This document shows positions 1 through 64,000 of a DNA stretch of 64,000 nt, one piece after another (the stretch's first letter is position 1; each line of letters starts with the position of its first letter). The position numbers and the translations under genes are program-made. The DNA lies in NCBI GenBank assembly GCA_002215645.1, contig NGFI01000008.1, positions 372,001-436,000 of the forward strand. The letters are read 5' to 3'. Origin of the DNA: Gemmatimonadetes bacterium 2013_60CM_65_52. Lineage in GTDB: Bacteria; Gemmatimonadota; Gemmatimonadetes; Gemmatimonadales; Gemmatimonadaceae. The notes beneath the pieces were generated by a model. It was not told the DNA's origin, searched no databases, and was given only the letters and a program-made list of their open reading frames with translations.

Positions 1-667
1 CCTCACCAGCGTCGCCGCGGCCGTCGTGCTCGTGAACACGCAGCCGGCAATCGTCGCCATACTTTCCGCGATTCTCCTGCACGAAGCACCAGGACGCCGG
101 CAGTGGATCGGCATAGCGGTCGCGATGATCGGTGCACTCATCGTCGCCGCACCGGCGCTCGGCGCGACCACGGTGGATCCTCACCCACGCGCCCTGCTCG
201 GCGATACGCTCTCCGTGGTCGGCGCCGTCACCGCGGCCATCTATTTCGTCTCCGGGCGACACCTGCGCGCCTCGCTCGATCTCTGGGCCTACGTCGGCCT
301 CGTGTACGGAGCATGCCTGATTTGCCTTCTCGCCCTGGCGGGACTGAGCGGCGCCCCGCTCACGCCACAGCCGCCGCGTGAGCTCGCGATCTTCGCCGCC
401 CTCGCACTGGGCCCCATGCTCCTCGGCCACACCGGCTTCAACTGGGCGCTCGGCCACCTTCCCGCCTACGTCGTGAACCTCATGCTCCTCGGCGAGCCGA
501 TCGGCGCCACGATCATCGCCGCCGTGATACCGGCTATCCGCGAAGTACCGGGCGCGGCCACGCTCATCGGTGGGGCAGTCGTCGCGGTGGGGATTCTGGT
601 GACGGTGACGCAAAGGGGACAAGGCGCGGACTCCCTGCGACTACGTGAGCTGGCGGGTCCCGACTAG
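1..667 (+). CDS. EamA/DMT-family membrane transporter, 3' part
   Basis: This is the C-terminal part (about 221 residues) of a drug/metabolite transporter superfamily permease. The frame is open to the window edge (codons from base 2), so the true start lies upstream. The visible part begins in the last helix of the first EamA repeat, with a typical VNTQPAIVA segment, and continues with a full second repeat of about five hydrophobic helices (for example LLGDTLSVVGAVTAAIYF and LMLLGEPIGATIIAAVI). The family exports or imports small metabolites across the inner membrane; the substrate cannot be predicted. The protein ends in a short charged tail. The asparaginase gene starts 8 bases later. Confidence 0.85.
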   Translation, partial: LTSVAAAVVLVNTQPAIVAILSAILLHEAPGRRQWIGIAVAMIGALIVAAPALGATTVDPHPRALLGDTLSVVGAVTAAIYFVSGRHLRASLDLWAYVGLVYGACLICLLALAGLSGAPLTPQPPRELAIFAALALGPMLLGHTGFNWALGHLPAYVVNLMLLGEPIGATIIAAVIPAIREVPGAATLIGGAVVAVGILVTVTQRGQGADSLRLRELAGPD

Positions 668-670
668 CTT
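665..670 (+). promoter_or_regulatory. Possible -10 hexamer (TAGCTT) for leaderless asparaginase mRNA
   Basis: TAGCTT lies exactly five bases before the ATG at 676 and overlaps the stop codon of the upstream transporter gene. No Shine-Dalgarno sequence is visible between hexamer and ATG. I see no good -35 box. The same 5-base spacing recurs before hemW, recJ, arcA and dinB, which is the main reason to list it. Confidence 0.35.
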
Positions 671-675
671 TCGGG

Positions 676-1662
676 ATGCGCTCACTGGACGTCATCTGCA
701 CACGCGGGCCGCTCGTGGAGTCGAGGCACCGCGTACATGCGGCGGTCGTCAATGCCACTGGTGACCTCGTGGCCAGTGTCGGCAACCCGGCGCTCGTCAC
801 CTATTGGCGCTCCTGCGCGAAGCCGTTCCAGGTGATGCCGCTCATCGCGCGCGGCGGATTCGATCGCATCGGCTGGGGCGACGACCAGCTCGCGCTCGCA
901 TGCGGCTCGCATGGCGGCGAGCCGGAGCACGTCGCCATCGCGGAAGGAATGCTCGCGGCGCTCGGCATGGAGGAGGGTGATCTGGCGTGCGGACCGCACG
1001 ATCCCATCGCAGCCCGCGGGCAGAAGCTCCTCCGCGAATCGGGCAAACGTCCGACGCGGCTTCACAACAACTGCTCCGGCAAGCACGCCGCGATGCTCGC
1101 GCGAGCGCACACCGAGCGCTGGGCCACGGTCGGCTACGAGCGCGCGGAGCATCCGGTGCAGATGGATTGTCTCGCGGAGATATCGCGTTGGTCCGGCGTG
1201 CCGGAAGTCGACATCGAGCGCGCCGTGGATGGGTGCGGCGCGGTGGTCTTCGCACTCGGGCTCGAGCCCATGGCGCGCTCGTACGCGCGTCTCGCCGACG
1301 GTGCCCGCCGCACGCAGGAGATTCCTTCGCGCATCGTTCACGCGATGCAGACGCGCCCGTTCCTCGTCGGCGGCAGCGACCGCTTCGATAGCGCCCTCAT
1401 CGAGGCCACCGAGGGACGCGTCATCTCGAAGATCGGAGCCGAGGGCGTGCATTCGGTGGCTTTGGTGGATGAAGGGATTGGCGTGGCGCTCAAGGTGGAG
1501 GACGGCGCACAGCGGGCGCAGCTCCCGGCGGTCCTGGCCATCCTCCGCCATCTCGGCGCCTTACCGAGCGATCTGCCGCCACGTCTCGCGGAGTTCGCCG
1601 TCCGGCCCGTGCGCAATACGCGCGGCGAGATCGTGGGCGACGTCCGCGCCGAGCTGCAGTGA
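676..1662 (+). CDS. Asparaginase, Rhizobium etli AnsA-like (asparaginase II family)
   Basis: A 328-residue protein of the asparaginase class typified by R. etli L-asparaginase, unrelated to E. coli AnsA/AnsB. It should hydrolyse L-asparagine to aspartate and ammonia in the cytoplasm. Family landmarks are the CGSHGGEPEHVA stretch (about residue 76), NNCSGKHAAML (about 135) with the Cys and Lys that belong to the metal/active site in this family, and a second conserved Cys in VDGCGAV (about 190). Length is normal for the family. The ATG at 676 follows a -10-like hexamer. The stop overlaps the GTG of the next gene, so the two are probably co-translated. Confidence 0.9.
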   Translation: MRSLDVICTRGPLVESRHRVHAAVVNATGDLVASVGNPALVTYWRSCAKPFQVMPLIARGGFDRIGWGDDQLALACGSHGGEPEHVAIAEGMLAALGMEEGDLACGPHDPIAARGQKLLRESGKRPTRLHNNCSGKHAAMLARAHTERWATVGYERAEHPVQMDCLAEISRWSGVPEVDIERAVDGCGAVVFALGLEPMARSYARLADGARRTQEIPSRIVHAMQTRPFLVGGSDRFDSALIEATEGRVISKIGAEGVHSVALVDEGIGVALKVEDGAQRAQLPAVLAILRHLGALPSDLPPRLAEFAVRPVRNTRGEIVGDVRAELQ

Positions 1663-2288
1663 CGGGCTCTCGGCTCGACGCGCTCGACGAACCGACAATA
1701 CACCTCGTCCGCCTCGCCGCTCTCGTTGCCGGCGGGACCGAGACGCAGGTGCGCGACGCGCTCGCACTCGCCTCCACCAGCGTGCCGCAGCTCTGGGTGG
1801 ACGAGCTGCTGGTGCAGAGCTACCTCTTCTGCGGATTTCCACGTGCGCTCAACGCGGCGCGCGATTGGCGGCGAGTCGCACCCGATCCCGCTCCCCGGAG
1901 CGATGAGACAGATGACGTCGTCCACGTCGAGGAATGGCGGGACCGCGGCATCGCGACGTGCAAGGCCGTATACGGCGACATGTACGAGAAGCTCCGGCAG
2001 AACGTGCGCGAGCTGCACCCGGCGCTGGACGCCTCGATGGTCGTGGAGGGCTACGGAAAGATTCTCGGCCGCCCCGGACTGGATCTCGGCCGGCGCGAGC
2101 TGTGTATCGTTGCCGCGTGCGCCAGCACGGGGCAGGATCGGCAGCTCCACTCGCATCTGCACGGCGCGTTGAACGTCGGAGTCGCGTTCGAAGCGCTCGA
2201 GGCAGCCGTCGAAGCGCTGGAACCAGTCGTCGGCGCGGGGCGCTGCCGGATCATCCGTCTGCTGCTCGCTCGCGTGCTGGGCAAGTGA
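1659..2288 (+). CDS. Carboxymuconolactone decarboxylase (CMD/AhpD-like) family protein
   Basis: A 209-residue protein with a GTG start overlapping the upstream stop (GTGA). The C-terminal half carries a CMD-type helical core: a RRELCIVAACASTGQ helix, then the HSHLHGALNVG segment. The first half is helical without recognisable motifs. AhpD enzymes use a CxxC pair for peroxidase reduction. Here Cys residues occur in LCIVAAC but not as a clear CxxC, so AhpD activity is doubtful. Members of this fold include decarboxylases and many proteins of unknown role. No aromatic-degradation genes are nearby, so the physiological function is not assignable. Confidence 0.75.
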   Translation: MTGSRLDALDEPTIHLVRLAALVAGGTETQVRDALALASTSVPQLWVDELLVQSYLFCGFPRALNAARDWRRVAPDPAPRSDETDDVVHVEEWRDRGIATCKAVYGDMYEKLRQNVRELHPALDASMVVEGYGKILGRPGLDLGRRELCIVAACASTGQDRQLHSHLHGALNVGVAFEALEAAVEALEPVVGAGRCRIIRLLLARVLGK

Positions 2289-2357
2289 GCGCAAAAACGC
2301 TTCGAGCTGCGGGACTGCGGTACGCCGCTGCAGCCGCTCCGTCGCTATTTCCCCTGT

Positions 2358-3383
2358 GTGCCGATGTTCATTGATCGCGTCGTCGTCCGCGTGTCCGCGG
2401 GCTCTGGTGGCTCCGGTATCGTGAGCTTCCGTCGGGAAAAGTTCACCCCGATGGGAGGTCCCGATGGCGGCGATGGCGGCAAGGGGGGAGATGTCATCCT
2501 GCGCGGTGACAGCAATCTGGCCACCCTGCTCGACTACACCTACCGCGACCGCTGGGAAGCGGAGAGCGGCGATCATGGGAGCGGGTCGAACAAGACGGGC
2601 AAGTCGGGCGAGGACATCATCCTTCCGGTGCCGCCGGGCACGGTCGTACGCAACACCGAAAGCAGCGAGATCGTCGGCGAGGTCCTCGCGGACGGTGACA
2701 CGATCGTCGTCGCCCGCGGCGGCCGTGGCGGCAAAGGCAACACCTGGTTCGCGACGTCTGTGCACCGCAGCCCGAGAGAATGGCAGCCCGGAGAAGAAGG
2801 GCAGGCCGTCACCCTCGAGCTCGAGCTCAAGCTCATCGCGGACGTGGGGCTGGTAGGTCAGCCCAACGCGGGCAAATCCACGCTCCTGTCGGTCATCAGC
2901 GCCGCTCGCCCCAAAATCGGCGACTACCCATTTACCACGCTCGTCCCCAACCTCGGCGTCGTGCAACTGAGCGACAGCCGCACGTTCGTCGTCGCCGACA
3001 TTCCGGGCATCATCGAAGGGGCGCACGAAGGAAAGGGCCTCGGTCTCCAGTTCCTGCGGCACATCGAGCGCACGCGGTTGCTGGCATTCCTCATTCCTGT
3101 CGATTCGCTCGACTGGCAGGCGGAGTACGATCAACTGCGAAGCGAGATCGCGCTGTTCTCGTCGGCGCTCGCGGAAAAGCCCCATTGCGTCGTGTTCACC
3201 AAGATGGATCTGCTCGGCGAAATGGAAGCGCCGCCCATCGAGGCGCCCGACGCCTTCGGCATCTTTGCAGTCTCGGCCGCCGGACGCACCGGTCTCGAGG
3301 AGCTCAAGCTGGCGTGGTGGCGGCGGCTGCTCGACATGCGCAAGACGGCGGCTCAACCAACCCGGGACGTGGTGCTGCCCTGA
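2358..3383 (+). CDS. obgE: Obg-family GTPase (ribosome maturation)
   Basis: A 341-residue Obg/CgtA GTPase that binds the 50S subunit and links ribosome assembly to growth control. The N-terminal glycine-rich Obg fold (about 1-160) has runs such as GGDGGKGGDVIL. The G domain follows, with G1 GQPNAGKST, G3 DIPG, G4 TKMD and a C-terminal SA switch. The C-terminal OCT extension is absent or very short, as in many non-Firmicute Obg proteins. Start is either GTG 2358 or ATG 2364 (MFIDRV is the usual N-terminus). GTG 2358 is listed because TATTTC lies 6 bases before it. Its 3' end meets dprA. Confidence 0.95.
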   Translation: MPMFIDRVVVRVSAGSGGSGIVSFRREKFTPMGGPDGGDGGKGGDVILRGDSNLATLLDYTYRDRWEAESGDHGSGSNKTGKSGEDIILPVPPGTVVRNTESSEIVGEVLADGDTIVVARGGRGGKGNTWFATSVHRSPREWQPGEEGQAVTLELELKLIADVGLVGQPNAGKSTLLSVISAARPKIGDYPFTTLVPNLGVVQLSDSRTFVVADIPGIIEGAHEGKGLGLQFLRHIERTRLLAFLIPVDSLDWQAEYDQLRSEIALFSSALAEKPHCVVFTKMDLLGEMEAPPIEAPDAFGIFAVSAAGRTGLEELKLAWWRRLLDMRKTAAQPTRDVVLP

Positions 3384-4225
3384 CCGGAACGCTTCGCGCA
3401 AACGACGAGCGATATCCCGCGCCGCTGCGCGATCTGGAGCGGGCGCCCGAGCCGCTCTGGTTTCGTGGGGACCTTTCGCTCCTTGGGCGGCCGTGCGTCG
3501 CCATCGTAGGAACGCGCCGAGCGACGCCGTATGCCGAGCGTGTCACCCGTGAGCTGAGTCGGGCGCTTGCCGTGGCTGGTGCGTGCGTGGTGAGCGGCCT
3601 GGCGCGCGGCGTGGACGGCGAGGCGCATCGCGCGGCACTCGACGCGGAAGGTGCAACCTGTGCCGTGCTCGGCACCGGACTCGACGTCGTCTATCCCAAA
3701 GGGCATGCGACGCTCCAGGCGGCCGTCGGCAAACGTGGCGTTCTACTCTCGGAGCTCGAGCCGGAAAACGCTGCGCATGGTGGCTCCTTTCCGCTGCGGA
3801 ATCGCATCATCGCGGCGCTGTGTTCCGTGACCATCGTCGTGGAAGCCGGCCGAGAGAGCGGCGCACTGATCACCGCACGCCACGCCCTGGAACTCGGCCG
3901 CACGGTTGCGGCGGTGCCCGGACCGATCGATGTACCGCAGTCGTTCGGCAGCAACGAGCTGCTGCGCGACGGCGCGCACGTGATCACCGGCGTGCCGGAC
4001 GCGTTGTCGCTGCTAGGACTTACGCCCTCGCGTCGGGAATCAGCGCTTCCTGAGGGATCGGGTGAGCGGCGCCTATGGGACGCTCTCCGGCGCGGCGCCG
4101 CGGACCTCGACACACTCTCGGCGCGCGCGGGCTTGCCGGCTCATGAGGCGATCGCCGCTGTGAGTCGGCTGGAGGTGATGGGCTTCGTGGAGTGCGCGCT
4201 GTCGGGAGAGATCCGTCGCGCCTGA
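3380..4225 (+). CDS. dprA: DNA processing protein DprA (Smf)
   Basis: About 281 residues of DprA, the protein that loads RecA on incoming single-stranded DNA in natural transformation. The Rossmann-like core shows VAIVGTRRATPYAE, VVSGLARGVDGEAHRAAL, GTGLDVVYPKGH, GGSFPLRNRIIAAL and ESGALITARHALELGR, all typical. A C-terminal winged helix is likely (about 215-281). The start is unclear: there is no ATG, GTG or TTG near the expected N-terminus. The coordinate given is a CTG overlapping the obgE stop. The nearest standard starts are GTG 3314 or 3317 inside obgE. Downstream GTGs would remove core residues. Confidence 0.88.
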   Translation: MTGTLRANDERYPAPLRDLERAPEPLWFRGDLSLLGRPCVAIVGTRRATPYAERVTRELSRALAVAGACVVSGLARGVDGEAHRAALDAEGATCAVLGTGLDVVYPKGHATLQAAVGKRGVLLSELEPENAAHGGSFPLRNRIIAALCSVTIVVEAGRESGALITARHALELGRTVAAVPGPIDVPQSFGSNELLRDGAHVITGVPDALSLLGLTPSRRESALPEGSGERRLWDALRRGAADLDTLSARAGLPAHEAIAAVSRLEVMGFVECALSGEIRRA

Positions 4226-4226
4226 G

Positions 4227-4232
4227 TAGGTT
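4227..4232 (+). promoter_or_regulatory. Possible -10 hexamer (TAGGTT) for leaderless hemW mRNA
   Basis: TAGGTT is followed by five bases and then the GTG start of hemW. The ten bases TAGGTTGAAG are identical to those in front of recJ, also five bases from its start. There is no Shine-Dalgarno motif in the gap and no clear -35 box. Confidence 0.4.
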
Positions 4233-4237
4233 GAAGT

Positions 4238-5347
4238 GTGCCGCGCCACGTCTACGTTCACGTCCCCTTCTGCGCCCGCCGCTGCTCGTACTGCGACTTC
4301 TCGATTGCGGTGCGGCGGGTCGTTCCCGTCGATGAGTATCTCGGTGCGCTCGACACCGAGCTGCGACTCCGGGCGCCGCAAACTCCGAAGACAGTCGACA
4401 CGATCTACTTCGGCGGCGGCACGCCGTCACGGTTGGGCGGACAGGGGGTCGCACGCGCCATCGAGCTCGTGTCGCGGTACTTTGCCCCCGCGGTGGACGC
4501 GGAAATCACCATCGAGGCGAACCCCGAGGACGTGACGCCGGACGCCGCTGAGGCATGGCGGCAGGCGGGGGTCAATCGGCTGTCGCTGGGTGGTCAGAGC
4601 TTTGACGCCGGTGCCTTGGCGTGGATGCATCGAACGCATGGGCCGGAGGCGATTGCGTCGGCAATGGAGGTAGCGCGCGCTGCTGATATCACAAATCTGT
4701 CAGTCGACCTCATCTTTGCGTTGCCGGCAGAGCTGCGTCGTAACTGGCAGAGTGATATAGAACAGTTACTGAAACTGAACCCGTCACATATATCGCTATA
4801 TGGGCTCACCATCGAAGCTGGAACACCACTCGGCAGATGGGTCGACAGCAGAATAACCGTCGAAGCAAGCGAGGAAGGGTACGCAGAACAATTCCTGACG
4901 GCGCATTCGCTCCTGACGGAAGCGGGATTCGAGCACTACGAAGTCTCCAACTTCGCCCGACCCACATCGAAATCCCGCCACAACTCCGCCTACTGGACGG
5001 CAGCACCCTACGCCGCACTCGGCCCCTCCGCGCACGAATTTGATGGCGCTGCACGGCGGTGGAACCTGCGACATTACGCTGCCTGGCGTGATGCGCTCAG
5101 CGAAGGACGCGACCCGGGAGAGGGAAGTGAGACACTCTCGGCGGAAAACAGAGTGGCAGAAGCCGTGTATCTCGGACTCCGGACCACGAACGGACTGCAA
5201 ACGCAGTCGGGAGACGAATCCGTCATCGCGCCATGGATTCGCGAAGGATGGGTCACACTGACAAATGAGACAATCCGGTGTACTCCCACGGGATGGCTGC
5301 GGCTGGACGCCCTCGCTGCCGCCTTGACGCATCACCGAAGTCGTTAG
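4238..5347 (+). CDS. hemW: HemW-like radical SAM protein (haem chaperone / CPO-III-like)
   Basis: A 369-residue radical SAM enzyme of the HemN/HemW group. The N-terminal VPFCARRCSYCDF carries the CxxxCxxC motif for the 4Fe-4S cluster. The SAM-binding YFGGGTPSRL, then ITIEANPEDVTPD and NRLSLGGQSFD follow. There is no extra N-terminal HemN extension, so HemW (haem transfer) fits better than oxygen-independent coproporphyrinogen oxidase. Start is GTG 4238. The second half is strikingly AT-richer than its surroundings (23 G+C of 60 in 4741-4800) and uses ATA, AGA and TTA codons that neighbours avoid, although the reading frame and family motifs are intact. hrcA follows after 13 bases. Confidence 0.9.
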   Translation: MPRHVYVHVPFCARRCSYCDFSIAVRRVVPVDEYLGALDTELRLRAPQTPKTVDTIYFGGGTPSRLGGQGVARAIELVSRYFAPAVDAEITIEANPEDVTPDAAEAWRQAGVNRLSLGGQSFDAGALAWMHRTHGPEAIASAMEVARAADITNLSVDLIFALPAELRRNWQSDIEQLLKLNPSHISLYGLTIEAGTPLGRWVDSRITVEASEEGYAEQFLTAHSLLTEAGFEHYEVSNFARPTSKSRHNSAYWTAAPYAALGPSAHEFDGAARRWNLRHYAAWRDALSEGRDPGEGSETLSAENRVAEAVYLGLRTTNGLQTQSGDESVIAPWIREGWVTLTNETIRCTPTGWLRLDALAAALTHHRSR

Positions 5348-5355
5348 CATATTTA
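5324..5355 (+). promoter_or_regulatory. Promoter candidate for hrcA
   Basis: TTGACG (5324-5329) in the 3' end of hemW is followed by an AT-rich stretch containing TAGCAT and TATTTA (5345-5355), just 5-10 bases before the hrcA ATG. Spacing to a plausible -10 is 15-20 depending on the hexamer chosen. The transcript would have almost no 5' leader. No CIRCE inverted repeat is present here. Confidence 0.45.
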
Positions 5356-5360
5356 GACTT

Positions 5361-6419
5361 ATGGCCATCGCAGACGAGCTGACGCCGCGGGAGCGCCGCG
5401 TTCTCCAGGCGGTGATCCAGAGCTACGTCAAGACTGCGGAACCAGCCGGGTCGCGCGTCATTTCCAGACGCTACGGGCTCGGCGTCTCGCCGGCCACGAT
5501 CCGCAACACCATGAGCGAGCTCGAGGAGAAGGGCTTCCTCAGGCATCCTCACACCTCCGCGGGCCGAGTGCCCACGGACAAGGCCTACCGCGCGTACGTG
5601 GATTCGTTGCTCGACTCCCCCGGTACCGGAACGGTTGCCAGCGCCGAGCGGGAGCGACTTCAGGCGGAGTTGTTCGGAGGCAGCTCCGCGATCGAGACGA
5701 TCCTTCGGCGCGCCGCACAATCGCTCGGCGTCCTCACGCAGGAGCTTGGCGTCGCGCTCGGCCCGCAGCTCGATGCAAGCGTGCTTCGCTCACTGGAGCT
5801 GGTGCGCGTCGGCGGAGAACGGCTGCTCGTCGTGCTGACGTTGGATGGAGGCCTGGTGCGAACGGTCTTCGTCGAGGTGCGCGGAACGCTGGCGGACATC
5901 GCGCTCATCGAGGTGGCCCGAGTGCTGAACGAGCGGCTCGCGGGCCACACGCTGCGCGAGCTCCGAACCACCGTGAGCGAGCGCCTGCGCGATTCGTCCA
6001 CCAAGCCGGAAGCGGAAGAGCTGCTCAACATCTTCGTGCAGGAGGGCGAGCAGCTCATCGATGCCGCCGTCCCCGCGGCGGAAGGTGTGATCGTCGGCCA
6101 GGCAAGCGTGCTGGCGGCGCAGCCCGAGTTCGGCGGCGCGGAGAGTTTGCGGAGGCTGTTGTCCCTCACCGAGGAACCTGCGCGGCTGGCGGATGCTTTA
6201 CGTCGCAAGCCCATGTCCGAGCAGCGGCCGGGCGTGAGCATCACCATTGGAGGCGAGCACGGGGACCCCCGACTCGAGCAGTTCACGGTCGTCACCGCGG
6301 AATACCACGCCGGTGCCCTCGCGGGCGTGATCGGCGTCATCGGTCCCACGCGAATGCCGTACGACAAGGTGATCGCGCTCGTGCACCACACGTCCAGACT
6401 GCTGTCGGACCTGCTGTAG
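5361..6419 (+). CDS. hrcA: Heat-inducible transcription repressor HrcA
   Basis: A 352-residue HrcA, the repressor that binds CIRCE elements upstream of chaperone operons and is kept active by GroEL. The N-terminal winged helix (about 1-75) shows LTPRERRVLQAVIQSYV, SRVISRRYGLGVSPATIRN and FLRHPHTSAGRVPTDKAYR, all highly typical. The remainder is the GAF-like dimerisation and inserted domain. It heads a run hrcA-dnaJ-prmA-rsmE-HIT, but grpE and dnaK are not adjacent and no CIRCE (TTAGCACTC-N9-GAGTGCTAA) is seen upstream, so its targets must lie elsewhere. Confidence 0.95.
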   Translation: MAIADELTPRERRVLQAVIQSYVKTAEPAGSRVISRRYGLGVSPATIRNTMSELEEKGFLRHPHTSAGRVPTDKAYRAYVDSLLDSPGTGTVASAERERLQAELFGGSSAIETILRRAAQSLGVLTQELGVALGPQLDASVLRSLELVRVGGERLLVVLTLDGGLVRTVFVEVRGTLADIALIEVARVLNERLAGHTLRELRTTVSERLRDSSTKPEAEELLNIFVQEGEQLIDAAVPAAEGVIVGQASVLAAQPEFGGAESLRRLLSLTEEPARLADALRRKPMSEQRPGVSITIGGEHGDPRLEQFTVVTAEYHAGALAGVIGVIGPTRMPYDKVIALVHHTSRLLSDLL

Positions 6420-6449
6420 ATCCGGCGCAACCAGCAATACCACAAGGAA

Positions 6450-7577
6450 ATGGCGGATTTTTATCTGACGCTCGGCGTCGAGCGCGACGCATCGGACGAC
6501 GACATCAAGCGATCATATCGCAAGCTTGCGATGGCCTACCACCCCGACCGCAACGGCGGCGCAAAGGAGGCCGAGGAGAAGTTCAAGGAGATCACCGAGG
6601 CGTATGACGTGCTTCGTGATCCGCAGAAGCGCGCGACGTACGACCGCTACGGCGAAGCCGGGCTGCGTGGCGGCACGGCGGGATTCCACCACGTGGATCT
6701 CTCGGAAGCGCTCGGCATCTTCATGCGCGACTTCGGGGGCTTTGGTGGACTGGACGAGCTCTTCGGAGGACGCGGTGGCAGCAGTCCGCGCGGCGGGACC
6801 GACATCAAGATCACGTTGCAGCTCACGCTCGTCGAAGTCGCGACGGGAGTCGAGAAGGAAGTGAAGCTGAAGGTCCTGGACGCGTGCGACCGCTGCAAGG
6901 GAAGCGGCGCGGAACCAGGGTCGAAGGCGGCCAAGTGTCCGACGTGCAACGGCCAGGGTGAAGTGCGCCGAGCGCAGCGCTCGTTCTTCGGGCAGTTCGT
7001 TACTGTGGCGCCGTGCCCGACCTGCAAGGGAGAAGGTCAGGTCATCGAAACCCCATGCAAGAAGTGTCGTGGCGACGGACGCACGCGCGCCGACAAGACC
7101 ATCAAGGTGTCCGTGCCAGCCGGCGTGGCGACGGGGCAGTACATGTCGCTGCGCGGCGTCGGCAATGCCGGCACGCGCAACGGTGAGCGCGGCGACGTAC
7201 ACGTCGTGTTCGAGGTCGCGGACGATCCGCGCTTCGAGCGCGAGGGCGAGGACCTGTACACGGAAGTTCTGGCGACCTATGCGCAGCTCGTGCTCGGCGC
7301 CACGGTCGAAGTGCCGACGGCCACGAGCCGGGTGGCGCTCGAGATTCCGGCGTCCACGCAGAGCGGGCAGGTATTTCATCTCCGCGGCCGAGGGTTGGCG
7401 CGGGTGAATGCGGCCGGAACCGGAGATCTTCACGTTCGCGTGCAGCTCTGGATTCCGGAGAGGCTGTCTGACGAGGAGATGACCCTGGTGCAGCGGCTCG
7501 GCGAGCTTCAGGCGAACGTTCCCACCGACCGCGGCAAGGGACTCTGGAAGAAGATGCGCGAGGCGCTCGGCGCATGA
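6450..7577 (+). CDS. dnaJ: Chaperone DnaJ
   Basis: A 375-residue type I J-protein that delivers substrates to DnaK and stimulates its ATPase. J domain is at residues 1-70 with the catalytic HPD (AYHPDRNGG). A Gly/Phe region follows (about 75-120, LGIFMRDFGGFGGLDELFGG). The zinc-binding domain has four CxxCxGxG-type repeats (CDRCKGSG, CPTCNGQG, CPTCKGEG, CKKCRGDG), and the C-terminal substrate-binding domains end in a short dimerisation helix. An AAGGA stretch lies directly before the ATG. The end overlaps prmA by four bases (ATGA). dnaK is not in the window. Confidence 0.97.
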   Translation: MADFYLTLGVERDASDDDIKRSYRKLAMAYHPDRNGGAKEAEEKFKEITEAYDVLRDPQKRATYDRYGEAGLRGGTAGFHHVDLSEALGIFMRDFGGFGGLDELFGGRGGSSPRGGTDIKITLQLTLVEVATGVEKEVKLKVLDACDRCKGSGAEPGSKAAKCPTCNGQGEVRRAQRSFFGQFVTVAPCPTCKGEGQVIETPCKKCRGDGRTRADKTIKVSVPAGVATGQYMSLRGVGNAGTRNGERGDVHVVFEVADDPRFEREGEDLYTEVLATYAQLVLGATVEVPTATSRVALEIPASTQSGQVFHLRGRGLARVNAAGTGDLHVRVQLWIPERLSDEEMTLVQRLGELQANVPTDRGKGLWKKMREALGA

Positions 7578-8395
7578 CCTGGATGGCAGTGCGCGTGCGT
7601 CCGGGCGCGGCTCGCGACCAGGCGCTCGCGGCACTGTTTACCGCCGGGTCGGAAGGTGTGCACGAAGCCGGCGACGAGCTGGTAACGCATTTTCCTGCGA
7701 CCGCGGCGATAGATGCCATCACTGCGGCAGTGCTCGCCGCGGATCCAGGCGCCGAAGTGCATGTCTCGGCCGTCCCCGAAATGGACTGGACCGAGGATTG
7801 GAAGAAAGGCGTTCGAGCACACGACCTCGGCGCGCTGAGCATCGTACCGCCCTGGCTGGCCAGCGGGCGCGATCCGTCGCGCACCGTCGTCATCGAGCCG
7901 CAGATGGCCTTCGGTACAGGTGAGCACGAGACGACGCGCGGTGTCGTGCGGCTCATGCAACACGTCGTACGACGCGGCGACCGCGTGGCGGATCTCGGCA
8001 GCGGCAGCGCCGTTCTCTCCATCGCCGCCGCGAAGCTCGGCGCGAAGACCGTCGTCGGCATCGAGATCGATCCCGATTCGATCGCGAATGCGCGCGAGAA
8101 CGTCGAGCGAAACGCTGCGGGCGCATGCGTCACCATCATCGAGGGCGACGCGACCATCATGCTGCCGCTCATTGCACCGGTGCATGTGGTCCTCGCCAAC
8201 ATCATCTCATCGGTGCTGCTCGAGCTGCTTCCACTCATTGCTCGGTCTCTGACGCCGGACGGCCGGGCGATTCTCGCCGGCATGCTGCTCGAGGAGCGCG
8301 ACATGATGCGCGGTGCGCTGCAAGCCGCAGGATGGTCGATTCGCGACGAGGATACCGAAGGGGCGTGGTGGAGCGCGACGATCGTTCGGCGTTAG
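7574..8395 (+). CDS. prmA: Ribosomal protein L11 methyltransferase PrmA
   Basis: A 273-residue SAM-dependent methyltransferase that trimethylates ribosomal protein L11. The N-terminal substrate-recognition domain (about 1-75) is followed by a class I methyltransferase fold. Motifs are MDWTEDWKKGV, then PQMAFGTGEHETTRG, typical of PrmA, the SAM-binding VADLGSGSAVLSIAAAKLGA, the acidic IEIDPDSIANARENV, and VLANIIS, the PrmA form of the NPPY-like motif. ATG overlaps the dnaJ stop. Its own 3' end is overlapped by rsmE, a frequent partner gene. Confidence 0.95.
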   Translation: MTWMAVRVRPGAARDQALAALFTAGSEGVHEAGDELVTHFPATAAIDAITAAVLAADPGAEVHVSAVPEMDWTEDWKKGVRAHDLGALSIVPPWLASGRDPSRTVVIEPQMAFGTGEHETTRGVVRLMQHVVRRGDRVADLGSGSAVLSIAAAKLGAKTVVGIEIDPDSIANARENVERNAAGACVTIIEGDATIMLPLIAPVHVVLANIISSVLLELLPLIARSLTPDGRAILAGMLLEERDMMRGALQAAGWSIRDEDTEGAWWSATIVRR

Positions 8396-9105
8396 CGACG
8401 TTTTACGCGCCGGGCGAGTGGATGGAGCACGTGACGCTCGATGCGGACGCGGCGCATCACGCCCATGTGCGGCGTCTCGTTGCCGGCGACGTCGTGCGCT
8501 TGAGCAACGGCACCGGCCGACGCGGGCGAGCGGCCATTGCGGAGCTTTCAAAGCGGGAGTTGCGCGTTACCGTCGAAGCAAAATCCGTTGAACATGTCGC
8601 CGAACCGCCACGAATCGAGCTGTGGGCTCCCGTCGGCGATCGCGATCGCATGCTCATGCTCGCGGAAAAGTCCGTGGAGCTCGGCGTCTCCGTGTGGCGG
8701 CCCGTGCTCTATGCGCGGTCGCGCTCCGTGTCTCCGCGTGGCGAGGGAGAGGGTTTCCGGCAGAAGGTGCGTGCCCGCCAGATCGCAGCACTCGAGCAGA
8801 GCGGCGGCGCGTGGCTGCCGTCGTCGTCGGAAGAAGTCGCGCTGGACGTCGCGCTCATTGCCGAGCGTGGATTCAGCGGGATCAGCTTTCTTCTGGATGC
8901 AGATGGCGAGCGCATTGCGGACCTGAGCGCGTCGGCGAGTACTCCAGCGCGCGTCGCGCTCGGCCCTGAGGGTGGGCTTACCGATGACGAGCGCACGCAG
9001 TTCGCCCGGGCGGGGTGGCGCCTCGTGTCGCTCGGCTCCAACGTCCTGAGGTTCGAGACCGCCGGCATTGCCGCACTGGCCATTCTGCGCGCCCACTTTC
9101 GATAG
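8368..9105 (+). CDS. rsmE: 16S rRNA m3U1498 methyltransferase RsmE
   Basis: A 245-residue SPOUT methyltransferase that methylates U1498 of 16S rRNA. It starts at GTG 8368 (VERDDRSALATFYAP), a normal RsmE N-terminus that overlaps the end of prmA by 28 bases; GTG 8365 is the neighbouring alternative. The N-terminal PUA-like domain includes DAAHHAHVRRLVAGDVVRL. The C-terminal knot region has ELWAPVGDRDRMLMLAEKSVELGV, RVALGPEGGLTDDE and VSLGSNVLRFETAGIAAL, all strongly conserved in RsmE. The usual prmA-rsmE pairing supports the call. Confidence 0.95.
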   Translation: MERDDRSALATFYAPGEWMEHVTLDADAAHHAHVRRLVAGDVVRLSNGTGRRGRAAIAELSKRELRVTVEAKSVEHVAEPPRIELWAPVGDRDRMLMLAEKSVELGVSVWRPVLYARSRSVSPRGEGEGFRQKVRARQIAALEQSGGAWLPSSSEEVALDVALIAERGFSGISFLLDADGERIADLSASASTPARVALGPEGGLTDDERTQFARAGWRLVSLGSNVLRFETAGIAALAILRAHFR

Positions 9106-9110
9106 CTCCC

Positions 9111-9452
9111 ATGTCCGATACCTGCCTCTTCTGCCGAATCGTGCGCAAGGAGATTCCCGCGAAGATCGTCCTCGAGAACGAGCACGTCGTGGCGTTCCGG
9201 GACATCGACCCCAAGGCGCCCACGCACGTGCTCGTCGTGCCGCGAGAGCACGTGGAGTCACTCGACACGGCCACGGACGCGACCATGCTCGGCAACCTGG
9301 TGCTCGCCGCGGCGGAGATCGCGCGTGCCGAGGGGATCGTTGGGGGTGGATATCGCACGGTGATGAATTGCGGCGCGGATGCGGGCCAGTCGGTGTATCA
9401 CGTCCACCTGCACCTCCTGGGAGGAAGGAGGCTCGCATGGCCGCCAGGCTGA
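9111..9452 (+). CDS. HIT-family nucleotide hydrolase (HinT-like)
   Basis: A 113-residue histidine-triad protein that would hydrolyse phosphoramidate or adenylyl-linked nucleotides such as AMP-lysine. DTCLFCRIVRKEIPA at the N-terminus and the C-terminal NCGADAGQSVYHVHLHLLGGR contain the HxHxHxx active site (HVHLHLL). Length and layout match HinT. The ATG at 9111 follows rsmE by only 5 bases, so it is in the same operon. The operon probably ends here, since a repeat-filled spacer of about 215 bases follows. Confidence 0.93.
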   Translation: MSDTCLFCRIVRKEIPAKIVLENEHVVAFRDIDPKAPTHVLVVPREHVESLDTATDATMLGNLVLAAAEIARAEGIVGGGYRTVMNCGADAGQSVYHVHLHLLGGRRLAWPPG

Positions 9453-9498
9453 GCGAACTTTGCAACGAACGACGCAACATCAGTATCCGGAGGGACCC

Positions 9499-9630
9499 CC
9501 AGTACCCGGTACCCGGAACTCTGTACGACGGCGTATCCGGTACAATGCGGCCTTGGTTGTCGGCGCAGTCACGTCTATCCGGATACGTCATACCGAGTGC
9601 CGGGTACCGGGTACTGGTCTTCACTACTGC
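9499..9630. repeat. Inverted pair of repeat-family A elements (CCAGTACCCGGTACCCGG)
   Basis: Left arm 9499-9540 and right arm 9579-9617 are imperfect inverted copies of about 40 bases. Both begin, read inward, with CCAGTACCCGGTACCCGG and end with GTATCCGG. Homology of the right copy with the third copy at 26021 extends to 9630 (GCAGTAGT when read on the minus strand). The pair could fold into a long hairpin in the 215-base spacer between the HIT gene and yqeY. It has no coding content and no transposase. It could be a miniature mobile element or a REP-like sequence. Confidence 0.8.
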
Positions 9631-9667
9631 CGTTGATCAACTTTCGGTCTCTTCTCGCTGAGCAGCA

Positions 9668-10105
9668 ATGTCTCTGTTCGATCAGCTCCAGGCAGACCTC
9701 AACGCCGCACGCAAGGCGCAGGACAAGGCACGCGTGCTCGTCCTCGGCACCATCTTCTCCGACGCGAAGAACAAGAAGATCGAGGTGCGGCGCGATCTCT
9801 CCGACGAAGAGGTGATCGACGTGCTCCGCAAGGGCATCAAGCGCCGCCGCGAATCCATCGAGATGTACACCGGCAAGCGCGATGATCTCGCCGCGAAGGA
9901 GCGCGACGAAGTCGTGGTGCTCGAGGCCTATCTCCCCGCCGCCGTGAGCGACGATGAGATCCGCGTCGCCGTGCGAGCCGTCATCGCGGGCGGTGCGACG
10001 CAGATCGGCGCCGTCATGGGGAAGGTGCTGCCGCAGTTCAAGGGACGAGCCGAGGGGAGCACGATCAACGCGATCGCGCGAGAGGAGTTGAGCAGGCAGG
10101 GTTGA
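9668..10105 (+). CDS. GatB/YqeY domain protein
   Basis: A 145-residue member of the YqeY family, which resembles the C-terminal tRNA-binding domain of the GatB amidotransferase subunit. The sequence contains the typical start SLFDQLQADLNAARKAQD, then RRESIEMYTGKRDDLAAKE and VVVLEAYLPAAVSDDEI, and ends with IGAVMGKVLPQFKGRAEGS. Its function is not firmly established; a role linked to tRNA-dependent amidation is assumed for the family. The stop overlaps the alternative TTG start of mutS2. In many bacteria yqeY sits near dnaG and rpoD, as it does near dnaG here. Confidence 0.9.
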   Translation: MSLFDQLQADLNAARKAQDKARVLVLGTIFSDAKNKKIEVRRDLSDEEVIDVLRKGIKRRRESIEMYTGKRDDLAAKERDEVVVLEAYLPAAVSDDEIRVAVRAVIAGGATQIGAVMGKVLPQFKGRAEGSTINAIAREELSRQG

Positions 10106-10113
10106 GCAGTGCG

Positions 10114-12516
10114 ATGAACGCACACGCCCTCGGCATACTGGAATTTTCGCGGCTGCTCGAGCTGGTTGCGGAGCGCGCGGCGTCGGGCCTTGGCGCGGAT
10201 CACGTACGCGCGCTGCTGCCGAGGGCCGACTCGACATGGCTCGCGGAAGAACACCGAAGAGTGGCCGCCGTTCGCTCGTTGCTCGGGGGCGAGCCTGCGT
10301 GGAGTCCGGAGCCCGTGCCCGACATCGCCGGCGCCGTGCAGCGGCTCCGTGTGATTGGCAGCGTGTGGTCCGGCGGCGAGCTGTTGCAGGGAGCAGTGTT
10401 GCTGCGGTCCGCGCGGCGGACGCAGGAGGCGCTGCGCGATGATCGCAGGCCGGCGATGGCTCGCGCGGTGCTCGCCTCGTTCGCGGATCGAATGGTCGTC
10501 GCGCGTGCGCAGGAGGATTCGATTGGCCGGGCGATTGCCGACGACGGTCTTGTCCGCGATGACGCGTCGCCCGCGCTTCGCCGGATTCGTCGCGAGCTGC
10601 GTGCGTCGCACGGCGAGTTGATTCGCATTCTCGAGCGTGCCATGAGTCAGCTCGAGTCGCATCATCGGGCGCCCGATATGTCGGTCACCGTGCGCGAAGG
10701 CCGATACGTGATTCCGGTGCGCCGCGAGGGTGTGAGGAGCGTGGGCGGCATCGTGCACGGAACGTCCGCGACAGGCGGCACGATGTTCGTCGAGCCCCCG
10801 GCCGCGATCGAGCATGGCAACCGCATCCGCGAGCTCGAGTGGGAGGAGCGCGAGGAAGTCGAGCGTGTGCTCGCCGAGCTCACCGACGCGCTGCGTCCGC
10901 ATCGTGAAGGACTCGCGTCGTCGCTGGAGGCACTCGCCGAGCTGGATTCGCTGCATGCGCGCGCGCGCTACGCCATCGATTTCCGGTGCATTTCAGCGGA
11001 GCTCGTGCCGTCGCGCGATGGTTTCGTGATCCGCGACGGACGACATCCGCTTCTGCTCGCGAAGGGCGCTGACGTGGTGCCGTTCGACCTCGAGATGAGC
11101 GCCGATGAGCGCACGCTTCTGGTATCCGGTCCGAACACGGGCGGCAAGACTGTGTTGCTCAAGGCGCTCGGCCTCGTGTCGGCCATGACGCAGGCAGGAA
11201 TCCCGGCGCCCGTGGGCGCCGAGAGTCGCGTTCCGGTGTTCGACGACATTCTGGCCGACGTCGGCGACGAGCAGTCCATCGAGGCGAGCCTTTCCACGTT
11301 CAGCGCGCACCTGAAGAACCTCTCCGAGATTCTCGCGCGCGCGACGTCGGACTCTCTGGTGCTGATCGACGAGCTGGGCTCGGGTACCGATCCGCTGGAA
11401 GGTGCGGCGCTGGGATGGGCGGTGCTCGAGACACTCACCGCACGTCGCGCCATGACGCTCGCGACGACGCACCTCGGTCAGCTCAAGGAGCTGGCGACGC
11501 AAGTGCCCGGCGTGGTCAACGCTTCGCTGCAGTTCGACGCCGTGTTGCTCGCGCCCACCTATCGTCTCATCAAGGGAGTACCCGGGCGGTCGTACGGCAT
11601 CAGCATCGCGCGTCGCTTGTCGCTGCCAGAGGCTGTCGTTGCGCGCGCGGAAGAGCGCATGCCTCAGGCGGAGCGTGACATGGCCGCGCTGATCGAACGG
11701 TTGGAGGAGAAGGAGAAGGAGCTTTCCGCGCGAGAACGTGAAGCAGCCGAGATGGCGGACGATGCGCGCAATCGGATCGCGATGATCGTGAAGCGCGAGC
11801 AGAACGTTCGGGAGCGCGAGCGCGCCGTGGAGCGCACGAGCCGCCAGGAGGCGAGGAAATACGTCCTCGGGGCGCGGGCGGAGATCGATCGCACCATCAA
11901 GGAGCTCAAGCGAAAGGGCGCCGAGGCGGCGGATGTCGCCATCGATGAACTGGGGCGCGAAGCGCGGCGGACAGCGGAGGAGCTCGCGTCGAAGCAGGCG
12001 AGCGTGCTGGAACGCCTCGAGGCAGAGGAACGATCCGTCGAGCGGAAACGTGGGCGCGTTCGGCCGGCCGATCGTACGCCTGTGGCCGAGGGGGATGTCG
12101 TGGAAGTCGGGACGCTCGATGGGAAGCTCGGCCGCGTGCTATCGTTGCGGGGCAAGGATGCGTCCATCGTCGTCGGCTCGGTCAGGCTCACCGTTCCCGT
12201 GGAATCGCTCACGAAGTCCGTCAGGCCGGTGGAGCAGGCGGTCGGCTATCTCGGGGATGCTCCGGAGGTGGAGGCGCGCACCGAAGTGAATCTGCTCGGA
12301 CTCCGGGCGGATGAGGCCGAGCATGCGGTGATGCAGGCGCTCGACAGCGCCATTCGCGCCGATCTCAAGAGCCTGCGCATCATTCACGGCAAGGGGACGG
12401 GCGCGCTGCGGCAGGTCGTGGACGAGATGCTGCGCAAGGACACGCGTGTCCGTGAATTTCACATGGCCGGTTGGAACGAAGGCGGCGCGGGCGTCACCGT
12501 GGCGGTATTCGCATGA
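10114..12516 (+). CDS. mutS2: MutS2 family ATPase / Smr endonuclease
   Basis: A protein of 800 residues. MutS2 lacks mismatch recognition and acts in recombination control and on stalled or collided ribosomes. The N-terminal core and clamp are followed by the ABC-type ATPase: Walker A GPNTGGKTVLLK, Walker B LVLIDELGSGTDPLEG, and TTHLGQLKEL. A long coiled coil (about 520-640) leads to the C-terminal Smr domain with HGKGTGALR. The LDLR-type nuclease motif of Smr reads VNLL here, an unusual variant. ATG 10114 is preferred; TTG 10102 overlaps the yqeY stop. The end overlaps dnaG (ATGA). Confidence 0.94.
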   Translation: MNAHALGILEFSRLLELVAERAASGLGADHVRALLPRADSTWLAEEHRRVAAVRSLLGGEPAWSPEPVPDIAGAVQRLRVIGSVWSGGELLQGAVLLRSARRTQEALRDDRRPAMARAVLASFADRMVVARAQEDSIGRAIADDGLVRDDASPALRRIRRELRASHGELIRILERAMSQLESHHRAPDMSVTVREGRYVIPVRREGVRSVGGIVHGTSATGGTMFVEPPAAIEHGNRIRELEWEEREEVERVLAELTDALRPHREGLASSLEALAELDSLHARARYAIDFRCISAELVPSRDGFVIRDGRHPLLLAKGADVVPFDLEMSADERTLLVSGPNTGGKTVLLKALGLVSAMTQAGIPAPVGAESRVPVFDDILADVGDEQSIEASLSTFSAHLKNLSEILARATSDSLVLIDELGSGTDPLEGAALGWAVLETLTARRAMTLATTHLGQLKELATQVPGVVNASLQFDAVLLAPTYRLIKGVPGRSYGISIARRLSLPEAVVARAEERMPQAERDMAALIERLEEKEKELSAREREAAEMADDARNRIAMIVKREQNVRERERAVERTSRQEARKYVLGARAEIDRTIKELKRKGAEAADVAIDELGREARRTAEELASKQASVLERLEAEERSVERKRGRVRPADRTPVAEGDVVEVGTLDGKLGRVLSLRGKDASIVVGSVRLTVPVESLTKSVRPVEQAVGYLGDAPEVEARTEVNLLGLRADEAEHAVMQALDSAIRADLKSLRIIHGKGTGALRQVVDEMLRKDTRVREFHMAGWNEGGAGVTVAVFA

Positions 12517-14363
12517 TTCCCAACGAGCTCATCGAGCGCATTCGCGAGACGGCCGACATCGTCGGCATCATCGGCGAGTACGTGGAGCTCAAGCGGCAGG
12601 GCGCGGACTTTCGCGGCCCGTGTCCCTTCCATCAGGGCACGAAGCGCAACTTCTCGGTCTCGCCGAAGAAGTCCATGTACTACTGCTTCGTGTGCCACGA
12701 GTCGGGCGACGTCTTCAAGTTTCTCACGAAGCGCCTGGGTGTGGACTGGCCCACGTCGGTGAAGATGGTCGCGGAGAAGTCGGGCATCGAGGTGGTGGAG
12801 TCGCACTCGCGCCATCCCGAGGAGAAGGACACGCGCGAGCCGATGTGGGAAGTGAACGGCGCCGCGGCGGAGTATTTCACCCGCATTCTGTGGGAGGACG
12901 ATCTCGGCCGCGCCGCCCGGGCGTATCTCGAGCAGAGGGGCATCAGCCGCGAGCTCGCGGATCGCGTGGGACTCGGTTTCGCGCCGCGCGAGATCGGTCT
13001 GATGCGCGCGCATCTGAATACGCTTGGGTTCGTCGATGAGCGCCTGACGGAAGCCGGACTGCTCGTCGTGCCCGACGGAGGAGGCGAGCTGCGTCCGCGC
13101 TTTCGCGATCGGCTGATCTTTCCCATTTATGATGTGTCAAGCCGCGTCGTTGGCTTCGGTGGCCGGCTCCTCGGCCCCGGGGAGCCGAAGTATCTCAACT
13201 CCGCCGAGTCGCCGGTGTTCTCGAAGGGACGACTGTTGTACGCGCTCAACTGGGCCAAGCAGGCCGCGCGGCGGGATGAACGCATGCTGGTGGTGGAGGG
13301 ATACTTCGATGCCGTACGTCTGATCGGCGCGGGCATCGAGTGTGTCGTCGCGCCGATGGGCACTGCGCTCACCGAGGATCAGGCGAAGCTCATCCGCCGC
13401 TACACGGAGCGCGTGTACCTTTTGTACGATTCGGACAAAGCCGGTCTCAAGGCCACGTTCCGCTCGGGTGACGAGCTGCTGCGGCAGGGCGCGTCGGTGC
13501 AGGTGGTGACGCTCCCGGCGGGCGAAGACCCCGATTCGTATGCGCGGGCGCATGGTGCTGCCGGCATCGAGTCACTCATCTCGGGGTCGATCGACCTGTT
13601 CGAACGGAAGATCCAGTTGCTGGAGCGCGGTGGCTGGTTCGGCGATCTCCGCAAGAAGCGCCAGGCGCTCGACCGGCTGCTGCCGACGCTCCGTGCCACC
13701 AGCGATCCCCTCACACGCGACATGTACCTCGGCCACGCCGCGGCGGCAGCCGGTGTCTCGCGCGATCTGCTCGAGCGCGAGATGTTGGCGCCAACGCCGA
13801 AGCGGGGCGCACGGACGTCGGGCCGCGCGCCGGTCGCCGCGCAAGCCCGGGAGGAGGCGGTGCCGGAGATTCGCGAGCCGGCCGATCGCGTTCGAGCGCA
13901 CGAGCGGAGACGCACGTTGACGGCGCGTGGCGACGTGGCCGAACGTGAGCTGATTCGTGTTCTGCTGCATCGCCCGGCGTATCTCGAGCAAGTCGCCGAA
14001 CGCGAGGGCCGGGAGACGTTTCGCGTAAAGGAGCTGCGCCAGATCTTCGATGCGCTGGTGGAGCACAGTGTGGAGCAGGGCACGGAATCGCTGGCGAGCC
14101 GTCTGCCGGCGTCCGCCGTGGAACTGCTTCAGGAACTGCTGGAGGACACCGGTGGGCTCGATCGCGCCGACGCGGTGCTGATGGGGAGCATGGCGTCTCT
14201 CCACGAGCGGTCGCTCACGGACCGCATGACGGAGATCGACCGCGAGCTCCCGATTGCCGACGAGCGCCAGAAGGACGGCCTCATCGAGGAGAAGCGCCGG
14301 CTCACGGAGGAGCTGAGGCGGCTCGGCGGCCGCTACTGGAAGAATTTCCGCCCGAGCACGTAA
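12513..14363 (+). CDS. dnaG: DNA primase DnaG
   Basis: A 616-residue primase that makes RNA primers for replication. The N-terminal CHC2 zinc-binding domain has CPFH and CFVCH ligands (residues about 40-66). The RNA-polymerase core follows, with LIFPIYDVSSRVVGFGGR, then the Toprim domain with MLVVEGYFDA and VYLLYDSDKAGLKA. The C-terminal helicase-binding region is predicted from helical, charged sequence (about 470-616). ATG 12513 overlaps the mutS2 stop, giving the usual N-terminus MIPNELIERIRETADIV; upstream in-frame sequence is ignored. Confidence 0.97.
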   Translation: MIPNELIERIRETADIVGIIGEYVELKRQGADFRGPCPFHQGTKRNFSVSPKKSMYYCFVCHESGDVFKFLTKRLGVDWPTSVKMVAEKSGIEVVESHSRHPEEKDTREPMWEVNGAAAEYFTRILWEDDLGRAARAYLEQRGISRELADRVGLGFAPREIGLMRAHLNTLGFVDERLTEAGLLVVPDGGGELRPRFRDRLIFPIYDVSSRVVGFGGRLLGPGEPKYLNSAESPVFSKGRLLYALNWAKQAARRDERMLVVEGYFDAVRLIGAGIECVVAPMGTALTEDQAKLIRRYTERVYLLYDSDKAGLKATFRSGDELLRQGASVQVVTLPAGEDPDSYARAHGAAGIESLISGSIDLFERKIQLLERGGWFGDLRKKRQALDRLLPTLRATSDPLTRDMYLGHAAAAAGVSRDLLEREMLAPTPKRGARTSGRAPVAAQAREEAVPEIREPADRVRAHERRRTLTARGDVAERELIRVLLHRPAYLEQVAEREGRETFRVKELRQIFDALVEHSVEQGTESLASRLPASAVELLQELLEDTGGLDRADAVLMGSMASLHERSLTDRMTEIDRELPIADERQKDGLIEEKRRLTEELRRLGGRYWKNFRPST

Positions 14364-14427
14364 CGGCGTTATCATTGACCGACGCGACCACTCAGGTTCA
14401 GCGTTGCCCCCACAGCTTACGGACTCA

Positions 14428-15129
14428 ATGCATCCTGACGTTCAGGCGCTTCTCGCCGTGCAGGCCGACGACCTCGAGCTCTATACGCTGGAGGACCGCC
14501 TTGTTTCGCTCGAGCCGCGGTTGGCGGCGCTGGAGAAGGAACGCGGCCGCGTGGAGGGCCAGCTTGCCCGCACGAGGCACGAGATCGCCGACGAAGAAGC
14601 GCGGCATCGCGAGGCGCTCGGCCGCACGGAGACGCACCGCGCACTCGTGGAGCGCAGCCAGCGCGCGTACGAGAGCGTCACGACGACGAAGGAAGCCACT
14701 GCGGCGAACGCACAACTCGAGCAGACCAAGCGCATGGCCTCGGACAGTGAGCGCGACGCGATGCAGATCGCTGGCCGCATCGGCGAGCTGCGTCATCAGT
14801 TCGCCGATCTGGAAAAGTCGCTGACCGACGTGGACGAACGGCAGACGACCGCGCGGGCCGAGCTGGACGCCGAGCGAAAGGTGATCGAGGAGGAGATGGC
14901 AGAGGCGCGCGCGAAGCGTACCAAGGCGTCCATCGGCGTGCCGCGACCCATGCTGTCCACGTACGACAAGGTTCGTGTGCGGAAGCGCGGCGCGACGCTC
15001 GTTCCCCTGCGCGGAACCTCCTGCAGCGCCTGTGACACCATGATTCCAACGCAGCGCCGCGCCACGATGGTTGCCACTGGACACGTCGAGATGTGCGAAG
15101 GCTGTGGGGCGCTGATCTACGCGGCATAA
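14428..15129 (+). CDS. Coiled-coil protein with C-terminal C4 zinc ribbon
   Basis: A 233-residue protein with a long heptad-rich coiled coil (about 10-165) and a C-terminal C4 zinc ribbon (CSACDTMIP and CEGCGALIY, residues about 195-230). This architecture matches a widespread uncharacterised family resembling chlamydial CT398/CdsZ. Members have been proposed to act as adaptor or chaperone proteins, but the role here is unknown. It sits between dnaG and recJ. ATG 14428 is the first good start; TTG 14404 would add eight residues. A TTGACC at 14375-14380 has no properly spaced -10. Confidence 0.85.
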   Translation: MHPDVQALLAVQADDLELYTLEDRLVSLEPRLAALEKERGRVEGQLARTRHEIADEEARHREALGRTETHRALVERSQRAYESVTTTKEATAANAQLEQTKRMASDSERDAMQIAGRIGELRHQFADLEKSLTDVDERQTTARAELDAERKVIEEEMAEARAKRTKASIGVPRPMLSTYDKVRVRKRGATLVPLRGTSCSACDTMIPTQRRATMVATGHVEMCEGCGALIYAA

Positions 15130-15143
15130 CGCACCGCTCGCGG

Positions 15144-15173
15144 TTGAATGCGTGCGACGCCACGCGTTAGGTT
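15144..15173 (+). promoter_or_regulatory. Promoter for leaderless recJ mRNA
   Basis: TTGAAT (15144-15149), an 18-base spacer, then TAGGTT (15168-15173). The recJ ATG follows after five bases, so transcription would begin at or next to the start codon. This is the best supported of the leaderless candidates because both hexamers are present and the spacer between genes is short. Confidence 0.55.
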
Positions 15174-15178
15174 GAAGA

Positions 15179-16906
15179 ATGACAGCACCGCCGCTCGCCA
15201 TCAGGCCTCGGACCCGCTGGATTCTTCCGCCGGCGCCTGATCCGGACGAGGTGCGGTTGCTATGTGAGGAGCTCCTGTTACCGGAACCCCTCTGCCGCCT
15301 GCTCGCGTCGCGCGGGCACTCGCCGTCGGACACCGCCAAGCGCTACCTCCGCCCTCGTCTGGATCAGCTTCTGCCACCCGAACAGTTGCTCGATCTGGAG
15401 CGCGCCGTGGAGCGTGTCGCCGCCGCCGTGTCGCGCGGTGAGACGATTCTCGTTCATGGTGACTACGACGTGGACGGAATGTGCTCGACCGCGCTGATGA
15501 CGCGATCCCTCCGTGTGCTCGGCGGCACGGTCATCCCGTTCATTCCACAGCGCCTCGTCGATGGATACGACCTCGGCGCCGCCGGCGTGCGGGCAGCGCG
15601 CGAGGCCGGAGCGCGTCTGGTGGTGACGTGCGACTGCGGGACGAGCGCCGTTGCACCCATCGCGGAGCTTCAGGCGCTCGGTATCGATGTCATCATCACG
15701 GACCATCACCTGCCCGGCGGCGATCTGCCCAATGCATTTGCGATCCTCAACCCGAAGCGGCCCGGCTGTGAATCGCTCGACAAGGATCTCGCGGCCGTAG
15801 GCGTTGCATACAAGCTGGCGCTCGCAGTCACCCGCAAGCTGTCCGGCAACGAGAACGTCGTGCATTCGATGCTCGACCTCGTGGCGCTGGCGACGATTGC
15901 GGACATCGCGCCACTGCGCGGGGAGAATCGTGTCTTCGCGCGATATGGACTCAAGCTGCTGGCTGAAACGAAGAACGTCGGACTCCGCGCCCTCATCCGC
16001 GCGGCGGGGCTCGATGGCAAGGACATCACAGCCGGCCGTGTGGGATTCATTCTGGCGCCGCGCCTGAACGCCGTGGGACGTCTCGATCGGGCCATCCGCG
16101 GCGTCGAGCTCTTGCTCACCACGGACGAGCACACGGCCAATGTCCTCGCTCGGGACTTCGAGGAGCTGAACCTCAGGCGACAGGAGCTCGACAAGCTCGT
16201 GCTCGAGCAGGCGCGCGAGCGCGTGCTGGCGATGGACCTGGAGCAGACCTACGGCATCGTACTCGCGGAAGACGGCTGGCACCCCGGCGTCATCGGCATC
16301 GTTGCGTCGCGCATCGTCGAGGAGTTCGGCCGGCCGACCATTCTCATCGGACTCGAGGGAGACGAAGGCAAGGGCTCGGGACGTTCCATCTCGCGCTTCG
16401 ATCTTCACGCCGGCATCGGCCGTTGCGCGAGCCTGCTCAAGCGATTCGGTGGTCACTACAGCGCGGCGGGCGTCACGATTGCGCGCAACAATGTCCAGGC
16501 ATTCGCGCAGTGTTTCAATGACAGCGCGCGCTCGGTGCTCGCGCCGGAAGACCTCGTGCCCGAGCTGCGCGTCGACATGGAGGTCGCGCTATCCGATGTG
16601 ACGGAAAAGCTCGAGTCGCTGCTGCGACATCTCGAGCCGTGCGGGATGGGCAATCCGTCGCCCGTGCTGGTGACGCGCGGCGTGCGGCTCGCGTCGCCGC
16701 CAAGGGTGGTCGGGACCAGCGGGCTGAAGCTCCGCATTCATGTGGACGGCCGGCCGGCGCTCGACGCCATCGGCTGGTCGCTCGGCAATCGCATCGGCGA
16801 GTTGACGATGGACGGGTCGTTCGACATCGCATATCGGCTGGAAATGGACTCATATAACGGCATGTCGCGGCTTCAGGCGCGGCTGGCGGACTTCCGCGCC
16901 GCGTAG
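15179..16906 (+). CDS. recJ: Single-stranded-DNA-specific exonuclease RecJ
   Basis: A 575-residue 5'-3' single-strand exonuclease of the DHH phosphoesterase superfamily, acting in recombination and repair. Motif I is ILVHGDYDVDGMCSTAL. Motif III is VIITDHHLPGGDLP with the DHH triad, followed by NPKRPGC. VGFILAPRLNAVGRL and the DHHA1 domain with GKGSGRSIS and RFGGHYSAAGVT come next. A C-terminal OB-fold region (about 460-575) ends the protein. Length is typical. It is followed after 3 bases by rsmD. Confidence 0.96.
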   Translation: MTAPPLAIRPRTRWILPPAPDPDEVRLLCEELLLPEPLCRLLASRGHSPSDTAKRYLRPRLDQLLPPEQLLDLERAVERVAAAVSRGETILVHGDYDVDGMCSTALMTRSLRVLGGTVIPFIPQRLVDGYDLGAAGVRAAREAGARLVVTCDCGTSAVAPIAELQALGIDVIITDHHLPGGDLPNAFAILNPKRPGCESLDKDLAAVGVAYKLALAVTRKLSGNENVVHSMLDLVALATIADIAPLRGENRVFARYGLKLLAETKNVGLRALIRAAGLDGKDITAGRVGFILAPRLNAVGRLDRAIRGVELLLTTDEHTANVLARDFEELNLRRQELDKLVLEQARERVLAMDLEQTYGIVLAEDGWHPGVIGIVASRIVEEFGRPTILIGLEGDEGKGSGRSISRFDLHAGIGRCASLLKRFGGHYSAAGVTIARNNVQAFAQCFNDSARSVLAPEDLVPELRVDMEVALSDVTEKLESLLRHLEPCGMGNPSPVLVTRGVRLASPPRVVGTSGLKLRIHVDGRPALDAIGWSLGNRIGELTMDGSFDIAYRLEMDSYNGMSRLQARLADFRAA

Positions 16907-16909
16907 CCC

Positions 16910-17425
16910 GTGCGAATCGTCGCCGGCCAGTGGCGTGGACGCCGGCTCAAGGCGCCGAAGGGCGACGCGGTGCGCCCTACCGCCGATCGAGTACGCGAGG
17001 CGTGGATGAGCATCGTCAGTCCGCTGTTGCCGGACGCTCGCGTACTGGATCTCTTCTCGGGCTCTGGCGCGCTGGGCATCGAAGCGCTCTCGCGCGGCGC
17101 GGCGAGCGCGGATCTCATCGAGAACGCGCCGTCCAGCATTCGCCTCATCGAGGAGAATCTGGCGCTTGTCGGCGCCGGCGACCGTGCGCGTGTGCATCGG
17201 TTAGACGCCATGCGCTTCATTCGCCTGCTGGAGCCGCACGCATACGACGTCGCCTTCGCGGACCCGCCTTACGACCGCGGCCTCGCGGCCCGGGTGGCGG
17301 AGCAATGGCTCGCCACACAGTTCGCCGACGTCCTCGGGATCGAGCATCGCCGGTCCGAGTCCATGCCCGATGGAGACACGCGCCGTTACGGAGACACGGC
17401 GATCACGTTCTATCGCGCGTCCTGA
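16910..17425 (+). CDS. rsmD: 16S rRNA m2G966 methyltransferase RsmD
   Basis: A 171-residue SAM-dependent RNA methyltransferase. [15 protein letters not shown] is the standard RsmD N-terminus (GTG start). [15 protein letters not shown] follows, then the SAM motif [20 protein letters not shown] and the catalytic FADPPYD. It modifies G966 of 16S rRNA in the assembled subunit. The stop codon shares its last base with the coaD ATG (TGATG). The rsmD-coaD pair is conserved in many bacteria. Confidence 0.95.
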
Positions 17426-17958
17426 TGCGCGTTGCGCTTTCAGGCGCACTCATCGATTCTTCTGCGGTGCCCAACTCCCGGATCGCCATCTACGCCGGAA
17501 GCTTCGACCCGATAACGCGCGGCCACGAGGATATCGTGGGCCGCAGTCTCGAGTTCGTCGATACGATCGTGGTCGCCGTAGCGATCAACTCGTCAAAGCA
17601 GCCGCTCTTCACGATCGACGAGCGTGTGGATCTCATCAAGGCCGCGCTCGACGACGATTCTCGCGTGCAGGTCCGCTCGTTCGGCGGCCTGCTCGTGGAC
17701 TTTGCTCGCGAGGTTGGCGCGCGATTGCTCATTCGGGGACTACGCGCCGTGAGCGACTTCGAGTACGAGTACCAGATGGCCTTGATGAACCGGCATCTGT
17801 CGCCCGGTCTCGAGACGGTTTTCATGGTGCCATCGCTCGACACCACCTACATCAGCGCGAGCCTGGTCCGCGAAGTTGCACGGTATGGCGGCAACGTCAG
17901 CGAGCTGGTCCACCCGGTGGTTGCCGAGGCTCTGCGCGCGAAGACGTCGTCACAGTGA
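17425..17958 (+). CDS. coaD: Phosphopantetheine adenylyltransferase CoaD
   Basis: A 177-residue nucleotidyltransferase that converts 4'-phosphopantetheine and ATP to dephospho-CoA. [15 protein letters not shown] carries the T/HxGH motif. [19 protein letters not shown] and [15 protein letters not shown] (the ISSTxxR-like motif) are standard. The listed ATG overlaps the rsmD stop and adds about 14 residues before the usual N-terminus; GTG 17467 would give a 163-residue protein of typical size and is equally possible. The stop overlaps the phosphotransacetylase GTG. Confidence 0.95.
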
Positions 17959-18935
17959 CGTTCATCACGTCGCTGCACGAACGCGCCGCCGCGAAACGGC
18001 GCCGCATTCTCTTTCCGGAAGCGTCCGATCCGCGCATTCGCGAGGCAGTCATTCAGCTCCGCGACCAGGGCGTCGTGGAGCCCGTCCTGGTCGGAAGCTC
18101 CTCCGACGCAGTCGATGGAATCGAGTTGATCGACGTCGCCGACGAGGGACTCGTGGCGGAAGTCGCCGCGGAGGTGATCAGCGCACGTGTCCCGCGAAAG
18201 ATCCCCGCGGAGGAGGCGGACGCGCTGGCCCGAAAGCCGCTGTTCGCGGCCAACGCGCTCGTTCGGTTGGGGCGCGCGGACGGTTCCGTCGCCGGGGCAG
18301 TTCACACGACGGTGGAAGTGCTTCGCGCCGCAATCTGGCTCGTGGGCAGGGCGGCGAACGCCAGCACGATTTCCAGCGCATTCTATATGGATGTGCCCGC
18401 GTTTCGTGGTGCCGACCGCGAGGTGCTCACGTTCACCGACTGCGCGGTCGTGAGAAAGCCTGACGCGGGACAGTTGGCGGACATCGCGCTCGCCGCCGCG
18501 GCGGACCGGCGTCGCATCGTCGGCGACGAGCCGGTCGTCGCCTTTCTTTCGTTCAGCACGAAGGGCAGTGCGTCGGGCGAAAGCGTCAATCGGATTTGTG
18601 ATGCGCTGGACCGCGTGCGCGAAAGAGCACCCGAGCTTGCCGTGGACGGAGAATTGCAAGGTGACGCTGCGCTCATCCAGGCCGTGGCGGCCGGCAAGGC
18701 GCCCGGCAGCAAGGTGGCGGGCAAGGCGAACGTCCTGGTCTTTCCGGACCTGGACTCCGGCAACATCGCCTACAAGCTGGTGCAGCGACTTGCGTCCGCG
18801 CGCGCGATCGGACCCATCCTCCAGGGGATGCGCCGTCCATGCAACGATCTCTCGCGCGGAGCGAGTGCAGAGGACATTTTCAACGTGGCGGCCGTCACCG
18901 CGCTTCAGGCAGCGGCACCGGCGGCCCTCGACTGA
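17955..18935 (+). CDS. pta: Phosphate acetyl/butyryltransferase (Pta family)
   Basis: A 326-residue phosphotransacylase, the short catalytic form without the N-terminal DRTGG extension. It would interconvert acetyl-CoA and acetyl phosphate. Typical stretches are [84 protein letters not shown], and [17 protein letters not shown], which is close to the signature PTA C-terminus. The GTG start overlaps the coaD stop (GTGA). No ackA is adjacent. Both coaD and pta serve CoA/acetyl-CoA metabolism. Confidence 0.93.
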
Positions 18936-18960
18936 ACGGGTACTTTCAGGAGACTGACAC

Positions 18961-19293
18961 ATGAGCTTCTCGATCAAGAAGCAGGGTGAAATCGTCGTGG
19001 TGGACGTCGAAGGACAGCTCATCGTGGGAAACCGGCAGGAGCTCAAGCAGAAGGTCCTGGACGAGCTCGAGCGCGGCGAACGGAAGTTTCTCATCGACTT
19101 TGCGCAGACCGGCTACATTGACAGCTCCGGCCTGGGCGTCCTCGTCTCGCTGTCGAAGAAGATCCGCGAACAGGGCGGAGAGCTCCGGCTCGCCAACCTC
19201 AACGACGACCTCCGCACGCTGTTCGAGCTCACGAAGCTGGACACGCTCTTCCAGATCTCCGACACGCGGGATCGGGCCCTCGCCAGCTTCTAA
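18961..19293 (+). CDS. STAS-domain anti-sigma factor antagonist (RsbV/SpoIIAA-like)
   Basis: A 110-residue STAS protein. The phospho-acceptor region GYIDSSGLGVLVSLSKK has the conserved serine after Asp-Ser. In partner switching the unphosphorylated form binds the anti-sigma kinase and releases a sigma factor; phosphorylation by the kinase breaks the contact. It has a good Shine-Dalgarno (AGGAG, 18948-18952, 8 bases from ATG). It is the first gene of a three-gene module with a HATPase kinase and a SpoIIE-type phosphatase, but no sigma factor lies alongside. Confidence 0.92.
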   Translation: MSFSIKKQGEIVVVDVEGQLIVGNRQELKQKVLDELERGERKFLIDFAQTGYIDSSGLGVLVSLSKKIREQGGELRLANLNDDLRTLFELTKLDTLFQISDTRDRALASF

Positions 19294-19302
19294 TCCCGCT
19301 CG

Positions 19303-19761
19303 ATGGTTCCTACCAATTCGAACGACGCCGGTCTCCGTGTTTCGCTGAGCGTCGAGATCCCGAGTGACGTGGCCTACATCGAGCGCGTCGTTGATCTCGT
19401 GCGGCTCTCCTGCGCCGAGCTGGCCTACAATGCGCATCATCTCGCCCTCAACGTGCCGGTCGCGTTGAGTGAAGCGCTCTCGAATGCCATTCTGCGCGGC
19501 AATCACGAGAGCCCCGACAAGCGCGTACGCGTGCACGCGGACGTGGACACCACGCGGCTCGTCGTCGAGATAGCGGACGAGGGCGTCCGCTTCGACCTCG
19601 ATGCCGACACGCGCGACGCGACGCGCGAAGAGAACATCGAGCGCGAGGACGGCCGAGGGTTGTTCCTCATGCGCAAGCTGATGGACGAGGTCCAACGCTT
19701 CGATACACCGCCCGGCCAGACGGCCGGCAACGTCGTTCGACTTACGCTGACACGCGCGTGA
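19303..19761 (+). CDS. HATPase-type anti-sigma factor serine kinase (RsbW-like)
   Basis: A 152-residue GHKL ATPase. The N-box is ALSEALSNAILRGN, G1 is VEIADEGVRFD, and G2 is EDGRGLFLMRKLMDEV, matching RsbW/SpoIIAB-type kinases. It is expected to bind and inhibit a sigma factor and to phosphorylate the STAS protein encoded 9 bases upstream. The stop overlaps the phosphatase gene start by four bases, so kinase and phosphatase are probably made in fixed ratio. Confidence 0.9.
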   Translation: MVPTNSNDAGLRVSLSVEIPSDVAYIERVVDLVRLSCAELAYNAHHLALNVPVALSEALSNAILRGNHESPDKRVRVHADVDTTRLVVEIADEGVRFDLDADTRDATREENIEREDGRGLFLMRKLMDEVQRFDTPPGQTAGNVVRLTLTRA

Positions 19762-21347
19762 GCGACCTGGGCGAGGTCCTCGACGCGTTTCGAGAGGCCA
19801 CCGCCTGTGACGCAGCGGTCTGGCGCCGCGATGCCGCGCCTGGTGCGCCGCTCCGCCTCGTCGCCGGAACCTCGCGGTCCATGGCGCCACCTGAGGACTG
19901 GCTCGGCACCGACGTACGCGACGAGCCCACCGAGCGCGGCCGCCTCGTCACCGTGCCGATCGGCGGGCCGCGTCCGGCCTGGATCGTCCTCGGGCCCTGT
20001 CCCATCGAGCGCCGCGAGATCGACCGCCACCTTCGATTCCTCCGCCCGGTGGTCGCGCAATACCTGCAAACGTCGCTCGAGGTGGAGCACGCGGCCGGAG
20101 AGCTCGCGGAGCGCTACGAGGAGATCAACCTCCTCTACTCCATCAGCGAGATCCTCGGCCGCACGGTATCGCTCGAGGAGGGCGCGGCCACGATCCTCCG
20201 TGAGGTGAGCGAAACGGTAGGCGCGCACCGCGCGTCGATCCTGGTGCACGACACCGAATCATCCACGCTCCAGGTCATCGCGCGCATCGGAGGCGAGGAC
20301 GTGCCGACGATTCCGATTGCGCTCGACGACGCGTGCAGCGTCAGCGCGCACGTATTCCGGACGCTGCATCCCACGATCGTCGAAGAAGGCGAGATGGAAT
20401 GTGCGGCGGAGCGCGGATTTCGCCGGGGTACGATGCTCACCGTGCCGATTCTGTGGACTGCCCGTGAAGGGACCGAGCCGCTGGGCGTGATGAATCTGTC
20501 CGATCGTCGCTCGGGGCAGGCATTCACCGCGGGCGATCAGAAGCTCGTCACCGCCATCGCCAGCCAGATCGGTGCGGCCATTCAGAACGCACGCCTGGTA
20601 CGGCGGTCGCTCGATCAGCAACGGCTGCAGCAGGAAATGCAGCTCGCGCACGACCTTCAGATGAAGCTGCTCCCCGATCCGGGACACGTGGCGCCGGAAG
20701 CGACCGTGGCGGCACGCGTCATCCCGACGGAAGACGTCGGCGGCGACTTCTACAACCTGTACCGCCTTTCCGGCAAGCGTATTGGCGTAATGATCGGCGA
20801 CGTGTCTGGTCACGGCTACCAGTCGGCGCTCATCATGGCGCTCACGATGAGCGCGTCCGCCATCCACGCGCAGGGCACGGACGATCCCGCCGAGATGCTG
20901 CGCCGGCTGCATCTCAGCGTGAAGGAGGAGCTGAACACCACGGAGATGTTCGTGTCCGCCCTCTATGCCGTCGTCGATCGGGAGCAGAAGGAACTGCGCT
21001 ACGGCAACATGGGGCATCCACACGCGTTTGTCGTTCGCGGCGACGGAACCACCGAACGACTCAAGGCCGGCGGGCCGCCACTCGGGATGGTGGAAGAAGC
21101 GCCCGCGTCGTCATCGACGCCGTGGAATCCCGCGTCCGACGTTCTGGTGTTGTTCACGGACGGCATTGCCGACGCGCGCAATCGCGAGGGCACGAGACTG
21201 GAGGAGGAGCCTGTGCTCGAATGCGTTCGTCGGCATCGCTCGAAGCCGCCCGCGGAAATTGCTGGCCACGTCTTCGCGTTGCTCGATGACTACACGCGCG
21301 ACGCGCCGCGGCGCGACGACCTGACGCTCGTCGTGCTCAAGAGTTGA
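19758..21347 (+). CDS. GAF + SpoIIE/PP2C-like phosphatase (RsbU-like)
   Basis: A 529-residue cytoplasmic protein: an N-terminal region (1-110) without a clear family, a short coiled-coil linker, a GAF domain (about 130-280, with DQKLVTAIASQIGAAIQNARL), and a SpoIIE-type serine phosphatase (about 305-529). Metal-binding features are EDVGGDFYNLY, MIGDVSGHGYQSALIMAL, LVLFTDGIADARN and RRDDLTLVVLK. It should dephosphorylate the STAS antagonist when its sensory GAF domain receives a signal, thereby freeing a sigma factor. The start overlaps the kinase stop. Confidence 0.92.
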   Translation: MSDLGEVLDAFREATACDAAVWRRDAAPGAPLRLVAGTSRSMAPPEDWLGTDVRDEPTERGRLVTVPIGGPRPAWIVLGPCPIERREIDRHLRFLRPVVAQYLQTSLEVEHAAGELAERYEEINLLYSISEILGRTVSLEEGAATILREVSETVGAHRASILVHDTESSTLQVIARIGGEDVPTIPIALDDACSVSAHVFRTLHPTIVEEGEMECAAERGFRRGTMLTVPILWTAREGTEPLGVMNLSDRRSGQAFTAGDQKLVTAIASQIGAAIQNARLVRRSLDQQRLQQEMQLAHDLQMKLLPDPGHVAPEATVAARVIPTEDVGGDFYNLYRLSGKRIGVMIGDVSGHGYQSALIMALTMSASAIHAQGTDDPAEMLRRLHLSVKEELNTTEMFVSALYAVVDREQKELRYGNMGHPHAFVVRGDGTTERLKAGGPPLGMVEEAPASSSTPWNPASDVLVLFTDGIADARNREGTRLEEEPVLECVRRHRSKPPAEIAGHVFALLDDYTRDAPRRDDLTLVVLKS

Positions 21348-21354
21348 CCGCACC

Positions 21355-22179
21355 ATGACCGACGACTCGCGCCGGACGGGTCGCGCATATCCGCCGGTCC
21401 GCAAGAGCCTTGGCCAGCACTTCCTCACCGATCGACGAATCCTTGGCCGCATTGCCGACGCGCTGGAGCTGCGCGGCGATGAGACCGTGCTGGAAATCGG
21501 ACCGGGCAGGGGTGCACTCACCGATCTTCTGGCGCCTCGCGCCGGCCGGCTCGTGGCCATCGAGTACGACCGTGCGCTCGCAGTGCTGCTCCGCGAGCGA
21601 TATGCATCGAGCCCGAATGTCATCGTCGCCGAGGCGGACGTGCTCTCGGTCTCACTCGGGGAGCTCGCGCAGGGGCCATATGTCCTCGTGGGCAACGTGC
21701 CGTATTACATCACGACGCCGATTCTCTTTCACGCGCTGGTGCCTCCGCGTGCGGATCGCGCCGTCTACCTCGTGCAGAAGGAAGTCGCCGACCGGCTCGC
21801 CGCACATCCGGGAACCAAGGAGTATGGCGCGCTCACGGTGAACGTGGCAGCACTCGCCCGAGCGGAGACTGTGTTCCGCGTGCCGGCCGGTGCATTCTCT
21901 CCACCCCCGAAAGTGGAGAGCGCCGTCGTGCGGATCACGCCGCACGAGAATGCCCTGGTTGCGCCCGAGGAAGAGCGCGCCTTCAAGGCACTCGTCCAGG
22001 GCGCGTTCGGCATGCGACGCAAGCAGATGCGTCGCGTCGTCAGGTCACTGTATGCGATCGGCGCAGACGAAGCCGATGCCGTGCTGCAACGCGCCGGCAT
22101 CGATCCCGAGGTTCGTCCGGAGACACTCTCGCCCGACTTGTTCGCGGCGCTGCTGCGCGCCCGCGATCAAACGCCCTGA
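21355..22179 (+). CDS. rsmA: 16S rRNA adenine dimethyltransferase RsmA (KsgA)
   Basis: A 274-residue SAM-dependent dimethyltransferase for A1518 and A1519 of 16S rRNA. KSLGQHFLTDRRILGRI, VLEIGPGRGALTDLL, VVGNVPYYITTPILF-like sequence (LVGNVPYYITTPILFH), the catalytic NxPY motif and GAFSPPPKVESAVVRI are all present. The C-terminal helical domain has FKALVQGAFGMRRKQMRR. It starts 7 bases after the phosphatase gene. The last 13 bases overlap, tail to tail, the end of rex on the opposite strand. Confidence 0.96.
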   Translation: MTDDSRRTGRAYPPVRKSLGQHFLTDRRILGRIADALELRGDETVLEIGPGRGALTDLLAPRAGRLVAIEYDRALAVLLRERYASSPNVIVAEADVLSVSLGELAQGPYVLVGNVPYYITTPILFHALVPPRADRAVYLVQKEVADRLAAHPGTKEYGALTVNVAALARAETVFRVPAGAFSPPPKVESAVVRITPHENALVAPEEERAFKALVQGAFGMRRKQMRRVVRSLYAIGADEADAVLQRAGIDPEVRPETLSPDLFAALLRARDQTP

Positions 22180-22820
22180 TTCGTCAACGCGAAGGTGAGG
22201 CCTTCGAGCTCCATGGCCATGTTCACGGTCTTCACCGTCATGTCGGCCGGGGCATGAAGCTGGACGGGAGCAAAGTTGAGCACCGCCTTGATTCCCGCCC
22301 GCGCCACGCGATCCAGCACGGCCTGCGCGTGCTCCATCGGCACGGCAAGCACCGCGATCTCGGGGTGATCCTTCTCGACGTCCGCTTCAAAGCGATGCAT
22401 GTCGCGAATCTCGATTCCCTCGAGCGTGCCGCCGATCTTCTCGGCGTTGGAGTCGTAGGCCGCGACGATCTGGAATCCGCGCTGCCGGAATCCGCGATAC
22501 TGCGCCAGCGCCGCGCCAATCTTTCCCGCTCCAATGATGACCACGCGCCACCCTCGGCCCAGCCCCAGGATCTCTCGGAGAGAAGTGGACAACTCCGGCA
22601 CGGAGTAGCCCAGTCCACGCTTGCCGAAGGATCCGAAGAAGGAGAGGTCCTTGCGAACCTGGGCGGAGGTCGTCCCGCCGCGTCGCGCGAGCTCCTCACT
22701 GGAGACGGTGCTGAGTCCGCGCCCCTCGAACTCCTCGAGAAATCGGAGGTAGATCGAGAGCCGGCGGACGGTGGAATCGGCGATGCGCTTCACGGGCGGC
22801 GAGAGTGCTTGTGAATTCAT
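22167..22820 (-). CDS. rex: Redox-sensing transcriptional repressor Rex
   Basis: A 217-residue NADH/NAD+ sensor. The N-terminal winged helix (about 1-85) has STVRRLSIYLRFLEEF, ELARRGGTTSAQVRKDLSFFG and GKRGLGYSV. The Rossmann domain has VVIIGAGKIGAALAQY (GxGxxG) and IVAAYDSNAEKIGG. Rex represses fermentation and respiratory genes when NADH is low and leaves DNA when NADH rises. With the ATG at 22820 the start codon lies inside a perfect Rex operator, implying autoregulation. GTG at 22793 would give the shorter, more usual N-terminus. TACTTT lies 4 bases before ATG 22820. Confidence 0.95.
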   Translation of the reverse strand: MNSQALSPPVKRIADSTVRRLSIYLRFLEEFEGRGLSTVSSEELARRGGTTSAQVRKDLSFFGSFGKRGLGYSVPELSTSLREILGLGRGWRVVIIGAGKIGAALAQYRGFRQRGFQIVAAYDSNAEKIGGTLEGIEIRDMHRFEADVEKDHPEIAVLAVPMEHAQAVLDRVARAGIKAVLNFAPVQLHAPADMTVKTVNMAMELEGLTFALTNQGV

Positions 22821-22826
22821 TCACAA
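22809..22826. promoter_or_regulatory. Rex operator (TTGTGAA-N4-TTCACAA)
   Basis: The 18 bases read TTGTGAATTCATTCACAA, a perfect match to the published Rex consensus with both half sites intact. The site covers the rex start codon (22818-22820) and lies about 100 bases before the predicted arcA transcription start on the other strand. It should provide autoregulation of rex and may also control the divergent arginine deiminase operon. Confidence 0.88.
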
Positions 22827-22925
22827 AGTAGCGGTTTTTTCGGACCGCACCAGACGTGATGGCCGGCACCAGCCAACTGCTTGTCGCGCCTGTTCATGCA
22901 GCAGGCGCCGCACGGACCGCCGGAT

Positions 22926-22931
22926 TATCTT
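22926..22931 (+). promoter_or_regulatory. Possible -10 hexamer (TATCTT) for arcA
   Basis: TATCTT lies five bases before ATG 22937. This ATG gives the usual arginine deiminase N-terminus and is the reason to prefer it over GTG 22856. No convincing -35 box is seen. Confidence 0.4.
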
Positions 22932-22936
22932 CGGGC

Positions 22937-24163
22937 ATGCCAGTGCGCGTCAATTCCGAGATCGGACGCCTCCGCTCGGTCATCGTCCATACCCCCGGCG
23001 CTGAGCTCCTGGGCGTCACGCCCAGCACCCGGGAGGACTACCTGTACGACGACCTTCCTGACGCCGATCATGCGCGCCGGGAGCACGGAGAGTTCGTCGC
23101 GGTCCTCAATCGGTTTTGTCGCGTCCACGAGGTTCGCGACCTTCTGGCCGACGTCCTTGCCAACCGCGAGGTGCGCGAGCTCCTGGTCGAGAAGACGATG
23201 GACATCGTTCCGAGTGAACCCTTGGCGCGCGAGATCGAAGCGCTGCCGCCCGCCGAGCTGGTCCGCATGCTCGTGGAGGGGCGCGTCGAGCAGCCGGGGC
23301 CACTCGCGCGCACGCTGAACGAGGCGGGATACGAGCTGCCGCCTCTGCCGAATCTGTTCTTCACCCGCGATTCGGCGATGGTCGTGGGCGGCAACGTGCT
23401 CGTCGGCTCGATGCGCTACGGCAGCCGATGGCCCGAAGAGCTCATCATGAAGGCGCTCTTCCGGTATCACCCGCTGCTACAGAACGACGGCATCGTGTTC
23501 GACGGATCCACCGAGCGGCGTCTCAACTACACGCTCGAGGGCGGCGACGTCCACGCCATCCGGGAGGATCTCGTCGTCATCGGCTTCAGCGAGCGCTCGA
23601 GCCCGGGCGCCATCGATTACGTGGCGTCGCAGCTCTTCGCGCACACGAAGGTGACGGACATCATCATCGTCGTGATGCCGAGAGAGGACATGGCCATTCA
23701 TCTCGACATGATCTTCACGCAGGTGGACCGCGAGCTGTGCGTTTGCTTTCCGCCGCACTTCATCGGCGCGGAACGGCTGAGCGTCCTGCATTGGCGCAAG
23801 GGACGCGAGACGTTGAGCGAGCAGCGCGACATCTTTACGGCGCTCGAGCAGTGCGGCGCACCGATGACGCCCATCTTCGCGGGCGGCGACCGTCGTGCGG
23901 TACAGGAGCGTGAGCAATGGGCAAGCGGCTGCAACTTCGTGGCGCTGCGGCCGGGTCTTGTTGTCTCGTATGCGCGCAACGGCGCGACACTGCGCGAGAT
24001 GGAGCGCGCGGGTTTTCGCGTTGTCGCCGGCACGGACGTTGTAAACGGCCTTCCGTCTCGCGATGACGAGCGCGCCGTCATCACGTTCGATGGCGCCGAG
24101 CTGGTGCGGGGTGGCGGTGGACCGCGCTGCATGACGTGTCCAGTGGAGCGGGACGAACTCTGA
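22937..24163 (+). CDS. arcA: Arginine deiminase
   Basis: A 408-residue guanidino-group-modifying enzyme that converts arginine to citrulline and ammonia. N-terminus VNSEIGRLRSVIVHTPGAE is diagnostic. Active-site elements are NLFFTRDSAMVVGG, LEGGDVHAI, AIHLDMIFTQVD and the C-terminal GGGGPRCMTCPVERDEL with the nucleophilic Cys (RCMTCP). The start is ATG 22937; longer in-frame starts at 22856 add sequence unlike the family. The usual partners arcB and arcC are not nearby. Its stop shares a base with the next ATG (TGATG). The Rex operator upstream suggests redox control. Confidence 0.93.
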   Translation: MPVRVNSEIGRLRSVIVHTPGAELLGVTPSTREDYLYDDLPDADHARREHGEFVAVLNRFCRVHEVRDLLADVLANREVRELLVEKTMDIVPSEPLAREIEALPPAELVRMLVEGRVEQPGPLARTLNEAGYELPPLPNLFFTRDSAMVVGGNVLVGSMRYGSRWPEELIMKALFRYHPLLQNDGIVFDGSTERRLNYTLEGGDVHAIREDLVVIGFSERSSPGAIDYVASQLFAHTKVTDIIIVVMPREDMAIHLDMIFTQVDRELCVCFPPHFIGAERLSVLHWRKGRETLSEQRDIFTALEQCGAPMTPIFAGGDRRAVQEREQWASGCNFVALRPGLVVSYARNGATLREMERAGFRVVAGTDVVNGLPSRDDERAVITFDGAELVRGGGGPRCMTCPVERDEL

Positions 24164-25110
24164 TGGAGCGCGTGGATCCCATGTCGGGCACTCGCGCCGG
24201 AGCCGTTGTGCCGAGCGTGATTGGCACCCGGCCGGCAACGACGCCGCTCGTGCAGCGCGCAGAAGAGCTGCTGCGCACCGGCCCTGCCACGTCGCAGGCG
24301 CTCGTCGCCACGGTGTGCCAACTGTCGCAGCTTCCTGCGGCCATCGCCGAGCACATGGCGGTGACCCTGCTTCGCGAGTACCCCAACTTTGCGCGCACCG
24401 CCGATGGTGCGTGGCGTCTTCGCGAGCCCACGCCGCCCACATGGGGCGTGCCGAACGAGGAACCGCTCCTGAGCGAGATGTCGTTCGCCGTGGTGGACGT
24501 CGAGACCACGGGTGGCCCGTTCGAATCCGGGCATCGCATCACGGAGATCGCCGTCGTTCTCGTACGCGGTGGGCGAATCGAGAAGGTCTACGAGACGCTG
24601 GTGAATCCCGAGCGGTCTATTCCGCCCTATATCACGCGCCTCACGAGAATCTCCTGGGACATGGTCCGCAGCAAGGCGCCATTCCGCGGTGTTTGCGAGG
24701 ACGTCCTGCGGGAGCTGGAAGGGCACGTCTTCGTGGCGCACAACGCGAATTTCGACTGGCGCTTCGTGGGGCACGAAGTGTTGCGTGCCTCTGGCCGCGT
24801 GCTCACCGGCCGCCGACTGTGCACCGTGCGGCTTGCGCGTCGGCTGCTGCCGCAGTTGCGCTCCCGGTCGCTGGACTGGGTGGCCGGTCATTACAACGTC
24901 GAGATTCCTCCCGGCGCCCGGCATCGCGCCGCGGGCGACGCCGTGGCCACGGCGCGCTGCCTCATTCGTCTGCTCGACGACGCTCGCGCTCATGGCTGCG
25001 AGAGATGGTCGGAACTCGAGCGCTTGTTGTCGCAGCGCCGCATCAAGCCACGCCGAGCGCGGCGGCCGTCCGCCATGCCGAGGCCGGTGGACAGGGACAC
25101 CACCGCGTGA
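24163..25110 (+). CDS. DEDDh 3'-5' exonuclease-domain protein (DnaQ/PolC-like)
   Basis: A 315-residue protein with an N-terminal helical region (about 1-105, possibly a winged helix) and a DnaQ-type exonuclease domain (about 108-275). ExoI is VVDVETTGGPFESGHRITEIA, ExoII is VFVAHNANFDWRFV and ExoIII is HRAAGDAVATARCL, giving the DEDDh residues. The tail is Arg-rich and basic. It resembles the proofreading domain of PolC or a free epsilon-like subunit and may degrade or trim DNA or RNA. It is translationally coupled to arcA and to the following metallo-hydrolase, an unexpected set of partners. Confidence 0.87.
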   Translation: MERVDPMSGTRAGAVVPSVIGTRPATTPLVQRAEELLRTGPATSQALVATVCQLSQLPAAIAEHMAVTLLREYPNFARTADGAWRLREPTPPTWGVPNEEPLLSEMSFAVVDVETTGGPFESGHRITEIAVVLVRGGRIEKVYETLVNPERSIPPYITRLTRISWDMVRSKAPFRGVCEDVLRELEGHVFVAHNANFDWRFVGHEVLRASGRVLTGRRLCTVRLARRLLPQLRSRSLDWVAGHYNVEIPPGARHRAAGDAVATARCLIRLLDDARAHGCERWSELERLLSQRRIKPRRARRPSAMPRPVDRDTTA

Positions 25111-25991
25111 TGCCACTGCTCCCTCTCGTGCAATCGCGCACGGTCGGCTCGCTGCGCGTGCATGCGCTCCAGGCGGGACTTCAACAGCTCGACGGCGGCG
25201 CGATGTTCGGCGTCGTCCCCAAGCCGCTCTGGGAGCGAAAGATTCCGGCCGACGCGCGCAATCGCATTCCACTCGGCATGCGCTGCCTCCTCATCGAGCA
25301 TCCGGATGCGCTCGTCCTCGTGGACACGGGCATCGGCAACAAGGAGTCCGCGAAATTTCACGAGATCTATGGGGTAGAGAATTCGCCGGTGGGCAGCGTG
25401 GGGCCGACGCAGCTCGAGAGCGCACTCGCGGAGGCGGGATTCACACCAGCGGACGTGGACGTCGTGATCGACTCGCACCTGCACTTCGATCACGCGGGCG
25501 GAAACACCATGGTGGACGAGAGCGGTGCCGTGTCGCTCGCGTTTCCCAATGCGCGATACATCGTGCGCCGAGGCGAGTGGGACTGGGCGCACCAGACCAA
25601 CGAGCGCACGGCGGCGAGCTACTTTCCCGCGAACTTCGATCCGCTGCGCAGCGCGGGCCGCCTCGAGCTGGTCGATGCGGATGGCGAAGTGCTGCCAGGC
25701 ATCGCCCTTCGGCACACGCCCGGTCACACGCCGCATCACCAGGGCATCCTGGTGACTTCGGGAGCCGAGCGTCTGTTCTATGTCGCGGATCTTGCGCCGA
25801 CGGTGGCGCACGTGCCGCTGCCGTGGATCATGGGCTATGACGTCGAGCCTCTCGTGACGCTGGAGACCAAGCGGGCGGTCTGGCGAGAGGCGTCGGCCGA
25901 GCGCTGGCTGGTGATGTTCGAGCATGACGCCAGCCACGCGTGGGGGCGTATCGTGGTGGATGGGAGGGGCTACCAATGCCAGCCCGAGTGA
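25110..25991 (+). CDS. MBL-fold metallo-hydrolase
   Basis: A 293-residue metallo-beta-lactamase-fold hydrolase. Metal ligands are in VIDSHLHFDHAGGN (HxHxDH), LRHTPGHTPHHQG, FYVADLAPT and the late FEHDASHAWG. The arrangement matches the N-acyl-homoserine-lactone lactonase / lactone hydrolase-like subgroup, but that subgroup has many substrates and none can be assigned. No signal peptide is seen, so it is cytoplasmic. The ATG shares a base with the upstream stop (TGATG). It is the last gene before the only long non-coding stretch. Confidence 0.87.
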   Translation: MPLLPLVQSRTVGSLRVHALQAGLQQLDGGAMFGVVPKPLWERKIPADARNRIPLGMRCLLIEHPDALVLVDTGIGNKESAKFHEIYGVENSPVGSVGPTQLESALAEAGFTPADVDVVIDSHLHFDHAGGNTMVDESGAVSLAFPNARYIVRRGEWDWAHQTNERTAASYFPANFDPLRSAGRLELVDADGEVLPGIALRHTPGHTPHHQGILVTSGAERLFYVADLAPTVAHVPLPWIMGYDVEPLVTLETKRAVWREASAERWLVMFEHDASHAWGRIVVDGRGYQCQPE

Positions 25992-26020
25992 ATGGCACCA
26001 ACGTCAATGAGCCGTGAACA

Positions 26021-26076
26021 GCAGTAGTAAAGGCCAGTACCCGGTACTCGGCACTCGGAATGAACGTATCCGGTAC
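26021..26076 (+). repeat. Repeat family A, third copy
   Basis: GCAGTAGT, a short variable stretch, CCAGTACCCGGTACTCGG, CACTCGG, and CGTATCCGGTAC align with the right-hand copy at 9579-9630 read on the minus strand, with few mismatches. There is no inverted partner next to it; instead it runs almost directly into repeat family B. Confidence 0.75.
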
Positions 26077-26120
26077 ACGACGTTTCAGAGTCAGAAGCTG
26101 ATCTCTGAGAGTTGACGTCA

Positions 26121-26175
26121 GCCGTCCGCCGTCCCATCGCCGCAGGGGCGTCGGTGGCGGAGAGTCTGAGAGTGG
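26121..26175 (+). repeat. Repeat family B, copy 1
   Basis: A 55-base core beginning GCCGTCCGCCGTC and ending AGAGAGTCT-N-AGAGTGG. It matches 62633-62687 on the opposite strand with about six differences. CCGCC near the start and GGCGG near the end can pair, so the unit is a hairpin former. Weaker similarity (TTCAGAGTC) continues on the upstream side. Confidence 0.75.
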
Positions 26176-26222
26176 TGACAGCCGATCTGACATTGCCGCA
26201 AGGGGCAGGAAGTCAGACCGGC

Positions 26223-26250
26223 TTGACTTGTGATGCCGGCCGCGTAACTT
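26223..26250 (+). promoter_or_regulatory. Promoter for the infC leader
   Basis: TTGACT (26223-26228), 16-base spacer, TAACTT (26245-26250). Transcription would start near 26257, giving a leader of about 180 bases before infC. The -10 hexamer is identical to one downstream of zapA (31914-31919). Confidence 0.55.
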
Positions 26251-26380
26251 TTGATCTGACAATCAGCTAAGCGATTGCTCCTCGGAGCAATCCACCCTCT
26301 GGCCCTCGCGCGAAGCGGGGCGTGCTACAGGCGTTCCTTCAGCAGCGCGGCCCCGCCAGTGCGGGTGTCGTGTCGTCGTT

Positions 26381-26416
26381 GCGGACCCTGTTCCAGAGGG
26401 TCCGCATTTTTGTTTT
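26381..26416 (+). terminator. Intrinsic terminator in the infC leader (attenuator candidate)
   Basis: GCGGACCCT and AGGGTCCGC form a perfect nine-base stem with a seven-base loop, followed by ATTTTTGTTTT. It ends 21 bases before the infC start codon and upstream of the infC ribosome binding site, so it interrupts any transcript from the upstream promoter. In Bacillus subtilis the infC-rpmI-rplT operon is controlled by L20-dependent attenuation at a similarly placed terminator. Whether L20 acts here is inference. Confidence 0.8.
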
Positions 26417-26437
26417 CTCTCATCGAGGTATACGAGT

Positions 26438-26953
26438 ATTCAGGACACCACAAAGCGCGTGCGGGTCAATCGCATGATCCGCATCAGTCCGGTCCGCGTG
26501 ATCGGCGCCGATGGCTCTCAGCTCGGGATTCTCGAGGTGGACGCGGCGCTCCGCATGGCGGAGGATGCCGGACTGGATCTGGTCGAAGTTGCTGCTACTG
26601 CCCGGCCCCCGGTGGTCCGCATCATGGACTACGGGAAGTACAAGTTCGAGATGGCCAAGCAGGCGAGAGTCGCGAAGAAGAAGCAGCACGTCATCGAGCT
26701 CAAGGAAGTGAAGTATCGGCCCGGCATCGATGACCACGACTTCGACACGAAGACGCGGCACGCGCGTCGGTTCCTCGAGGAGAAGAACAAGGTGAAGGTG
26801 ACCATGATGTTTCGTGGTCGGCAAGTCGCCCATCCGGAGCTTGGACAGGCCGTGCTGGACCGGGTGAGCAGTGCGTTGGCCGACGTCGGCAAGATCGAGA
26901 GCGCCGGCCGGCTGGAAGGAAAGTCCATGACGATGATTCTCACGCCCAAATAG
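26438..26953 (+). CDS. infC: Translation initiation factor IF-3
   Basis: A 171-residue IF-3, which binds the 30S subunit, blocks premature 50S joining and checks the start codon. N-domain (RVNRMIRISPVRVIGADGSQLGIL), basic linker (YGKYKFEMAKQARVAKKKQ) and C-domain (IELKEVKYRPGIDDHDF, VTMMFRGRQ) are complete. I place the start at ATT 26438, giving IQDTTKRVRVNRMI; GAGGT lies 8 bases before it (26425-26429). No ATG or GTG is found at the expected position, only GTG 26459 within the conserved part. A non-standard ATT start is the classic IF-3 autoregulation feature. rpmI follows after 12 bases. Confidence 0.93.
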   Translation: MQDTTKRVRVNRMIRISPVRVIGADGSQLGILEVDAALRMAEDAGLDLVEVAATARPPVVRIMDYGKYKFEMAKQARVAKKKQHVIELKEVKYRPGIDDHDFDTKTRHARRFLEEKNKVKVTMMFRGRQVAHPELGQAVLDRVSSALADVGKIESAGRLEGKSMTMILTPK

Positions 26954-26965
26954 ACAGAGCGTGCC

Positions 26966-27166
26966 ATGCCCAAAATGAAGACACACAAGGGCGCTGCGAA
27001 GCGTTTCAAGACCACCGGCACCGGAAAGGTCAAGCGCTACAAGGCGTTCAAGAGCCATATCCTCACGAAGAAGACCTCGAAGCGGAAGCGCGGACTTCGC
27101 CAGGCGGGACTCATCGCCACCAACGGCGAGCAAAAGCGCATCAAGCGCCTGCTTCTCGCGAGCTGA
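26966..27166 (+). CDS. rpmI: 50S ribosomal protein L35
   Basis: A 66-residue basic protein: [20 protein letters not shown] at the start, then [15 protein letters not shown], which is typical L35. It is the second gene of infC-rpmI-rplT. No strong Shine-Dalgarno is seen before the ATG, so translation may depend on coupling with infC. Confidence 0.97.
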
Positions 27167-27180
27167 CATAGGAGCCGACC

Positions 27181-27543
27181 ATGCCAAGAGCCGTATCCAA
27201 CGTCCCGCGCCTCAAGCGGAAGAAGCAGATCCTCAAGCACGCCAAGGGCGCGTTCGGCGCTCGTTCCAAGCTCTGGAAGGCGGCCAAGGAAAACGTCGAG
27301 CGCGGATGGAAGTACGCCTACCGCGATCGCAAGAACAAGAAGCGGGACTTCCGCCGGCTGTGGATCGTCCGCATCAACGCGGGCGCCAGGCAACACGACA
27401 TGAGCTACTCCGTCTTCATGAACGGACTCAAGCTCGCGGGCATCGAGGTGGACCGGAAGATTCTGGCCGACATCGCGGTGCGCGACCCGATGGCTTTTGG
27501 CGCGCTCGCCGACAAGGCGCGCGCCGCCCTGAACGCCGCGTAA
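27181..27543 (+). CDS. rplT: 50S ribosomal protein L20
   Basis: A 120-residue L20, an early assembly protein of the 50S subunit that also represses the infC operon in several bacteria. [40 protein letters not shown] and [14 protein letters not shown] are standard. TAGGAG (27169-27174) lies 6 bases before the ATG, one of the clearest ribosome binding sites in the window. A strong hairpin follows the stop codon. Confidence 0.98.
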
Positions 27544-27562
27544 GCAGCACTTTCCTCGCAGG

Positions 27563-27605
27563 CAGACGGCGGCGGCGCGACCTTCGGTTGCGCCGCCGTC
27601 GTCTG
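27563..27605 (+). terminator. Strong hairpin after rplT (terminator-like, no U-tract)
   Basis: CAGACGGCGGCGGCGC and GCGCCGCCGTCGTCTG pair over 16 bases with one mismatch; the loop contains CTTCGG. No run of T follows, so it may stabilise the 3' end or assist Rho-dependent termination rather than act as a classical terminator. Confidence 0.5.
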
Positions 27606-27677
27606 CTGTCGGTCCGGTCGAACGCGTAGCGCATTGAGCAGTTGAGTCTTGCGACTTTTGCAAAGCCAAAAGCAATA

Positions 27678-27758
27678 AACCACAGAGAGCACAGAGGACA
27701 CAGAGGATCTGGCACGGCGCGAAGCAAGAACTCTGTGCTCTCTGTGTCCTCTGTGGTT
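27678..27758. repeat. ACAGAG-type inverted repeat
   Basis: Left arm 27678-27706 (AACCACAGAGAGCACAGAGG...) and right arm 27731-27758 (...CCTCTGTGGTT) are built from CACAGAGRR units in opposite orientation, with 24 bases between. The arms are not exact complements because the two unit types are swapped in order. Sequences of this kind occur between genes in many unrelated bacteria. It is followed by a T-rich stretch (27761-27785). Confidence 0.8.
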
Positions 27759-27798
27759 CATTTTGTTTTGTTGTTTTGTTTTTCACCATCGGCACGCA

Positions 27799-28824
27799 AT
27801 GACCCTCGAAGAATTCCGGGATCGCATTCACGAGCACGACCAGCTCACCGCACGTGAGGTGTCCTCGATAATCGATGACGCGTCGCTGGAAGCCGTTCGT
27901 GCCAAGGTCTGGTCGCGATCCATCCAGCAGTCGTTCAGCAAGCTCCTCGGTGAGCTGGCCCCGGACGAGCGAAAGGACGCCGGACGGATCTTCAACGAGT
28001 TCAAGTCGCGCGTCGAGGAACTCTTCGAGCACACCAACGCGCAGCTCAGTGCGGGGAAGGCTGTCTCCGCCCAAAATCTCGACCTCACCATGCCGGCGCG
28101 CATGCGTTGGATCGGCGGCAAGCACCCCGTCACCATCGTCGTCGACGAGATCGTCGCCATCTTCCGGGAACTCGGCTTCACGGTCGCTCTCGGCCCCGAA
28201 AGCGAGACGGAATGGTACAACTTCATCGCGCTGAATTTTCCGCCGGACCATCCCGCGATGGACCTGCACGACACGCTGTACCTCGGCGACAACGCGGTGC
28301 TTCGAACGCACACGTCGCCGGTGCAGGTGCGTACGCTCCAGCGTCATCCGCCACCGATTCGCATCCTCGCGCCGGGCAAGTGCTTCCGCCGAGATCCCTT
28401 CGACGCATCGCATGCGCCGGCCTTCGAGCAGATCGAAGGGCTGGCCGTCGACGAGGGCATCTCGTTCGTGGACCTGAAGGCCACGGTCACGACCTTCGCG
28501 CAGAAGTTCTTCGGCACGACGCGCACACGCTTTCGCCCGAGCTTCTTTCCGTTCACGGAGCCCTCTGCCGAGATGGACGTCGAGTGCCAGCTCTGTAGCG
28601 GCTCGGGGTGCTCCGCCTGCAAGGGCACCGGCTGGATGGAGATCCTCGGCTCCGGCATGGTGCATCCCGCCGTCCTCGAGGCGGCTGGCATCGACAGTGA
28701 GCGCTACACCGGTTGGGCCTTCGGCATGGGCCCGGCGCGTATCGCGATGCTGCGCTACGGACTTCCGGACATCAGGCTCCTCTATGATTCCGACGTGCGG
28801 TTCCTCGCGCAGGTGGCGGAATGA
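27799..28824 (+). CDS. pheS: Phenylalanine-tRNA ligase alpha subunit
   Basis: A 341-residue class II synthetase subunit. The N-terminal coiled coil (1-90) is followed by the catalytic core: MPARMRWIGGKHPVT, ETEWYNFIALNFPPDHPAMD (motif 1 region), THTSPVQVRTL, GKCFRRDPFDASHAPAF (motif 2), and WAFGMGPARIAMLRYGL (motif 3). A CQLCSGSGCSACKGTGW insert could bind zinc. ATG 27799 gives the normal N-terminus MTLEEF. Overlaps pheT by four bases. The repeat and T-rich spacer upstream suggest it may be transcribed separately from rplT. Confidence 0.96.
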   Translation: MTLEEFRDRIHEHDQLTAREVSSIIDDASLEAVRAKVWSRSIQQSFSKLLGELAPDERKDAGRIFNEFKSRVEELFEHTNAQLSAGKAVSAQNLDLTMPARMRWIGGKHPVTIVVDEIVAIFRELGFTVALGPESETEWYNFIALNFPPDHPAMDLHDTLYLGDNAVLRTHTSPVQVRTLQRHPPPIRILAPGKCFRRDPFDASHAPAFEQIEGLAVDEGISFVDLKATVTTFAQKFFGTTRTRFRPSFFPFTEPSAEMDVECQLCSGSGCSACKGTGWMEILGSGMVHPAVLEAAGIDSERYTGWAFGMGPARIAMLRYGLPDIRLLYDSDVRFLAQVAE

Positions 28825-31265
28825 ACGCGTCCGCCGCGTGGCTCAACGCGTTTCTCGGTACGCCGCGATCGGCGCTGGAGCTGCGCGATCTGCTCACCGC
28901 GCACACCGCGACGGTTGAGGAGCTCATCCCGCTGCGTGGCGATCTCGCGCACATCGTCGTCGCGCGAGTCGTTGAAGAAGCGGCGCATCCGGATTCCGAC
29001 CACCTGCACATCACCAAGGTGGACGACGGTAGCGGACAGCTTCTGGACGTCGTGTGCGGTGCGCCAAACGTGACCGCCGGCCGCATGTATCCGTTCGCCC
29101 GCACCGGGACCGTGCTCCCCGGTGGCGTGAAGATCGAGAAGCGGAAGATTCGCGGACAGACGTCAAACGGCATGCTGTGCTCCGCACGCGAGCTCGGACT
29201 CGGCGAAGACCAGGACGGCATTCTCGAGCTCGACGTGGACGTCGCTCCCGGCACGCCGTTCCTGAAAGCCGTGAGCGTTGGCGACACACGTCTCGTCGTG
29301 GATGTGCTGCCCAATCGTCCCGACCTGCTCTCGCACCTGGGGCTCGCGCGCGAGCTGGCCGCCGTCACCGGCGACACGTTTTCGCTTCCGAAAGTTGGTG
29401 CAGAGAGCATCGTCGTGCCCGAGGCGAAGCGTTTTCGCCGAGCGGGCAACGCCGGAGGCATCGTGCTCCACCTCGAGAATGCACAGCTCGCGTCGCGCTA
29501 CATGGGGGCCGTAGTGCGCGGCGTGAACGTCGGTCCGAGCCCGCAATGGTTGGTCGAACGACTCGAGGCTGTGGGCTCCCGGTCCATCAACAACATCGTG
29601 GACATCACCAACTACGTCCTGCACGAGATGGGGCAGCCCATTCACGCGTTCGACCTGGAGACGATCGATCCGGAGCCGGCCATGCCGGAGAAGACCATCG
29701 TCGTGCGCTCGGCACGGGATGGCGAGATGCTCCAGACCCTCGACGGAGTGACTCGGCGTCTTACAGCGGAGATGACGGTCATCGCTGACAGCGTGAATGC
29801 GATTGCCCTGGCCGGTGTGATGGGCGGCCGTTCCACGGAAGTTGGTGCGCACACGACCGATCTCTTCGTGGAAGTGGCGACGTTCAATCCGTCAGCGACG
29901 CGGCGCACACGGCGCGCGGTCGGATTGTCCACCGACGCGAGCTATCGATTCGAGCGTGGCGTCGACTCGGCACTCGCACCGCGAGCATTGCACCGCGTCC
30001 TCTCGCTCATCATGGCGCTTGCCGGTGGAAGGGTCGAGTCGGCTCCGGTCGATCTCCATGCCGGAGAATCGCCCCGTGCGCCCCTCGTGCTACGTACGAC
30101 GCGCGTGGCTCGCGTGCTCGGAGTCCCACTCGATGCCAGTCGAATTGCCGCGCTGCTGCGCACGATCGGGTGCGGCGCGGACGTGGAGGACGGCGGCGCG
30201 GCCGTGCATGTGATGGTGCCGTCGTGGCGCGGAGACCTTGCGGCGGAGATCGACCTCATCGAGGAGGTCGCGCGCCTCAACGGGTACGACGCGCTGCCGA
30301 GCGACGTGCGACCGTATCGTCCCGGAACAACGGCGGATCCGGAGCTATGGAGCGAGGCCGCACGCCTCCGTGACGTGTTGTCCGCAGCGGGCTTCCTCGA
30401 GGCGCGACCGATTCCGTTCGTCGCCGGTGGACCCGATCACGTGCGCGTGCGCAATCCGCTCGCCGAAACGGAAGCGCACCTTCGACGCACCGTGTTGGAG
30501 TCGCTCGCCCGGCGAGCCGAGTACAACCTGTCGCACATGCAGGGCAACGTACGGTTGTACGAGATCGGCACGGCCTTCGAGCGCACCAAGGAGTCACTGC
30601 CGAACGAGACGGTGCGGGTTGCGTTGATCGCCATGGGCGATCGCGACCCCGTGCACTTCACTGCAAAGCCGGCGCAACTCGACGCGTGGGACGCGAAGGG
30701 CCTGGCAGAGCTCATTTTGCGGACCGTTGCTCCAGGCCGGGGCCAACTCGTTCCGGGCGACGGAGCCTCCGATGTCCTCTGGAAAGTCTTCGTCGACGGC
30801 GCTGAGCGGGGACAGGTGGTGCGCGTGCCGCTTGACGCGCCGGTCTGGGCCGCGTCGACGTTCGGCGTGGAGATCGTGCTCGGCTCGATGCCGAACGGCG
30901 ATGTCGCGCCGCCCGGAGAACACGCGTACGCGGAGGAGCGAGCCACTCCGCCGCGAAAGGTGACGTCGTACAAGCCGCTGCCCACCATGCCGGCCGCCGA
31001 GTTCGATCTGGCCCTTCTCGTTCCGGACGGCGTAAAGGGTGCAGACGTGGAGCGCGTCATCCGCGCGAGCGCGGGCGATCTGCTCGAGCATCTCCAGTTG
31101 TTCGATTTGTACGAGGGCGCCGGCGTGGAGCCGGGCCACCGTTCCGTGGCCTGGCGGTTGACCTTACGTCACGCCGAGCGCACTCTACGTGACAAGGAAG
31201 TCGAGGCGCGCCGCGCGCGGATCCTGTCCGCTCTCCAGCACGAGCTCAATGTCAGACAGCGTTAG
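28821..31265 (+). CDS. pheT: Phenylalanine-tRNA ligase beta subunit
   Basis: An 814-residue beta subunit. It has the N-terminal tRNA-binding EMAP-like domain (about 40-150: HPDSDHLHITKVDDG, GAPNVTAGRMYPFA), the B3/B4 editing domain (about 205-390, with GVMGGRSTEVG), the B5 domain, the catalytic-like core, and the C-terminal anticodon-binding FDX-ACB domain (about 720-814: KPLPTMPAAEFDLALLVPD). The complex with PheS charges tRNA-Phe and edits mischarged tyrosine. ATGA overlap with pheS. The 3' end overlaps the next small gene by 17 bases. Confidence 0.96.
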   Translation: MNASAAWLNAFLGTPRSALELRDLLTAHTATVEELIPLRGDLAHIVVARVVEEAAHPDSDHLHITKVDDGSGQLLDVVCGAPNVTAGRMYPFARTGTVLPGGVKIEKRKIRGQTSNGMLCSARELGLGEDQDGILELDVDVAPGTPFLKAVSVGDTRLVVDVLPNRPDLLSHLGLARELAAVTGDTFSLPKVGAESIVVPEAKRFRRAGNAGGIVLHLENAQLASRYMGAVVRGVNVGPSPQWLVERLEAVGSRSINNIVDITNYVLHEMGQPIHAFDLETIDPEPAMPEKTIVVRSARDGEMLQTLDGVTRRLTAEMTVIADSVNAIALAGVMGGRSTEVGAHTTDLFVEVATFNPSATRRTRRAVGLSTDASYRFERGVDSALAPRALHRVLSLIMALAGGRVESAPVDLHAGESPRAPLVLRTTRVARVLGVPLDASRIAALLRTIGCGADVEDGGAAVHVMVPSWRGDLAAEIDLIEEVARLNGYDALPSDVRPYRPGTTADPELWSEAARLRDVLSAAGFLEARPIPFVAGGPDHVRVRNPLAETEAHLRRTVLESLARRAEYNLSHMQGNVRLYEIGTAFERTKESLPNETVRVALIAMGDRDPVHFTAKPAQLDAWDAKGLAELILRTVAPGRGQLVPGDGASDVLWKVFVDGAERGQVVRVPLDAPVWAASTFGVEIVLGSMPNGDVAPPGEHAYAEERATPPRKVTSYKPLPTMPAAEFDLALLVPDGVKGADVERVIRASAGDLLEHLQLFDLYEGAGVEPGHRSVAWRLTLRHAERTLRDKEVEARRARILSALQHELNVRQR

Positions 31266-31560
31266 GCCCGAGGTTGCCGCGTTCCGTGATCTGGAAACGC
31301 TCGTCCGCCATCTTGGCGACGAGCTGGCCGGCTTTCGCCGTCGAGCCCTATTGGCGGAAGCGAAGGTGCGCGATGGCGAGGCCCAGGGATCGGCGCCCGC
31401 CGGCCAACAACGTCGTGAGCTACAGGAGCGCGTGACACAATTGGAGCACGAGAACGCGGCGCTGCGTGGGCGTCTCGAGGCGGCCGCGGCGCGCACGAAG
31501 CAGATGCTGGATCGCGTACGGTTCATTCGTCAGCAGGCGCAGGCTGGAGGCGAGCGATGA
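31249..31560 (+). CDS. Small coiled-coil protein upstream of zapA
   Basis: A 103-residue protein, unassigned. It begins MSDSVRPEVAAFRDLETL within the end of pheT and is mostly heptad-rich helix (about 12-95), with LQERVTQLEHENAALRGRL resembling a leucine-zipper or cell-division coiled coil such as ZapB-like proteins. It overlaps zapA by four bases (ATGA). Position directly before zapA suggests a division-related role, but this is inference. Confidence 0.75.
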   Translation: MSDSVRPEVAAFRDLETLVRHLGDELAGFRRRALLAEAKVRDGEAQGSAPAGQQRRELQERVTQLEHENAALRGRLEAAAARTKQMLDRVRFIRQQAQAGGER

Positions 31561-31877
31561 CCGTCAAGAAGTCATCGGTCAAAGTGGAGATCCTCGGCGA
31601 ATCGTACGTCCTCCGGACGGAGGCGGCGCCGGAGCATACCAGAGCAGTTGCGGAGCACCTCGACCGCTCCATCCGGCAGATTCTGTCGGGCGGGGCCGTC
31701 ATCGAAACGAACCGCGCCGCCATTCTGGCCGCCTTGCAGATCACGTCGGAGCTGTTCGAGGCGCGCGACGCAAACGGCACGCTCGTGAGTGCCATGCAGG
31801 GGCTGAGCGCCGACATCCGCCGTCTGCTGCCGCCCGCCAAACGCGATTCGGCGTCGGTGCCCGCAGTTCCGGAGTAG
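31557..31877 (+). CDS. zapA: Cell division protein ZapA
   Basis: A 106-residue ZapA, which cross-links FtsZ filaments at the division site. KSSVKVEILGESYVLRTEA is the N-terminal beta-strand region, followed by HTRAVAEHLDRSIRQIL and a long helix (INRAAILAALQITSELFEA-like). Length and layout are normal. The gene lies between pheT and rny, an arrangement common in several phyla. Confidence 0.9.
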   Translation: MTVKKSSVKVEILGESYVLRTEAAPEHTRAVAEHLDRSIRQILSGGAVIETNRAAILAALQITSELFEARDANGTLVSAMQGLSADIRRLLPPAKRDSASVPAVPE

Positions 31878-31890
31878 GCCGGCGGCCCGC

Positions 31891-31919
31891 TTGCCCGGCA
31901 TTGACGCGAGTCATAACTT
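31891..31919 (+). promoter_or_regulatory. Promoter candidate between zapA and rny
   Basis: TTGCCC (31891-31896), 17-base spacer, TAACTT (31914-31919). It would start a transcript near 31926 through the 213-base non-coding gap, either a long rny leader or a small RNA. Confidence 0.45.
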
Positions 31920-31925
31920 GCCGGA

Positions 31926-32090
31926 ACAACCAGGCTGGCTCGCAGCTCGACGCGCCCCTTGCAGTTGGTTCGCTCCAGTCCGCGCCCTACGCCGGCGCGC
32001 CCTCGAGATGGACCCTGCCTGACGGCGCTCCTCGGTCCGGCGGTGGTCTCCCTTCTCTCCGTGGCAGTGCCGCGGTGGAGCATAGATCGT
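31926..32090 (+). ncRNA. Possible 6S RNA (SsrS-like), low confidence
   Basis: A non-coding gap of 213 bases directly follows zapA, the location of the 6S RNA gene in Proteobacteria, and has a promoter-like sequence at its start. The segment can form a rod-like shape by hand: GCGCC (31952-31956) with GGCGC (32024-32028), flanked by CGA with TCG, then an unpaired middle, then AGTCC with GGAC around a GCGCC/GGCGC tip. A 5' closing stem is not convincing, and no covariance model could be run. A separate hairpin (CTCC-GTGGC-AGT-GCCGC-GGT-GGAG) lies before rny. Confidence 0.3.
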
Positions 32091-33686
32091 ATGGGCTCTC
32101 TGGCATTCATTGCCGCGCTGGGCGTGCTCGTTGTCGCCTCGCCGGCCTTTTTCATTTTCGGCCGTCGCGCCGGCGTGAGCGCCGGACGCCGTCAGGAGCT
32201 GGACCGCCAGACGGCGGCCCGTGCAACCGCTGAAGAGACCGCACGCCGCATCATCGCTGACGCGGAGCGTGAGGTCGAAACCACGCGCAAGGGCGCCATC
32301 ATCTCCGGCAAGGAGGAGGTGATGAAGCTTCGCGAGACGGCGGAATCGGAGCTGAGATCGCGACGGACCACCGTCGAGGCCGACGAGCGCCGCGTTGCCG
32401 AGCGCGAGAGTACGCTCGACCGGAAGCTCGACCTGGTGGAGCAGCGGGATCGGGACCTCGGCCGGCGCGCCAGCGACTTCGGCCGGCGCGAAAAGCTCGT
32501 GCAGACGCGTGAGGAGGAGCTCGAGAAGCTCGTTGCCGACGAGCGGCGGCGCCTGGAGCAGATGGCGGGCATGTCCGCTCAGGACGCCAAGGCTGAGCTG
32601 ATTCGGCGCCTCGAGGAGGAAGCGCAGGCGGACGCCGCGAATCTGCTGCGCGAGATCCGCGAGACCGCCCGGCGCAACGCGGAGCGTGAGGCAAAGAAGA
32701 TCGTGGCCCTCGCCATTCAGCGGATCGCCGCCGATACCACGGCGGAAACGACCGTGTCCGCGGTGTCGCTCCCGAACGACGAGATGAAGGGTCGGATCAT
32801 CGGGCGTGAGGGACGGAACATCCGTGCGTTCGAACTCGCCACGGGAGTGGACGTGATCGTCGACGACACGCCGGACACCGTCGTGGTGTCGTGCTTCGAT
32901 CCCATCAGGCGCGAGGTGGCGCGGCTCGCGCTGGAGAAGCTCGTGTCGGACGGGCGCATCCATCCCGGGCGCATCGAGGAAGTGGTCAACAAGTCGAAGC
33001 GCGAGGTCGACATCGCCATCGTGGAGACCGGTGAGCAGGCGGCGTACGCCACTGGCGTTCACGGACTGCATCCGGAGCTCATCAAGCTCATCGGGCGCAT
33101 GAAATGGCGGACGAGTTACGGGCAGAACATCCTGAATCACTCGCAGGAAGTCGCGCATCTCGCCGGCATCATGGCCGCGGAGCTGAATCTCGACGTGGCC
33201 ATGGCGAAGCGCGGGGCGCTGCTGCACGACGTCGGCAAGGTGCTCACGCACGAGCACGAGGGCACGCATGTGCAGCTCGGCGTCGAGATGGCCACGAAGT
33301 ACGGTGAGAACCCGCTCGTGGTGAATTGCATCGCGGCCCACCACGATGACGTGCCGCACGAGAGCGAGGTGTCGGTGCTCGTGCAGGCTGCCGACGCCAT
33401 CTCGGGATCGCGGCCCGGCGCGCGGCGCGAAGCCTTCGAGACCTACGTGAAGCGCCTCGAGGGACTCGAGCGTATTGCGTCGAGCTACCGCGGTGTCGAG
33501 CGCGTGTTTGCCATTCAGGCCGGCCGCGAGATTCGTGTCATCGTCGTCCCTGACGACGTCGACGATGGCCGCATGACGACGCTGTCCGAGGAGATCGCTC
33601 GGCGTATCGAGGCGGAGCTTCAGTATCCCGGACAGATCAAGGTCGTGCTCATCCGCGAAACGCGGGCGGTGGACTTTGCGCGTTGA
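32091..33686 (+). CDS. rny: Ribonuclease Y
   Basis: A 531-residue membrane-anchored endoribonuclease that starts bulk mRNA decay. An N-terminal transmembrane helix ([20 protein letters not shown]) is followed by a long coiled coil (about 35-210), a KH domain (about 220-285, [17 protein letters not shown]), and an HD domain (about 345-440, with [15 protein letters not shown] carrying the HD pair, and HHDD). All features match RNase Y. ATG 32091 is chosen because it directly precedes the membrane helix. The coding end overlaps folD by 11 bases. Confidence 0.95.
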
Positions 33687-34605
33687 TGCGGCTCCGGCGA
33701 GTGAACGCGAGGCGCCAACCCGCGCGCGCCTGATCGACGGCACGGCGCTGGCGGCGCTCATTCGTGCAGAGGTGGCTGCGGAAGTGCAGGCACTCGGCGC
33801 GCGCGGCGTGACTCCGGGGCTGAGCGTCGTGCTCGTGGGCAACGACCCCGCAAGCGCCGTGTACGTGGGCGCGAAGGAAAAGGCGTCGCGCGAAGCGGGA
33901 ATGGCGGGGGAAACCATCGTACTTCCCACCGAGACGACGCAGGCCGAGCTGCTCGCCGTCGTGGAGCGGCTCAATCGGGACAGGACGGTGCACGGCATCC
34001 TCGTGCAGATGCCGCTGCCGAAGCACATCGATCCCGACACGGTCATCCGTCACATCGATCCGTCCAAGGATGTGGACGGCTTCCATCCGGTGAACGTCGG
34101 CAAGCTGCTGATCGGACACACGGACGGATTCGCGCCGTGCACACCGGTGGGTATCCAGCGCATGCTCGTGCACTACGGTGTGGAGACGCGAGGCGCCGAT
34201 GTGGTGGTCGTCGGGAGGAGTACAATCGTCGGCAAGCCGATGGCGGCGCTGCTCGTGCAGAGCGGAGCCGGCGCAGACGCAACCGTGACCATCTGTCACA
34301 GCCGCACGCGCAATCTCGCCGATCATACGCGGCGCGCCGACATTCTGATCGTCGCCGCCGGGCGCGCGAGAATGATCACCGCGGACATGGTCAAACCGGG
34401 CGCGGTGGTGATCGACGTCGGTATGAACCGGATTCCCGACGCCTCCACAAAGAGTGGCACGCGGCTCGTGGGCGACGTGGATTTCGCGGCCGTGCGCGAC
34501 GTTGCATCGCTGATCACACCCGTTCCAGGAGGCGTGGGCCCGATGACGATCGCAATGCTGCTGCGGAATACAGCGCGCTCGGCAGCGCGTACGCTCGGCG
34601 CATGA
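33676..34605 (+). CDS. folD: Methylenetetrahydrofolate dehydrogenase / cyclohydrolase FolD
   Basis: A 309-residue bifunctional enzyme interconverting 5,10-methylene- and 10-formyl-tetrahydrofolate with NADP. Conserved blocks are [17 protein letters not shown] (Tyr and Lys of the active site), [57 protein letters not shown], and [16 protein letters not shown]. The start is TTG 33676, inside the end of rny; no better start is visible before the conserved domain. The stop overlaps the xseA ATG. Confidence 0.95.
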
Positions 34606-35858
34606 CGCCCCGGAGCTCCCGGACGACGAACGATTCGTCGACGCTGTTCGACCTGGATGCACCGCGCATCACGTCGTTGATCGACGAGGTCGGAGAGACG
34701 TTTCCCGGCGCGAGTCCGCGCTCGGCGCTGGCCGTCTCCACGTTGACACAGACGGCGAAGGACATCGTCGAGGGCGCGTTCGTCCCGCTGTGGGTGCGTG
34801 GCGAGATCAGCGACTTCAAATCGCACCGCAATGGACATTGGTACTTCTGTCTCCGCGACCGCGCCGCGCAGATGCGGTGTGTCGTGTGGTCGCGCGATCA
34901 GGGTGCATTGCCCGCTGCGCCGGACGATGGCATGCAGGTGGCCGCCTTCGGCCAGCTCGGCGTGTATGCGGCGCGTGGCGAGATGCGATTCACCGTCACG
35001 CGCATGGAGGCGGACGGCGACGGCCTGCGACAGAAGGCGCTGGAGGCGACGCGCAAGCGCCTCGCGGCGGACGGCCTCCTCGATGCCGCCAGGAAGCGCG
35101 AGATTCCGCGACATCCGCGGCGCATTGCGTTCGTCACCAGCTCGAGTGGCGCGGCGTTGCACGACGTTGTCGCCGTGCTTCGGCGGCGTGCGCCGGCCGT
35201 GGAACTGATCGTGGTGCATGCGGCCGTGCAGGGAGATACGGCGCCGCGTGAGCTGTGTGCTGCGCTTGCGCGCGTCGCGCGATGGGGCGGAGCGGAGCTC
35301 GTGATCATTGGCCGGGGCGGTGGATCACGCGAGGACTTGTGGGCGTTCAACGATGAGCGCGTCGCCCGTGCGCTGGCGGCGTGTCCCGTGCCGACGATCT
35401 CCGCGGTGGGACATGAGATCGACATGTCGCTCTGCGACCTCGTCGCGGATCTGCGCGCGCCGACGCCGTCGGCCGCGGCGGAAGCGGCGGTGATGTCTCG
35501 CGCGGAGACCGCTCTGGAATTCGCAGGTTTGGGCCGCCGAATGACGGACGCCGTCAAGACGCGGCTTCGGGATGCGCGGTCGCGTGTATTGCAGGACTCG
35601 CGTCGGATGTCGGCTGCCGTGCAGGTGCGAGTCGTGCAGAACAGGCATCGAATGTCTGCCGCCGCCGGACGTCTCAATGCACTCAGCCCGCTGGCGATTC
35701 TGCAACGGGGATACGGCGTCGCGCGCGATGCCGAGGGACATACGCTTGCCTCGGCGTCTGACTTCACCCCCAACGAAGCGTTCGTCCTGCAGCTTCGTGA
35801 TGGCGCGGTGGACGCAGTTTCCCGCGCAGTGCGGCTCAGAGAGGCCGCATCACAGTGA
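34602..35858 (+). CDS. xseA: Exodeoxyribonuclease VII large subunit
   Basis: A 418-residue subunit of exonuclease VII, which degrades single-stranded DNA from both ends. The N-terminal OB fold (about 45-140) includes [24 protein letters not shown]. The catalytic core has [48 protein letters not shown], and [30 protein letters not shown], all diagnostic. A shorter coiled-coil and a C-terminal segment ending with [16 protein letters not shown] follow. ATG 34602 overlaps the folD stop, and the end overlaps xseB. Confidence 0.96.
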
Positions 35859-36076
35859 CGCTCGAACAGCGGCTCCTGCGCCTCGAAGCCATCGTCGCCG
35901 AGCTCGAGGGGCAGCATCTCGACCTCGAGACGGCACTCGCGCGCTTCGAGGAGGGCGTTGCATGTCTGCGGGAAGCAGCCGTCGCGCTGGCGGCGGCAGA
36001 GCTGCATGTGACGAAGCTCTCGGAGGCAGCGGACGGCACGTTCGTACTCGAGGACTTCGATGCCGACGATGCCTGA
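35855..36076 (+). CDS. xseB: Exodeoxyribonuclease VII small subunit
   Basis: A 73-residue small subunit: LEQRLLRLEAIVAELEGQHLD followed by LETALARFEEGVACLREA, the conserved two-helix unit that wraps around XseA. It starts within the xseA stop (ATGA-type overlap). Its last 17 bases overlap the start of the prenyl synthase gene, a normal order (xseA-xseB-ispA-dxs). Confidence 0.94.
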   Translation: MTLEQRLLRLEAIVAELEGQHLDLETALARFEEGVACLREAAVALAAAELHVTKLSEAADGTFVLEDFDADDA

Positions 36077-36977
36077 GCAGGCGCTTCGGCGCGAGTCCGC
36101 GGCATTCGCCGCTGACAAGGACGAGATCGACCGCGCCATTGCCGTGTCGTGTGAACGCTACCTGCCGGAGGTCGACGGACTTGTCGGCGACGCGATTCAT
36201 TACGGGCTGACCGGTGAGGGAAAGCGGATGCGCGGCATTCTCTTTCTCTGCGCGTTTCGCGCGGCGGGGGGCGTCGGCGACGCCCTCGGTCTCGCCGCCG
36301 CCATTGAGATAGTGCACGCATACTCGCTGCTGCACGATGACCTGCCATGCATGGACGACGACGACGTTCGGCGTGGGCGACCCACGGTGCATCGCGTGTT
36401 CGGCGTTGCGGCGGGGACGGTGGCTGGCGTCGCCATGGTGCCCTTGGCTGCAGTCGCGGCCGCCGATGCATGCGCCACGCTTGGCTTGCCGGGAGAGATT
36501 GCCGGCGAGATCGTCGCGGAGCTCATGAGAGCCTCCGGCGCTGGGGGCATGATCGGCGGCCAGCTCCTCGATCTCGAGGGGGAGAAGCGGCCGCTTGGCC
36601 TCGAGGATCTCGAGCGCATCCATCGCGCGAAAACCGGAGCCCTCATCGCGGCGGCGGCGACACTCGGAGGCCGGGCGGCCCGTACGGATGGAGAGCGCCT
36701 CGAGGCGCTTGCCCGATACGGTGCGGATGTGGGCCTTGCTTTCCAGATCGCTGACGACGTGCTCGACGTGACAGCCACCACCGGCCAGCTCGGGAAGACC
36801 GTTGGGCGGGACGTCGCCCTTCAGAAGAGCACCTATCCGGGGCTGCTGGGCATCGAGGGGGCCAACCGCCGCGCCGGGGCGTTGATCAGGGATGGCTGCG
36901 ACGCCCTCGACAGCGCGGGGCTGCTCACCCCGGAGTTGGCCCGGATTGCCCGGTTCGCCATCGAGCGAACCTCTTAG
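36060..36977 (+). CDS. ispA: Farnesyl/geranyl diphosphate synthase (IspA-like)
   Basis: A 305-residue short-chain polyprenyl diphosphate synthase for C10-C20 isoprenoids. FARM is HDDLPCMDDDDVRRGRPT, SARM is FQIADDVLDV, with GGQLLDLEGE, KTGALI and KSTYPGLLG also present. Two departures from the family are visible: GGKRLRP is GEGKRMRG, and the usual AILAGDAL segment after FARM reads TVAGVAMV, so the conserved Asp is lost. Catalytic Asp clusters remain, so activity is likely. ATG 36060 lies inside xseB; ATG 36069 is an alternative. dxs follows after 12 bases. Confidence 0.9.
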   Translation: MPTMPEQALRRESAAFAADKDEIDRAIAVSCERYLPEVDGLVGDAIHYGLTGEGKRMRGILFLCAFRAAGGVGDALGLAAAIEIVHAYSLLHDDLPCMDDDDVRRGRPTVHRVFGVAAGTVAGVAMVPLAAVAAADACATLGLPGEIAGEIVAELMRASGAGGMIGGQLLDLEGEKRPLGLEDLERIHRAKTGALIAAAATLGGRAARTDGERLEALARYGADVGLAFQIADDVLDVTATTGQLGKTVGRDVALQKSTYPGLLGIEGANRRAGALIRDGCDALDSAGLLTPELARIARFAIERTS

Positions 36978-36989
36978 ATTTCACTGATC

Positions 36990-38882
36990 ATGTCGATTCT
37001 CGATCGTATCGCGTCGCCGGCCGACCTCCGCACCCTCTCGCGAGACGAGCTGCGCACGCTTGCCGTGGACCTTCGTGCGCGAATGGTGGACGTCTGCTCG
37101 CGCACGGGTGGGCACATCGGCGCGGGACTCGGCGTCGTCGAGCTGACCATCGCGCTCCACTATGCCTTCCGGACGCCTCGCGATCAGTTGGTGTGGGACG
37201 TGGGACATCAGGGGTACCCACACAAGCTGCTCACTGGCCGCAACGACAGGATGGAGACGCTGCGGCAGGAGAACGGCATCTCCGGATTCCTGAAGCGCAC
37301 CGAAAGTGAATACGACACCTTCGGCGCGGGCCACGCCGCCACGGCCATCTCGGCGGCGCTGGGCATGGCAGCAGCGCGGGACATCAATGGCGAACCGGAC
37401 CTCAAAGTCGTCGCCGTGCTGGGCGATGGCGCGCTGAGCTCGGGACTCGCGTACGAGGGACTCAACAACGCGGGACACTCCGAGCGCGACTTCGTGGTCG
37501 TCCTCAACGACAACGAGATGTCCATTGCACCCAACGTGGGTGCGATGCACAAGTATCTCACGTCCATCCAGCGCAATCCTCTGTACAACCGGGTGCGCTC
37601 GCGCATCGGCGACATCGTGGACAACGCTGGCGCGGTCGGCACGCTGGTGCGCAAATGGGAGGAGAGCATGAAATCCTTCCTCACGCCGGGCGTGTTGTTC
37701 GAGGAGCTCGGGTTCCGGTACTTCGGGCCCATCGACGGCCACGACATCGGCGCGATGATCGACACGTTTGCCGCCGTGCGGGCCATGACCGGGCCGCGCC
37801 TGGTGCACGTCATCACGCAGAAGGGAAAAGGATTTCCGGCCGGCGAGCATGCGACGGGAGAGAAGTGGCACGCCCTGCCGCCCGGACACGATCCGACCAC
37901 GGGCAAACAGGTGTCGGTTACGGCGGCGGCGAACCCCGCGTACACCGCGGTGTTCGGCAAGGCGCTCGCGGAGATCGGTGCGGACAACTCGAAGGTCGTC
38001 GCGATCACGGCGGCAATGCCCAGCGGCACGGGCACAGGCGCTTTCGCGAAGGCGCATCCCTCGCGCTTCTTCGACGTCGGCATTGCGGAGGGCCACGCGG
38101 TAACCTTCGCTGCCGGGTTGACCACCCGCGGACTGCGACCGGTGTGCGCCATCTACTCGACCTTCCTGCAGCGTGCGTACGACAACATCATCCACGACTG
38201 CGCAATTCAATCGCTGCCGGTGGTGTTCGCGATGGATCGCGCCGGCCTCGTGGGCGAGGACGGCGAAACGCACGCGGGGCTCTACGACATCGCCTACATG
38301 CTCGCCGTCCCGAACATGACCGTCACCGCACCGCGTGACGGACGAGAGATGCTCGGTCTCCTGCGCGCGGGCATCGAGCACACGGGCGGCCCGTTCTGTC
38401 TGCGCTATCCGCGCGACGTCGTGCCCGAGCCCGTGCCAGCAATTGCGGACGTTCCCGCTGTGCCACGCGGCACGTGGGAGGTGTTGCGGCAGGGCAGCGA
38501 GTTCGCAATTCTCGCGGTCGGCACGATGGTCAATCCCGCGGTGTCTGCGGCCGAAGTGCTCGCGGCGGAGGGACTCGACGTCACCGTGGTGAACTGCCGG
38601 TATCTCAAGCCCTACGATGAAGTCACGCTCGCGGCCATCCTCGCCGACCACCGTCAGATACTGGTCGTGGAGGAAGGTACGATCATCAACGGCTTCGGAG
38701 CGTTCATGACGTCGGTCATCGAGCGACACGAACCGCAGGTGCGCGTCCACACACACGGCGTGCCCGATCGCATCATCTACGCCGCGGCACGCGCCAAGCA
38801 GCTCGCGTCGCTCGGGCTGGACGCCGCCGGAATCGCGGAGCGCGTTCGCGCGTTGCACGAGAGCGAGGCGCTCACCGGGTGA
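36990..38882 (+). CDS. dxs: 1-Deoxy-D-xylulose-5-phosphate synthase
   Basis: A 630-residue thiamine diphosphate enzyme, the first step of the MEP isoprenoid pathway (pyruvate + glyceraldehyde 3-phosphate). Thiamine domain features are TGGHIGAGLGVVELTIALHY, WDVGHQGYPHKLLTGR, GAGHAATAISAALGMA, and GDGALSSGLAYEGLNNAG. The pyrimidine-binding part has FFDVGIAEGHAVTFAAGL and MDRAGLVGEDGETHAGLYD. Length is normal. It pairs functionally with the upstream prenyl synthase. Overlaps nadK (GTGA). Confidence 0.97.
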   Translation: MSILDRIASPADLRTLSRDELRTLAVDLRARMVDVCSRTGGHIGAGLGVVELTIALHYAFRTPRDQLVWDVGHQGYPHKLLTGRNDRMETLRQENGISGFLKRTESEYDTFGAGHAATAISAALGMAAARDINGEPDLKVVAVLGDGALSSGLAYEGLNNAGHSERDFVVVLNDNEMSIAPNVGAMHKYLTSIQRNPLYNRVRSRIGDIVDNAGAVGTLVRKWEESMKSFLTPGVLFEELGFRYFGPIDGHDIGAMIDTFAAVRAMTGPRLVHVITQKGKGFPAGEHATGEKWHALPPGHDPTTGKQVSVTAAANPAYTAVFGKALAEIGADNSKVVAITAAMPSGTGTGAFAKAHPSRFFDVGIAEGHAVTFAAGLTTRGLRPVCAIYSTFLQRAYDNIIHDCAIQSLPVVFAMDRAGLVGEDGETHAGLYDIAYMLAVPNMTVTAPRDGREMLGLLRAGIEHTGGPFCLRYPRDVVPEPVPAIADVPAVPRGTWEVLRQGSEFAILAVGTMVNPAVSAAEVLAAEGLDVTVVNCRYLKPYDEVTLAAILADHRQILVVEEGTIINGFGAFMTSVIERHEPQVRVHTHGVPDRIIYAAARAKQLASLGLDAAGIAERVRALHESEALTG

Positions 38883-39748
38883 TCCGGCTCGGCGTCGCCG
38901 GCCATCTCGGCTACGAGGGGCTTCCCGGTGTGCTCGCGACGCTACGACGGCTGGCGCCCGCGCTCGACCTCGAGCTCTCGTATGAGCACTCGCTGCTGCC
39001 CGTGGCGGGCGATGCCGTACCCATCGTCGTCCCCGGGGAGATCGACGCGATTCTCACGCTTGGCGGCGACGGCACGCTGCTACGCGCCTCGCGCATGGTC
39101 GAGGAACATCCGGTGTCGATTCTCGGCATCAACCTCGGGCGGCTCGGATTTCTTACGTGCTGTCCCGCGGAGGAGCTCGAGGTCGCGCTTCGCCGATTTG
39201 CTTCCGGCGACTACATCGTCGAGCCTCGCATGCGACTCGATGCCCGCGTGCGTGGCACTGACGGCACGGAGCGGGCGCGCTGGCTCGCGCTCAACGACGT
39301 CGTGCTCCACAAGGGAGGGTTCGCCCGCATCATCACGATCGACGTGCAGGCGAACGGGGAGCCGGTCGCGCACTATTCGGCCGACGGCATCGTCATCGCG
39401 ACGCCCACCGGCTCCACGGCGTACAACCTCTCGGCAGGCGGTCCCGTCGTCTTCCCGACACTGGAGACGATCCTGGTGACACCGGTGAGCCCGCACACAC
39501 TGGCGCTGCGTGCGCTCGTATTGCCCGCCACCACCGAGGTGACGGTGCAGGTAGAAGATGCGCCCGGCGAGGTTCTGGTAACGGTGGACGGACAGATTGG
39601 CGTCACGTTCTCGGTGGGTGAGACACTGGTGACGCGCCGGTCCTCGCGGCCGCTGCCCATCGTGCGCTTTCCCGAATCCAGCTTCTTCGCCACCATGCGC
39701 GAAAAGCTGCACTGGGGAGGTCTCCTCGACCGCGACGAGCGCACGTAG
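38879..39748 (+). CDS. nadK: NAD kinase
   Basis: A 289-residue kinase that makes NADP from NAD with ATP or polyphosphate. ILTLGGDGTLLRASR carries the GGDG motif. NLGRLGFLT, LALNDVVLHKG, YSADGIVIATPTGSTAYNLSAGGPVV and LALRALVLPATTEV complete the family core. The GTG start overlaps the dxs stop. It ends directly before the recN ATG with no spacing. Confidence 0.95.
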   Translation: MIRLGVAGHLGYEGLPGVLATLRRLAPALDLELSYEHSLLPVAGDAVPIVVPGEIDAILTLGGDGTLLRASRMVEEHPVSILGINLGRLGFLTCCPAEELEVALRRFASGDYIVEPRMRLDARVRGTDGTERARWLALNDVVLHKGGFARIITIDVQANGEPVAHYSADGIVIATPTGSTAYNLSAGGPVVFPTLETILVTPVSPHTLALRALVLPATTEVTVQVEDAPGEVLVTVDGQIGVTFSVGETLVTRRSSRPLPIVRFPESSFFATMREKLHWGGLLDRDERT

Positions 39749-41440
39749 ATGCTGACCGAGCTTCGCCTGCGAAATTTCGCCATCATCGAGTCACTCACGC
39801 TGCCCCTCGCACGCGGCTTCAACGTACTCTCCGGCGAAACCGGCGCAGGCAAGTCCATCATCGTCGGCGCACTCGGCCTCCTGCTTGGCGAACGTGCCAG
39901 CGCCGATCTCATTCGAACGGGTGCTGACCGGGCCGCGGTCGAGGGCGTCTTCGACATCTCCGATCAGCCGGAGATCGCCACGTTGCTCGACGAGCGCGGA
40001 ATCGATGCGGACGATGCACTTCTCGTCCTTCGCCGCGAGATAGCACCAGGCCGCGCCCGCGCCTGGATCAACGGCACAACGGTAAGCGCGGGAATGCTGG
40101 CGGAGGTGGGACGTTTGCTCGTGAATCTCCACGGCCAGCACGAGGCGCAGACACTGCTCGATACGGATGCGCAGCGACGGATTCTGGACGCGTTCGCCGG
40201 CGTCACGGGCGTGGCCGACCGCGTCCGCGAGGCGTTCGAATCGGTGAGCGCCACGCGCGCCGAGATTGCCGATCTGAAGCGCCGCCGCGCGGAGGCGGAG
40301 AAACGGGCGGACTACCTACGCCACGTGGTGCACGAGATCGAGGGTGCGAAGCTCACCGACGGCGAGGACGTGCGGTTGGAGGAGGAAGCGCGCCGGCTCG
40401 AGAACGCGGAGGAGCTTCGCGAGCTGGCGACGGGAATCGCCTCCGGCATCGAAGGGGACGATGACGCCGTTCTGTCGCGCCTTGGCGCGGTTGAACGAAT
40501 GCTCTCGCACATTCGTCGCATCGACCCGACGCTCGCGCGCCTCCAGGAGCTGTTCGACACGGCGTTCTACAATCTCGAGGCGCTCGCGCGGGAGCTCGGG
40601 GAATACGAATCGTCGGTGGACCTCGATCCAACTCGCCTGGAGGAGGTGCGAGGTCGCCGCGACCTGTTGTTCGCCCTCACGCGAAAGTACGGCGCCACCC
40701 TCGGCGATGTGATCGAGCACCTTCGCCTCGCGCGCACCGAGCTGGATCTCGTGGACTCCGCGGGGGGCGATCTGCGAGTGCTCGAGGAGAAAGAACGGGC
40801 GGCGCAGCGGATGCTTGAAGCGGCCGCGACCGAGCTCACCGCGGCTCGTGTGTCTGCCTCCGAACGGCTCGCGCGCGCCGCGGACGAGCTTTTTCCCGAT
40901 CTCGGTATGGGCGACGGCCACTTTCATGCGGCCATTCTCCCGGCGCGGGACATCGGCGCCGACGGCGCGGAGTCCGTCGAGTTCCGCGTATCGCTGAATG
41001 CCGGCCACGACGAGCGTCCGCTGGCACGCGTGGCGAGTGGCGGAGAATTGTCGCGCGTCATGCTCGCCCTCAAGACGATTCTCGCGCGGCTCGACCGTGT
41101 TCCGACGCTCGTCTTCGACGAAGTCGACGCCGACATCGGCGGACGCGTCGCCCTTCAAGTGGGCGAGACCATGCGTCGTGTCGCGAACGATCATCAGGTC
41201 TTCGCCATCACGCATCTACCTCAGATCGCCGCACGGGCGCATCACCACATTCTGGTGAGCAAGGACGCCAAGGGCGGCGTTACGACGGCCGACATCTCCG
41301 TCCTCGACGGCAACGCGCGTGTCGCGGAGCTTGCTCGCATGCTCGGCGGCGATCCCGAGAGTACGGTGAGCAGGGCGCATGCGGCAGAACTACTAGAAGC
41401 CGGTAGGTCGGTAGGTCGGAAAGCCGAAGTTGCTGGCTGA
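39749..41440 (+). CDS. recN: DNA repair protein RecN
   Basis: A 563-residue SMC-like ATPase for double-strand break repair. N-terminal MLTELRLRNFAIIESLTLPL, Walker A GETGAGKSIIVGALGLLLG, then a long two-part coiled coil (about 155-360). The C-terminal signature motif is LARVASGGELSRVMLALK and Walker B is TLVFDEVDADIGGRVA. The last 13 or so residues (GRSVGRKAEVAG) are encoded by the left arm of a GTAGGTCG inverted repeat, so the natural C-terminus has been replaced or extended by repeat sequence. No LexA-type operator was recognised. Confidence 0.95.
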   Translation: MLTELRLRNFAIIESLTLPLARGFNVLSGETGAGKSIIVGALGLLLGERASADLIRTGADRAAVEGVFDISDQPEIATLLDERGIDADDALLVLRREIAPGRARAWINGTTVSAGMLAEVGRLLVNLHGQHEAQTLLDTDAQRRILDAFAGVTGVADRVREAFESVSATRAEIADLKRRRAEAEKRADYLRHVVHEIEGAKLTDGEDVRLEEEARRLENAEELRELATGIASGIEGDDDAVLSRLGAVERMLSHIRRIDPTLARLQELFDTAFYNLEALARELGEYESSVDLDPTRLEEVRGRRDLLFALTRKYGATLGDVIEHLRLARTELDLVDSAGGDLRVLEEKERAAQRMLEAAATELTAARVSASERLARAADELFPDLGMGDGHFHAAILPARDIGADGAESVEFRVSLNAGHDERPLARVASGGELSRVMLALKTILARLDRVPTLVFDEVDADIGGRVALQVGETMRRVANDHQVFAITHLPQIAARAHHHILVSKDAKGGVTTADISVLDGNARVAELARMLGGDPESTVSRAHAAELLEAGRSVGRKAEVAG

Positions 41441-41453
41441 CCTACCGACCTAC
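41403..41453. repeat. GTAGGTCG inverted repeat at the recN stop
   Basis: GTAGGTCGGTAGGTC (41403-41417) and GACCTACCGACCTAC (41439-41453) are perfect 15-base complements around a 21-base loop; two more CCTAC units follow. The right arm includes the recN stop codon. It sits between two convergent genes and could act as a bidirectional terminator. The unit GTAGGTCG is itself a tandem heptad-like repeat. Confidence 0.8.
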
Positions 41454-41457
41454 TGTC

Positions 41458-43134
41458 CTACCGTCCTACAAAGATTCTCACCGCCACTTGATCCCGATTG
41501 ATCTTCGCAACCCCGGGATCTCCCGCGATCGTCTCCAGATGCGTAAACGACACCTCGATCGGCGTTCGCGTTGTGCCGCGCAGGTAAGAGTCCACTGTCG
41601 AGTATCGCACGCCAAAACCCGCACGCTGCGCGGTGCGCGTCGCGGTGTTGGGCGCGAAGGCAGTCACACCGCAGCCGTCGCACGTTGCCGTGCCAGGAAG
41701 CACGTATGTGGCAGCGCCCGTGCGCTCGATGCCGTAAAGCCCGTCCAGCGCGAACCACTCGCCGAGCAGAAATCGCGGCGTGACGTCCAGTGTTACCACG
41801 GCGCCGGGCGTCATCGTCACCGCCCCGAATATGGGCACCGGGAAGTATGACTCGGGATTGCCGAGGAGCGGCGAGTCCACCGTTCGTGCCAATGGCTTGT
41901 CGTAACGCGCCGCCAACGTTGCCGCGAGACGCCCAGTGGTCACATCCAGCGCGGAGCTCACACCAACGCCGGATCCGATGATGGGCGACACGCTGCCGAT
42001 CTGCTTCGCCGAGTCGCCGCGCGTCGTCTCGTAGCGATACTCGCCGCCCACGGCCATACGAGCGTGCAGACCATGTCGGGGCAGGGTGTCGTACTGAAAG
42101 TTGTCGAAGACGAGAACCCGCGCCGCGAACGTGGCACCTCCGATCACCAGGCGATTGACGGTCTGCAAGGAGTCCAGGCCGCCGCCAAGCGTGCTCTGGA
42201 GAAGTCCCGGAGCGCTCCCGCGCCCCTGCAAGTCGATGTACGAGAAGTCCGCGTCCGCCGTGAACACGTGCGAGGACGTCGCAGCGCCTGGGCCGAGGTA
42301 CTGCTGCACGCGCGACACGGTGGCGGCACGCTGTGTCTCGATGGCTGTCGCGAGCGCGCTTCCCGTCCTCGGCGCCAGCAGCGTACTCGTCGAGTCGATT
42401 CCGAGCGCTGCACGCACGGCGTCGGCGAAGGCCTGTGCCTGCGTCCGCGCCGCCGCGGCGCCGCTCACGTCGGCGTTGACGCTCGAGCAGCCGGGTGCAT
42501 TCGGTGATTTCGGGCAGTTCGCGATCAACTGTCCCAAGCTGTCCGCCGCGCTGCGCAAGGCGGCGTAGAGCGCCGCGTTGGTGCCCGCCGCCGAGCCACG
42601 CGTCCGCGCGGGGATGAATCCAACGTTCGCGCGCCGTGTCGAATCGCCGTTCACGGTGACGTGCATGCTACGCCGCGTCTGAATGATCGGCACCATCACA
42701 CCGACGCTCAGCCGGCGCGTGAGACCCAGCTCGAGCGCGATCGGCGTGGTCACCGTGCGGATGTCGCTCTGCGCATTCAGCCGTCCGAGTGTCAGGCGAG
42801 TGCCGCCGTCGTTGGCGAGAGTCTTGAGCCCCTGTTCCACAACCGTGAGCCGCGGCAACTGCCGCGGACCGAGTGAATCCGTGGAGATCTCGTCGGTCAG
42901 CGTGCGAACGCCGTTGGCTGTAAACCGCTCGTCGATCCGCGACCAGCCCGTCGTCATACGGAAGCGCAGCATGCCCGCGGGAATCGGCGCCGCGTCTTCG
43001 GTGTGCGTCAGCTGCAACTGCGCGCGTGCGCCCATCGGCGCCACGGCCAACAAGAGCGCTGCGAGCGCGTGTCTACGCGGAACGCGCCATGGCGCGAGCG
43101 AAACGATGCCGGCAATCGGCGCGAGCACTTGCAT
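41458..43134 (-). CDS. Predicted secreted/outer-membrane beta-rich protein
   Basis: A protein of 558 residues from ATG 43134 (ATG 43152 would add six). A Sec signal peptide is likely: basic RVPRRH, hydrophobic ALAALLLAVAPMG, then ARA before QLQLTHTEDA. The mature part has many alternating short hydrophobic and polar segments (ALELGLTRRLSVGVMVPII, LAATLAARYDKPL, VVTLDVTPRFLLGEWFAL) and ends RDQVAVRIFVGR with the final residues like an outer-membrane barrel. There is a Cys-containing loop (ATCDGCGVTAF). I do not recognise the family. It is divergent from the glycosidase-like gene. Confidence 0.7.
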   Translation of the reverse strand: MQVLAPIAGIVSLAPWRVPRRHALAALLLAVAPMGARAQLQLTHTEDAAPIPAGMLRFRMTTGWSRIDERFTANGVRTLTDEISTDSLGPRQLPRLTVVEQGLKTLANDGGTRLTLGRLNAQSDIRTVTTPIALELGLTRRLSVGVMVPIIQTRRSMHVTVNGDSTRRANVGFIPARTRGSAAGTNAALYAALRSAADSLGQLIANCPKSPNAPGCSSVNADVSGAAAARTQAQAFADAVRAALGIDSTSTLLAPRTGSALATAIETQRAATVSRVQQYLGPGAATSSHVFTADADFSYIDLQGRGSAPGLLQSTLGGGLDSLQTVNRLVIGGATFAARVLVFDNFQYDTLPRHGLHARMAVGGEYRYETTRGDSAKQIGSVSPIIGSGVGVSSALDVTTGRLAATLAARYDKPLARTVDSPLLGNPESYFPVPIFGAVTMTPGAVVTLDVTPRFLLGEWFALDGLYGIERTGAATYVLPGTATCDGCGVTAFAPNTATRTAQRAGFGVRYSTVDSYLRGTTRTPIEVSFTHLETIAGDPGVAKINRDQVAVRIFVGR

Positions 43135-43142
43135 GGGGCGGA

Positions 43143-43171
43143 AGGTTATCATTGGTGCACTGCACCATCAA
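43143..43171 (-). promoter_or_regulatory. Promoter for the minus-strand envelope protein
   Basis: On the minus strand TTGATG (43171-43166), 17-base spacer, TAACCT (43148-43143), then eight bases to ATG 43134. This supports the shorter start for the gene. The spacer holds a perfect palindrome. Confidence 0.5.
43154..43166. promoter_or_regulatory. Palindrome GGTGCACTGCACC, operator candidate
   Basis: Six-base perfect arms around a central C, located between the -35 and -10 boxes of the minus-strand promoter and 24 bases before the GTG of the divergent gene. It could bind a repressor controlling both genes. No regulator gene is adjacent. Confidence 0.4.
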
Positions 43172-43189
43172 CGTCATCACGCATCCGAC

Positions 43190-44965
43190 GTGACACACAC
43201 TCCACTCCCGAACGTTCCCTGGCAGCTCACGGGGAATCACTGGCTGGCGCTTCCGTGCATTCATCCGGCGGACGGCGCGGTGCACGTGGTGGGCGTGCTG
43301 CATCGGGGTGCGCGGGCGGCGCTGGAATTCGCGGGTGGGCCGGACTTCATCAACGGTTCCGGACCCGCGCTGCTCAGGCCGGCCATCGAGATCGACGGCG
43401 TAATACACGATCTCTCGGCCGGTACCATGGCGTGGGAGCGCGCCGCGGCCTGGTTGCCTACGTTCACATGCTCGCTTGGCGACGTGGTGGTACGCGGAAC
43501 GATCTTCGCGCCGTATGGACGCGACGTCGACGTCGCGGGCGCGGTGTACGTCATCGGCGTGGAAAATCGCGGCACGGAGGAGCGGACCATTCGCGTCCGC
43601 ATGGAAGGCGCGCTCGGGCATCGGCAACTTCGCGTACGGTCGGCGCGTGCGGCCGAAGACGCCTCGCGCGTTTCGCGCAGCGCAAAGGGGCTCGTGCTCC
43701 TCGAGGGAAGCGCGCAACCCGGACTGGGTGCGCTTGCTGTGGGAAGCGATGGGTCGGCGGACATCTCGATCAATGGCGTGCGCTTCGCTATCGCACGGTC
43801 ACTCACCGTCGCAGCAGGAGAGAGCACCCAGGCGGCCTTCTATCTCGCCGCGGGTCCGGAGCGCGACGGCGCCGAAGCCACCGCTGCCGTGATGGAGCGG
43901 CGCGGATGGCGTGCCCTTCTCACGGGCACGCGCGACGCCTTGCGACAGCTCGAGCAGAGTACCGGCTCGGACGCCGTGGACCGGCTCATCAATCGCAATC
44001 TCGTGTTCACGTACTTCTACGCCGTGGGTCGTGCGCTCGACGACGCACATTATTACCTGGTCCGCACGCGCGCCCCATGGCATGGGCTGGGCATCACCGT
44101 GCGCGATTGGGACGCGCTCATGTGGACGCTCCCGGCGGTGCTCCTCGCCGATGATGCGCTCGGGCGCGAATTGCTGCTGCGGATGTGCGAGCTCCACGCG
44201 TATGCCCCCGGGCGCGGAGTGCATTACCTCGACGGCACGCTGTTCGAGCCGGGCTTTGCGCTCGAAGGAGTCGCCGCCTATCCGATCGCGGTTGATCGAT
44301 ACATCCGCGACACGGGCGACGCGGGCATCGTCGACGAGCCCGCCGTCGCGGACGCGTTGTATCTGGCCAGCGACGACCTGCGCGACCGGCGCGACGGTCG
44401 AGTGCCGCTTTACAGCACCGATGTCACGCCGGCGGGAACGCCGGCAGCACTCCCGTTTACCCTGCACGCCAATGCCGCAGCGGCGATGGCGCTGGACATC
44501 CTGCGTCGTACGTTGGACGAAGAGGCGGCCCGCGAGGTCGAGGACCCGGCCGCGGTCCGCGCTGCCATCAAACGCCACTTTGCCGCCGATCGCGATCCGA
44601 AGGCGCGCCTCGCCTCGGCGATCGATCTCACCGGCAAGCGCGCGGAGAATGACGATCCCGCCGCGAGCGCCCTGTGGCTCCCGCTCTATGAGGCCATGGA
44701 TCGGCACGAGTCGCTCTATCGTCGCACGGTGAAGGCGATTCCGGCCGACACGGAGTCCCTGGTACAGCGGATCGCGCAGTTGCTCGGGCCCGAGAGCGCG
44801 CGCGTTCTGGAATGGTTACGCCGCGCACCGCTCGATGGTGGATTGGCGGCGGAGCTCGTGACAGAAGCGGGCGTGGCGGTGGCGAACGGTGGAGATGCCT
44901 CGCTGTCGGGGCTGCTTGCGGCGACCGCGTGGCATGCGGTGCACGTGCTTGGCGTAAGCGCTTGA
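43190..44965 (+). CDS. Six-hairpin glycosidase-like protein
   Basis: A 591-residue cytoplasmic-looking protein from GTG 43190; the open frame extends further upstream but only antisense to the envelope gene. The first 240 residues are beta-rich (APYGRDVDVAGAVYVIGVENRG) and resemble the beta-sandwich that precedes (alpha/alpha)6 barrels. The second part is helical with acidic residues in LVRTRAPWHGLGITVRDWDALMW and GRGVHYLDGTLFEPG, recalling GH15/GH94/GH37-type catalytic barrels. I cannot name a family or catalytic acid with confidence. Two candidate carboxylates lie in VRDWDAL. No sugar-transport genes are adjacent. Confidence 0.65.
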   Translation: MTHTPLPNVPWQLTGNHWLALPCIHPADGAVHVVGVLHRGARAALEFAGGPDFINGSGPALLRPAIEIDGVIHDLSAGTMAWERAAAWLPTFTCSLGDVVVRGTIFAPYGRDVDVAGAVYVIGVENRGTEERTIRVRMEGALGHRQLRVRSARAAEDASRVSRSAKGLVLLEGSAQPGLGALAVGSDGSADISINGVRFAIARSLTVAAGESTQAAFYLAAGPERDGAEATAAVMERRGWRALLTGTRDALRQLEQSTGSDAVDRLINRNLVFTYFYAVGRALDDAHYYLVRTRAPWHGLGITVRDWDALMWTLPAVLLADDALGRELLLRMCELHAYAPGRGVHYLDGTLFEPGFALEGVAAYPIAVDRYIRDTGDAGIVDEPAVADALYLASDDLRDRRDGRVPLYSTDVTPAGTPAALPFTLHANAAAAMALDILRRTLDEEAAREVEDPAAVRAAIKRHFAADRDPKARLASAIDLTGKRAENDDPAASALWLPLYEAMDRHESLYRRTVKAIPADTESLVQRIAQLLGPESARVLEWLRRAPLDGGLAAELVTEAGVAVANGGDASLSGLLAATAWHAVHVLGVSA

Positions 44966-44986
44966 GCTCGTCGTACATTGGTCGCA

Positions 44987-45070
44987 GCCGGGGTGGCGAA
45001 ATTGGCAGACGCGAGGGACTTAAAATCCCTTGTCCGCAAGGACATCCGGGTTCGATCCCCGGTCCCGGCA
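44987..45070 (+). tRNA. tRNA-Leu (anticodon UAA)
   Basis: An 84-base cloverleaf with a long variable arm. Acceptor GCCGGGG pairs with TCCCGGC, with a terminal A discriminator; the CCA end is not encoded. Anticodon stem AGGGA/TCCCT surrounds the loop containing TAA. Variable arm TGTCCGCAAGGACA forms a stem. T arm is CCGGG-TTCGATC-CCCGG. It decodes UUA and UUG, rare in this high-GC genome. Confidence 0.97.
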
Positions 45071-45103
45071 TTTGTCGCACGGGCGCTAAGTGTCCATCGT
45101 TCC

Positions 45104-45132
45104 TTGACTTTCGGCCTTGCGGCCGATAGAAT
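45104..45132 (+). promoter_or_regulatory. Promoter for the XRE-family gene
   Basis: TTGACT (45104-45109), 17-base spacer, TAGAAT (45127-45132). It is one of the best sigma70-type promoters in the window. The start would be near 45139, which leaves a leader of about 60 bases with an inverted repeat at its beginning. Confidence 0.75.
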
Positions 45133-45136
45133 TTGC

Positions 45137-45155
45137 AACACACGTAGCGTGTGTT
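45137..45155. promoter_or_regulatory. Inverted repeat AACACACG-TAG-CGTGTGTT, operator candidate
   Basis: A perfect eight-base inverted repeat with a three-base centre. It lies just downstream of the -10 box and covers the predicted transcription start, an ideal position for autorepression by the XRE protein encoded 43 bases later. Confidence 0.6.
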
Positions 45156-45197
45156 CGGGAGCCGTTCGGCAAGCAAATCAGGCAGATTCTGCAACAT

Positions 45198-45695
45198 ATG
45201 TCATCCGTAGTCGTACTGGACAGGGACTCGCAGCAGGAAGCATTCGAGCTCACGGCGCTTGGCAAACGGCTCGAGATCCTGCGCATCGAGCGTGGCATCT
45301 CCAAGCAGGGGCTCGCCAGGCAGGCCGGTACGTCCCGCCAGCAGCTCTGGCGAGTGATGACCGGCAAATCCGAGCTCACCAGCTCGCTGCGCGACCGACT
45401 CGCGCGGGCGCTGACCGTGGAGCCCGCGGCCTTCGCCTCGTCACATGGTGACGGCGCGCATGCCGTCGCGCCAACGGTGGTTGCGCCGTCGCCGATCGCG
45501 CTCACCGTGAGTGAATATCTGAGCGACGTCTCGCACCTGGTGACCACGCTGCGCACCATGCCGGCCGGCGACAACGGACGGAAGCTCAAGCGCGCGCTCA
45601 TCAATGCGCTCGAGGACGTCGCCGTGGAGTCGGGACGCGCGCTGCCGCTCGATTATTCCGAGGTGCATCGCCGCGTCCTCGCGGGAGATTTATAG
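45198..45695 (+). CDS. XRE-family helix-turn-helix regulator
   Basis: A 165-residue DNA-binding protein. The HTH (about 17-72) has LGKRLEILRIERGISKQGLARQAGTSRQQLWRVMTGKSELT, typical of XRE/Cro. The C-terminal half (about 85-165) has no family signature; its helices (LTVSEYLSDVSHLVTTLR) may dimerise. ATG 45198 is the best start. It has its own promoter and a perfect inverted repeat at the start site, so self-regulation is likely. Its target genes are unknown; dapE follows after 50 bases. Confidence 0.85.
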   Translation: MSSVVVLDRDSQQEAFELTALGKRLEILRIERGISKQGLARQAGTSRQQLWRVMTGKSELTSSLRDRLARALTVEPAAFASSHGDGAHAVAPTVVAPSPIALTVSEYLSDVSHLVTTLRTMPAGDNGRKLKRALINALEDVAVESGRALPLDYSEVHRRVLAGDL

Positions 45696-45732
45696 GCGCG
45701 ACCCTGACTGTCGGACGGTCTCATCCGCCGAC

Positions 45733-45738
45733 TATCTT
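45733..45738 (+). promoter_or_regulatory. Possible -10 hexamer (TATCTT) for dapE
   Basis: TATCTT lies seven bases before ATG 45746. It resembles the hexamer in front of arcA. No -35 box at proper distance is seen (CTGACT 45704-45709 is 23 bases away). Confidence 0.3.
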
Positions 45739-45745
45739 GCGCCAC

Positions 45746-46741
45746 ATGACCGACGTCGTCGCGCTGGCAGCGGAACTGCTCGCCATACAATCGTCCACCG
45801 GTGCGGAAGGGCCCGCCGTCGATTTCGTGGCCCGCTGGCTCATCGCGCACGGATGGAACGTCACCACGCAGGAAGTCAGCAAGGGCCGCGCAAACGTGTG
45901 GGCCTCGCGCGCCGGCGGTGGCGTCACGTTCTCCACGCATCTCGACACCGTGCCGCCGTTTCTTCCACCCAAGCTGGAAGGCACGCGTCTCTACGGCCGG
46001 GGAGCGTGCGACGCCAAGGGCATTGCCGCCGCCATGCTGTGCGCCGCCGAACGCCTTGCAGCGGCCGGCGAACAGCGCGTGGACCTGCTCTTCGTGGTTG
46101 GTGAAGAGAAGGGGAGCGACGGAGCTCGCGCCGCCAACCATCTGGCCGCCACCTCGCGCTTTCTCGTGAACGGAGAGCCGACGCAGAGCAAACTCGCCTC
46201 AGGCGCGAAGGGCTCGCAGCGCGTGATCGTCCGCACGCGCGGACGCGCGGCGCATTCCGCCTATTCGGAGCTCGGTGCGTCCGCCATCGAGCCGATGCTC
46301 GCGTTGTTGCCAACGGTGCACAACCTGCCCCTGCCGTCGGACGACGTGCTGGGCGACACCACCGTCAACATCGGGACCATCCACGGCGGCACGGAGGCGA
46401 ACATCGTTCCCGCTCTCTGCGAGTCCGAGCTGATGTTCCGCCTCGTGAGCGACGTCGGTCCACTGCGCGAGGCCGTCACCAGATGGGCCGAGGGAAAGGC
46501 GGAGCTGGAGTGGGGCTCGTACATCCCGCCGCAACGCTTCCACATCATCGACGGATTCGAGGTCGCGCCGGTGGCGTACACGTCGGACATTCCCTTGCTC
46601 GGCCGATGGGGTACGCCGCTGTTGTTCGGTCCGGGCTCTATCCACGTGGCACACACGACGCAGGAATTCATCGGTCTCGAGGAGCTGCGCTCGTCGGTGG
46701 ATGCGTACGAGCAGATCGCCCGCGCTCTGTTGTCGTCATGA
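45746..46741 (+). CDS. dapE: Succinyl-diaminopimelate desuccinylase-like M20 peptidase
   Basis: A 331-residue M20 family metallohydrolase. Metal ligands appear in FSTHLDTVPP and GRGACDAKGIAAAM, and VVGEEKGSDGAR supplies the catalytic Glu pair; VNGEPTQSKLASGAKG and AHTTQEFIGLEEL follow. Placement at the head of asd-lysC-dapB-dapA-dapD argues for removal of succinate from N-succinyl-LL-diaminopimelate. A related peptidase such as ArgE or a lysine-biosynthetic LysK-type enzyme remains possible from sequence alone. ATG 45746 is chosen; TTG 45737 is three codons upstream. Overlaps asd by four bases. Confidence 0.82.
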   Translation: MTDVVALAAELLAIQSSTGAEGPAVDFVARWLIAHGWNVTTQEVSKGRANVWASRAGGGVTFSTHLDTVPPFLPPKLEGTRLYGRGACDAKGIAAAMLCAAERLAAAGEQRVDLLFVVGEEKGSDGARAANHLAATSRFLVNGEPTQSKLASGAKGSQRVIVRTRGRAAHSAYSELGASAIEPMLALLPTVHNLPLPSDDVLGDTTVNIGTIHGGTEANIVPALCESELMFRLVSDVGPLREAVTRWAEGKAELEWGSYIPPQRFHIIDGFEVAPVAYTSDIPLLGRWGTPLLFGPGSIHVAHTTQEFIGLEELRSSVDAYEQIARALLSS

Positions 46742-47811
46742 GCGCCGCACCTTCACGCCGAATTCCGGTCGCGGTCCTGGGTGCCACGGGTGCCGTGGGG
46801 CAGACGTTCATCCGCCTGCTCGCGAACCACCCGTGGTTCGAGCTCGCGGAGCTCGCCGCATCGGAGCGCTCCGCGGGACGTCCGTATCGCGAGGCGGCCC
46901 GGTGGGTCGGCGCCAATGCGATGCCCGCGCAGGTGGGCGGAATGACCGTACGCAATTGCACGCCAGCCGAAGTCGGTGCGCCGATCGTCTTCTCTGCGCT
47001 CGATGCATCGGCGGCAGGCGAGGTGGAAGCGGCGTTTGCCGCAGCCGGCCGGCTCGTGCTCTCCAACGCGAAGAACTACCGCATGGAGGCCGACGTGCCG
47101 CTCGTCATTCCCGAGGTGAACTCCGATCATCTCGCGCTGCTCGACACGCAGCGAGCCGTACGCGGCTGGAAAGGCGGCATCGTCACGAACGCGAACTGCG
47201 CGGCCATCATGGCCGTGATGGGGCTTGCACCACTCCACTCGGCGTTCGGCATCCGGAAGCTGTTCATTGCCACGATGCAGGCCGTCTCCGGCGCCGGCTA
47301 TCCCGGCGTGCCGTCGCTCGACATTCTCGGCAACGTCGTTCCCTACATCTCCGGCGAGGAAGCAAAGATCGAGACGGAGATCCAGAAGATGCTCGGGCGG
47401 CGTATCGACGATCGCATCGAGGCGGCGCCGATCACGATCAGTGCGCACGCGAATCGCGTCGCTGTCGAGAACGGCCACACGGTCTGTCTGTCCGTCGGTT
47501 TCGAGCGACGTGTCTCGGCCGACGAGGCGCTCGACGCGCTGCGCTCGTGGCGCGGCGATGCGGCAGCGCGCGGGCTTCCCAGCTCGCCGGAGATGCCGCT
47601 CGTGGTGAGCGACCTCCCCGATCGTCCGCAGCCGCGACGTGACGTGGAGCTCGGCGGCGGCATGACGGTCACCGTCGGACGCGTGCGCGGCGATGCGTTG
47701 TTCGACGTGAAGCTGGTGGCGATGGGACACAATACGATTCGCGGCGCGGCTGGCGCGTCGGTCCTCAACGCGGAGCTCCTCGTCGCAACGGACCGGGTGA
47801 AGACAGCGTGA
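46738..47811 (+). CDS. asd: Aspartate-semialdehyde dehydrogenase, archaeal/fungal-type
   Basis: A 357-residue NADP enzyme that reduces aspartyl phosphate to the semialdehyde. VAVLGATGAVGQTFIRLL is the nucleotide-binding loop. The nucleophile is Cys in VTNANCAAIMAV. FIATMQAVSGAGYPGVPSLDILGN and EEAKIETEIQKMLG match the archaeal/fungal subgroup, not the common bacterial Asd. The ATG overlaps the dapE stop and the end overlaps lysC (GTGA). Supplies the branch point to lysine, threonine and methionine. Confidence 0.93.
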   Translation: MSAAPSRRIPVAVLGATGAVGQTFIRLLANHPWFELAELAASERSAGRPYREAARWVGANAMPAQVGGMTVRNCTPAEVGAPIVFSALDASAAGEVEAAFAAAGRLVLSNAKNYRMEADVPLVIPEVNSDHLALLDTQRAVRGWKGGIVTNANCAAIMAVMGLAPLHSAFGIRKLFIATMQAVSGAGYPGVPSLDILGNVVPYISGEEAKIETEIQKMLGRRIDDRIEAAPITISAHANRVAVENGHTVCLSVGFERRVSADEALDALRSWRGDAAARGLPSSPEMPLVVSDLPDRPQPRRDVELGGGMTVTVGRVRGDALFDVKLVAMGHNTIRGAAGASVLNAELLVATDRVKTA

Positions 47812-49175
47812 TCGTCTGCAAGTTCGGCGGCACGTCCGTCGCCGACGCGTCCGCCATCGTGCGGGCTGCTGCGATCATCGCGCAGCGCCGCGCGCGCATG
47901 CCCGTGGTGGTCGTCAGCGCGCTCGGCGGCGCGACGAATCAGCTCGTGCAGGTCGCCGAACAATCCGCCGGGGGACAGCTCATCGGGGCGCTTCGCGCGG
48001 TGGAAGCGTTACGCGACCGCCACCTTACGCAAGCCGACATTCTACTGCGTGACGACCCGGCGGTGCTCGCGGACGTGTCGGGAGAGCTTTCGGCCATGTT
48101 CGACGAGCTGGCCGCGCTCGCCGAGGCGCTTCGGACGCTGGGCGATCTCACGCCCCGATCACTCGATGCGATCGCGTCGCTGGGCGAGCAGCTCTCCTCC
48201 GTGCTCGTCGTCGCGGCGTTCCGCTTGCACGGCCTTGCCGCGGATCACGTGGATGCGCGCGAAGTCATGATCACCGACTCGCAGTTCACGCGCGCGGAAC
48301 CTCAGGTGGATGCGATTACCGAGGCGGCGCAACGCGTGCTGATGCCGATCGTGCGCGCGGGACGCATTCCGGTGATGGGTGGATTCATCGGCTCGGCGCA
48401 GGGCACGGGCGTCACGACGACGCTCGGCCGTGGCGGCTCCGACTACAGCGCATCGCTTGTAGGTGCGGCGCTCCAGGCCGAGGCCATCGAAATCTGGACG
48501 GATGTGGACGGCATGCTCACCGCCGATCCGCGCGTGGTGGCCGGCGCGCAGCTCATCGAGCGCATCGGCTTCGAGGAGGCGAGCGAGCTCGCGTCGTTCG
48601 GTGCGAAGGTCCTGCATCCGAATACCATCGCGCCCGCGGTCACGCGCGGCATTCCGGTATGGGTGCTCAACTCCGGCAAGCCGCATGGCAGTGGCACGCT
48701 CATCACGTTCGAGGCGCCACGGCGTCCGGTGACCGCCATTGCGGGGAAGAGCGGCGTGACCCTGCTCAAGGTGCGCAGTCCACGCATGCTCCTCACCGAG
48801 GGCTTCATGCGCTCGCTCTTCGAGGTGTTTGAGCGGCATCGCACGTCGGTAGACGTCGTCGCCACGTCCGAGGTGAGTGTGTCGGTCACCATCGACGACG
48901 CAACGCGCCTGGAGGCGCTCGTCGTGGATCTCCAGACGCTCGGCGACGTGACGATGGAGCGGAACCGCGGCATCGTTTCCATCGTGGGGAACGGACTCAG
49001 CGACGGCGGCTCGGCCATGTCGCGCGCGCTGGAGGCGATCGGCGACTTGCGCGTGTACATGCTTTCGCTCAGCTCGAGCGGCATCAACCTCACGGTGGTG
49101 GTGGACGGCGCGCAGGTGCATCCGGCCATGCAACGCCTCCACGAGGCGTTCTTCGGCCAGGGTGGTGACGCATGA
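47808..49175 (+). CDS. lysC: Aspartate kinase
   Basis: A 455-residue kinase committing aspartate to the pathway. N-terminal IVCKFGGTSVADASAI, VVVVSALGGATNQLV, GFIGSAQGTGVTTTLGRGGSDYSASL and EIWTDVDGMLTADPRVV define the catalytic domain. Two ACT domains (about 310-455) sit at the C-terminus, so feedback inhibition by lysine and/or threonine is expected. No homoserine dehydrogenase is fused. GTG start overlaps asd; the end overlaps dapB. Confidence 0.95.
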   Translation: MIVCKFGGTSVADASAIVRAAAIIAQRRARMPVVVVSALGGATNQLVQVAEQSAGGQLIGALRAVEALRDRHLTQADILLRDDPAVLADVSGELSAMFDELAALAEALRTLGDLTPRSLDAIASLGEQLSSVLVVAAFRLHGLAADHVDAREVMITDSQFTRAEPQVDAITEAAQRVLMPIVRAGRIPVMGGFIGSAQGTGVTTTLGRGGSDYSASLVGAALQAEAIEIWTDVDGMLTADPRVVAGAQLIERIGFEEASELASFGAKVLHPNTIAPAVTRGIPVWVLNSGKPHGSGTLITFEAPRRPVTAIAGKSGVTLLKVRSPRMLLTEGFMRSLFEVFERHRTSVDVVATSEVSVSVTIDDATRLEALVVDLQTLGDVTMERNRGIVSIVGNGLSDGGSAMSRALEAIGDLRVYMLSLSSSGINLTVVVDGAQVHPAMQRLHEAFFGQGGDA

Positions 49176-49879
49176 ACGAGGTTCGCATCGCGCTCGTGGG
49201 GATGGGTCGCATGGGTCAGGCTCTCGCCGCGCTCGCGCCGGCCCACGGGTGTCGCGTCGTCGCCGAAATCGATCGTTCGCACGGATCGGCGCACGCGGTC
49301 ACTCGCGAAACGCTCCGCGACGCTCAGGTCGCCATCGACTTCACGACACCGGACGCCGCACCGGACAACATCCGAGCGTGCCTCTTGGCGGGATGTCCGA
49401 TCGTGGTCGGCACAACCGGGTGGTACGATCAACTTCCCACGCTGCGTGAGGAGGTGTTGTTCGCGCAGGGTACGATGCTCGCCGCGCCCAACTTTTCTGT
49501 CGGGGTCGCGGTGTTTCATCGCGTCGTAGCGGAGGCCGCTCGACTGCTCGCTGGTCTGCCGTCGTTCGAGCCGCATCTCGTCGAAACACATCATAGCGCG
49601 AAGAAGGATGCACCGTCCGGAACGGCAGCATCAATTGCGCGTGCCGTGCACGAATCGAGCGGACTGGAGCTGCCGATCACGAGCGTCCGCGTCGGCTCGG
49701 TGCCGGGGACGCATGAAGTCATCTTCGACGCGCCGTATGAGCAGGTGCGACTCACCCATGAGGCGCGCGACCGCCGCGTCTTCGCCGAAGGTGCGTTGAT
49801 TGCGGCGCGTTGGTTGGTGGGCCGTCAAGGTGTGTTCACGATGCAGGACGTACTATCCGCGCCCGCGGGAGGCCGCTGA
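49172..49879 (+). CDS. dapB: 4-Hydroxy-tetrahydrodipicolinate reductase
   Basis: A 235-residue NAD(P)H reductase. N-terminal RIALVGMGRMGQALAALA is the Rossmann loop. VAIDFTTPDA, VGTTGW, APNFSVGVAVF and the catalytic ETHHSAKKDAPSGTA (His-His and Lys) are present. C-terminal EVIFDAPYEQVRLTHEARDR matches too. It reduces the product of DapA. The stop shares a base with the dapA ATG (TGATG). Shorter than E. coli DapB (273) but within the range for other phyla. Confidence 0.94.
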   Translation: MNEVRIALVGMGRMGQALAALAPAHGCRVVAEIDRSHGSAHAVTRETLRDAQVAIDFTTPDAAPDNIRACLLAGCPIVVGTTGWYDQLPTLREEVLFAQGTMLAAPNFSVGVAVFHRVVAEAARLLAGLPSFEPHLVETHHSAKKDAPSGTAASIARAVHESSGLELPITSVRVGSVPGTHEVIFDAPYEQVRLTHEARDRRVFAEGALIAARWLVGRQGVFTMQDVLSAPAGGR

Positions 49880-50766
49880 TGGATTCACGACTGGTTGGCT
49901 GCGGCACGGCGCTCGTCACTCCCTTCGTGCCCGGTGGTGCCGTGGACGAGCGTGCGCTCCGAGGGCTGGTGGACTGGCAGATCGACGAAGGCATCGATTT
50001 CCTCGTTCCATGCGGATCCACGGGCGAAGCCGCCACGATGAGCGTTGACGAGCACGTTCGGGTGGTTGAGATCACCGCCCAGCAGGCGAAGGAAAGGGTG
50101 CCGGTCGTCGCCGGCGCCGGCTCCAACGACACGGTGAAGGCCATCGAGCTGTCGCGTCGCGTGCGCGAGGTTGGAGCGACGCACCTCCTGCACGTCTCGC
50201 CGATGTACAGCAAGCCACCGCAACGCGGCATCGTCGCGCACTTTACCGCCATCGCGGACGCTGTGGATCTTCCCATCATCTTGTACAACGTGCCGAGCCG
50301 CACCGGTGGCAACATCGACGCCTCGACCACGCGAGAGCTGTCGCGCCATCCGCGCATCGTGGGCATCAAGGAGGCGTCCGGCAACCTCGCACAGGTCACC
50401 GACTGCATGAGCGCTCGCAACGCCAGCTTCACGGTCCTCTCGGGGGACGACGAGCTCACACTTCCCATTCTCGCCCTAGGCGGAGACGGGCTCATCTCGG
50501 TCATCTCCAACGCGACTCCGCGGTTGATGACGCAGCTCGTCCGCGCCGGGCGTGAAGGGCGCTTCGACGAAGCGCGCGCGGTTCACGAGCAACTGCTCCC
50601 CTGGATGCGGGCCGCGTTCGTGGAGTCCAATCCGCTGCCGGTAAAGGCCGCCCTGGCGATGCTCGGAAAGTGTGAGAACGTCTTGCGCTCGCCGCTCGTT
50701 CCTCTGGCGGATGGCAGGTACGACCTCGTGCGCGACGCGTTACGCGCTGCGGGCGCGCTACAGTGA
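49879..50766 (+). CDS. dapA: 4-Hydroxy-tetrahydrodipicolinate synthase
   Basis: A 295-residue aldolase condensing aspartate semialdehyde with pyruvate. GCGTALVTPFVPGG, FLVPCGSTGEAATMS, LHVSPMYSKPPQRG, ILYNVPSRTGG (catalytic Tyr) and RIVGIKEASGN (Schiff-base Lys) follow the family pattern. ATG 49879 overlaps the dapB stop. The end overlaps dapD by four bases. A longer in-frame start at 49810 lies inside dapB and is not used. Confidence 0.96.
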   Translation: MDSRLVGCGTALVTPFVPGGAVDERALRGLVDWQIDEGIDFLVPCGSTGEAATMSVDEHVRVVEITAQQAKERVPVVAGAGSNDTVKAIELSRRVREVGATHLLHVSPMYSKPPQRGIVAHFTAIADAVDLPIILYNVPSRTGGNIDASTTRELSRHPRIVGIKEASGNLAQVTDCMSARNASFTVLSGDDELTLPILALGGDGLISVISNATPRLMTQLVRAGREGRFDEARAVHEQLLPWMRAAFVESNPLPVKAALAMLGKCENVLRSPLVPLADGRYDLVRDALRAAGALQ

Positions 50767-51644
50767 CGCGGACGGCATCGCGCACCATGGACGAGTCGTT
50801 CACTGCCGAGGTACTCGGTTATGCAGACACGCCGGCGGGCCAGCCGTTGCCACCGGAGGCCGAGCATGCGGTGGACGCGCTGCTCACGGCGCTGGAACGC
50901 GGCGACGTCCGCGCCGCCGAGCGCGATGCAACCGGTCGCTGGACCGCCGTCACCTGGGTGAAGCGCGGCATTCTGCTCGGCTTCCGAGTCGGCCGCGTGG
51001 TGGACATGTCACTCGGCGGTCATCACGGCGAGCCGCGCTTCACGTTCTTCGACAAGCATGTGTATCCGCCGAGGGGGCTGACCCTCGACGACGGAGTGCG
51101 CATCGTGCCAGGAGGGTCGTCCGTCCGGCGCGGCGTATATCTCGCTCCCGGCGTCGTCTGCATGCCGCCGATGTACGTGAACGTCGGCGCGTGGATCGGA
51201 GCGGGGACGATGGTGGATTCGCACGCGCTCGTGGGCTCGTGTGCGCAGATCGGGGAGCGCGTGCATCTGAGTGCGGCGGCCCAGATCGGCGGCGTGCTGG
51301 AGCCGGTCAACGCCTCGCCGGTCGTCATCGAGGACGACGCGCTGGTCGGTGGAAATTGCGGCGTGTATGAAGGCACGATCGTGCGTGAGCGCGCTGTGCT
51401 GGCGGCGGGCGTCGTGCTGACGCGGGGTACTCCCGTCTACGATCTCGTCAACGAGCGGGTGATTCGCGGCACGGCAGACGTGCCGCTCGAGATTCCCGCC
51501 GGTGCTGTCGTAGTGCCCGGCGCGCGCCGCGTCGCCGCCGGGTGGGGAGCGGAGCAAGGGCTTTCGCTCCAGACACCGGTGATCGTGAAGTACCGCGACG
51601 AGCGCACCGACCTCGCAACGACGTTGGAAGGATGGCTCCGCTGA
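50763..51644 (+). CDS. dapD: Tetrahydrodipicolinate N-succinyltransferase DapD
   Basis: A 293-residue succinyltransferase of the left-handed beta-helix fold. Hexapeptide repeats run from about residue 130: VNVGAWIGAGTMVDSHALVG, AQIGERVHLSAAAQIGGV and EDDALVGGNCGVYEGTIV. It transfers succinyl from succinyl-CoA to tetrahydrodipicolinate. Its presence with DapE shows the succinylase branch. The aminotransferase DapC and epimerase DapF are not in the window. GTG 50763 overlaps dapA; ATG 50787 is an alternative. Overlaps aroA by 13 bases. Confidence 0.93.
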   Translation: MTRTASRTMDESFTAEVLGYADTPAGQPLPPEAEHAVDALLTALERGDVRAAERDATGRWTAVTWVKRGILLGFRVGRVVDMSLGGHHGEPRFTFFDKHVYPPRGLTLDDGVRIVPGGSSVRRGVYLAPGVVCMPPMYVNVGAWIGAGTMVDSHALVGSCAQIGERVHLSAAAQIGGVLEPVNASPVVIEDDALVGGNCGVYEGTIVRERAVLAAGVVLTRGTPVYDLVNERVIRGTADVPLEIPAGAVVVPGARRVAAGWGAEQGLSLQTPVIVKYRDERTDLATTLEGWLR

Positions 51645-52915
51645 CTGGTTCACGATTCCACGTTGCCGGTGAGCTTCGTGTTCCCGGCGACAAGTCGATC
51701 TCCCATCGCGCGCTCATCTGTTCGGCCCTCGCAAGCGGGCCTTCGCGAGTCAGCGCGATTCTCCCGTCGGCGGACGTGCATTCCACCGCGGGCGTGTTAC
51801 GCGCGCTCGGCGTCTCCATTCCGCCGCTTGGGCCGTCGATCGAGATCCAGGGCGTCGGTGTTCAGGGTCTGCGTGCTCCGAGCGTCGATCTCGACTGCGG
51901 CAACAGCGGGACGTCCGCCCGCTTGCTGTCCGGCATCGTTGCGGGTGCGGGCCTGCGTGGCCGCTTCGTGGGAGACGCAAGCCTCAGTCGCCGACCGATG
52001 CGTCGCGTGCAAGGCCCGCTCGAGGCGATGGGCGCTTCCGTCACGCCGAGCGCGTCGGGTGGCTTGCCGATGGTGGTGGAAGGCGGTTCGCTCACCGACA
52101 TCGAGTGGAACAACGAAACCTCGAGCGCGCAGGTGAAGAGCTGCATTCTGCTCGCGGCGCTTTGCGGAGGCGTCGAGGCAACGGTTCGCGAGCCCACGCG
52201 GTCGCGGGATCACACCGAGCGCATGTTCGCGGCGCACGGTGTCGAGGTCTGGGTGAATGACGACGCGGTGCTGCTGCCCGGCGGACAATCGTTGTCGCCG
52301 CTCGATCTCGAGGTGCCCGGCGATCCGTCGTCGGCCTCGTTCTTCGCGGCCCTTGCCGCGCTTGCTCCGCAGGGAGAGCTCCGTCTCGCGGACGTGTGCG
52401 TGAACGAGACGCGAACGGGCTTCCTTGCCGCGCTCGCACGAATGGGCAGCGACGTTTCGCTCGACGACAAGGTGCAGCGCCACGGCGAATGGGTCGCGAG
52501 CGTCAACGTGCGGGGCGGTCGAACGCTGCGGGGCATCACGATTCCACCAGCGGCGATTCCGACTCTCATCGACGAGCTGCCGTTGCTTGCGTGCCTCGGC
52601 GCCTACGCCGAAGGCGAGACGCGTGTCACGGGCGCTGCCGAGCTTCGCGTGAAGGAGAGCGACCGGATCACGGCAGTGGTCTCGAATCTCAGAGGACTTG
52701 GCGCGCAGGCCGAAGAGCTGGAGGACGGATTCGTCGTACACGGCACGCAGCCCCGTCTTCGCGGCTCCGTGGTCACGCACGGCGATCACCGGCTGGCGAT
52801 GGCGTTCGGCATATTGGCGACGCTGCCCGGCAACGAGATTGCCATCGACGATCGCGACTGCGTCGCCGTGTCCTATCCGAGCTTCTGGAGCGATCTCGTG
52901 AAGGTCGTGCAGTGA
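51632..52915 (+). CDS. aroA: 3-Phosphoshikimate 1-carboxyvinyltransferase (EPSP synthase)
   Basis: A 427-residue shikimate pathway enzyme. VPGDKSISHRALICSALA, VDLDCGNSGTSARLLSG, GDASLSRRPMRRV, ETSSAQVKSCILLAAL, RDHTERMFAAHG, VPGDPSSASFFAALAAL, and RVKESDRITAVVSNLR all match. Length is normal. ATG 51632 starts within the end of dapD. The end overlaps cmk (GTGA). The order aroA-cmk-rpsA is conserved in many bacteria. Confidence 0.96.
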   Translation: MAPLTGSRFHVAGELRVPGDKSISHRALICSALASGPSRVSAILPSADVHSTAGVLRALGVSIPPLGPSIEIQGVGVQGLRAPSVDLDCGNSGTSARLLSGIVAGAGLRGRFVGDASLSRRPMRRVQGPLEAMGASVTPSASGGLPMVVEGGSLTDIEWNNETSSAQVKSCILLAALCGGVEATVREPTRSRDHTERMFAAHGVEVWVNDDAVLLPGGQSLSPLDLEVPGDPSSASFFAALAALAPQGELRLADVCVNETRTGFLAALARMGSDVSLDDKVQRHGEWVASVNVRGGRTLRGITIPPAAIPTLIDELPLLACLGAYAEGETRVTGAAELRVKESDRITAVVSNLRGLGAQAEELEDGFVVHGTQPRLRGSVVTHGDHRLAMAFGILATLPGNEIAIDDRDCVAVSYPSFWSDLVKVVQ

Positions 52916-53598
52916 GCCTGCCTGCGCGGATGGTCGTTGCAATCGATGGCCCGGCGGCATCGGGGAAGTCGTCCACCGCGCAGTGGGTGGCGGAGCGCCT
53001 CGGCTATCTCCACATCGATTCCGGCTCGTTGTATCGCGCGCTGACGGCCGCGGCCCTGCGTGGCAACGCGCCGCCGGAGGATTGGTCGCCGGAACGGTTG
53101 CTGCGGGACGCGCCTCGCGTCACGCTGGGTGCCGAGAAGCATGCGTTTCACGCGTTGATCGACGGCCAGCGCGTCGAGGAGGAGATTCGCGGCGGCGACG
53201 TCACCGCCAACGTGTCTCTCGTCGCGAAGATGCAAGCGGTGCGCTCGTGGGTGAATGCGAGTGTGCGCGAGGCGGCGCGGTGGCACGACGTCGTCGTGGA
53301 TGGGCGCGACATGGGCACGGCGGTGTTTCCGGATGCGCCCCTCAAGGTCTTTCTCGTTGCGGACCCGTGGGAGCGCGCGCGCCGGCGCCTGGTCCAGCGG
53401 TTGGGCCGCCGGCCGACCGACGACGAGGTTGCCGCCGAGACCGACGTCCTCGTGCAGCGTGATGCGAAGGATGCGATGCAGACGCTTCAGGCGGCGGACG
53501 CGGTGCTCCTGGATACGACGTATTTGACCCAGGAGGAGCAGGTGGAGCGGATCGTGGCGCTGGCCCACGCCGTAAGTCATCGTGCTTCCAGCACTTAG
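52912..53598 (+). CDS. cmk: Cytidylate kinase
   Basis: A 228-residue CMP/dCMP kinase. P-loop AIDGPAASGKSSTAQWVA, then YLHIDSGSLYRALTAAAL, VVVDGRDMGTAVFPDAPLKVFL, and RRLVQRLGRRPT. The GTG start at 52912 overlaps the aroA stop; ATG 52930 would remove six residues. It supplies CDP for nucleic acid and phospholipid synthesis. The rpsA promoter follows at once. Confidence 0.95.
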   Translation: MSLPARMVVAIDGPAASGKSSTAQWVAERLGYLHIDSGSLYRALTAAALRGNAPPEDWSPERLLRDAPRVTLGAEKHAFHALIDGQRVEEEIRGGDVTANVSLVAKMQAVRSWVNASVREAARWHDVVVDGRDMGTAVFPDAPLKVFLVADPWERARRRLVQRLGRRPTDDEVAAETDVLVQRDAKDAMQTLQAADAVLLDTTYLTQEEQVERIVALAHAVSHRASST

Positions 53599-53600
53599 GG

Positions 53601-53629
53601 TTGACGATCCGCTCTTCAACGCCTATGAT
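53601..53629 (+). promoter_or_regulatory. Promoter for rpsA
   Basis: TTGACG (53601-53606), 17-base spacer, TATGAT (53624-53629), starting two bases after the cmk stop. Transcription would start near 53636, giving a leader of about 130 bases before rpsA. The leader is GC-rich and can fold; S1 represses its own translation in E. coli through such a leader. GGGAGA (53751-53756) lies 12 bases before the ATG. Confidence 0.8.
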
Positions 53630-53768
53630 TCATGGTTGCGTTCACCAAGCTGCCGGCGCGTGTGGCCGGCGGCATGTTTCGCGTCCGCCACACGGGCGGG
53701 CGCTCAACCCTTCGGACTCGCCGCGGCGAGCCTAAATACCCGCGATTTCCGGGAGAATTTCCGTCGGT

Positions 53769-55562
53769 ATGACTGAGCTCGACACCCCAACCGAATCTTC
53801 GGCACTTACCGCGCGCGAGAAGCGCGACAAGCAGCGCGCGCAGCTTCGCCCGCTCGCCAATCTCCGCCCTGAGCTCGTGGACGACGAGGGATACTCGTCC
53901 GATGAGCTCGAGGCCATGATGGAGATGTACAACGGCACGATGGCCTCGATCGACGAGGGCGAGATCGTCAAGTCTCGCGTCCTCGAGATTCGCGACAACA
54001 TGGTCGTGCTCGACATCGGCTTCAAGTCGGAAGGCAGCGTTCCGCTCGAGGAGTTCAAGGACTTTCCGGATCTCAAGCCGGGCGACGAAGTCGAAGTCCT
54101 GCTGGAGCACCTCGAGGACCAGGAGGGCTCCGTCGTCCTCTCGAAGAAGAAGGCGGACTTCATGCGCGTGTGGGAGCGCATCCGTCTCGCCTACGAGAAC
54201 GATCAGCCCGTCGAGGGCACGCTCGTCAAGAAGATCAAGGGCGGCGTGGTCGTGGACCTCATGGGCGTGGACGCGTTCCTCCCCGGCTCGCAGATCGCAC
54301 TCCGTCGTGTTCCGAACATCGACGAGCTGCTCGGCCAGAAGTTCGAGTTCAAGATCATCAAGCTCAACAAGCGCCGCCGGAACATCGTCGTCTCGCGCCG
54401 CGTGATTCTCGAGAGCGAGCGCGCGGGCAAGCGCGAGAAGCTCATGAAGGAGCTGGCGAAGGACCAGATCCGGAAGGGCGTCGTCAAGAACATCACCGAC
54501 TTCGGTGCGTTCATCGATCTCGGCGGCGTGGACGGTCTATTGCACATCACCGACATGTCGTGGGGCCGCATCGCGCATCCGTCCGAGCTCGTGCAGATCG
54601 GCTCGGAGCTCGAGGTCAAGGTGCTGGACATCGACTGGCAGCGCGAGCGCATCTCGCTCGGCCTCAAGCAGCTCCAGAGCTACCCGTGGAAGGACGTCGC
54701 CGAGAAGTACCCGGTGGGCACGCGGGTGCAGGGCAAGGTGGTGAGCATCACCAACTACGGCGCGTTCATCGAGTTGGAGCCTGGCATCGAGGGTCTGGTG
54801 CACATCAGCGAGATGAGCTGGACCCGCAACGTGCGTCATCCGAGCAAGCTCGTCTCCATCGGTGAGACCATCGAGGCAGTGGTGCTCAAGGTCGATCCGA
54901 ACGAGGAGAAGATCTCGCTTGGCATGAAGCAGACGGAGCAGGATCCGTGGGTGGTGCTGCCGCTCAAGTATCCAGTGGGCACGCGCATCAGCGGCAAGGT
55001 GCGCAATCTCACCAGCTTCGGCGCGTTCGTGGAGATCGAGCCCGGCATCGACGGTCTCATTCACATCTCCGACATGAGCTGGACGAAGCGCGTGCAGCAT
55101 CCGTCGGAGGTCGTGAAGAAGGGAGATGCTGTCGACGTGGTGATCCTGAACATCGACAGCGAGAACAAGCGGATCAGTCTTGGCCTCAAGCAGGCGGAAG
55201 AGGATCCGTGGCTTCGCATCGGCGAGACCTATCCGGTCGGCACCGAGATGCGCTCGAAGGTCGTGCGTCTCATGGACAAGGGTGTCGTCGTCGACATCGG
55301 CAACGACATCGAGGGCTTCGTGCCCATCTCGCAGCTCACGCTCGACGGCAAGGTGGTCAACAGCCCGGCGGACGTGGTGTACGAGGGGATGAATCTCGAC
55401 ACTCGTGTGCTCGAGGTGGATCCGATCCATCGCCGCATCGTGCTGAGCGTCGTCGGCATTCCGGAAGAACAGCCTCCGCGTCCGGAGACGCCGTCCAAGA
55501 TTCATACGGACGACGAGATTCCGACCGAGATTCCACTCGATATTCCGCTGGACGACGAGTAG
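53769..55562 (+). CDS. rpsA: 30S ribosomal protein S1
   Basis: A 597-residue protein with an acidic N-terminal segment and about six S1 (OB-fold) repeats. From about residue 230 the repeats are regular: GVVKNITDFGAFIDLGGVDGLLHITDMSW, then GKVVSITNYGAFIELE and GKVRNLTSFGAFVEIE, each ending in an HPSELV-like segment. The first two repeats are divergent, as usual for ribosome binding. It unfolds mRNA and docks it on the 30S subunit. It is followed by a hairpin and the carboxylase operon. Confidence 0.97.
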   Translation: MTELDTPTESSALTAREKRDKQRAQLRPLANLRPELVDDEGYSSDELEAMMEMYNGTMASIDEGEIVKSRVLEIRDNMVVLDIGFKSEGSVPLEEFKDFPDLKPGDEVEVLLEHLEDQEGSVVLSKKKADFMRVWERIRLAYENDQPVEGTLVKKIKGGVVVDLMGVDAFLPGSQIALRRVPNIDELLGQKFEFKIIKLNKRRRNIVVSRRVILESERAGKREKLMKELAKDQIRKGVVKNITDFGAFIDLGGVDGLLHITDMSWGRIAHPSELVQIGSELEVKVLDIDWQRERISLGLKQLQSYPWKDVAEKYPVGTRVQGKVVSITNYGAFIELEPGIEGLVHISEMSWTRNVRHPSKLVSIGETIEAVVLKVDPNEEKISLGMKQTEQDPWVVLPLKYPVGTRISGKVRNLTSFGAFVEIEPGIDGLIHISDMSWTKRVQHPSEVVKKGDAVDVVILNIDSENKRISLGLKQAEEDPWLRIGETYPVGTEMRSKVVRLMDKGVVVDIGNDIEGFVPISQLTLDGKVVNSPADVVYEGMNLDTRVLEVDPIHRRIVLSVVGIPEEQPPRPETPSKIHTDDEIPTEIPLDIPLDDE

Positions 55563-55588
55563 AGACGCGTCGCTGCGAACTGAAAGAG

Positions 55589-55632
55589 CGGGCGGATTCC
55601 CTCATGGGTGATCCGCCCGTTCCGCATTTTCC
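55589..55632 (+). terminator. Intrinsic terminator after rpsA
   Basis: CGGGCGGAT (55589-55597) and ATCCGCCCG (55611-55619) form a perfect nine-base stem around a 13-base loop, followed shortly by ATTTT. It separates rpsA from the acyl-CoA carboxylase operon. Confidence 0.75.
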
Positions 55633-55692
55633 AGTTGTTTCTGTGCGTTCTGTTGCTGTCCCTTCTGCTCAAGGGATAGCTTATCGGTCACT

Positions 55693-57243
55693 ATGAGCAT
55701 GCGAGAAAAGCTGGCGCTCCTCGAGCACCGTGCGGCGGAGGCGGAGCAAGGCGGCGGCGCGGCCAGACTGAAAGCCCAGCACGACAAGGGCAAGCTCTCT
55801 GCGCGCGAGCGGCTCGACCTCCTGCTCGACGAAGGCACCTTCGTGGAGCTGGACCGTTTCGTCGTGCATCGGTCGCACGACTTCGGTCTCGAGGAGCAGC
55901 GCATCTATGGTGACGGCGTGGTCACCGGCTACGGTCGCATCGAGGGGCGGCTGGTGTACGTCTTCTCGCAGGACTTCACCGTCTTCGGCGGCTCGCTGAG
56001 CGAGTCCTTCGCCGAGAAGATCTGCAAGGTCATGGATCTCGCGGTGCGGAATGGGGCGCCGGTGATCGGCTTGAACGATTCTGGTGGTGCGCGCATCCAG
56101 GAGGGCGTCGTCTCCCTGGGCGGCTATGCGGAGATCTTTCTCCGCAATACGCTCGCGTCCGGCGTCGTGCCGCAGATCAGCGCCATCCTCGGGCCGTGCG
56201 CAGGCGGTGCGGTCTACTCGCCAGCGATCACGGACTTCATCTACATGGTGCGGAAGACGAGCTACATGTTCGTCACCGGGCCGAACGTCGTGAAAACGGT
56301 GACGCACGAGGACGTCACCATGGAAGAGCTGGGCGGGGCCGACACGCACACGGCCACCAGCGGCGTCGCCCACTTCGCACACGACTCGGAGCCGGCATGC
56401 ATCCAGGCCGTGCGCGATCTCTTGCAGTTCATTCCGTCCAACAATCTCGACGAGCCGCCGCGGGGACGCGGAACGGATCCGCGCGACCGCCGCGACGACG
56501 CGCTGCTGGACGTCGTGCCGGACAAGCCGAACATGCCGTATGACATGCACGAGGTCATCCGCCGCGTCGTCGACGATGGCGCGTTCTACGAGGTGCACCG
56601 GGAGTTCGCGGGGAACATTCTCTGCGGCTTCGCGCATCTCGGCGGATACAGCGTAGGCATTGTCGCCAACCAGCCGGCGGTGCTCGCGGGAGTGCTCGAC
56701 ATCAACGCGTCCACGAAGGCAGCACGGTTCATTCGCTTCTGCGACGCGTTCAACGTGCCGATCGTGACGTTCGAGGACGTCCCCGGTTTTCTACCGGGTG
56801 TGGGGCAGGAGCACGGCGGCATCATTCGCCACGGCGCAAAGCTGCTGTACGCGTATTGCGAGGCCACGGTGCCGAAGCTCACCGTCATCACGCGGAAGGC
56901 GTACGGCGGCGCCTATGACGTCATGAGCTCGAAGCACATTCGCGGCGACCTCAATCTGGCCTGGCCGACCGCGGAGATTGCGGTCATGGGGCCGAAGGGT
57001 GCGGTGGAGATTCTCTTCCGCAAGGAGATCGCGGAGAGCGACGATCCGTCGCGCGCGACCGACGACAAGATGGACGAGTATCGTGAGAAGTTCGCGCATC
57101 CGTACATCGCGGCCGGCCGCGGATACCTCGACGACATCATCGATCCGCGCGACACGCGTCCGAGACTCATCGACGCGCTCGATACGCTGCGCACCAAGCG
57201 CGACCGGAATCCGCCCAGGAAACACGGCAACATTCCGCTCTGA
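55693..57243 (+). CDS. Acyl-CoA carboxylase, carboxyltransferase (beta) subunit
   Basis: A 516-residue PccB-type carboxyltransferase, probably for propionyl-CoA (or methylmalonyl-CoA formation). Landmarks are [28 protein letters not shown]-like sequence ([19 protein letters not shown]), [29 protein letters not shown], and the C-terminal [19 protein letters not shown], where the Asp in GGAYDVM is the residue associated with propionyl preference in studied PccB enzymes. TAGCTT (55677-55682) lies 10 bases before the ATG. The stop shares a base with the biotin carboxylase ATG (TGATG). Confidence 0.93.
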
Positions 57244-58760
57244 TGTTCGACAAGGTCCTGGTCGCGAACCGCGGCGAGATCGCGCTCCGTGTCATTCGCG
57301 CCTGTCGCGAGATGGGAGTGCGCACCGTGGCCGTCTATTCCGAGGCGGACGCGCACGCGCCGCACGTGCGCGAGGCTGACGAAGCGATTCTCATCGGACC
57401 GGCTCCCTCGCGCGAGTCGTACCTCAAGGGCGACGCCATCATCGCGGCTGCACTGCGCACCGGTGCGCAGGCGATTCATCCAGGGTACGGCTTTCTCTCG
57501 GAGCGCGAATGGTTTGCGCGCGCCGTGCGTGACGCGGGCCTCGTGTTCATCGGACCACCCGCGGAAGCCATTGCCGCGGTGGGAAGCAAGACGGCAGCCC
57601 GCTCACTCGCGATCTCGGCGGGCACGCCGGTGGTGCCGGGCACGACGTCCGCGCTTCGCGATGCGGACGAAGCGGCGGACGTGGCGGCGCAATTCGGTTA
57701 TCCCGTGCTGCTCAAGGCGGCAGCCGGCGGCGGCGGCAAGGGGATGCGCATCGTCCATCGGCGCGAAGAGCTGGCAGACGCGCTCGCTGCGGCCAAGCGC
57801 GAGGCGAAGAGCTCTTTCGGTGACGACGCCGTGTACGTCGAGAAGTACATCGTCGGCCCGCGCCACGTCGAAATCCAGCTGCTCGGCGACACGCACGGCA
57901 CCATGCTGCACCTGGGTGAGCGTGAGTGCTCCGTGCAGCGGCGACATCAGAAGATGATCGAGGAGGCGCCGAGCGTTGCGGTGACTCCGGAGTTGCGGGC
58001 GCGCATGGGTGCCGCGGCGGTGGCTGCCGCTCGCGCGGCGGGCTACGTCAACGCGGGGACCTGCGAGTTTCTGCTCGACGCCGGCGGGGACTTCTACTTC
58101 CTCGAGATGAATACGCGCATTCAGGTCGAGCATCCGGTCACCGAGCTGGTCACGGGTGTGGATCTGGTGCAGTGGCAACTGCGGATCGCCGCGGGCGAAG
58201 CGCTTCCATTCCATCAGGAGGACCTGGACCCCAGCGGCTGGGCGATGGAGTGCCGGATCACGAGCGAGGATCCCGCGAACAATTTTCTGCCCTCGACCGG
58301 ACGCGTGCAGTATCTCCACGTGCCCAGCGGCCCTGGCATCCGATGGGACGGCGGCATCGAGACCGGCAGCGAGATTTCGCTCTTCTACGATCCCATGCTG
58401 GCGAAGCTGATCGTGTGGGCGCCTACTCGCGCCGCCGCGATCGCGCGCATGCATCGCGCGCTGCTCGAGCTCACGATCGAAGGCGTGGACACCTCGCGCG
58501 ACTTTCATCTCCGCGTGATGGAGGACGCCGAGTTTCGATCGGGTGACATCAGCATCCAGTGGCTGGAGCGCCGCCTCGCGTCGCTCCTCAGCGTGCAGCC
58601 ACCGCGCGAGGCAGTCTTGCGAGCGGCGATTGCCGCCGCGTTGCTCGCGGAGCGCGAGCGGTCGGGTCCGCAGCGTGCACGGAGAGGCGCCGAGTCCTCC
58701 GCGGTGACTTCCACTACGTCGCCGTGGCTTCAGGCGGCACGGCTCGATGCCATCCAATGA
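57243..58760 (+). CDS. accC: Biotin carboxylase subunit of acyl-CoA carboxylase
   Basis: A 505-residue ATP-grasp enzyme that carboxylates biotin with bicarbonate. [98 protein letters not shown], and AMECRITSEDP are typical. About 60 C-terminal residues are low complexity with Ser and Arg. It lacks the fused biotin carrier domain, which is encoded separately two genes downstream. ATGA overlap with the next gene. Confidence 0.94.
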   Translation: MFDKVLVANRGEIALRVIRACREMGVRTVAVYSEADAHAPHVREADEAILIGPAPSRESYLKGDAIIAAALRTGAQAIHPGYGFLSEREWFARAVRDAGLVFIGPPAEAIAAVGSKTAARSLAISAGTPVVPGTTSALRDADEAADVAAQFGYPVLLKAAAGGGGKGMRIVHRREELADALAAAKREAKSSFGDDAVYVEKYIVGPRHVEIQLLGDTHGTMLHLGERECSVQRRHQKMIEEAPSVAVTPELRARMGAAAVAAARAAGYVNAGTCEFLLDAGGDFYFLEMNTRIQVEHPVTELVTGVDLVQWQLRIAAGEALPFHQEDLDPSGWAMECRITSEDPANNFLPSTGRVQYLHVPSGPGIRWDGGIETGSEISLFYDPMLAKLIVWAPTRAAAIARMHRALLELTIEGVDTSRDFHLRVMEDAEFRSGDISIQWLERRLASLLSVQPPREAVLRAAIAAALLAERERSGPQRARRGAESSAVTSTTSPWLQAARLDAIQ

Positions 58761-59989
58761 ATGATCCGCTCGCCCGCGTCGAGATCGACGGCATTGCCGC
58801 TGGCGGCGACGGAGTGGCTCGCACGGAAGGCATGGTCGTCTTCACCCCGCGCACGGCGATCGGTGACGTCGCCCTCGTGCGCCTGACGAGGCACAAGCGA
58901 TTCGCGCGTGGCACGCTGATCTCACTCGATCGGGAATCGCCGGACCGCATCGTGGCGACGTGCGCCCACTACGTCCAGGATCGTTGCGGCGGCTGCCAGT
59001 TGCAGCATATGACGTACGATGCGCAGCGCCGCGCCAAGGCCACCATCATCGCCGACAGCCTGCGCCGCATTGGACGACGCGAGACGCCGCAGTTCGACGT
59101 CGAGGCGAGCGAAGCGCAGTGGCGGTATCGACGCAAGCTCACGCTGCATCTTCGCCGGAGTGGGGACCACTGGATCGCCGGTCTGCATCCGTACGATGAT
59201 CCGCGCGGGGTATTCCAACTCGAGGACTGTCCGATCACAGACGAGCGTGTACTGGCCGTCTGGACATCGCTGCGGGCGCGTTTTGAGTTTCTTCCGAGCG
59301 AGACGGCGCTGCGCGTTGCAGTACGGCTGGTGTCCGGGGGCGCCGCCGTTGTGGTCGAGGGCGGCCGCTCATGGCCCGATCCCGAACGGTTCATCCAGGC
59401 GGTGGACGGCGTCGTCGAGTTGTGGTGGAAGCCGGAGCAGGGACGCACGCGCCGAATCGCCGCGCGGATAGGCGGACAACACGCGGGGGCTTCGTTCGCG
59501 CAGGTGAACGCGCGTGTCGCAATGCGGCTGAGGGACTATGTCCTCGATCGTGTGCGGGCGCACTCACCGACGACGGTCGTAGATGCATATGCGGGCGTCG
59601 GAGACACGGCGCTCGCCCTTGCCAGCGAAACCACCGTCACCGCCATCGAGCTGGATGCCTCCGCGGTGGAACAGTTTGCCGACCGCCTTCGGCTGCCGTC
59701 ACGCGCTATTTCCGGGCGCGTCGAGGAACGTCTGGAGGAGGCGCTCCCGGCCGACGTGGTGCTGCTCAATCCACCGCGATCCGGAGTGGATCCGCACGTG
59801 ACGAACGTGCTCGAGCACGTCACCTCGCCGCCGAGAGCCATCATCTACGTGAGCTGCGACGCGGCCACCCTGGCTCGCGATCTCGCACGCATGCCGCGAT
59901 ATCGGCTGGCGAGTGTCCGTGCGTACGACATGTTTCCGCAGACGGCGCACGTGGAGACCGTGTGCGAGCTCGTTCCCGAGGCGGCATGA
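58757..59989 (+). CDS. TrmA/RlmD-type RNA uridine C5-methyltransferase
   Basis: A 410-residue protein with an N-terminal TRAM-like domain (about 1-58: VEIDGIAAGGDGVARTEG), Fe-S cysteines (CAHYVQDRCGGCQLQHM), and a SAM-dependent core: VVDAYAGVGDTALALA, VTAIELDASAVEQFADRL, VVLLNPPRSGVDPHV, and IYVSCDAATLARDLARM with the catalytic Cys. It would methylate a uridine in rRNA or tRNA; RlmC/RlmD/TrmA cannot be told apart here. It sits between biotin carboxylase and biotin carrier genes with four-base overlaps on both sides, an unexpected place for an RNA-modifying enzyme. Confidence 0.9.
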   Translation: MNDPLARVEIDGIAAGGDGVARTEGMVVFTPRTAIGDVALVRLTRHKRFARGTLISLDRESPDRIVATCAHYVQDRCGGCQLQHMTYDAQRRAKATIIADSLRRIGRRETPQFDVEASEAQWRYRRKLTLHLRRSGDHWIAGLHPYDDPRGVFQLEDCPITDERVLAVWTSLRARFEFLPSETALRVAVRLVSGGAAVVVEGGRSWPDPERFIQAVDGVVELWWKPEQGRTRRIAARIGGQHAGASFAQVNARVAMRLRDYVLDRVRAHSPTTVVDAYAGVGDTALALASETTVTAIELDASAVEQFADRLRLPSRAISGRVEERLEEALPADVVLLNPPRSGVDPHVTNVLEHVTSPPRAIIYVSCDAATLARDLARMPRYRLASVRAYDMFPQTAHVETVCELVPEAA

Positions 59990-60486
59990 AGTACGTCGTG
60001 AGAGTGGGCGACGCGGACATCGACGTGATCATCGACGGCGACGTCACCATAGTGGATGGCGTGTCGCGCCCTGCGAGCATTGCCGAAGTCGAGGGTACGC
60101 CCGTTCGCATGGTGACCATCGGCGACGAGGTGCATCGTGTCGTCGCCCGCCGCGGTACGTCGCGAGGCCGGTATTCGCTCTGGGTGGACGGATTTCGGCA
60201 CGAAGTGGAAGCACTCGACGAGCGCACGCGCTTCATTCGGGAGCTGAGCGGTGCCAGCTCCGGTCCGGTGGGCCCGGCGCCGCTCGTCGCGCCGATGCCG
60301 GGCATGATCGTCCGTGTCGCCGTCGAGCCAGGCGACGTGGTGGTGCCGGGCCAGGGACTCGTCGTCATGGAGGCAATGAAGATGGAAAACGAATTGCGCG
60401 CGACGTCGGCTGGCACCGTGACGGCGGTGCTGGTGCAGCCCGGCACAGCCGTCGAAAAGGGCGCTGTGCTGCTGGAGCTCGAGTGA
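59986..60486 (+). CDS. Biotin carboxyl carrier protein
   Basis: A 166-residue carrier. The C-terminal biotinyl domain (about 95-166) has APMPGMIVRVAVEPGDVV and the biotinylation motif VVMEAMKMENEL (EAMKM). The first 90 residues form a beta-rich linker domain resembling the BT domain of propionyl-CoA carboxylase alpha chains. It would accept carboxyl groups from the biotin carboxylase for transfer by the beta subunit. ATG overlaps the methyltransferase stop; its own stop shares a base with the next ATG. Confidence 0.93.
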   Translation: MKYVVRVGDADIDVIIDGDVTIVDGVSRPASIAEVEGTPVRMVTIGDEVHRVVARRGTSRGRYSLWVDGFRHEVEALDERTRFIRELSGASSGPVGPAPLVAPMPGMIVRVAVEPGDVVVPGQGLVVMEAMKMENELRATSAGTVTAVLVQPGTAVEKGAVLLELE

Positions 60487-61364
60487 TGCGACTCATTCGT
60501 CCGGCGCTGGTTCTGCTCATCGCTTCGCGCGCGGCAGCCGCGCAAGTTCCGAACACGGACATCTATCTCGCACCGCTGTCGCGCGTGGGAGACTCCATGG
60601 TCGTCGGCGCGGCGATCAACGTGACGCATCGGCCTGGTTACGACAATCAGCCGAGCTTTCTGCTTGATAGCCGCGCGATTCTCTACACGGCCATTGCAGA
60701 TGGACAGGCCGACATCTGGCGCTACGACATCGGGCCGCGGACCACCACGCGCGTCACGGCAACGCCCGAAAGCGAGTACTCGGCCACGCCGATGCCGCGT
60801 GAGAACCGGTTCAGTGTCATTCGCGTGGAGCGCGACTCGACTCAGCGTCTCTGGAGCTTCGCGCTCGACGGCTCGGATCCGCAACTCGTGTTGCCGCTGC
60901 TCAAGCCCGTGGGATACCACGCGTGGCTCGACTCCACGCGCCTCGTGACATTCGTGCTCGGCACACCGAGCACGCTGCACCTCGTCAGTCGCGACGGCAG
61001 CGTGGACATCGTGCGCGCGAAGGACGTCGGCCGCGCGGTGCACCACGTTCCCAATGAGCGCGCGTTCACCTACACACAGCGTGACAGCGGTGTGCTGTGG
61101 ATTACCCGGCAGCCGATCGATCGCGCGGACGCGCGGCGCCTGGTACGCGCCGCGGCGGACAACGAGTTCCACGCATTCATGCCCGACGGCACGTTGCTCA
61201 CGGCGTCGGGCGGAACGCTACTCCGCTGGAACAAGATTCAGGGCGAGGGAAGCGCATGGATTCCCGTCGCGGACCTCACCGCGAACGGCGTCCGGAGCGT
61301 CACTCGTCTGGCCGTGAGTCCGGACGGCAATTGGCTCGCGTTCGTCGCCGAACCGGTACCCTGA
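60486..61364 (+). CDS. Predicted secreted TolB-like beta-propeller protein
   Basis: A 292-residue protein with a likely signal peptide (MRLIRPALVLLIASRAAAA before QVPNTD). The mature part has WD40/PD40-like repeats: NQPSFLLDSRAILYTAIADGQADIWRYDI, SEYSATPMPRENRFSVIRVERDST, and LAVSPDGNWLAFVAEP. It resembles periplasmic TolB-type propellers. Role unknown. It is the last gene of the carboxylase operon, coupled to the biotin carrier gene (TGATG), and ends 4 bases from the convergent dinB. Confidence 0.75.
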   Translation: MRLIRPALVLLIASRAAAAQVPNTDIYLAPLSRVGDSMVVGAAINVTHRPGYDNQPSFLLDSRAILYTAIADGQADIWRYDIGPRTTTRVTATPESEYSATPMPRENRFSVIRVERDSTQRLWSFALDGSDPQLVLPLLKPVGYHAWLDSTRLVTFVLGTPSTLHLVSRDGSVDIVRAKDVGRAVHHVPNERAFTYTQRDSGVLWITRQPIDRADARRLVRAAADNEFHAFMPDGTLLTASGGTLLRWNKIQGEGSAWIPVADLTANGVRSVTRLAVSPDGNWLAFVAEPVP

Positions 61365-61368
61365 AGGG

Positions 61369-62586
61369 TTAGTGCTTGCGGCCGGGCGCGATCGCGTCGC
61401 GTCCGAATTTCTTCCGGACCGCGTCCATCGTGCGTGATACGATGCGGTCCCGCTCCGTCTCGAGTGGCCGACTCGCGTCGAACAGTGAAAGCTGCCTGAT
61501 GAGCGGATCGCCGAACCCGGAGAGGGCGACGCCGAGCAAGCGCGCCGGGACGCGGCGTGCGCGGCGCAGCTTGTGGAGAAGGTCGCGCGCGACCACGAAG
61601 ATTGCGCGATCCGACTCGAGCGGATCGTCCACCGTGCGGCTCGCCTGGCGCGTCGTGAAGTCCTTGTCGCGGATTCGGACCGTGACGGTGCGCGCCCGCA
61701 GATCGGCGCCGCGAAGATCCCCGGCCGCTCGGCCGACGAGCTCCGTCAACTCGCCCTCGAGAAGCAGGTCGTCGTGGATGTCGGTTGGAAAGGTCTCGTC
61801 GCGGCTGATGCTGCGGGCGGGCTCGCGGTCGTCGACGACGCTCTCGTCGACGCCGCGCACACGTCGCCCGAGCCATCCCGCATCACCGGGTCCGACCAGA
61901 CGCACGAGCGCCGCCTCGTCTCGATCCAGCACGTCGGATACACTGCGCAATCCCCGTTCGGCGAGGCGTGCCGTCGTCTTGGGGCCGATGCCCGGGATGT
62001 CCGCCAGCACCAGCTCCCGCATGAACGCGATCTCGCTGCCCGGCTCGACCACGCGCACGCCATCGGCGTCGTTTTCCGGCCGTGGCTTGGCGCCCTCCGC
62101 CGCCAGCTTGGCGATGAGCTTCGACGTGCCGCCTCCGATGGAGACGCGCAACTTCGTCTCCTCGAGTACCACATCCCGCATGCGATGCGCGATCGTCTGG
62201 AGTGAGGCGCCCGCATAGATGGACTCGGTGCCGCCGAGATCCGCGTACCATTCGTCGATGCTGGCGGACTGGACGACGGGTGCAAAGCGTTCGAGCACGG
62301 CGCGGATCTCCTTGTGCTTCTGCCGGCACGCTTTACCCGGAACGGGGACGCACGTAGCACCTGGGCAGAGCCGAAGCGCTCGCGACATCGGCATGGCCGA
62401 GCGGACGCCATGCTGTCGCGCTTCGTACGACGCGGAGCACACCACGCCTCGTCCTTCCGCCGTTCCGCCGACGAGCAGCAGGGGAGCGCGGCCGGCACCC
62501 TCCGGATCCACGAGTCGCGCGACGGCGACGAAGAACGCGTCGGCGTCGATGAGCAGGATCCGCCGAACCGGTGTTTGTTCGGGCAT
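61369..62586 (-). CDS. dinB: Y-family DNA polymerase (DinB/Pol IV-like)
   Basis: A 405-residue translesion polymerase. The palm has ILLIDADAFFVAV and the second carboxylate motif SIDEWYADL; in most DinB this is SIDEAYLDL, so Trp replaces Ala. The HhH segment is LADIPGIGPKTTARL, and the little-finger domain covers about 245-360. RQLSLFD near the end is a perfect beta-clamp-binding motif. TATAAT lies exactly five bases before the ATG. An alternative reading is a catalytically active ImuB-like protein; the intact carboxylates favour DinB. Confidence 0.9.
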   Translation of the reverse strand: MPEQTPVRRILLIDADAFFVAVARLVDPEGAGRAPLLLVGGTAEGRGVVCSASYEARQHGVRSAMPMSRALRLCPGATCVPVPGKACRQKHKEIRAVLERFAPVVQSASIDEWYADLGGTESIYAGASLQTIAHRMRDVVLEETKLRVSIGGGTSKLIAKLAAEGAKPRPENDADGVRVVEPGSEIAFMRELVLADIPGIGPKTTARLAERGLRSVSDVLDRDEAALVRLVGPGDAGWLGRRVRGVDESVVDDREPARSISRDETFPTDIHDDLLLEGELTELVGRAAGDLRGADLRARTVTVRIRDKDFTTRQASRTVDDPLESDRAIFVVARDLLHKLRRARRVPARLLGVALSGFGDPLIRQLSLFDASRPLETERDRIVSRTMDAVRKKFGRDAIAPGRKH

Positions 62587-62591
62587 ACAGA

Positions 62592-62597
62592 ATTATA
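62592..62597 (-). promoter_or_regulatory. -10 hexamer TATAAT, five bases from dinB ATG
   Basis: On the minus strand a perfect TATAAT is followed by TCTGT and then the dinB ATG. This implies a leaderless transcript. No -35 box near consensus is seen at 15-19 bases upstream. Confidence 0.6.
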
Positions 62598-62632
62598 GCC
62601 GTGCGGGGGCACAGCTACCGACGTCAGAAATG

Positions 62633-62687
62633 CCACTCTGAGACTCTCCGCCGCCGACGCCAAGGCGGCGATGAGACGGCGGACGGC
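62633..62687 (-). repeat. Repeat family B, copy 2
   Basis: Read on the minus strand, the 55 bases match 26121-26175 with about six differences. CCGCCG and CGGCGG arms can pair, with an inner GCC-TT-GGC. Weaker similarity continues outward on both sides (TTCAGAGTC near 62716-62724). It lies between dinB and the rplM promoter. Confidence 0.75.
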
Positions 62688-62740
62688 AGAAGCAGAATTC
62701 GGAGGGCAGACGCAGACTCTGAACCGTCGTGCCCGTGCGG

Positions 62741-62769
62741 TTGACGGCTCGTAAGTTGTTGTCTAGCTT
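62741..62769 (+). promoter_or_regulatory. Promoter for rplM-rpsI
   Basis: TTGACG (62741-62746), 17-base spacer, TAGCTT (62764-62769). Transcription would start near 62776, giving a leader of about 87 bases before rplM. Confidence 0.75.
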
Positions 62770-62862
62770 ACAGGTCTGTCCAAAAACGCCTTCAGTGGCG
62801 GCCGAGACCCGGGTTGCATGACGCACCGGTGAGGCGAGGTACCGACGCAGTCACTTCGAGTC

Positions 62863-63315
62863 ATGTTCAAATCGTACACCGCCACGCCGCGCGATATCCA
62901 GCAGGACTGGTATATCGTCGACGCCGATGGCCTGGTGCTCGGCCGCCTCGCCACCGAGGTCGCGCGCATCATCCGCGGCAAGCACAAGCCGATGTTCACG
63001 CCGCACATGGATACGGGCGACGGCGTCATCGTCATCAACGCATCCAAGGTCCGCGTCACGGGCCGCAAGAGCGAGCAGAAGGAGTACTTCCACCACACGG
63101 GCTACATGGGTCACGAGCGGTTCACGCCGTTCGCGACGATGCTGTCCAGGCATCCGGAGCGCATCATCGAGAAGGCCGTCTACGGCATGCTGCCGAAGAC
63201 CGCGCTCGGCCGTCAGGCGCTCCGCGGCAAGCTTCGCGTGTACGGCGGCGCAGAGCATCCCCACTCGGCCCAGGTGCCGAAGACGCTGACCCTCAAGAAG
63301 AGCGAGGCGAAGTAG
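62863..63315 (+). CDS. rplM: 50S ribosomal protein L13
   Basis: A 150-residue L13: FKSYTATPRDIQQDWYIVDA, VLGRLATEVARIIRGKHKP, GDGVIVINASKVRVTG, KEYFHHTGYMG, and VYGMLPKTALGRQALRGKLRVY are typical. It leads a normal rplM-rpsI pair. In E. coli L13 represses its own operon through the mRNA leader; the leader here is long enough for that, but no specific site is recognised. Confidence 0.97.
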   Translation: MFKSYTATPRDIQQDWYIVDADGLVLGRLATEVARIIRGKHKPMFTPHMDTGDGVIVINASKVRVTGRKSEQKEYFHHTGYMGHERFTPFATMLSRHPERIIEKAVYGMLPKTALGRQALRGKLRVYGGAEHPHSAQVPKTLTLKKSEAK

Positions 63316-63317
63316 CC

Positions 63318-63710
63318 ATGGCCGAAGGAGTCACGCACACGATCGGACGCCGCAAGGAAGCGGTGTGCCGCGTCTACTTGAAGGCCGGTTCCGGCAAGTG
63401 GGACATCAACGGCCGCACGCTGGGAGACTACTTCCCGCGCCCGGCGCTGGTGTCCGCCATTCAGCAGCCGTTTACGGCGACCGACATGCTCGGCCGCTTC
63501 GACGTCAAGGCGAACGTGTCCGGCGGTGGCCAGACGGGCCAGGCCGGTGCGCTGCGCCTCGCGGTGGCGCGCGCCATCGTGCAGATCGACGAGTCGCAGC
63601 GCCGCAAGCTCCGCGACCTGGGTCTTCTGACACGGGACGCGCGTGCGGTCGAACGGAAGAAGCCAGGCCGGCCGAAGGCACGAAAGAGATTCCAGTTCAG
63701 CAAGCGGTAA
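63318..63710 (+). CDS. rpsI: 30S ribosomal protein S9
   Basis: A 130-residue S9. THTIGRRKEAVCRVYLKAG begins the protein. VSGGGQTGQAGALRLAVARAI and the C-terminal KKPGRPKARKRFQFSKR, whose end reaches the P-site tRNA, are diagnostic. It follows rplM by 2 bases. ATG 63318 is the start; a longer in-frame opening lies antisense-free but inside rplM and is not used. Confidence 0.97.
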   Translation: MAEGVTHTIGRRKEAVCRVYLKAGSGKWDINGRTLGDYFPRPALVSAIQQPFTATDMLGRFDVKANVSGGGQTGQAGALRLAVARAIVQIDESQRRKLRDLGLLTRDARAVERKKPGRPKARKRFQFSKR

Positions 63711-63738
63711 CCTGTAGTTCATCCAGCACGCTTCCCGA

Positions 63739-63776
63739 GTCTCCGCCTGGTGCCGGCCATGCCGGTAGGCGGAGAC
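63739..63776 (+). promoter_or_regulatory. Hairpin in the rpsI-rpsB spacer (rpsB leader)
   Basis: GTCTCCGCCT and AGGCGGAGAC form a perfect ten-base stem, with an inner CCGGC/GCCGG stem around CAT. No T-run follows, so it is not a normal intrinsic terminator. It lies 39 bases before the rpsB ATG and could be the S2 autoregulatory leader known for rpsB in other bacteria, or a transcript-stabilising end of rpsI mRNA. Confidence 0.5.
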
Positions 63777-63815
63777 GCTGACGGAAGCGGAAGACATCAA
63801 CCACGTATTACGACA

Positions 63816-64000
63816 ATGGCAGACGACAACAAGCCCACCCTCGAGCAGCTCCTCGCGGCTGGCGTCCACTTCGGACACCAGACCCGCCGGTGGAATCCCA
63901 AGATGCGCCGCTTCATTTTCGCCGAGCGCAACGGGATCCACATCATCGACCTTCAGAAGTCCCTCCGTCAGCTCGAGATCGCGCAGAAGCTGGTGCGCGA
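63816..64000 (+). CDS. rpsB: 30S ribosomal protein S2, 5' part
   Basis: The first 61 residues of S2, cut by the window end. [25 protein letters not shown] and [18 protein letters not shown] are highly conserved in S2. No Shine-Dalgarno is visible before the ATG. tsf would normally follow downstream. Confidence 0.95.

Follow-up and report, generated by a model that had tools for sequence, protein, structure and literature searches.

The operon infC-rpmI-rplT in the 64,000-nt stretch of DNA analysed here (the window), from a member of the Gemmatimonadaceae (phylum Gemmatimonadota; genome of 4.2 Mb in 14 contigs), poses a simple question: what does an intrinsic terminator do when infC starts 21 nt 3′ of it? 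An earlier note on this DNA had suggested that the terminator makes sense as an attenuator or as the end of a small RNA, and had drawn attention to L20-dependent attenuation of infC in Bacillus subtilis. Our analysis indicates that the 180-nt leader of infC-rpmI-rplT probably attenuates transcription under the control of a protein, with autoregulation by L20 as the likeliest case; that L20 is the ligand, in which direction the operon responds, and that termination and read-through actually occur are what we infer from the features and comparisons below.

The leader and its conservation in relatives

The features of the locus, all on the forward strand, are given below. The extent of the leader core is that of its match to R1, a covariance model built on the core alone from 70 seed sequences, the window's leader among them.

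26223..26250, +, promoter: −35 TTGACT (26223-26228), 16-nt spacer, −10 TAACTT (26245-26250); position-conserved in relatives
26260..26338, +, leader core (putative L20-binding domain); R1 match of 64.7 bits, E 8.8e-18
26269..26271, +, invariant AAG before hairpin H1 (the AA dimer of L20 leaders); identical in 70/70 leaders
26273..26292, +, hairpin H1, GATTGCTC-CTCG-GAGCAATC, 8 bp; strongest covariation of the alignment
26293..26298, +, C-ACCC-U: an unpaired C, then the P3 5′ strand (26294-26298); partner in the aptamer state, 26329-26334
26304..26320, +, helix P2 (26304-26309 with 26315-26320); 73% of cells paired, both-side change at 4/6 pairs
26328..26336, +, switch strand CAGGCGTTC; partners are the P3 5′ strand (aptamer) or 26383-26390 (antiterminator)
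26345..26373, +, variable spacer hairpin from core to terminator; predicted fold, sequence and length not conserved
26380..26416, +, intrinsic terminator: stem 26380-26389/26397-26406, T-rich tail 26407-26416; from sequence, fold and conservation
26383..26390, +, putative antiterminator 3′ strand GGACCCTG, identical with the terminator 5′ arm; from the own-versus-swapped pairing test in 110 leaders
26393..26401, +, CCAGAGGGT (also CCAGAGGGU), 9-bp complement of 26294-26302 ACCCTCTGG (also ACCCUCUGG); pairs valid
26425..26428, +, ribosome binding site of infC, GAGG; from sequence
26438..26953, +, infC (IF3), start codon ATT at 26438; Pfam IF3_N and IF3_C
26966..27166, +, rpmI (ribosomal protein L35); Pfam PF01632
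27181..27543, +, rplT (ribosomal protein L20, the presumed ligand); Pfam PF00453

The promoter (26223-26250), the hairpin (26273-26292), and the terminator with a T-rich tail to 26416 are all present where the earlier note had placed them. To these we compared the DNA 5′ of IF3 in 54 relatives of the same genus, family, and order and in about 70 further Gemmatimonadota loci (nine duplicates). Nearly all relatives carry the same series of elements, namely −35/−10, AAG-Y-(hairpin)-CACCC...P2...GUGCUGCAGGAGUCC, a variable spacer hairpin, a terminator, and infC, and the promoter, the three-part core, and the terminator are kept before infC-rpmI-rplT in about 110 of them. The pattern TTGAC-N16..18-TANNNT lies directly 5′ of the leader core in 74 of 112 relatives (at least five of six −35 matches), kept by position in the form TTGAC(A/C/T/G)-N16..18-TA(A/G)(C/G)TT, while 3 of 560 shuffles were positive under a rule looser than that used for the relatives. 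A generic promoter scan of the region in the window found none because the −10 is TAACTT. This promoter would put the transcript start at about 26258 (26257-26260). Next to the promoter on its 5′ side (26183-26219), we also observed an inverted repeat with mismatches (CTGACATTGCC...GGGCAGGAAGTCAG), and GATCTGACA occurs twice, at about 26183 and 26253.

The terminator stem has nine perfect base pairs (26381-26389/26397-26405), or ten if U26380-A26406 is counted, and TTTTTGTTTT follows to 26416. A pattern scan detected four terminator-like sites in 6 kb, which is not beyond chance (4.1 expected in shuffles), and the infC terminator alone among the four has a 10-pair stem. What takes it beyond chance is its conservation in relatives and not the scan: nearly all of them (about 110) have a terminator of the form GCGGACUC...GGGUCCGC-TTTTT located 20-60 nt (sometimes more) upstream of infC.

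The earlier note had made its reading hinge on the hairpins being kept in relatives, and so they are, the terminator in about 110 of them and H1 as the strongest covarying element. In an alignment of 39 family members (A1), H1 had the top covariation scores with both-side changes at 8 of 10 pairs, and the structure of H1, P2, and terminator together gave 146 double-change cells against 49 in shuffles, a signal that collapsed when slid by one alignment column. The single-stranded and P3 positions are similarly constant in an alignment of 70 core sequences (A2): the C is present in 70/70, A39 in 68/70, and each base of CC in 69/70, and GG(N)GU appears in most rows. Checked base by base, P3 in the window pairs ACCCU (26294-26298) with AGG-c-GU (26329-26334), leaving C26332 bulged; P3 was predicted well in 59% of leaders compared to 4% with a shuffled strand. 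The whole leader folds better than its shuffles (z = −4.0). One further candidate, a CUG/CAG pairing of CUCUGG with CUGCAGG, was rejected, as it came without compensatory changes (at columns 46/87, C-A is replaced by U-U).

A switch strand shared by two helices

Three mutually exclusive states are available to the window's leader: an aptamer-like fold (26294-26298 with 26329-26334), an antiterminator (26328-26336 with 26383-26390), and the terminator (26380-26406). The antiterminator in the window would be CAGG(c)GUUC at 26328-26336 paired with GGACCCUG at 26383-26390, which a base-by-base check gave as 8 bp with C26332 bulged. More generally, a conserved leader GGAGUCC is complementary to GGACUCC in the terminator 5′ arm, and where a relative has GGCGUCC instead, its bulge is the same and its terminator arm has no matching U. 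The two segments change together across families (GGAGUCC with GGACUCC, CCGGGU with ACCCGG, CAGGGUCCG with CGGGCCCUG, and CUUCAGGGUUC with GGAUCUUGGGG), and in A1 each of the seven central antiterminator positions is paired in 90-100% (at least about 95% at five of the seven and about 90% at the other two), many through one-side G-U changes.

The pairing score of 110 leaders was 17.41 with their own terminators. Swapped terminators gave 15.71 ± 0.28 (the highest of 200 swaps reached 16.4), and shuffled segments gave 12.2 ± 0.25; own pairs exceeded every one of 200 swaps in Gemmatimonadaceae alone and in the remaining families alone. In an unrestricted duplex search of leader against terminator arm, own and swapped pairs were indistinguishable owing to the high GC. 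Overall, leader segment and terminator arm coevolve as an antiterminator, and this pairing, kept in the aligned relatives and borne out by the swap test, lends strong support to the attenuator that the earlier note had envisaged before infC.

Folding of the growing transcript in the window is predicted to pass from aptamer to antiterminator to terminator. The energy minimum at 26340 is exactly H1, P2, and P3 (−30.9 kcal/mol), the minimum at 26392-26404 is the antiterminator (−62.5 to −73.1 kcal/mol), and from 26406 onward it is the terminator (−76.6 vs −73.1 kcal/mol). Across the 110 leaders, transcripts stopped before the terminator 3′ arm had on average 7.2 expected antiterminator pairs compared to 2.4 with the arm shuffled. 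The full-length fold without ligand favors the terminator by about 4 kcal/mol, so default read-through would rely on folding order.

We hypothesize the following mechanism. Transcription would start near 26258, and the RNA would first fold the core (AAG, H1, the unpaired C, P3 formed by ACCCU and AGG-c-GU, and P2). By default, the terminator 5′ arm (GGACCCUG) would then take over the P3 3′ strand (CAGGcGUUC), forming the antiterminator and letting transcription proceed into infC, rpmI, and rplT. Free L20 in excess of the demand of ribosome assembly would instead bind the core and lock P3, leaving the terminator arm free; the terminator would form, transcription would stop at 26411-26416, and the operon would be off.

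In the window's genus, the antiterminator may be reinforced by a second helix. Positions 26294-26302 and 26393-26401 possibly form an outer antiterminator helix, nested around the first and specific to the genus level, which would also block the terminator 3′ arm. Seven to eight of its pairs are kept contiguous in 4 of 6 congeners, with similar cases in other families; in the own-versus-swapped comparison of 100 leaders, its score was 13.24 vs 12.78 ± 0.25, which is not significant.

L20 as the probable ligand

In B. subtilis, as the earlier note pointed out, L20-dependent attenuation of infC is known, with L20 binding stabilizing the terminator (Choonee et al. 2007, as reported in PMC6097659). 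That survey places the L20/infC attenuator in Firmicutes (PMC6097659), RF00558-type L20 leaders have been described from Firmicutes and Thermotogales (PMC3766115), and other L20 leader types from Gamma- and Deltaproteobacteria (PMC7247131). We found no report of an L20 leader for Gemmatimonadota in the literature searched, most subscription papers being outside it, and the phylum is absent from the main text of PMC7247131.

The core of the Gemmatimonadota leader has the same arrangement as the RF00558 (L20_leader) consensus, AAG-a-(H1)-C-(gCC ... GGc), with the nucleotide match read by eye. Shared with the Firmicutes leader are the core AAG-N-(hairpin H1)-C-(RCC...GG-Y), where Y is C or U, the location upstream of infC-rpmI-rplT, the intrinsic terminator close to infC, and the non-AUG start of infC. 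Unlike the Firmicutes leader, that of Gemmatimonadota is GC-rich, has a larger GUGUGCUGCA segment and P2, forms P3 from ACCC and GG(N)GU (one base is bulged in most Gemmatimonadaceae), and scores below the Rfam threshold. A further possible difference is that its antiterminator uses the P3 3′ strand.

At the Rfam gathering threshold for RF00558 (58.7 bits), none of 60 Gemmatimonadota genomes gave a match, and two of the 16 sub-threshold matches in these genomes fell on infC leaders (genomes G010 and G019). The model matched neither the window's own leader nor, with the E cutoff relaxed to 3, any of 20 class-level leaders. For the leader of one relative (L008), RF00558 was the best of 4227 Rfam families, with 19.6 bits and E 0.09 in a short search, and the alignment placed AAG, H1, CACC, and terminator each on its counterpart; other families in the Rfam scans of leaders gave chance matches only. 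The link to L20 made in the earlier note finds support in the match of the core to the Firmicutes consensus and in the conserved operon, short of proof, as the RF00558 score is at best 19.6 bits on a relative and nil on the window. By its sequence, the leader appears to be built like and to work like an L20 leader, with RF00558 scores below those of formal members.

L20 leaders outside Firmicutes offer further comparisons. A comparable deltaproteobacterial candidate, a predicted r-leader (Eckert and Weinberg 2020, PMC7247131), has an AA dimer and two G-C pairs in succession, proposed there to imitate 23S rRNA, on a different scaffold and in a different phylum. In a sequence-only comparison, the Gemmatimonadota leader has AAG and CC/GG where a mimic of the L20 site of 23S rRNA (AA dimer, two consecutive G-C pairs) would carry them, and the organism's own 23S rRNA has GAGU in the helix 40/41 region where the leader has AAG. 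No shared 10-mer and no clear copy were detected between the leader and this 23S rRNA. The gammaproteobacterial operator in E. coli serves the same infC-rpmI-rplT operon with the same presumed regulator; there L20 acts on rpmI translation, and both a long-range pseudoknot and another site within infC take part. The Gemmatimonadota leader differs in lying 5′ of infC and in having a terminator at its 3′ end.

The operon encodes IF3, L35, and L20 as its sole products (Pfam; in the window, pheST follows), and either of the other two, IF3 or L35, might bind the core of the same attenuator and promote termination. We consider this unlikely, as the architecture of the core is that of an L20-binding leader and we know of no leader that binds L35 or IF3 in such a way. 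In addition, IF3 probably regulates itself separately: its start codon is ATT, ATC, or ATA in all 62 aligned Gemmatimonadaceae (46, 13, and 3, respectively; 26438-26440 in the window), with ATG, GTG, or TTG in 0 of 62 at the aligned position. By analogy with E. coli, such an AUU-type start likely provides a second, translational layer of IF3 self-control.

Spread across Gemmatimonadota and possible relatives in other phyla

R1 matched 180 of 249 genomes across Gemmatimonadota at E ≤ 0.1, as a rule once per genome, and found no second copy in the window's genome at this cutoff. Among the matches from other orders of the class (non-Gemmatimonadales) for which the locus was fetched, 20/20 lie directly upstream of IF3; they score down to 33.9 bits, have a further terminator downstream, and most are not seeds of the model.

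This distribution also bears on the small-RNA reading, in which the terminator ends a stand-alone RNA and expression of infC depends on leakage or on a promoter elsewhere. In its favor, the RNA bounded by the conserved promoter and the strong terminator is structured and about 155 nt long, and a working attenuator, too, would have to yield a terminated transcript. A small RNA, however, has no need of the coevolution seen between leader segment and terminator arm, which the earlier note's second suggestion leaves unexplained; the unit always stands directly before infC and was found once in the window's genome at E ≤ 0.1; and the 21 nt between terminator and infC in the window leave no room for a promoter. 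We therefore regard this reading as highly improbable. Least probable of all is attenuation through a translated leader peptide or a small molecule, which would share the layout of terminator and antiterminator, as hairpin and spacer lengths vary freely among relatives with no conserved short reading frame seen, the invariant bases lie close together around the H1/P3 junction, just like those of L20 leaders, and the operon genes are not metabolic.

Returning to the L20 attenuator, we sampled phyla beyond Gemmatimonadota through loci L125-L136. RF00558 scored 56.5 bits on the infC leader of Marinilactibacillus, 52.7 bits on that of a TA06 bacterium, and 34.5 bits on that of a Clostridia MAG. 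The TA06 leader (a candidate division; L134:1376-1478) stands before infC and lies beyond the lineages reported for RF00558 in the surveys cited above. The infC leader of an actinobacterial MAG (L130:1289-1342) was matched by R1 with 18 bits (E 0.002) and has the order AAG-hairpin-CACC...CAGGG with a terminator downstream; it is possibly of the same leader type.

We see about an even chance that these leaders constitute an undescribed, phylum-wide L20 leader family that has its core in common with the Firmicutes leader, and to which the window's genus adds the second, outer antiterminator helix. If so, L20 attenuation of infC would be ancient and widespread and not a specialty of Firmicutes, with related leaders before infC in the TA06 bacterium and, weakly, in the actinobacterial MAG, and it would have escaped notice through the drift of each lineage out of reach of a single covariance model. 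The "parallel solution" raised in the earlier note is better described as one and the same architecture, which either predates the separation of the phyla or is a product of convergence. The leader bears directly on whether ribosomal-protein leaders originated repeatedly or descend from an old common leader, and would extend a mechanism known mainly from relatives of Bacillus to a distant phylum, in which no RNA-family model finds it. It also provides about 200 natural variants of a switch that hinges on one strand, used either by the binding fold or by the antiterminator, a resource for covariation-guided mutants.

At the other end of the operon, between rplT and pheS, a large imperfect palindrome (CCACAGAGAGCACAGAGGACACAGAG...) at 27660-27790 is followed by a T/G-rich stretch. 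The palindrome, which is a copy of a dispersed repeat represented in the genome by 69 matching pieces, could act as the terminator of the infC operon.
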